This document shows, one piece after another, positions 1 through 22,800 of a stretch of DNA of 22,800 nt (position 1 is the first letter of the stretch; the number at the start of each line of letters is the position of its first letter). The stretch is from positions 1 through 22,800 of the IMG/VR virus record IMGVR_UViG_3300014913_001037, one strand, 5' to 3'. Source of the stretch: a virus. Position numbers and translations under genes: made by a program. Below the pieces are notes generated by a model, which was not told where the DNA came from, ran no database searches, and was given only the letters and a program-made list of their open reading frames with translations.

Positions 1-1
1 G

Positions 2-718
2 TCAGATTTTATGCAGAAGGCAATAGGTGAACTCGGCACGAGGGCTGTTTTAGAAACCGGAGACTATGTTTTTTATTCATTGCGGGGAAATTCAATTGGA
101 ATAGAAAACAAGGAATGGCTAGGGGATTTGTTGACAAGCCTATTATCTGGAAGTCTTGCTGATCAATGCTCGAGACTAGCTGAAGAGTATGAAGTTCCTA
201 TACTTCTAACTAGAGGGCCAATTTATCTTACTGACCAAGGAAATCTTGAACGGAGGTACTGGAGAACGAAAGATGGGAAGCCGAACTTGGTTCATGTTGA
301 TACAAATTACCGGTACATTGATGTATTACTCGCTTTGATGTCTTTGTGGACCACTCTTGGCATCTTGCCAGTCTACGTCCAGAATGAAAAATATGCAGCA
401 AAGTTTATTATCGAATTATACCGGTGGTTTCAAAAACCTGATGAGGAACATGGGAAATGGATTATTGAGCAAAGAAAAAGGCTTCCAATGATTTTATTGG
501 AACCCACGCCAGAAAGAGTTCTTCGTTCAATCCCCGGTATCGGTCCGGAACTAGCGAAAAATTTGATTCGTCATTTTGGATCGCTTAAAGCTGTTGCAAA
601 CGCCGATATCGAGGAATTGAATCATGTTGCTAAGATAGGCAAGAAAAAGGCCTCGAAGCTGTACGATGTATTCAATGAAGTTTGCACTCCCAGTGAGCAA
701 AGTAACAACGGAGAATAA
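2..718 (+). CDS. ERCC4 (XPF/MUS81-like) nuclease with C-terminal helix-hairpin-helix, 5' end cut by window
   Basis: Probable structure-specific DNA endonuclease acting on branched DNA in phage replication or recombination. The first visible ATG is at 11, but the frame is open to the window edge and the N-terminal metal-binding strand with the DxRE-type motif expected in this family is absent, so the gene is 5'-partial. Counting from the ATG at 11, the GDY motif is at residues 17-19 and the ERK-type catalytic motif reads E32-N33-K34, followed by the usual DLL..SL helix; Asn replaces the canonical Arg. Residues about 170-223 form a tandem helix-hairpin-helix region (SIPGIGPELAKNL, then VAKIGKKKASKL), as in XPF/Hef proteins. 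The stop at 716-718 lies just before the inferred start of the ASCH gene. Family assignment is by motif reading; activity is inferred. Confidence 0.8.
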   Translation, partial: SDFMQKAIGELGTRAVLETGDYVFYSLRGNSIGIENKEWLGDLLTSLLSGSLADQCSRLAEEYEVPILLTRGPIYLTDQGNLERRYWRTKDGKPNLVHVDTNYRYIDVLLALMSLWTTLGILPVYVQNEKYAAKFIIELYRWFQKPDEEHGKWIIEQRKRLPMILLEPTPERVLRSIPGIGPELAKNLIRHFGSLKAVANADIEELNHVAKIGKKKASKLYDVFNEVCTPSEQSNNGE

Positions 719-722
719 GAAA

Positions 723-1160
723 TTGAAAGCGCTGAGTGTAAAGCAACCTTGGGCATGGTTGATCTGTGATGGGATAGCCACAGAAGAAGGTAAAATCTAT
801 AAGAATATTGAGAACAGAACCTGGGCCACTGAAATTCGAGGACGTATTTTTATTCACGCAAGCAAGAGGTGGGATGAAACAGCAATGGATTGGCTCAGGG
901 CGAAAGAAATAGGAACGCACGAAAGCCGAGAATTTTTACGATCTTTACTATTACCAAGAGGAGCTATTATCGGCGAGGTGGAAATCATCGACTGTGTAAA
1001 ACAACATCAATCTACTTGGTTTACCGGTCCTTATGGATTCGTGTTAGTTAACCCTGTTAAGTTTCAAGTACCGATCCCGTGTAAAGGACAATTAGGATTC
1101 TTTGAAGTAAACACAGATTTAATGGAAAAGATCAAGGAGGGGAATAACTATGAAGATTAA
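723..1160 (+). CDS. ASCH-domain protein
   Basis: ASCH domains are small beta-barrel folds related to PUA and are thought to bind RNA or modified nucleotides; some act as N4-acetylcytidine amidohydrolases. The hallmark N-terminal stretch LKALSVKQPWAWLI is present, followed by NIENRTW, IFIHASKRW and the C-terminal strand GQLGFFEV. The frame extends upstream to an ATG at 666, but that start has no ribosome binding site and overlaps the nuclease gene by about 50 bases. A TTG at 723 lies 9 bases after GGAG (710-713) and puts the start exactly where family members begin (MKALSxxQPW), so I chose it. The end overlaps the clamp gene by 11 bases, indicating translational coupling. Function in this phage is unknown; RNA binding or nucleoside processing are the candidates. 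Confidence 0.82.
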   Translation: MKALSVKQPWAWLICDGIATEEGKIYKNIENRTWATEIRGRIFIHASKRWDETAMDWLRAKEIGTHESREFLRSLLLPRGAIIGEVEIIDCVKQHQSTWFTGPYGFVLVNPVKFQVPIPCKGQLGFFEVNTDLMEKIKEGNNYED

Positions 1161-2235
1161 ATGTGATGCTCAAAGGCTTAGGAAAGCCACTTCGATAATA
1201 GGCAAAGGAAACGGGAGTCACGTGTCTCCAACTCAACATATGTTTCTCGAGGCATCTGACATAGCAGTAGCTAAAGGAAGTGCAGAGAGCAAGATAGTAT
1301 GTAACTTGAAAGCCGAAATAGAAGAAAGAGGCGAAGTCTTAATTCCGATTTTGCAACTGCATAGATTCTTGAGAAGAGATATGGGAATGGTTACTATTAG
1401 CGCCGTTGAAAAACCTGACAAGTATATAGTCACTCTCTCTGAACAAAATAACGGAGACAGTAAAATGGTATTTTCTCGGCTACGGACTGACGAATCCTTT
1501 CCGATCCCCCGGTGCGATATGGACGCAATTCAACTGGATAAGAAATTCACGGAAAATCTCGCTAAAGTACTGACTACAGCTTCCCCGGATAAGACAAGAC
1601 CTATTTTGAACGGAGTCCTTGCAAAATTTGAGGGGCAGAAATTATATCTCGTTTCTTCCGATGGATTTCGTCTGACTCGTATACAAATGCCAACAGATAC
1701 TGACGCTGAAAGAAGTTTTACGATTCCTACAAAATCTGCCCGTCTCATCTCTAAGTATCTGGGTAGTAAAGTTGGAATTAGATTCAACGGTGAAGAAGTG
1801 TGGTTTGAAGAGGACGGAGTATCGATAATTGTTCCTCCAATAAAAGGAGAATTTCCAGAATTTACCTCTAAGATTCCCAGTCCCAAGTATGCGTGGAGAT
1901 TTACTGTATCTGCTTCGCTGCTCAAAGAAAGGCTGTCACAGTTTCAACCGGATTCAGAGATAACAAGAATTATGGTGAAGGATCAGTCTTTGAAAATATT
2001 AATGGAAAGCGATGAAGATGGCACTTTCGAAACGACAATCCCTGCTAAGATAGAGAAGGGAGAACTCAAACTTGAAACGAGAAGGATAGCTGTAAACAGG
2101 ACGTATTTACAGGAATACGCGGAAATGTTTGAGGAAATAACTTGCGAAATTCGAGACGAATTATCGCAGATTAGAATTCACGGAAAACCCGAAAATATTT
2201 TAGGCATATTGATGCCAATGTTTGTACCATGGTAG
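1150..2235 (+). CDS. dnaN: DNA polymerase III beta subunit (sliding clamp)
   Basis: Ring-forming processivity factor that tethers DNA polymerase and other clamp-binding proteins to DNA. At 361 residues it has the normal length for bacterial clamps. Recognisable signatures are the second-domain stretch TASPDKTRPILNGVLAKFEG, then LYLVSSDGFRLTRIQM, and the C-terminus ILMPMFVPW, which matches the xxxMPMRL-type ending of bacterial clamps next to the peptide-binding cleft. AAGGAGGGG lies 7-8 bases before the ATG, and the start overlaps the ASCH gene. A phage-encoded bacterial-type clamp suggests a replisome partly independent of the host clamp. No phage DNA polymerase is visible in this window, so its polymerase partner is either elsewhere in the phage or is the host Pol III. 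Confidence 0.93.
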   Translation: MKIKCDAQRLRKATSIIGKGNGSHVSPTQHMFLEASDIAVAKGSAESKIVCNLKAEIEERGEVLIPILQLHRFLRRDMGMVTISAVEKPDKYIVTLSEQNNGDSKMVFSRLRTDESFPIPRCDMDAIQLDKKFTENLAKVLTTASPDKTRPILNGVLAKFEGQKLYLVSSDGFRLTRIQMPTDTDAERSFTIPTKSARLISKYLGSKVGIRFNGEEVWFEEDGVSIIVPPIKGEFPEFTSKIPSPKYAWRFTVSASLLKERLSQFQPDSEITRIMVKDQSLKILMESDEDGTFETTIPAKIEKGELKLETRRIAVNRTYLQEYAEMFEEITCEIRDELSQIRIHGKPENILGILMPMFVPW

Positions 2236-2274
2236 AAATTAAGAGAAACAAAAAAAAAGAGAAAGGAGGCAGAC

Positions 2275-2568
2275 ATGTATTGCAAATATTGTGGAAAGGA
2301 GTTAGGCCCTCATGCTAGACAATGTCCTAACTGTGGCGAAGAGGTAACTTATACTTCGGGGTCGGGGCTTATAGTAGCAGGATACGTCTGTGCTGGGCTA
2401 TCGCTCATAATCTTCCCTTTGCCTTTAGGTATAGCAGGGGCAATTATCGGAGCCATTAACATAGGAAAGGGCAGGACTACACATGGTATAGTTCAGATTG
2501 TCCTATCCGTGGTTTTGGGAATGGCAGGCGCACTGCTTGGACTGCTTGCTTGGGGACTATTATTTTAA
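2275..2568 (+). CDS. Zinc-ribbon membrane protein
   Basis: A 97-residue protein with an N-terminal zinc ribbon (C3-xx-C6 ... C17-xx-C20) followed by two hydrophobic helices, at about residues 29-58 and 67-97, joined by a short polar turn (INIGKGRTTHG). The layout resembles zinc-ribbon plus DUF4190-like membrane proteins common in bacteria. A very strong ribosome binding site (AAAGGAGG) lies just before the ATG. The ribbon probably faces the cytoplasm. Role unknown; a membrane-associated accessory or superinfection-related function is possible, but nothing in the sequence decides this. Confidence 0.75.
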   Translation: MYCKYCGKELGPHARQCPNCGEEVTYTSGSGLIVAGYVCAGLSLIIFPLPLGIAGAIIGAINIGKGRTTHGIVQIVLSVVLGMAGALLGLLAWGLLF

Positions 2569-2572
2569 CAAA

Positions 2573-2590
2573 TTGCAAAGACATTTGCAA
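2573..2590. promoter_or_regulatory. Perfect inverted repeat between genes
   Basis: TTGCAAA-GACA-TTTGCAA: two perfect 7-base arms with a 4-base spacer in the short gap between the zinc-ribbon gene and the cupin gene. It is AT-rich and not followed by a T-run, so it does not look like an intrinsic terminator. A protein-binding operator or a mild RNA hairpin near the cupin translation start are the options. Confidence 0.4.
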
Positions 2591-2640
2591 GATGTCCCGA
2601 AATTTAAAAAAGAATGGCGAAGAGGAAGAATTTTAAATTG

Positions 2641-2994
2641 ATGAAGATTGTTAAACCGTGGGGGTATGAAGAATTACTTGTTAATAATGGCGTGTACGTT
2701 GTGAAGAAACTATTCGTTAGGAAGAATGAGAGGCTGAGTCTCCAGTTGCATAAATCTAAGAAAGAGACTTGGCTTGTATGGAAAGGCAAAGGGGAAATAG
2801 TATTAGGAACTGAAACAATCGAGTTCGAAATCAAAGAGCTGCCTAAAATAATTGATATTCCAGCTGGAACAATTCATCGTGTATGTGCGGACACCGATAC
2901 TTACATTTATGAAGTATCTACTCCGGAATTGGAAGATGTCGTTCGACTTCAAAATGACTACGGCAGAGTTGACAGAAAGACAGGAAGGGACTGA
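2641..2994 (+). CDS. Cupin protein, type II phosphomannose isomerase-like
   Basis: A single-domain cupin of 118 residues from the ATG at 2641. It begins VKPWGYEELL and continues with cupin motif 1 (LSLQLHKSKKETWLVWKGKGEI) and motif 2 (IDIPAGTIHRV), then EVSTPELEDVVRLQNDYGR. This order matches the C-terminal isomerase domain of type II mannose-6-phosphate isomerases, and the metal-binding His and Glu residues of the cupin fold are present. The frame also offers an upstream ATG at 2614, but that one lacks a ribosome binding site, whereas AGAGGAAG (2621-2628) precedes 2641 and homologues start at this point. It lies two genes before a sugar-type nucleotidyltransferase, so both may act on a nucleotide-sugar precursor. 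Sugar isomerase or epimerase function is inferred from the family. Confidence 0.78.
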   Translation: MKIVKPWGYEELLVNNGVYVVKKLFVRKNERLSLQLHKSKKETWLVWKGKGEIVLGTETIEFEIKELPKIIDIPAGTIHRVCADTDTYIYEVSTPELEDVVRLQNDYGRVDRKTGRD

Positions 2995-2996
2995 TC

Positions 2997-3437
2997 ATGA
3001 AAGAAATCAAGGGAAATATCTGGGATTTTCATGAGCGAAGCTGGGTGGTTATTACTACCAATGGTTCTGTAAAGAGGAATGGCGAGGTAGTGATGGGTCG
3101 CGGAGTTGCTTTACAAGCTAAGAAGAAATTTCCGGATCTTCCAAAGATATTAGGAAATTGTATTAACGGTCCAATTGGGAACCATGTAACTTTACAGCCA
3201 ATATTTCATCTCTTAACTTTTCCAGTCAAACACAACTGGTATGAAAAAGCGGATCTGAAATTGATAAAGCGGAGTTGCGAGGAACTCCTTGAAACAGTAG
3301 ACATCCTCAAACCACCATTCTATATGGTACGACCAGGATGTGGAAATGGGGGTTTGAGCTGGGAGAAAGAAGTTAAGCCTATCCTGGAGAAATATTTAGA
3401 CGATCGGTTCATAGTGGTAGAGAAGAATAGAATTTAA
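2997..3437 (+). CDS. Macro-domain protein (ADP-ribose binding/hydrolase-like)
   Basis: A 146-residue macro domain. Visible family features are the N-terminal strand VVITTNGSVKRNGEVVMGRGVALQAKKKFP, which contains the Asn and the GRGVA loop of the ADP-ribose pocket, and the later VRPGCGNGGLSWE phosphate-binding loop. Macro domains bind ADP-ribose or remove it from proteins or DNA. Phages commonly carry this short type, where counteracting host ADP-ribosylation (for example DarT-like toxins) or recycling ADP-ribose phosphate has been proposed; which applies here is inference. GGAAGGGA lies before the ATG, and the gene starts 2 bases after the cupin stop, so the two are probably co-translated. 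Confidence 0.88.
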   Translation: MKEIKGNIWDFHERSWVVITTNGSVKRNGEVVMGRGVALQAKKKFPDLPKILGNCINGPIGNHVTLQPIFHLLTFPVKHNWYEKADLKLIKRSCEELLETVDILKPPFYMVRPGCGNGGLSWEKEVKPILEKYLDDRFIVVEKNRI

Positions 3438-3468
3438 TCCTAGCTCCATTGAACAGCGGAGGGACAAG

Positions 3469-3969
3469 ATGTGCATCGATTGTACAAGTGGAGAAACTCA
3501 TCATGTAGTAGAAAGGCCCCAAACTATCGTTGCTTGTTCGGGAGGTTTTGATCCTTTGCATGTGGGCCATCTGAGATTGTTTAAAGCTGCACGGGAACTC
3601 GGTGATAAGTTAGTGGTCATTCTGAATTCAGATGAGTTCTTGATGAAAAAGAAAGGGAATGTTTTTATGCCTTTTTCGGAACGCAAAGAGCTTCTAGAAG
3701 GTGTTCGGTACGTTGATGAAGTAATCGGGAGTATCGACAAGGACATGTCGGTATGTGAGACCTTGAAGATGATTAAACCGACTATTTTTGCCAACGGAGG
3801 TGACAGAGAAACTGAGAGGGATATTCCAGAGGCTGAAGTCTGTAGAAGCCTTGGTATAAAGATGGTGTTTGGGGTTGGTGGTGGCAAGATTCAGTCGAGT
3901 AGCAGGTTGGTTGAGCGAGCAAAGAACTTGAGCAAGAGATCTGGCAGTCAGGGAGAAAAGAAGCGGTGA
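3469..3969 (+). CDS. HxGH-type nucleotidyltransferase (RfaE2/TagD-like)
   Basis: Transfers a nucleotidyl group from ATP or CTP to a phosphorylated sugar or alcohol. The signature GGFDPLHVGH (residues 25-34, with H31 and H34 as the HxGH pair), the conserved basic segment KKKGN (60-64), FANGGDR (107-113) and the SSSR loop at 143-146 (position of the ISSTxxR motif) are all present. A 166-residue single domain fits ADP-heptose synthase C-terminal domains and glycerol-3-phosphate cytidylyltransferases. It has an extra Cys/His-containing N-terminal tail (MCIDC...HH) of about 18 residues before the first strand. GCGGAGGGA precedes the ATG. Substrate cannot be decided from sequence; proximity to the cupin favours a sugar phosphate. 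Confidence 0.85.
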   Translation: MCIDCTSGETHHVVERPQTIVACSGGFDPLHVGHLRLFKAARELGDKLVVILNSDEFLMKKKGNVFMPFSERKELLEGVRYVDEVIGSIDKDMSVCETLKMIKPTIFANGGDRETERDIPEAEVCRSLGIKMVFGVGGGKIQSSSRLVERAKNLSKRSGSQGEKKR

Positions 3970-4021
3970 CAAATATCTAGCTAAAATCGGAAACGGGGGC
4001 TAATAGCTGAAAGGAGGGAAA

Positions 4022-4309
4022 ATGAAGAGTATTCTAATAGCTATTCTCGTTATAGTTAGTATAGTTCTGGGACTGATTGCATTTTCAAATTCTCGGATGT
4101 ATGTGCCAGATCCTATACGGGATGGTAAGATACACATAGAAATAATACAGCAGAATGCTCTTAGGGGTAATCTAGCATCATCTGAAGATGTCAAAGAGGC
4201 AGCTAATTCGTTCTTATCATTGTCAAATATCACCGTTTTGGATTGTGTATTTAAGCCTGCGTCAGGAGGGCGAGTTGCTACTATGATCATAACTTACATA
4301 GCATGGTGA
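4022..4309 (+). CDS. Small N-terminally anchored protein, function unknown
   Basis: A 95-residue protein with one N-terminal hydrophobic helix (about residues 4-22, ILIAILVIVSIVLGLIAFS) and a short extracytoplasmic domain. It is either a signal anchor or an uncleaved signal peptide. AAGGAGGG immediately before the ATG makes translation likely. Not recognised. It ends 32 bases before the preferred start of the DUF5131 gene. Confidence 0.6.
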   Translation: MKSILIAILVIVSIVLGLIAFSNSRMYVPDPIRDGKIHIEIIQQNALRGNLASSEDVKEAANSFLSLSNITVLDCVFKPASGGRVATMIITYIAW

Positions 4310-4341
4310 TGAAAATCGCAAAGCAAAACCGAGGAAATCTA

Positions 4342-5250
4342 ATGAATATAACAAGTATAGAGTGGGTGCAAAATCCCGATGGTAGTCAAGGATATACACT
4401 TAACAGTAAGACGGGTTGCAAAAATCATACATCAGAAGGTTTGTGCCTTGGAGGATTATTCCCTTGCTATGCTTACAGGCTTGCAAGAGGAAGATTGAAG
4501 AAAAGATATCTAAAAAATAATATGGTGGTCAAGACTGGATTCGAAACACTCGGATTCAAAGATCCCTTCTACCCCCGTTTCTGGCCAGAAAGATTAAAGC
4601 AACCATACCAGAACAAAAAGCCTGTTGGCATATTTCTTGACGACATGAGCGATTGGATGGGAGATTACTGGCCCGAAGAATGGACAAAGCAAGAGCTTCA
4701 AATGATGAGAGAAAATCCCTGGCACAGATTTTATACCCTGACGAAGCAGCCACAGAATTTAATCAAATTCTCCCCCTTCCCAGATAACTGTTGGGTAGGC
4801 ATCACAGCTACAAATGACATTATGTTCAGAATTGCCAGTAATTACCTAGCCAAAGTAAAGGCAAAAGTTAAGTATTATAGCTTTGAACCTTTGCTACATT
4901 GGGACTTCAAGGCTAATTGGGACAGGAATAATATATGCTTGATTGATCGCTTCAGAGACGTAAACTGGATAATCATTGGAGCTTGTACTGGCTTAAATAA
5001 GGACATAGAACTGCTGAGTGCTAAATATCCTGATCTTTGGGAGAAGATATTGTATAACAATAAACGGGCATTATTCCCCAAAGTTGAGTGGGTAGAAGAA
5101 TTAGTCGAAGCCGCGGATAAGGCTGGAATACCGGTATTCCTAAAAGATAACTTAGAGCTGTTATTCGAACCGTATTTTGAAGGAGGATACCCGTGGGCTT
5201 ACAGACGGGGCAGTCTTAGACAAGAGATGCCGGATGCAAATAAAAACTGA
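4342..5250 (+). CDS. DUF5131 family protein (phage Gp37/Gp68-like)
   Basis: Matches the DUF5131 (Gp37/Gp68) pattern: N-terminal SIEWVQNPDG, a Cys-rich segment ending in PCYA (C26, C35 and C42 counted from the ATG at 4342), then LDDMSDW, the WHRFYTLTKQPQNL segment, NCWVGITATN, YYSFEPLL, WIIIGACTG and a C-terminal GIPVFLKDNL. The GC...CYA cysteine set and barrel-like strand order recall radical-SAM/spore photoproduct lyase-like proteins, but the biochemical role of the family is not established to my knowledge. The frame offers an upstream ATG at 4303; I prefer 4342 because GAGGAA (4331-4336) precedes it and homologues start close to S-x-IEW. The spacing between the first two cysteines is longer than in the typical family motif. 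Common in phages and mobile elements. Confidence 0.82.
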   Translation: MNITSIEWVQNPDGSQGYTLNSKTGCKNHTSEGLCLGGLFPCYAYRLARGRLKKRYLKNNMVVKTGFETLGFKDPFYPRFWPERLKQPYQNKKPVGIFLDDMSDWMGDYWPEEWTKQELQMMRENPWHRFYTLTKQPQNLIKFSPFPDNCWVGITATNDIMFRIASNYLAKVKAKVKYYSFEPLLHWDFKANWDRNNICLIDRFRDVNWIIIGACTGLNKDIELLSAKYPDLWEKILYNNKRALFPKVEWVEELVEAADKAGIPVFLKDNLELLFEPYFEGGYPWAYRRGSLRQEMPDANKN

Positions 5251-5281
5251 AAAAGTAATTGCAGGAAGGGAGGACTAAAAA

Positions 5282-5923
5282 ATGGACTATAGAAACAGAG
5301 AAAGTATAATAGCGACAATAAAGAGTTATATGAAAGCATTTAATCAAATGCTGGAGTACTGCTCAAATCTTGAATGTTCTAGCAATGAATTTAACTTCAG
5401 AACAGTTTTGCCTACACGTTGGAGACCTGCTGACAGCGGATATGATTCTGACAAACTCCGCAGGGATGCTAATTATTTGAGCATAGAATTTGCGAATTTG
5501 ATTGAATACGGAAAACCTCGCTTCCTAACAAAGGATTGTTTTGACTACGATAATTTTTTAAAGGTTTCATGGAGTTTAAGAATCCCTTTTGATATCTACT
5601 CATGGGAAAGCGCAAGATATGAATATCCCGATGGATTTGACGGAGAAGGAAATCCCAGAGGGAGAGGTAAATATATTCCTCCACAAATGAGAGAGTGGTG
5701 CTTTCCTCAATTTCTCTACTTAAGTGAATTATCAAAGCAAGTATGGTCATTGCCTGAATTTAATGAGAAGCAAACGGAAGTATTAACCTTCATGGATGAT
5801 AATCCCAATCTAAAAGAGGAATACCGCCAGAAAATCGGTGAAGTTGTTCAACATTATAACGAATGGTTGGATAAACTAAATCAAGCGTCGAACTTAATGA
5901 ACAGTTTACAGAAGAGTGCATAA
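5282..5923 (+). CDS. Hypothetical protein, 213 aa
   Basis: Not recognised. Soluble, mixed-charge protein rich in Tyr and Trp, without a signal peptide, membrane segment or obvious catalytic motif. The N-terminal 30 residues and the C-terminal 60 look helical (NEKQTEVLTF... and ...QASNLMNSLQ). A GGAAGGGAGG site lies 8 bases before the ATG, and the frame is clearly coding. It sits between the DUF5131 gene and the replication-associated gene, so it may be an early phage protein. Confidence 0.7.
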   Translation: MDYRNRESIIATIKSYMKAFNQMLEYCSNLECSSNEFNFRTVLPTRWRPADSGYDSDKLRRDANYLSIEFANLIEYGKPRFLTKDCFDYDNFLKVSWSLRIPFDIYSWESARYEYPDGFDGEGNPRGRGKYIPPQMREWCFPQFLYLSELSKQVWSLPEFNEKQTEVLTFMDDNPNLKEEYRQKIGEVVQHYNEWLDKLNQASNLMNSLQKSA

Positions 5924-5961
5924 ATGTCTACCCAAATTTTTTTTTCGGCTTGAGGTAACTC

Positions 5962-6435
5962 ATGAATGATGAAAAGAAAGGCGACAGAATGGTAAGAGTA
6001 TTGGTAAACAAGCGGACTCAACACAACGGCGATAAAAGTCTGGAAGAGAAAATTGAATACCTGGAAAACAAAATTTCAATCTTGTCCAAGAAGGTGAAAG
6101 ATGTAGAATTAACACTGGAAGAACTGGGAGTTTCTATAACTGGTAATGCAATCTTAAAACTCAGTGAAGAATTTGAACCAAAACAAAGATACGGAAAATT
6201 TAAAAATGTTCTGTTAACTGATAAGGAAAGGAGGAATCTAGATGTAGAACTAGGAACTCGAAAAGCTGAAGATTATATCGAAAGTCTCTCTACCTATTTG
6301 AAGTCCAAAGGCAAACGGTATAAATCTCATTATGCAACGATTCTAAACTGGCATCGCAGAAGGAGAGAAGAAGCAAATGGAAAAGCTTGGTCCGAAGGAC
6401 TTCCCGACAAATACACAGAATCTCCAGACTACTAA
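5962..6435 (+). CDS. Replication-associated protein with coiled coil
   Basis: A 157-residue protein. Residues about 25-60 form a coiled coil (SLEEKIEYLENKISILSKKV, continuing KDVELTLEEL). The C-terminal part contains FKNVLLTDKERRNL ... DYIESLSTYLKSKGKRYKSHYATILNWHRRR, a conserved tail found at the C-terminus of many phage replication initiator/DnaD-type proteins encoded just upstream of DnaC-like loaders. The usual N-terminal winged-helix domain is missing and a coiled coil stands in its place, so this may be a shortened replisome organiser. GAGGT precedes the ATG; a second ATG at 5989 is possible. Its end overlaps the loader gene by 59 bases. Confidence 0.72.
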   Translation: MNDEKKGDRMVRVLVNKRTQHNGDKSLEEKIEYLENKISILSKKVKDVELTLEELGVSITGNAILKLSEEFEPKQRYGKFKNVLLTDKERRNLDVELGTRKAEDYIESLSTYLKSKGKRYKSHYATILNWHRRRREEANGKAWSEGLPDKYTESPDY

Positions 6436-7180
6436 AGAAGAAATTCCTGATGAATATTTTGAAGAGGAGAAATTGCCTTACGGCCCTCTTGAGAATTGTC
6501 CAAAATGCAAAGGAGCTGGATTTGTTCACCGTAAAGGAGCGGATGGCACTATTGATTACAGCAAAGTTTTCCCTTGTAACTACCCCGGGTGTTATCTTGA
6601 TCAGGTGAAAGTGTTTCGTCATAAGAAGATTGTTGCCGATAGCGTCGCTGGTAGTTCGATCATAGATCGATCGCAAACCTTCGAGAATTTTGATGAGAAG
6701 GTGCCCGGAGTGCAACAAGCATATAAAGCGGCATGGCAAATAGCCGAAGGCGTAAACGCAGATTACAAATGGTTGCTTATCTACGGAGGAGTTGGGAACG
6801 GAAAGTCTCATCTACTTAACGCTATTGCAAACCGATTAATTATGCGAGGATTGGATATTAAATTCATGTTGATGGCTGATCTTTTGTCGGAGCTTCGCAT
6901 AGCGATGAATACTAATCAAACTGATTCTAAAGTACAGGAGCTTAAGACAGTATCGTATCTCATAATTGATGAGCTTGGAATCGAATACGGAACAGATTGG
7001 GAACGAGAGAAAATTGAGCAGATTCTGTCATCTCGGTGGAGTCGGGGACTTCATACAATCATAGCAACAAACTGGGATTTTGAAAAGTTATCACCTCGCT
7101 TGAAAAGCAGATTCAAGGATCGTCGATATTCTAGGTATGTACTTAATCGCGGGGAAGATTACCGGGAAAAGAAGAGATGA
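6377..7180 (+). CDS. DnaC-like replicative helicase loader (AAA+ ATPase)
   Basis: Loads the hexameric replicative helicase at the phage origin, using ATP. Seen in order: a zinc-finger-like N-terminal segment (C41, C44, C67, C72), Walker A GGVGNGKS (137-144), Walker B YLIIDELG (194-201), sensor-1 IIATN (228-232) and an arginine-rich SRFKDRR (244-250) in the arginine-finger/box VII position. The 267-residue length fits phage DnaC/DnaI relatives. AGGAGAG lies before the ATG. The 59-base overlap with the preceding gene and the ATGA overlap with the following one show tight coupling. No replicative helicase gene is visible, so it may recruit host DnaB or a phage helicase outside the window. Confidence 0.92.
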   Translation: MEKLGPKDFPTNTQNLQTTKEEIPDEYFEEEKLPYGPLENCPKCKGAGFVHRKGADGTIDYSKVFPCNYPGCYLDQVKVFRHKKIVADSVAGSSIIDRSQTFENFDEKVPGVQQAYKAAWQIAEGVNADYKWLLIYGGVGNGKSHLLNAIANRLIMRGLDIKFMLMADLLSELRIAMNTNQTDSKVQELKTVSYLIIDELGIEYGTDWEREKIEQILSSRWSRGLHTIIATNWDFEKLSPRLKSRFKDRRYSRYVLNRGEDYREKKR

Positions 7181-7467
7181 TAACAATTAAGCTGGACTGG
7201 GGAAAAGTAAAGCTTAGGTTCCGCGCTTTTGTTCATGATTGCCTACTTATGCAAAATGATTGGTGCGAGGGATGTAAGTACTCGTATCAAGATCAGTATG
7301 GAAATATGTGCAAGCATCCAAGACGTCATGAGCAAATTCGAATTAGAAATAGAGCGACTTTTAGGACTCATTGCAATCTTTGGGAGGCAGAGAGAAATAG
7401 GACAAACAAGGAAGGCAATGATGCGTCTTTTGATAACACTAAAAAAAGGAAAGGAGGAAAATGTTAA
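7177..7467 (+). CDS. Small Cys-rich protein, possible zinc binder
   Basis: A 96-residue basic protein starting inside an ATGA overlap with the helicase loader. It has WCEGCKYSYQDQYGNMCKHP and a later HCNLW, giving a C-xx-C ... C ... C set able to hold zinc, followed by a charged Lys/Asn-rich tail. Not recognised. An alternative frame from 7229 overlaps most of it, but the ATGA coupling and the cysteine pattern favour this frame. Confidence 0.62.
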   Translation: MITIKLDWGKVKLRFRAFVHDCLLMQNDWCEGCKYSYQDQYGNMCKHPRRHEQIRIRNRATFRTHCNLWEAERNRTNKEGNDASFDNTKKRKGGKC

Positions 7468-7548
7468 ATGAATATTGGTAAGTGGAATAAATCTAAGAAA
7501 AATTCCGAGAAGAAAACAACCGACAAAAAAGCAAAGAAAGGGAGGTAA
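7468..7548 (+). CDS. Lys-rich 26-residue mini-protein
   Basis: A short reading frame that starts directly after the preceding stop codon and is preceded by AAGGAGG (7451-7457) with 10-base spacing, one of the best ribosome binding sites in the region. The product is MNIGKWNKSKK followed by a tail of mostly Lys, Thr, Ser and Asp (10 Lys in 26 residues). Its last codons (GGG AGG) carry the ribosome binding site of the next gene. It could be a real basic micro-protein or merely a translational bridge. Confidence 0.4.
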   Translation: MNIGKWNKSKKNSEKKTTDKKAKKGR

Positions 7549-7553
7549 AAAGA

Positions 7554-7847
7554 ATGAAAATCCTAGCGACTAAAGATATGATACAAAAATTCAAAGGGAA
7601 TTTAGAAATTCCAGAGATAAGAGTATGGTGCCATCCGCATTATGTGAAGAAAAGAGGAGACGATTACTACAAAGTATTTGATACTTTCGCTGAAGCGGTA
7701 GAATTTACGAACTCTCATGAAGAAGCTGAAGAAGTCCCCCTAATCGCATTTAGGGGCTACGAGTTGAATCTGTGGACAATAGTGCCTGAGCAAGAAGGAG
7801 AAAGGAAATTAGATGAAGATAATCGGAAACAGAATCAGAAGAGCTAA
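7554..7847 (+). CDS. Hypothetical protein, 97 aa
   Basis: Not recognised. A small soluble protein with a mixed alpha/beta look (EIRVWCHPHYVKKRGDDYYKVF, then an acidic helix) and a highly polar C-terminal tail. GGGAGG precedes the ATG by 8 bases. Its end overlaps the next gene by 35 bases, so the tail is constrained by the overlapping frame. Confidence 0.62.
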   Translation: MKILATKDMIQKFKGNLEIPEIRVWCHPHYVKKRGDDYYKVFDTFAEAVEFTNSHEEAEEVPLIAFRGYELNLWTIVPEQEGERKLDEDNRKQNQKS

Positions 7848-8040
7848 ACAAATCCTGGGGAAAACGGAAACTTCCGTAACACTTGAGGCTAGAGAGGATA
7901 TCAAACTAAAAGGGCAGATCGCTATTTCGATTATTCTCGTAGGCGTTGCTGTTTATCTCATCGGATTTACTGGTGATGAAAACTTAGCCAGAGTAGCAAT
8001 CGGGTGGATCGGAATCATAATAGGATACTGGGTGGGATGA
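7813..8040 (+). CDS. Small two-helix membrane protein
   Basis: A 75-residue protein with a basic N-terminus (IGNRIRRAKQILGK) and two hydrophobic helices, at about residues 35-52 (IAISIILVGVAVYLIGF) and 60-75 (RVAIGWIGIIIGYWVG), separated by a short acidic turn. AAAGGA lies 7-9 bases before the ATG and the gene overlaps its upstream neighbour by 35 bases. A holin-like role is possible from size and topology, but the location far from the tail/lysis end argues against it. Function unknown. Confidence 0.6.
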   Translation: MKIIGNRIRRAKQILGKTETSVTLEAREDIKLKGQIAISIILVGVAVYLIGFTGDENLARVAIGWIGIIIGYWVG

Positions 8041-8046
8041 TATAAT

Positions 8047-9903
8047 ATGAGTATGCCGAGCGCAGAATGCAAATACCCATTGTACTGGCATAACTGCTAT
8101 TCCGGGAATTACGATATATGGTCACCCGAAAGCTATATTCACCCAGCTAAGATGTCACCAGCTCTGTGCTACAGGATATTAGACCATCTAAGAGAGCTTG
8201 GGCTTTTAGATGAAGACAGCATAATACTTGATCCGATGGCAGGGATCGGAACTACTGGTGTATGTGCTTCAGCGAAAGGTTATAAATTCATTGCCATAGA
8301 GCTTGAACCAAAATTTGTGAACTTAATGAAGGAGACCAAGGAATATGCTGAGAAAAAGCTTTTCAAGAAATTCGATTGGGAAATAATTCAAGGCGATGCC
8401 CGAGATCTTGTTCAGCTGTTGCTGGATAAGGAACTAATAACTCTCCAAAGTCCTTCTTCCGTAGACAATCGTACCAACGGGAATGCTAGAAATTTCAAAG
8501 CGATTACTAGTCCTCCTTACAGCGAAATGAAACAGGGATTAGCAACTCGAGAGTCGGCCGAAAGATTAGCAGCTGAAATGGAAAAGAGAAATCCCAAATA
8601 TGGGAAGCGAACAACACCAGGCAGGTTAAGACATCTACAAAAGGAACAATCGGGATATTCCACAGACCCCACAAACATTGGGAATCTACCGGACAAATCT
8701 ATGGTCACTGTTACCAGTCCTCCTTATGGAGAAATTGGCATAGGCAACTATAAAGGAACGAGAGATGAATTTGTAGCATGGATTAAGAACGAATTGGCAA
8801 CAAAAGGTTACATTGAGTTTCGGGGAAAGCGGTATACGGAGCAGGAATGGAGAAGCCTAAACTACGGACGATTAGACGGGCGTGTTATGGTAGGGAGTCC
8901 CAAAATGGGGACAGAAGGTTATAATCCTGAGAACCCCAAAAACATAGGCAACCTACCCGATAACAAAGGTGTAGTCACCATCACAAGTCCTCCGTATGGA
9001 ATTGAGCAAACTTCCGGCGGCTTGAATACAAAGCCTGCCCGAACTGAAAACGATCAAAGCGGAAGAAATCCCGATTCTCCATCTCAAAGAGGCGCCAAAG
9101 AAGGCTATGGACGAACGGAGGGACAAATCGGCAAGATGAAAGATAAACCGCTGATAGCAATAACAAGCCCTCCATATGGGGAAGCATTGAGTGGTGGAGG
9201 CATTGCAAAGTACGGACATTATTCTGATCCTAATCTGGTAAATCGAATATATTCCTCTGAGAACGCAAATCCGGATGACAAAGTAAAGATCAAGAAAGAG
9301 GAACGAGCTAAAATAAATCGCCCTGGTGTTTTCACAAATGAGCGTAACATATCAGCAAAAGGTTGCTTCAAAGGAGATTATTCCAAGAATCCTGAAAACA
9401 TTGGGAACTTGTCCGATAAACCGCTAGCAACTATCACTTCTCCTCCGTACGGTGCTGCCTATAAAGCAAAAGGCTCGCCCGGTGGTATACTCGATAAAAA
9501 CAGAAAAGACTTACAAAAGTCCGTATATACTCAAGGAATGCAAGGGCAATCGGAAGGGCAGATAGCGAAAGAGGAGGGAGAAACTTATTTATCCGCTATG
9601 GCAAAAGTTTATGCTGAATTGGCTATTGTCTCAGATATTCTGGCAATCGTTATAAAGAATCCTACTAGGAATGGCAAGTTAAGAAGACTTGATCTCGATA
9701 CTTTGAAAATCCTTGAAATAACCGGATGGAAGTTGCATTGTAAGCACAGGGCATTATTATTTGAAGAGTATGAGCAGACGAGTTTATTTGGGGAAAAACA
9801 GAAGAAGGTTAAAGGTCGATTGAGTTTCTTCAAAAGGCTAGCTTGGAGAAATGGTGCTCCGGTAGCTAGATGGGAAGACGTGTTAATTTGTGTAAGGAAG
9901 TAG
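8047..9903 (+). CDS. DNA methyltransferase (N4-cytosine/N6-adenine type) with five SPPY motifs
   Basis: SAM-dependent amino-methyltransferase. The SAM-binding motif I DPMAGIGTTG (residues 62-71), motif II AIELEP (83-88) and motif III-like GDARD (116-120) precede motif IV, so the order is gamma-like (I then IV). Motif IV TSPPY occurs five times, with SPPY at residues 155, 224, 314, 374 and 464. The C-terminal half continues with the post-motif-IV helix (TYLSAMAKVYAELA), VIKNPTRNGK, LDLDTLKILEITGW and GRLSFFKRLAWRNGAP, typical of phage and bacterial SPPY enzymes, which normally carry one SPPY and are much shorter than 618 residues. Inter-motif segments are Gly/Asn/Pro/charged-rich and look like variable recognition loops. 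Residues 577-581 (QTSLF) fit the QxxLF clamp-binding peptide. No restriction enzyme gene lies beside it, so self-protection or anti-restriction is likely. Confidence 0.88.
   Translation: MSMPSAECKYPLYWHNCYSGNYDIWSPESYIHPAKMSPALCYRILDHLRELGLLDEDSIILDPMAGIGTTGVCASAKGYKFIAIELEPKFVNLMKETKEYAEKKLFKKFDWEIIQGDARDLVQLLLDKELITLQSPSSVDNRTNGNARNFKAITSPPYSEMKQGLATRESAERLAAEMEKRNPKYGKRTTPGRLRHLQKEQSGYSTDPTNIGNLPDKSMVTVTSPPYGEIGIGNYKGTRDEFVAWIKNELATKGYIEFRGKRYTEQEWRSLNYGRLDGRVMVGSPKMGTEGYNPENPKNIGNLPDNKGVVTITSPPYGIEQTSGGLNTKPARTENDQSGRNPDSPSQRGAKEGYGRTEGQIGKMKDKPLIAITSPPYGEALSGGGIAKYGHYSDPNLVNRIYSSENANPDDKVKIKKEERAKINRPGVFTNERNISAKGCFKGDYSKNPENIGNLSDKPLATITSPPYGAAYKAKGSPGGILDKNRKDLQKSVYTQGMQGQSEGQIAKEEGETYLSAMAKVYAELAIVSDILAIVIKNPTRNGKLRRLDLDTLKILEITGWKLHCKHRALLFEEYEQTSLFGEKQKKVKGRLSFFKRLAWRNGAPVARWEDVLICVRK
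8494..9582 (+). repeat. Tandem motif-IV segments inside the methyltransferase
   Basis: Five protein-level repeats. A junction resembling NIGNLPDK precedes TSPPYGE, followed by a variable 40-70 residue segment. SPPY-to-SPPY distances are 69, 90, 60 and 90 residues. The NIGNLPDK junctions appear before copies 2, 3 and 5, and GQIGKMKDK before copy 4; a related GQIAKEEGETY leads into the conserved C-terminal half. Codons of the copies differ at many synonymous positions (for example Pro-Pro as CCTCCT or CCTCCG, Ser as AGT, AGC or TCT), so the duplications are old and not an assembly artefact. Confidence 0.85.
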
Positions 9904-10122
9904 ATGCTAATGACATTTAATATAGGTTTCGATCCAAATCAACAATTAATCAGCATTGAATTTGAGAATATACGTTACTATTTTGATGTACCGTCGTTCT
10001 TTGAATTCCTGAAGGCTTGTCTATTCGTTGCCGATAATGCGCTTAATGGACAAGATGCACCATTAATCTTAAAAAAAGCAGCTGAATTAGTTGAGAATTA
10101 TGAGAAAAAACAGGAGGAATAA
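9904..10122 (+). CDS. Hypothetical protein, 72 aa
   Basis: Starts directly after the methyltransferase stop codon (TAG-ATG) with AAGGAAG just upstream; an in-frame ATG at 9910 has better spacing. Predicted mixed fold: beta-like ISIEFENIRYYFDV followed by helices and an acidic/Lys tail. Not recognised. Likely co-translated with the methyltransferase. The tail contains GAG AAA AAA CAG, a six-A run, and the -1 frame is open beyond it (see the finding at 10104-10295). Confidence 0.6.
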   Translation: MLMTFNIGFDPNQQLISIEFENIRYYFDVPSFFEFLKACLFVADNALNGQDAPLILKKAAELVENYEKKQEE

Positions 10123-10221
10123 TTCCCATACATACAAGACGACTCGTCGAGAAATTAAAGGGCTTTCTAGAGGCTCTCACATTGGTTAGAAGAGGGGAAT
10201 TTGAATCTTATGGAATCTCGT

Positions 10222-10542
10222 TTAATTCAACAGCTTCAATAAAACTAAGGAATCGTGGATACATACGACTATACTTAAGATCAGTACAATCTTGAAATAT
10301 ATTCCTAAACTTGTAACCTCTCTGGCATAATGCAATAGAGCCAACATTCCTCCCGTGAATATTCCAATCCTCAGTGAATAGTATCCCCAACTAGGTAATC
10401 TCAGGAAAAATCTAGCCACCGGATTAGCTTCTATCGCTCCTGCATCAACTGCTGCTTTAGTTATCACTGCGCCCACAATATTCAATAAGATGATACTCCA
10501 TACTACCCATACATTCGATCTCCGATGGCTAGAATTCTCCAT
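10222..10542 (-). CDS. Small membrane protein (DUF5658-like)
   Basis: A 106-residue protein with three hydrophobic helices (about residues 12-33, 52-72 and 80-100). The segment DAGAIEANPVARFFL between the first two helices resembles the EANP motif of DUF5658 membrane proteins. The start codon directly follows the upstream gene's TAG, so translation is coupled. It is the last gene of the tail operon, where lysis genes often sit, so a holin-type role is conceivable but not demonstrated; the DUF5658 resemblance points to an unknown function. It faces the + strand module end-on. Confidence 0.65.
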   Translation of the reverse strand: MENSSHRRSNVWVVWSIILLNIVGAVITKAAVDAGAIEANPVARFFLRLPSWGYYSLRIGIFTGGMLALLHYAREVTSLGIYFKIVLILSIVVCIHDSLVLLKLLN

Positions 10543-10758
10543 CTAAATTTCTACAACTCCTTCTAAATTCAGTATATCATCTATCGAAGCTCCCTTTAGC
10601 TGATCGGGCTCCAAAGAAGACGGGATAAATATTCGTATGCGATCATAAATTAGCGGATCGGGATTAGAAACATTAGAGTCGGGAAAATGATTGGCATTGC
10701 AGGAGAAGTATCCGCGAATGATCCTGGTAGTTTTGTTATACAGTATTAAATAGAACAT
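10543..10758 (-). CDS. Small hypothetical protein of the tail operon, 71 aa
   Basis: Reads MFYLILYNKTTRIIRGYF ... then a Pro/Asp-rich middle and RIFIPSSLEPDQLKG. Small phage proteins with this MxYLIYNKxTxxIxGYF opening are often found near tail-fibre genes; their role is unknown. The frame can be extended to an ATG at 10803, but that would overlap the fibre gene by about 40 bases without a ribosome binding site. The ATG at 10758 comes four bases after the fibre stop (TAAAAAGATG), consistent with reinitiation. Confidence 0.6.
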   Translation of the reverse strand: MFYLILYNKTTRIIRGYFSCNANHFPDSNVSNPDPLIYDRIRIFIPSSLEPDQLKGASIDDILNLEGVVEI

Positions 10759-10762
10759 CTTT

Positions 10763-11779
10763 TTATGGCCCACAAAAGGCAACATAGCGATACGAAATAC
10801 CATCCAGATTAGCTACATCATCAATTACAAAGCCATCACTCGAGTGAAGTTTTACGATTTCACTCCAATTGTGAGGATACATATAAATAAAAGTAGGAAC
10901 AGAATAAATATAAATAGTTTCAGACGCTTTGTGTACAAGGGAGCCAAGAGGTGAGAGACACGAAAGCATCCATATAAGAGGTTCAATTCTCATGTATTGG
11001 ACCAAATAAGCTTTGTATCCAAGACTAATATGACGATTCGAAGTACCATCGCCAGTGATATCACCGACAAATGACCAAGCAATCCCCTGGGAAGTCTTCT
11101 CTGGGATAACAGCTCCAGCTTTAATACTGTCGGTGTCAATAGTCGATGCTATAATCTTCTCGCCGTGCAGATTAGCTATCTTGGCGTTTGTGACAGACAG
11201 ATTCTCAATAAGCTCTGTAGAAACCTGTCCAAGCGGCCATAATCGGATAGTATCTATTGAGAGATCCGCTATGCCGGAGGTGAATGTTACATAAACATTA
11301 AGCCCGGTGTCATTATTCCTTAACTCAGCTACCATCGAGAAGGATTGCCATACACCTGGCGAAGTAAAATCAATTGGCTTAATATCACGGCTTGAAACGC
11401 TCGTGGAGCCTCCTCCACGAGTAACCTTGACACTTATAGTCCCAATCGTGCTCTCGCTAGTATTGCTACTAATCTTGAGTCTGAAAGTAACCCAATAGAT
11501 ATTAGCTGAAATATTGTTTTGTGTAGGACCAGAAAGCATTTCTCCAGAACTGTCAGTTGACAACGCTTTGCGACAAGTTCCATTGAAGGCTGTAGGATCA
11601 TCAACATTAGAACCCACTGCCCCCGGAATATCCACGGCCTTGATAAAATAACCAAGAAAATCAGCACCTATGACTGATTGGAGTCCTTCATCAAGATCAT
11701 CAAAGGAGACTTCGGCTCCACCAGGTTTTTCCCAAGTTTCCTCTTCAGCTGCAGGAGTTATGCCGCACCATGTAGTCAT
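10763..11779 (-). CDS. Tail fibre-like protein
   Basis: A 338-residue protein with modular, beta-rich composition. The N-terminal region is a variable beta domain (about residues 40-185). Residues about 188-222 form an Asn/Ala/Ile repeat typical of trimeric fibre shafts (ENLSVTNAKIANLHGEKI, STIDTDSIKAGAV). The C-terminal region ends IVKLHSSDGFVIDD...SYRYVAFCGP, matching the SDGF...YxYVAF ending of many phage tail fibre/appendage proteins. Its start overlaps the protease stop by 4 bases (ATGA) and AGGAGA precedes the ATG. Likely part of the host-recognition apparatus. Which end binds the host is not visible from sequence. Confidence 0.72.
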   Translation of the reverse strand: MTTWCGITPAAEEETWEKPGGAEVSFDDLDEGLQSVIGADFLGYFIKAVDIPGAVGSNVDDPTAFNGTCRKALSTDSSGEMLSGPTQNNISANIYWVTFRLKISSNTSESTIGTISVKVTRGGGSTSVSSRDIKPIDFTSPGVWQSFSMVAELRNNDTGLNVYVTFTSGIADLSIDTIRLWPLGQVSTELIENLSVTNAKIANLHGEKIIASTIDTDSIKAGAVIPEKTSQGIAWSFVGDITGDGTSNRHISLGYKAYLVQYMRIEPLIWMLSCLSPLGSLVHKASETIYIYSVPTFIYMYPHNWSEIVKLHSSDGFVIDDVANLDGISYRYVAFCGP

Positions 11780-12795
11780 TTTAGTTTTCTCCTGAATAAG
11801 TTATGAATAAAAGCGAAACCTGCACAGAGGCAACCCTGTTTCTCTTTGAATCTGGCACCAATTCGATAGCTTGCTAGTGGAAGACTAGGAGGTAGCGAGA
11901 AATCGAGTTTGAACCTATCCGCAACCAGTTTTATTCTGTTAGCTATTAGGAAGTCACCGTTGTACGCACCAGCAAAACATAAACCAACAAGTTGATTGCT
12001 CTCATTAACCATCGCAGATCCAGAATCACCACCTTGAATTGCCCGGGATTCTCCAGGTGCCTTGTCTGCAATAATTTGATCGACTAAAGTCACCACTCTA
12101 CCATGCCCATAACTCACTTTAACAATAGCATGGACTACAGTAACTATCACATTTGTAACTCCGGTTGTCCTTCCCGATTTACGACAACGCTGACCTAAGT
12201 ATGCTTCAACTAAACCTGGTTGCAAGGCACCTATCTCAAGAAGTTCAAATTTAGCATCTTTTTCGTTTTGAAACCTGAAAATGGCCGCATCCATATTGGG
12301 GATGCCATTAGAAATAGGCTCAAAATCAATTAGCGTTCCTATTTCATCTTCTGAAGTCCCTCCGTCAACTACCCCGGGCTGGTAGATCGGATCTCCTATC
12401 TTCGCCTCATCATTATTTGCTATGACATGATTGTTGGAAAGTCCTACAATAATACCTTCTTGTAGACATGGAATCGTTAAGGTGCCAGCTGTTACATTAG
12501 GATGCCCTACCGATACTCCCCCCGGAGCTGGCCTCCATCTGGCTTTTCTATCAACCATTGCAACAGCTTGTCTCACCTGAACATCGGTGGAGACTCCTTC
12601 GATTTCACTCGGGATAACATCCCTTTCCTCTAGTGCGGCTACTGAGACTTTTTCCTTAACAAAAACCACAAAGCAAACTTCGTTCGTGAGTTTACCCTTT
12701 CTCCATCTTAAACCAATGCCGGTGCCCACTACATTCTTCTTGGCTTCTATCTCCTTCCCATATTTCTTTTGAAGTTCAACTAAATCCTTTTCCAT
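11776..12795 (-). CDS. Trypsin-like serine protease (S1 fold) within the tail module
   Basis: The catalytic triad is visible: His123 in LSNNHVIA, Asp169 in NMDAAIF and Ser258 in GGDSGSAMV. The N-terminal segment (KNVVGTGIGLRW ... VVFVKEKVSVAAL ... VIPSEIEGVSTDV, residues 20-73) is the propeptide-like beta domain found in front of bacterial S1-type (Nal1-like) peptidases. No signal peptide is seen, so if it acts outside the cell it is probably delivered as a virion component. AGAGGTAG lies before the ATG, and the gene is coupled by a 4-base overlap to the fibre gene and spaced 12 bases from the upstream structural gene. Candidate roles are cleaving host surface protein (S-layer, pili) during adsorption, or maturing tail fibres. 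Residues 300-339 form a basic, partly hydrophobic tail with no family match. Confidence 0.85.
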   Translation of the reverse strand: MEKDLVELQKKYGKEIEAKKNVVGTGIGLRWRKGKLTNEVCFVVFVKEKVSVAALEERDVIPSEIEGVSTDVQVRQAVAMVDRKARWRPAPGGVSVGHPNVTAGTLTIPCLQEGIIVGLSNNHVIANNDEAKIGDPIYQPGVVDGGTSEDEIGTLIDFEPISNGIPNMDAAIFRFQNEKDAKFELLEIGALQPGLVEAYLGQRCRKSGRTTGVTNVIVTVVHAIVKVSYGHGRVVTLVDQIIADKAPGESRAIQGGDSGSAMVNESNQLVGLCFAGAYNGDFLIANRIKLVADRFKLDFSLPPSLPLASYRIGARFKEKQGCLCAGFAFIHNLFRRKLK

Positions 12796-12807
12796 AAATC
12801 TACCTCT

Positions 12808-13992
12808 TTAAGGTTCTTGCAACACCTTGATCTCGGAGATTTCAATCTTCCTTGATGCAGCCACGGAATTTTCTACCCATCCATAAAACAGATACTCCGC
12901 GTCTGTGCTTCCAGAAGGCAAGTTAGTATCAAGAGTAGCTTGCAAGGCACCACTCATATAAAATTTGCAATCAACCCCGGGATCAAATATCGCCTCGAGT
13001 TGCAAATGCTGTCTATCCGAAGAGACAGTTCCGATACTCGAAGTATTCTCAGTTGTGCCATCAGCAACAGTAGCATAAATATCAGCCCCGCTTAATTTGA
13101 ACCCAAAATGTCTGTTAACTCCCGGTTGACCCGTCACCAGCCATACAGTCTTATCTGCGGTTGGCCAAGCTGCCACTCCAAAACACACGCGCCTCACTTT
13201 GCTCCAACTGGGTGTTGCTCTGGCATAGAATAAAGGACGTTTTCTGATTTTCGCTGTTGAGCTGGCTGTTGCACCAGTATCAAGAAGAACAGAATAAGAC
13301 GAAATTGTAATGCTACCACTTCCAGAAGTATCTGGATCCCATCCGGAAATGCAATCGAAAACACCGTCTAAATAAATTCCTCCCCACTCATAAGCTAATC
13401 TAGCTACTTTCTTCCAAGAAAAGCCTGAGGCGAGAAGAGAAAGAACGTCCCCCTCGGAACCTCTAGCCAACCTTACCCACACATCACCATCAAAATAAAT
13501 TAGATCGTCAGCAGTTACACCAGCAGGTGTATGAATAACAGGACCCAGTATAGCTCTTCTATCAGTAATATCTGTGTTATAAATTTCTGTTGCGCTAGCA
13601 CCAACCCATACCTCGGCGAGGATTATGGAGCTAGCTGGAATAGAAGGAGGTTCTGGCGTTTTTGTGTTAGGGCCAGATTGTCCTACCGGATCAGCATCAG
13701 CTTCTGTTCCTTTTACTACTGAGATTGTACCAGAAGAATTGATTACAATTATGTCTTTTCTCGGTTTGGTCCCTGCAGCATCGAGAGGGACATCCGTCTC
13801 CGTTGATTTTGTGACAACAGACGTGCCAAATCTAGCTTCGCCAGCTTTAACAACAACCCCCATGTCTTCAGGAGAATCAGCAACAACTTCGAGTTCATCT
13901 GAAACACCTCCACTTACCCCTTCCGATGCAACGGCTTGAAGAAGTGCATTCAGGTCATTGGTCACCAAATAATAGTCTTTGGAGTAACCCAT
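12808..13992 (-). CDS. Tail appendage/baseplate structural protein
   Basis: A 394-residue protein. N-terminal residues 1-165 (GVVVKAGEARFGTSVV ... PRKDIIVINSSGTISVVKG ... IYNTDITDRRAILGP) match the recurring baseplate-upper or fibre-base domain of siphophages. Residues about 200-394 are a beta-rich, jelly-roll-like domain (IEISEIKVLQ at the end) resembling concanavalin/LamG-type carbohydrate-binding modules; that part is inference from composition. AAGGAGGT precedes the ATG. It sits between the inserted-CBM protein and the protease, consistent with a host-surface recognition set. Confidence 0.7.
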   Translation of the reverse strand: MGYSKDYYLVTNDLNALLQAVASEGVSGGVSDELEVVADSPEDMGVVVKAGEARFGTSVVTKSTETDVPLDAAGTKPRKDIIVINSSGTISVVKGTEADADPVGQSGPNTKTPEPPSIPASSIILAEVWVGASATEIYNTDITDRRAILGPVIHTPAGVTADDLIYFDGDVWVRLARGSEGDVLSLLASGFSWKKVARLAYEWGGIYLDGVFDCISGWDPDTSGSGSITISSYSVLLDTGATASSTAKIRKRPLFYARATPSWSKVRRVCFGVAAWPTADKTVWLVTGQPGVNRHFGFKLSGADIYATVADGTTENTSSIGTVSSDRQHLQLEAIFDPGVDCKFYMSGALQATLDTNLPSGSTDAEYLFYGWVENSVAASRKIEISEIKVLQEP

Positions 13993-14008
13993 AAACCTAC
14001 CTCCTTCT

Positions 14009-15118
14009 TTATCTTAAATAAGTAACTTTCAATTTAGCAGTGCCGTTAATACCGATAAATCTCAGGTTTCTTATATTGTTAGCACCTTCGATCGAGAGAG
14101 GGTGAACCATCTGAGGATCGACGGTACCAGCAAGATGGCCCGAGGTAGCAGTTGGAGTTCCTCCATGCATCCAATATCTAATTGGATTATCTTCCACCGT
14201 AATGAGAACTTCGGTGGCATGGGTTTGTCCAGCTGGCTGATATTTATCAGGGTCTAGGCTTCCAGCACTTGCAGTTCCAGATGAAATTTCTTGTGTTTCA
14301 TAAGCATCTCTTATCATATCTCCCTCCTCAGTTAATATTTCCCAAGATAAGTTTAAAGGAGTTCCGTCTACCTTCTCTTGGTTTATTGTCGACCTTGCCC
14401 AAAGTTTACCACTTTGGAAACATTGAATCCAGTCAAATGACGCTGTGCCAGATGGCGCCACTTCAAGAATCATCCTAGCTTTTGTAGCTGAAGACGAAAT
14501 ACTTGCTGTACACTGCAAAAGTTCATAATCACCTCCACCACTATGGTAATCTGAATAAGTTGTAGACGAACCATCGTAGAAACCAATTCTAGCTTGAGAC
14601 CCCGCTGATGCTTTTACAGCAATACGCGAAGTTAAAACTTTTCCTCGACAGTCTGCAAGAATCAAATCTTGATAAATCTGAGCTTCAAATGAGTCTCCGG
14701 CAATTACTTCAAGGGCATAACTTCCTTGATAAGCGGCAGTCCCTTTATTCCAACTAGCACCCTCGCCGGATTTAGTCCAATACGAAGGGGTTTCCGGTGA
14801 GCCAGACCACACTTCGAAGTTTGCATTTGCTACTCCAATCATCGACCCATCGAATAATCCAATCTCGGTAAAGACAATGGAAGATTCCCCGGGCCTCGGT
14901 GGTGGCGTGTCGGATGGTAAATTAATTGAAAAGCGCGATGCGTATTTTTTAGGTGACCATCGGAAGTCGATATATTGTCGATAGTATTCTTTATCGAGAG
15001 CAGAACTGGAACTGGATACGCCTGCAGTCCCGGTACCAAGAGCTATCACTTGTGGAAGAGACGGCTCAGCTCCAACTAGCCATTTAGCTTCAGCTTCTCG
15101 GCAAATATTAGTTATCAT
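14009..15118 (-). CDS. Baseplate/tail protein with inserted carbohydrate-binding-like domain
   Basis: A 369-residue protein. Residues 1-95 (PQVIALGTGTAGVS ... IVFTEIGLFDGS) and 236-265 (GKLWARSTINQEKVDGTPLNLSWEIL) read as one baseplate domain, because EIGLFD and LWARSTI are normally consecutive in such phage proteins. Between them, residues about 97-235 form a separate beta-sandwich-like domain starting NANFEVWSGSPETPSYWTKS, the opening of CBM4/9-type modules. The C-terminus (about 302-369: VEDNPIRYWMHGGTPTATSGH ... LKVTYLR) is a small phage domain often found in tail appendage proteins. It overlaps the preceding 69-residue gene by 4 bases (ATGA) with AGGTGATC upstream. Confidence 0.72.
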   Translation of the reverse strand: MITNICREAEAKWLVGAEPSLPQVIALGTGTAGVSSSSSALDKEYYRQYIDFRWSPKKYASRFSINLPSDTPPPRPGESSIVFTEIGLFDGSMIGVANANFEVWSGSPETPSYWTKSGEGASWNKGTAAYQGSYALEVIAGDSFEAQIYQDLILADCRGKVLTSRIAVKASAGSQARIGFYDGSSTTYSDYHSGGGDYELLQCTASISSSATKARMILEVAPSGTASFDWIQCFQSGKLWARSTINQEKVDGTPLNLSWEILTEEGDMIRDAYETQEISSGTASAGSLDPDKYQPAGQTHATEVLITVEDNPIRYWMHGGTPTATSGHLAGTVDPQMVHPLSIEGANNIRNLRFIGINGTAKLKVTYLR

Positions 15119-15324
15119 TTGATCACCTCGCCAAATGTACTTGAGCCTAACTTTGTGACGGGAGGAAAGACCGTAGTTGCATATAAGTAAGAGGAAACCA
15201 GAGGAAAGGTCTCCTCGTACTGCAAAAACGAATCATATTGTACTCTACCCCTCACTATTCTCGGCGTCGTGCTGGGTTGAGATTTCATTCTCCAGAGCAA
15301 ATCAACTAACGTTTCAGTATCCAT
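15115..15324 (-). CDS. Small tail-operon protein, 69 aa
   Basis: Not recognised. The ribosome binding site GGAG lies 8 bases before the ATG and the stop overlaps the following gene (ATGA). The sequence (TLVDLLWRMKSQPSTTPRIV) has no membrane segment. Its position right after the hub gene suggests a baseplate connector or assembly factor, by location only. Confidence 0.55.
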   Translation of the reverse strand: MDTETLVDLLWRMKSQPSTTPRIVRGRVQYDSFLQYEETFPLVSSYLYATTVFPPVTKLGSSTFGEVIK

Positions 15325-15336
15325 CCATCTTTCTCC

Positions 15337-16947
15337 TCAATTATACAAATTCGAAGACAAAGATAACTCAGTGCGCATAATTCTATCACTAGAAAAAGTC
15401 TTTTCAACACTGATTACATAGAAATCTATTTCCATTTTCCAAATATTTCTACCAATAAACTTGAATTTCATCCCGGGTACCCATCCCGGAACATAGCTGA
15501 TCATGTTTCCAAGGTAACGAGGGTATGCGTTACGCGCAGCTAATCTCTCAAAAATTTCTCCCGTTGACCAAGTAAGAGGAAAATCGGCAGCATTGAGATA
15601 CTCTTCATAAATTCCACAAGAGTGTTCTCGGCGTTGCATTTCTTCGATAGCAGGGAATTCGCTAACTTCAACATGTTCAACCGAAATACCAGGGCCTGTT
15701 AGATAGACTCCTTGTGTATTCCAGTCTATAAGATCGGTAGTTAGAATAATTTCACCGGTTTCGGGACAGTAGAAAGCTGTATTGCTTTGCGATTTCAAAT
15801 AATCGAGCTGATATCCTTTTTCAACGACCTGAAAATTAGTGATTTCCCGAACTTTAGACTGCTCGATATCCTCAAAAGCAGGATTAGTTTCATCGGTGAA
15901 AGCATCCAAGTCCACTACCCAAAGACGAATAGTTTGTTCTATTTCTTCTGAAGTGACAGTTTTAGGCACATAGTAATAGTCTTGAATGGAGAAAACCCAG
16001 TCACGGTAACTTGGCGAAATCCAATACCATACATTCATCTTCAACAAAAACAAGACTAATTTCTGCCACCACGTTGCGTCCTCTATTTGCCTGGTAACCA
16101 GAACGGTTCTTTCGTCGGTTGGCACGCTAAGATCCCCGAAACGATAGACATTCTTTACATCTGAGATATCATCGATTATTTCGAGATCGCTGTACACCGC
16201 TATTTTATCCGGATCTGCTTCAAAAGCAGAAATTTCATAGATCTCATCGCCAACAGGAGCACTCATCCCGAGTTCTCTATCAAAAAATACAATTCTACGA
16301 TAAGCATCTATATACCACTGAAATCCAGTGGCTTCACAAATATCATTGAACACATCACTAGCTCTAACAAAGCTGTATGCAGCTCTTGGTATTGCTTCCA
16401 TGCTTTGGAATTTGGCGAGACTGTTCTGTTCAACATATAAATTAAAGAAGCACCCAAAATCTATCCCTGAATAGATCGCGCCGTAATAGTTACGAGCTAC
16501 ATCATCTTTCGCAACATCCGCTAATACAGCCCATACAGCCTCAATCAAGTTAATTCCTTCCGGAATTTCAGTAGTCACTAGCTTGCGATCTAACCATGCT
16601 GTCCAGTCGCGGCATTCACAATCGTAGATAAAAGTATTTGGTGGTGCAAGAATTCTCTTCTTGATTTTCGCAATAGTGCCACTGAATTCTCTCAAGAGAG
16701 GAGAAGTTCCTGGTTTAGGACAACTTGTGTCAAAGTCCCAATCATCGACTGCATAGACATCCAGAACAACAGCATTTCCAGCTTTCGGTTCGTTTATTTC
16801 AAAATTAGAAATTGACATACTGAATGATAACAACGAACCTTTGACCTTAACGGCACTCTCAATATGGACTGACTCGAAGTCAACCCACCGAGATCTGTCT
16901 ACATTCTCAATTAAAAGTCGTCCAACTGCTTCTTTCTCAAAAGCCAT
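15337..16947 (-). CDS. Tail hub/baseplate protein (Tal/gp27-like), tentative
   Basis: A 536-residue, Trp/Tyr/Phe-rich protein encoded directly after the tape measure, the usual position of the distal tail or tail-associated hub protein. The N-terminal part reads as a beta domain (VHIESAVKVKGSLLSFSMSI). The segment SDVFNDICEATGFQWYIDAYRRIVFFDRE (in pieces) resembles hub proteins that form the tail tip ring, followed by the DVKNVYRF strand. AGAGGAA precedes the ATG. There is no visible lytic (amidase or lysozyme) domain. Assignment rests on position and weak motif similarity. Confidence 0.65.
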   Translation of the reverse strand: MAFEKEAVGRLLIENVDRSRWVDFESVHIESAVKVKGSLLSFSMSISNFEINEPKAGNAVVLDVYAVDDWDFDTSCPKPGTSPLLREFSGTIAKIKKRILAPPNTFIYDCECRDWTAWLDRKLVTTEIPEGINLIEAVWAVLADVAKDDVARNYYGAIYSGIDFGCFFNLYVEQNSLAKFQSMEAIPRAAYSFVRASDVFNDICEATGFQWYIDAYRRIVFFDRELGMSAPVGDEIYEISAFEADPDKIAVYSDLEIIDDISDVKNVYRFGDLSVPTDERTVLVTRQIEDATWWQKLVLFLLKMNVWYWISPSYRDWVFSIQDYYYVPKTVTSEEIEQTIRLWVVDLDAFTDETNPAFEDIEQSKVREITNFQVVEKGYQLDYLKSQSNTAFYCPETGEIILTTDLIDWNTQGVYLTGPGISVEHVEVSEFPAIEEMQRREHSCGIYEEYLNAADFPLTWSTGEIFERLAARNAYPRYLGNMISYVPGWVPGMKFKFIGRNIWKMEIDFYVISVEKTFSSDRIMRTELSLSSNLYN

Positions 16948-16989
16948 TCTGCAGAAAATTCCTCTCTCAATTCTTTTCCCCGATATTCA

Positions 16990-19900
16990 TTAAGTTATCC
17001 CACCCACTGGAATAGATTTGTACCTGCCCATTACCTTAACTATTTCAGCGGAAACTCTATCAGCTAATTTCCTAGAAGTCCTATCGTCAAGAATATAGTT
17101 CCCCGATATGTTAACAGTGATGCCTCCTAGCCCTCCTCCCCGTAATTTGCTGAGGGGAATAATTGCTTCCGGAACTTCGCCAACTCGCGCGATCACAGGA
17201 CGTGTGACAATACCTCCTTTCTGAAAACCAAATATCTCTCCAACAGTCTCTGAGACACTCGGGAGATTCAATTTCAACGACCAAGTCACCCTGATATTCC
17301 CCATATCCTTAACTCTTTGCCAAAAGGTAAGGAAAGATTCCCATCTACCAAAGTTAAAAAAGACAATCGATTTAAACATATCCCATGCCCCAGGCATTCT
17401 AAGATCAAACTCAAATTTACGAGACAAATTCCCCAGATCCTTCAGGCCTCTAAAGAATTGTAGAAATCGATCAGGTTGACCAAACAAACTCCACAGCCAC
17501 ATCTTAAGAGAATCCCATATTCCAGGCATTGCCAGATGAAATTCATAGCTTTGGATCACATCTCCCAATTCTTTAATACTAGAGAAAAACTCAATGAAAT
17601 TACGAGGAGTTCCAAATAAATTCCATAACCAAGTTTTCAAAATTTCCCATATAGAGGGCATCTTGAGGTTGAATTCGAAATTACCAGTAACATCCCCAAG
17701 TTCTTTTATATCTTCAAAAAAGGAGAGGAATCTAGAAGGAGCACCAAATAGATTCCATAGCCACATCTTGAGAATGTCCCAAAGCCCCGGCATTTTAAGA
17801 TTGAATTCGTAATTGCCGGATACATCACCTAAAGCGTCAACCTCTTTGAAGAATTCAATAAATTTTCCGGGGCCGCCAAATAATGAGAACAGCCAAAATT
17901 TGAACAAGTCCCAAACCCCGGGCATCGTTAATCCAAAATCAAAAGGCACACCAGCTAGTCGTAAACCAGCTACTTCCTGTCCAGTTTTTCTAATCTGGCT
18001 CGAGAGTCCTTTTAATTTTTCTTTCCATTCGACAGTTTGTATTTTTGCTACGCTCAATCCTGCACTTAGCCGCACAATATCCTGTGCTGTACCAGGTGAG
18101 TGCCCGATGGCGTCCCCCACTGAATTAATGCTATCTCCTAGCTTATTAAATGACTCCGTTGCTTGATCGGTACTCTTGGTAGCATCATGGATAATCGGTG
18201 CCAAAAGAGCAAAACCAGAGCTTATCATAGCAACTGCTGCCCCAGTTCCGATTCCCCATGTTCCGATTGCAACTAGTACTCCAGCGACAATACTACCTAT
18301 ACCCCCCAAAATCCTGAAAACTGAATTAAGTGTATCAGTGCGATCGATAACTCCTTCGATAACTGATATCAATCCAGTCATTATAAACGCAATCGGTCCT
18401 AAGAGCTTTGCAACGTTTCCAAGAACCCCTCCGAGGCGACCCATTGCTCCAGCTGCTGCAGAAGTCCCAAGACCTAATCCAGCAGCAGCTGCTCCAGCAC
18501 TTGCAGCACCAGCAGTTGCTGCTGGGGCAGCAGCTCCAACTGCCCGGAGAGAGTTAGCTAACCTTTCCGCACTAGTTGCGCTAATATTAAGAGCAGGAGC
18601 TAATTCCGTAACCAAGGAAGCTGCTGCTTGAGTAATCTTGCTGATAAATACCGGAAATTCTTTAATATTGCTAAGGATACTCACCCAAAGTCGCTTTAAT
18701 ACTATCACGGTTTTCCATATTGCAACCCCAAGAAGTCCAAATACGAGGATAGTAACACTCACCGATGCTGTTGTGCTACGCTCAATTTGAGACATCACAC
18801 TCCCCCACAATCGAGCCAAAGTAGCTAAAGCAGCTAAAAGAGGACGGAAAATCGTGTTCAGGCCCCTCCCAAGAACTGCAAAGACTAAACCAAAACCCTC
18901 CGAAATGGTAGTCTTTAATTCCTTTGTCGTTGATCGTGCTGTCTTCCCAAATTCTTTATAATCTTCATTAACCTGACGGATAATCCAAGATGCTCTTGCG
19001 TTAGCATCTCTGAATTCCCATGTTCTTTCCATCGATCTCTTCGTCTGATCAGAAAGAATTGAAAGCGAATTAATATCCCCTTTAATTGCTTGAGCAATCT
19101 CAGAAGCTGCACTAGAGAAGCTTTTGCCAGTAGCTCTAGCATAAATAGCTACCGTCTCAAGCATCGCAGAAGTGCCCACACCTTGCTCACGAAGCTTCTC
19201 AAATCCTTTTATTACTTCGGACTGAGCAACTCCGAATTCTAATGCTGTACGCCTAATGGCGATGAGTTCTGCGTTAGCCCCATCAATTGATCCAGTAAGC
19301 GCAAGCAACGTTCTTCTTAATTCTTCTGTTTGATTAGCAGCTTGCGTTGAGGCGCTAATCATTGATTTCAGCACCTTTACAAAACCACCGACAGCAACGA
19401 TGCTTGCACCAACTGCCAGAGAGAGCTTAACATTCGCAAATCTCAAGAATATAATCGAAAAGGCTACCTGAAGTATCGAACCGTTCAGTGCACCCATTCC
19501 TAACATTAAGCCATGTGCAGCGGATTGAGAGAACATCAAGGCTTGAGAGGTGTCGTACTGTTGCCTTATAAACATACCACCACCACTCGCAGCCTCTTTA
19601 GCAGATGCACTTATTTCCCCATATGAAATCGCCTGTTGACGGATAGCCTCAGTTACCATATTCAAAACTGAGTTCAATGGCTTATAGCTAGCAGTTGCTT
19701 GTTCAGCAGCAGCTGCTGCAGCTAGCAGCTTAGCAATATTAACTTCAGTACCACCAGCCATTTTCGTGATAAGAGCAATTAAAGTGTTAACTGCTGGCGG
19801 AACAGCAACCAACCTTCCCTGAAAAGTGGAGGTAGCATTGGCGAGTTGTGTAAATCCTACTTTACTAGCTTCTACCTCTGTCATAAGAGGTGCAAAAGTT

Positions 19901-20427
19901 TGAATGGCAACCTGCAAAGGGTGGATTAAACCAAGAAGTTGGGAATTGCTAATCCCAACTGTAGCATTCATTTGTCTTAACACTTCCTGAAGGCCACGCA
20001 CCGACTGCTGGACGTCTAGGCTACTCGCAAAATGCCCCATCACAGCTTGCAACCTTTTGAAGGGAGCGCTTGCTTCTATCGCAGCTTGCGCATACTTTTG
20101 TAATGTTGCAGTGCTTATCTTGGCACCAGACGCCATAGCATTTATAGCACTTAACAACCTGTTAACTTCCGGAGGGACTGCTCGTATTTTCCCAGACGCG
20201 TCTGCTGCTGCTCCTCCCAATGCTTCAAGTCCTTGTTGAGCCAGCCTAGTCGTTGCGCGAATAGGCGCCGCGCTAGCTACTGCTTGTCGAAATGGCTCTT
20301 GAAGCTGTTGAAGACTAGATCGAGTAACCCTAGAAGAACCAGCGATTCTACTAAGCGCTCTACTAAGTTCTTGTAATTCCCCTAATCCTCTTACTTTCGC
20401 AGTAACTAATAATGGAAGTTCGGGCAT
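16990..20427 (-). CDS. Tape measure protein
   Basis: Sets tail length and is ejected with the DNA. At 1145 residues, the common rule of about 1.5 angstrom per residue would give a tail of roughly 170 nm (inference). The N-terminus carries a two-fold repeat of about 125 residues. Residues about 350-545 are helical with the GDINSLSIL segment seen in tape measures. Hydrophobic stretches occur at about 317-352, 555-578, 672-690 and 705-745, and an Ala/Gly-rich linker at 629-661. Residues 829-1058 are exact 44-residue repeats. The C-terminus (KGGIVTRPVIARVGEVPEAIIPLSKL, read in pieces) is the typical tape-measure ending. GGAG inside the end of the upstream gene serves as ribosome binding site. No peptidase or lysozyme domain was seen. 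Confidence 0.93.
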   Translation of the reverse strand: MPELPLLVTAKVRGLGELQELSRALSRIAGSSRVTRSSLQQLQEPFRQAVASAAPIRATTRLAQQGLEALGGAAADASGKIRAVPPEVNRLLSAINAMASGAKISTATLQKYAQAAIEASAPFKRLQAVMGHFASSLDVQQSVRGLQEVLRQMNATVGISNSQLLGLIHPLQVAIQTFAPLMTEVEASKVGFTQLANATSTFQGRLVAVPPAVNTLIALITKMAGGTEVNIAKLLAAAAAAEQATASYKPLNSVLNMVTEAIRQQAISYGEISASAKEAASGGGMFIRQQYDTSQALMFSQSAAHGLMLGMGALNGSILQVAFSIIFLRFANVKLSLAVGASIVAVGGFVKVLKSMISASTQAANQTEELRRTLLALTGSIDGANAELIAIRRTALEFGVAQSEVIKGFEKLREQGVGTSAMLETVAIYARATGKSFSSAASEIAQAIKGDINSLSILSDQTKRSMERTWEFRDANARASWIIRQVNEDYKEFGKTARSTTKELKTTISEGFGLVFAVLGRGLNTIFRPLLAALATLARLWGSVMSQIERSTTASVSVTILVFGLLGVAIWKTVIVLKRLWVSILSNIKEFPVFISKITQAAASLVTELAPALNISATSAERLANSLRAVGAAAPAATAGAASAGAAAAGLGLGTSAAAGAMGRLGGVLGNVAKLLGPIAFIMTGLISVIEGVIDRTDTLNSVFRILGGIGSIVAGVLVAIGTWGIGTGAAVAMISSGFALLAPIIHDATKSTDQATESFNKLGDSINSVGDAIGHSPGTAQDIVRLSAGLSVAKIQTVEWKEKLKGLSSQIRKTGQEVAGLRLAGVPFDFGLTMPGVWDLFKFWLFSLFGGPGKFIEFFKEVDALGDVSGNYEFNLKMPGLWDILKMWLWNLFGAPSRFLSFFEDIKELGDVTGNFEFNLKMPSIWEILKTWLWNLFGTPRNFIEFFSSIKELGDVIQSYEFHLAMPGIWDSLKMWLWSLFGQPDRFLQFFRGLKDLGNLSRKFEFDLRMPGAWDMFKSIVFFNFGRWESFLTFWQRVKDMGNIRVTWSLKLNLPSVSETVGEIFGFQKGGIVTRPVIARVGEVPEAIIPLSKLRGGGLGGITVNISGNYILDDRTSRKLADRVSAEIVKVMGRYKSIPVGGIT
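17254..17943 (-). repeat. 44-residue tandem repeats in the tape measure
   Basis: Five full units plus a partial sixth. The MP dipeptide falls at residues 835, 879, 923, 967 and 1011, and LP at 1055, a constant period of 44 residues (132 bases). Each unit reads roughly YEFNLKMP - GLWDILKMWLWNLFG - x - P - xxFLxFFxxIKxLGD. Units 2 and 3 are most alike; the first and last are most diverged. Trp, Phe and Gly positions are retained while codons vary. Confidence 0.92.
19675..20391 (-). repeat. Two-fold repeat at the tape measure N-terminus
   Basis: Residues 83-126 (AVPPEVNRLLSAINAMASGA...) and 208-251 (AVPPAVNTLIALITKMAGGT...) align over their whole length, offset 125 residues; the flanking RGL...L segments at residues 13 and 144 extend the match. 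This is an older internal duplication of a helical module. Confidence 0.7.
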
Positions 20428-20430
20428 TAC

Positions 20431-21183
20431 TTAACTCCTTGAGGCTTCCCACCATTTCCTTATTGCGTTGGAGGCCTTAGCTCGAAACCTACCACTTTCA
20501 GCTGGCACGACAAGAGCATAGAAATCATCAGGAATAGGAGTTCTGAATAATCCCCTTGTTTCCATCCTTCTGACTACTGCCCATACATCCTGCATACCAT
20601 CACGATATCGATACTCCTGCTTGCCATATGACTTGGTTTTAACTCGGACTGTAGCTGTGCCAAACCTCTTTGCTTTGCTCCTCAAATAAGCAGCTAATCG
20701 AGTCCATCCTTCACCTCCAAATGTCCCCTTGCCTCCGATGCCGGGTACAGGTGCTCTGATTTCGTAAGGTTTCAACCCCTTAAGCAAAGCACCTTGAATA
20801 GACTCATTTCCAACAACTCCACCAAAATAAGCCTGAACTTTTCTAGCATACGGAGTGTCTCTTGAATGATCGGCTTTAGGGAAATAACCAACTGCCACAG
20901 TCTGAGGAACAATCTTTGCCTCCGAATACTCTTCAGAAAAACCTCTAGCTTTTATTTTTCTAATCGATTCGAAACTCGCGCCAGTATACGGAGTGATACT
21001 TTTAGAATGTATCTGTTGCAACCCCTTCACAAGACGATCAGCATGTTCCTCGATCAGCCCTTGAACCATCGAATTAAAACGAGGATCTGCAGTTGGTGAC
21101 TGGAAAGCAGCACCTATCTTCCTGCTAGCTCGCTCTATTCTGGCATCGAATTCCCGGGATAAATCAACGCTTAACTCAAACAC
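20431..21183 (-). CDS. Minor tail-region protein, function unknown
   Basis: A 250-residue protein encoded between the chaperone and the tape measure. It starts with GTG at 21183 (GAGGT with 7-base spacing), and the chaperone's -1 frame product ends inside it at 21176. The first 80 residues are helical and charged; the middle is Gly-rich (VPGIGGKGTFGGEG) and the rest basic (KAKRFGTATVRVKTKSYGKQEYRYRDG). No membrane or catalytic motif seen. HK97 gp10-like or tail completion proteins have a similar basic, mixed composition but usually lie before the tube gene, so I do not assign a function. Confidence 0.62.
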   Translation of the reverse strand: MFELSVDLSREFDARIERASRKIGAAFQSPTADPRFNSMVQGLIEEHADRLVKGLQQIHSKSITPYTGASFESIRKIKARGFSEEYSEAKIVPQTVAVGYFPKADHSRDTPYARKVQAYFGGVVGNESIQGALLKGLKPYEIRAPVPGIGGKGTFGGEGWTRLAAYLRSKAKRFGTATVRVKTKSYGKQEYRYRDGMQDVWAVVRRMETRGLFRTPIPDDFYALVVPAESGRFRAKASNAIRKWWEASRS

Positions 21184-21403
21184 CTTTCTTACCTCTAGAA
21201 TCCCTCTTCATTTTCTTGGTTTCTTCACTCAATATAAAAGCTATTTGATTGAGGGTTCCAACAGTTACTTCTTCATGATATTGTTTCTCTGTCCACCCAA
21301 ACTCTCTCATCAGTTGCACTTTATTATACCATTCGGGCAAAGGGACCTGACCAGTGTAGGTACCCTCTATCAGAGATATGATCAGGTCCCTTTCCTTTCC
21401 GGG
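21176..21403 (-). CDS. Tail assembly chaperone -1 frame extension (T part)
   Basis: In the -1 frame relative to the preceding chaperone ORF, an open frame runs from before the zero-frame stop to a TGA at 21176-21178. It encodes about 75 residues, including IEGTYTGQVPLPEWYNKVQL, MREFGWTEKQYHEE and TVGTLNQIAFILSEETKK. This fills an otherwise empty 200-base gap between two genes and lacks a convincing start codon of its own. It has the arrangement of phage gpG/gpGT chaperones, where ribosomes slip -1 to make a minor fused product of about 180 residues. Slippage lies somewhere in about 21385-21430, since the -1 frame has a stop just upstream. No perfect XXXYYYZ heptamer is in phase; the best site, with P- or A-site mismatches, is around G-GTC-CCG (21398-21404). 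Confidence 0.8.
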   Translation of the reverse strand, partial: PGKERDLIISLIEGTYTGQVPLPEWYNKVQLMREFGWTEKQYHEEVTVGTLNQIAFILSEETKKMKRDSRGKKGV

Positions 21404-21406
21404 ACC
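21339..21406 (-). promoter_or_regulatory. Frameshift-associated mRNA hairpins
   Basis: On the mRNA, AAAGGGACCTGA (21393 to 21382, containing the chaperone stop codon) is perfectly complementary to TCAGGTCCCTTT (21350 to 21339): a 12-bp stem with a 31-base loop. The same GGGACC can instead pair with an upstream GGTCCC (21406 to 21401), forming a 6-bp stem with a 10-base loop. The two hairpins are mutually exclusive. The stem starts 6-7 bases after the candidate slip site, the spacing usual for -1 frameshift stimulators. Confidence 0.65.
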
Positions 21407-21726
21407 GACAAGGCTTGCGTGATAGCTTCACCAACCTTGTTGAAGATTTCTACAGGTAAAACGTCAAGGGATTTAGGATCTTTAGATGGCAAGGGCAGTT
21501 CCTTATCATTATTTGGGTTAGTTAAGTTCCAGTCTATGATGATATGAGCTAGAACTTTTCTCAGTTCCTCTGGCCCTGCATCAGGGGTTATCCCCGAATA
21601 TGTCTTGAGTTCCGGGAGAGTATAAGATGCTGGATCTTTTATCACAACCCAAAATCCATCTAATCCAATTTCCCCTAGATCTATCCTGATCTTTCTCTTT
21701 TCTCGGTATTCATCCCATTTACTCAT
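21382..21726 (-). CDS. Tail assembly chaperone (G product)
   Basis: A 114-residue acidic protein encoded upstream of the tape measure, the standard position for the chaperone that keeps the tape measure unfolded and recruits tube subunits. The frame could begin further upstream at 21759, but a perfect AGGAGG (21732-21737, 5 bases spacing) precedes the ATG at 21726 (MSKWDEYREKRKIRIDLG), and this start also avoids overlap with the HTH gene. The C-terminus (LSVPERKGT) overlaps the open -1 frame. Identity rests on position, size and the frameshift architecture more than on motif. Confidence 0.75.
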   Translation of the reverse strand: MSKWDEYREKRKIRIDLGEIGLDGFWVVIKDPASYTLPELKTYSGITPDAGPEELRKVLAHIIIDWNLTNPNNDKELPLPSKDPKSLDVLPVEIFNKVGEAITQALSVPERKGT

Positions 21727-21742
21727 CGAAACCTCCTTTTTT

Positions 21743-22066
21743 CTATTTTGATTTTCCAACTATTTCCAAGATACAGCTATCGTCGGTCACTAAGATTGTG
21801 CAATCATTCCCAAAAACTTTAACTGTTCTTTGGTCTATGATATTAAATGTGCGCCTCGTTCTCGTCTCTGCATCAATTAAACTGTAAGTCTTACCAGTAT
21901 AGTTAAGAGCTTTAGCGAGATTACGTGTAATATTGACATTAGGAATTATCTTCCCGGTTTCTATTCTAGATATCGTTGACTGAGAAACTAGGATCAAATC
22001 AGCGAGACGAGACTGGGTCAACCCTCGCTCCCTTCGCTTTAAAGCTACCCAATGCATGCCTTGCAT
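21743..22066 (-). CDS. XRE/Cro-CI-type helix-turn-helix protein
   Basis: A 107-residue protein with a standard XRE DNA-binding domain (residues about 8-57: LKRRERGLTQSRLADLI, VSQSTISRIETGKIIPN, LAKALNYTG), followed by a 45-residue beta-rich tail of unknown role (YSLIDAETRTRRTFNIIDQRTV...). TGGAG precedes the ATG with 6-7 bases. The stop falls just before the chaperone's ribosome binding site. Regulators of this type are normally with lysogeny or early genes; here it lies in the same direction as, and between, the tail tube and chaperone genes. It could control late transcription, bind the palindrome just upstream of itself, or be a moron. Confidence 0.87.
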   Translation of the reverse strand: MQGMHWVALKRRERGLTQSRLADLILVSQSTISRIETGKIIPNVNITRNLAKALNYTGKTYSLIDAETRTRRTFNIIDQRTVKVFGNDCTILVTDDSCILEIVGKSK

Positions 22067-22084
22067 AATTTACTCCAAAGAAAC

Positions 22085-22104
22085 GAAATTACCGAGGTAA
22101 TCTC
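22085..22104. promoter_or_regulatory. Near-perfect palindrome upstream of the HTH gene (operator candidate)
   Basis: GAAATTACC-GA-GGTAATCTC on the + strand: 9-base arms matching at 8 positions around a 2-base spacer, in the 52-base gap between the tail tube stop and the HTH start. The dyad symmetry and size are typical for XRE repressor operators. A related 5-2-5 element (ATTAC-GT-GTAAT) occurs at 21920-21931 inside the HTH gene. Confidence 0.5.
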
Positions 22105-22118
22105 GCTTCTCAGTTTAA

Positions 22119-22799
22119 TTACGCAGAATAACTTCCTTTATCGTTCTTGAGAGTAATCGTAAGTGGCGTTGCTTGTGCTGGATCGTATAAAGCTCGCAAA
22201 GACAAATTCGCCTTCACGTCAATCGCACTTCGATCCCATTCAGGTGCCGAGTCAAAATAAACGTCTGTCGCTTCTAGAATTAGCTCTTTGTCGCCATTGA
22301 CAATAGTCATCTTCAGTTTCATATGGGTATCATCGCGGTAGCGACTAATATCGGAGTCGGAATGGAATTTTATCGTCATGGCACAAGTGACTTCAATCGG
22401 CCCGGAATAACCAAATGAAGGTTCGGTAGTATTATTGAGAGCATGTTGAAGAATCGTCTCTCTTGCTATCGTCCATTCAGCACTTACAACTTGTCCAAAA
22501 GTCGAATATGCTCCACCTTTGTCACCGATATCAACTGAACCTTGCCATCCTAGAAATGCAGCGCTTGGAGTACCTATAACTGATGCGGGTGATTGTGTGC
22601 CAGAACTCTTACCAACGAAAGTAGACGAATAACCAACCGCTCCTTCACCGGCATTGAAACGAAGCACAAAGTTCGAAAGCATACAGCCTTTGTAAACATA
22701 AGCTTGAGGTTCTTCAGCTCCGCCCGGAGCCTGAAGCTTTGGATAATCTTCGATAGCAAATGAAGGCGGATTTTCCCCCATCACAAATACATGTGTATA
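22119..22799 (-). CDS. Major tail tube protein, 5' end cut by window
   Basis: A 222+ residue protein open to the right edge of the window, so the N-terminus is probably missing; the GTG/ATG at 22781-22784 are likely internal. It reads PPSFAIEDYPKLQ ... QAYVYKGCMLSNFVLRFNAGEG (in pieces) ... SSTFVGKSSG ... ALYDPAQATPLTITLKNDKG, the pattern of siphophage tail tube proteins (GxxxxSxxxxF...G...S.sfvGk). It is followed by the HTH gene, the chaperone and the tape measure in standard tail order. No sheath gene lies between tube and chaperone, supporting a non-contractile tail. Confidence 0.8.
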   Translation of the reverse strand, partial: YTHVFVMGENPPSFAIEDYPKLQAPGGAEEPQAYVYKGCMLSNFVLRFNAGEGAVGYSSTFVGKSSGTQSPASVIGTPSAAFLGWQGSVDIGDKGGAYSTFGQVVSAEWTIARETILQHALNNTTEPSFGYSGPIEVTCAMTIKFHSDSDISRYRDDTHMKLKMTIVNGDKELILEATDVYFDSAPEWDRSAIDVKANLSLRALYDPAQATPLTITLKNDKGSYSA

Positions 22800-22800
22800 A

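Follow-up and report, generated by a model that had tools for sequence, protein, structure and literature searches.

A phage amino-methyltransferase gene with five SPPY cassettes and in-register exchange of loops among its homologues

In the phage methyltransferase analyzed here, the catalytic motif IV, SPPY, occurs five times within one polypeptide, and each copy leads into a loop of its own. The homologues carry variable numbers of such cassettes, exchange the loops in register between conserved junctions, and conserve the loop types that they share. The explanation that we consider probable, judged from sequences, is that of a split-core amino-methyltransferase whose tandem units would dock into the core by turns and thereby address several targets, with loops that are reshuffled by recombination and with a benefit that would lie in counteracting restriction.

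The window gene and its relatives

The window, which is the whole stretch of DNA that was analyzed, comes from IMG/VR, where it is a virus record of 22.8 kb. Its left part carries replication genes (sliding clamp, DnaA/IstB-type loader, replisome organizer), and its right part carries genes for tail proteins (tape measure, minor tail protein); the methyltransferase gene is therefore phage-borne. The small genes that adjoin it (7554-7847, 7813-8040, and 9904-10122), among which a restriction endonuclease gene was sought, have no family match. The window also encodes an ERCC4-type nuclease with a helix-hairpin-helix domain (11-718), a trypsin-like/NAL1-type protease that adjoins the tail genes (11776-12795), and a DUF5131 protein (PF07505; 4303-5250), whose gene precedes that of the methyltransferase by a few kb; the Desulfocapsaceae contig described below encodes a 32% identical homologue in a comparable location (L023:2548-3372).

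The methyltransferase gene spans positions 8047-9903 of the plus strand as one stop-free open frame of 618 codons. Its 618-residue product contains SPPY at residues 155, 224, 314, 374, and 465, which bears out the five copies seen in the initial annotation, where only the last one had been placed one residue too low, at 464. In 20,000 shuffles of the protein, SPPY occurred 0.007 times on average and at most once. The NIGNLPDK-like junctions that had been noticed as well are indeed present, as an IG-x3-D-like junction precedes each of the SPPY copies 2-5 (NIGNLPDK, NIGNLPDN, QIGKMKDK, and NIGNLSDK), and a DNA pattern that joins this junction to TSPPY has three matches in the window versus none expected. 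The rest of the protein is single, in agreement with what had been stated for motifs I-III and the C-terminal half: the N-terminal core (8047-8508) holds the SAM-binding half with HPAKM (residues 32-36; 8140-8154), motif I DPMAGIGT (residues 62-69; 8230-8253), motif II ELEP, and GDAR (residues 116-119; 8392-8403), and the C-terminal core (residues 513-618; 9583-9900) holds YLSAMAKVY, KNPTRNGKLRRLDLDT, FFKRL, and WEDV. Between them, on the same strand, lie five cassettes, each consisting of an SPPY and its loop. Cassette 1 (8509-8715; SPPY at residues 155-158) ends with the junction NIGNLPDK; cassette 2 (8716-8985) is of the type GIGNY..NELATKGYIE..RYTEQEWR, which is also that of cassette 2 of the homologue L050; cassette 3 (8986-9165) ends with GYGRTEGQIGKMKDK; cassette 4 (9166-9438) is of the SGGGIAKYGHY type, to which cassette 2 of L079 also belongs; and cassette 5 (9439-9582) runs into the C-terminal core with a degenerate IGNL-like end, GQIAKEEGE.

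The N-terminal half of the window protein matches PF01555 (E 8.4e-12), with a score of 46 bits that exceeds the curated gathering score of 26.7, and PF01170 (E 2.3e-5). All 24 of the 24 family members match PF01555 at E <= 0.01, and among the Pfam matches of the window protein and its homologues there is no C5-methyltransferase family, but PF01555 and PF01170 instead. Motif I and the catalytic (D/N/S)PP(Y/F/W) of amino-methyltransferases are both present, as DPMAGIGT and TSPPY. The use of SPPY in cytosine-N4 (m4C) methylation is established, and the motif suggests this chemistry for the window enzyme.

The nearest ordinary family is PDLC03353, and because 24 of the 25 cellular proteins in which it was read have exactly one motif IV (the remaining one has two), five copies are far outside the norm, as had been assumed from the start. 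These ordinary beta-class amino-methyltransferases (PADLOC MTase_II PDLC03353, PF01555) resemble the window family in motif I, SPPY, and the C-terminal half. They differ in that their motif IV is single and precedes motif I, as in 25 of the 25 cellular relatives, whereas the window family has motif I ahead of a repeated motif IV; in the window protein, motif I begins at residue 62 and the first SPPY at 155, which departs from the beta-class order. Furthermore, from SPPY to the next helix the loops read in ordinary relatives comprise roughly 15 residues, compared with 22-78 in the window family. The half of PDLC03353 that starts with motif IV aligns to the homologue L073 over residues 266-438, which are the last cassette and the C-terminal core of that protein. 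In the ordinary relative L142, the stretch behind SPPY ends with GQIGYGQSLHEYL, located after the SPPY loop and ahead of the following helix and thus the counterpart of the array-ending GQIGNL-x-SYLxAM, and this turn suggests that a cassette is a natural piece of the fold, which extends from beta-4 up to the point where that helix begins.

With pattern scans we identified 23 additional distinct homologues, of which 22 are on uncultivated phage contigs and one is on a contig of a Desulfocapsaceae MAG; with duplicates removed and the window protein included, the family set comprises 24 distinct proteins. The MAG homologue (L023, three SPPY) was found with the junction DNA pattern, and the phage homologues with the C-terminal pattern K-N-x2-R-N-x-K-x3-L-x2-D-T and the pattern HPAKM-x20-DPM-x-G. 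Peptide patterns of the window protein itself revealed no close relatives in IMG/VR, and scans of named phages and plasmids returned ordinary methylases or no match. Two candidates, L002 and L003, turned out to be ordinary methyltransferases. Besides the Desulfocapsaceae MAG, no cellular member was found in the 297 genomes scanned from its phylum, and none in 400 genomes from the phylum to which L031 belongs (labelled Chloroflexi), in a scan that was run without a positive control; because these phylum scans brought up no other cellular member, the family appears to belong to phages. In the core tree, the window protein, L023, and L055 are separated from the rest with full support, with most deeper forks unresolved.

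The order of the core is the same in homologues with one to four cassettes. One cassette is found in L059 and L072, the former with the layout core-SPPY-loop-core, others have two, three, or four, and the window protein has the maximum of five. The initial annotation had reserved a spacer interpretation for the case that homologues show the same five copies; the homologues have one to four, and these are of different types. Several homologues recur unchanged in more than one contig, some of them in different metagenomes (L045/L049, L064/L074, L058/L075, L059/L077, and L068/L081). One three-cassette gene is intact in one of two contigs and broken into two frames ahead of the array in the other (L060:7704-9062 and L071:2424-3810). 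The gene L062:12769-14670 has an in-frame extra segment of about 190 residues behind its fourth cassette. In a related methyltransferase (L067:1-282), motif I continues into CYDEETEVLTRKGWK, which by eye has the look of an intein start at the SAM-binding motif.

Exchange and conservation of the loops

We compared 70 cassettes, collected with a loose motif definition, all against all, and used the highest of 2,415 shuffled comparisons as cut-off. Their variable part comprises 22-78 residues, save for one cassette with a long insert. Above the shuffle maximum there were 37 cassette pairs, each of which joined two different proteins. Of the 79 pairs within one protein, none passed, which is not a significant depletion relative to a random draw (about 1.3 expected) and rules out recent internal duplication only. 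The cassettes of one protein are unlike each other outside the SPPY/junction frame, and they resemble cassettes of other phages. The identity between cassette 4 of the window protein and cassette 2 of L079 amounts to 55%, with cores that share 36% (N-terminal) and 30% (C-terminal); between its cassette 2 and the second cassette of L050 it amounts to 53%, and the N- and C-terminal cores share 29% and 38%, respectively. A loop would be expected to evolve faster than the other parts, yet here it is more conserved than the catalytic body, and this is a mark of exchange. The ordinal position of a type also varies, as the FWERLA-DPTSARYGR type is third in L060 and L076, second in L061 and L078, and first in L079. 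Ordinary cellular relatives did not emerge as a source of the loops, as their best score of 42 was below the shuffle maximum of 52 among cassettes.

Closely related pairs indicate which part is exchanged. The cores of L073 and L076 are 89% identical (84% at the DNA level), and of their four cassettes each, none is shared; likewise, L079 and L082 have 93% identical cores and no cassette in common. The latter two (L079:530-1618 and L082:1-819) are neighboring methyltransferase genes on one phage contig, IMGVR_UViG_3300031539_008099. The junction DNA before the third and fourth SPPY of L073 and L076 is 91% and 95% identical at the same position, versus 33-64% at other positions, and at the second position it is 95% identical between L079 and L082 and 91% between L080 and L065. 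As junctions are alike at the same ordinal position, the frame has been inherited in place and the loops from SPPY to IGNL have been replaced. By these comparisons, the core, SPPY, and the junctions form the frame that is inherited in register, and what is exchanged is the loop that separates SPPY from the IGNL junction. This argues against repeated internal duplication and for recombination at conserved junctions, and together with the all-against-all comparison it led us to reject the duplication origin that the initial annotation had proposed. Its broader idea of one core with exchangeable segments, similar to the C5 enzymes, was sustained with respect to exchange, which occurs between phages, and to conservation, but not with respect to the origin by duplication.

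SPPY is exact in 66 of the 70 copies, with three SPPF and one SPPH. Shared cassettes, including pairs in which both are inner ones, show a pS near or above 0.6-1 and a pN of 0.05-0.47; since the pairs were picked by protein similarity, pN is biased downward, and the figures describe conservation of the shared types, not constraint on all cassettes. Read in this way, the shared loops are conserved at saturated or near-saturated synonymous distance. Not every unit is complete on its own, because 15 of the 44 inner cassettes are without an IGNL end.

The homologue L055 (L055:841-2229) has one in-place SPPY in the core, and two SPPY...GQIGNL units are fused in frame behind its conserved C-terminus. 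One of these tail units (L055_3) is of a type that occurs inside the array of L062, and a cassette type can thus be first, inner, last, or even behind the core. Apart from this tail, no orphan cassettes outside methyltransferase genes were seen in the loci examined.

Proposed docking by turns and its alternatives

In the split-core enzyme that we favor, the Rossmann core would be divided into an N-terminal part with the SAM site and a C-terminal part with the second half of the sheet. The tandem units between the two would each provide a beta-4 strand, SPPY, and a recognition loop of 22-78 residues that is closed by the IGNL-like turn. One unit would be docked into the core at a time, with the others looped out, and with one target per cassette, a single polypeptide, such as the window enzyme, could methylate several different sequences. 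Phages would recombine at the conserved junctions, SPPY and IGNL, to reshuffle the loops, and the set of protected sites would change with the core left untouched. The benefit may be the evasion of several host restriction systems, and one enzyme probably protects the phage DNA against several of them. We also regard as plausible, if not quite probable, a plug-in catalytic strand, by which the core would be completed in turn by beta-4/SPPY/loop cassettes that are traded one by one from a pool, with some of them stored behind the core as in L055. The two tail cassettes of L055 count against docking, as they are in a position from which it is harder to picture; this tail could be an archive, or its cassettes could dock from there.

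AlphaFold predicted a confident core both for L059 (mean pLDDT 75, pTM 0.70) and for the window protein (overall mean pLDDT 57, pTM 0.48). In the AF2 model of the latter, residues 40-130 of the N-terminal core reach a pLDDT of about 90 or more, and the C-terminal core reaches 76-93 per 10-residue block. Residues 150-154, directly before the first SPPY, form a strand with a pLDDT of ~50, and most of cassettes 2-5 are below 50. In neither protein was a cassette folded confidently, nor could the SPPY at beta-4 be identified, and these models neither support nor exclude the docking of each cassette. In Foldseek searches, the L059 model matched Rossmann methyltransferases, with Trm11 first (6zxy, E 2.7e-6) and TM-scores of about 0.4-0.5.

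The main rival, which we judge rather unlikely, is that only one cassette is active, probably the first or the one adjacent to the C-terminal core, and that the others, although translated, form a silent store; by recombination, their loops would reach the active place, and the specificity would switch over generations. Loops swapped in register at conserved junctions, the same cassette type in first, inner, last, and tail positions, and inner units without an IGNL end would all suit such a store, as would the AF2 model, in which the first SPPY alone is placed in a strand, at low confidence. However, the inner cassettes retain SPPY and the frame in every family member read, translation brings a silent store no gain, and for the conservation of cassettes shared between inner positions to fit a store, turnover would have to be fast. 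Docking by turns and a silent store differ in the number of motifs that one clonal enzyme methylates.

It is improbable that catalysis depends on a single SPPY and that the remaining units act as loops for DNA binding or spacing, by which one site would be recognized more broadly or over a greater length. One SAM pocket per polypeptide would agree with this, but non-catalytic loops need not keep SPPY, and the retention in 66 of 70 copies (loose motif definition) disfavors in particular the reading of the extra copies as spacers; moreover, single-cassette members exist, and whole loop sets change while cores stay. We give very little weight to an oligomer in which several polypeptides come together through the array and the core of each one is served by a cassette of its neighbor; the L055 tail suggests that the position relative to the core is free, but the other members do not need such an arrangement. 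An assembly artefact or a decaying gene, which a single metagenomic contig and the broken copy of one homologue might bring to mind, is hardly credible in view of the open 618-codon frame, the homologues that recur unchanged across contigs, and the conservation at the protein level.

Known systems and implications

SPR, phi3T, and rho11 are Bacillus phages with multispecific C5-methyltransferases. That such enzymes of Bacillus temperate phages are established is stated in a passage of PMC12707154, which cites Trautner et al. (1996, EMBO J 15:1434). The window enzyme resembles them in being phage-encoded, in its single catalytic core with tandem recognition modules in one polypeptide, and in the probable protection against many restriction systems. 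The C5 enzymes, however, have a single catalytic motif and recognition modules within one variable region, whereas the window enzyme is an amino-methyltransferase (PF01555) with its own copy of the catalytic motif IV in each module. Type I HsdS proteins share with the window family the recombinational swapping of recognition modules between conserved joining segments, but they are a separate subunit that lacks catalytic motifs and has two half-site modules, as opposed to up to five units inside the catalytic chain. The tRNA m2G methyltransferases Trm11/Trm14, which are the best structural matches of the L059 model, with TM-scores of no more than 0.44-0.50, also have motif I before motif IV; the repeated loops have no counterpart there, and unlike Trm11/Trm14, the window family has no Pfam match to a THUMP domain.

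In open-access papers, we found no description of an amino-methyltransferase with motif IV inside a repeated module. By the sequence evidence, the new aspect is that the catalytic motif travels with the recognition module, and that it does so in the amino-methyltransferase superfamily, as the known multispecific phage enzymes are C5-methyltransferases with one catalytic motif. The pool of interchangeable cassettes is spread over unrelated phages. If the multispecificity holds true, the cassettes would be a natural set of short specificity parts of 22-78 residues, whose code could be deciphered from methylomes set against the cassettes that each enzyme carries, and they would open a direct way to study the sequence choice of amino-methyltransferases and the means by which phages keep up with restriction.
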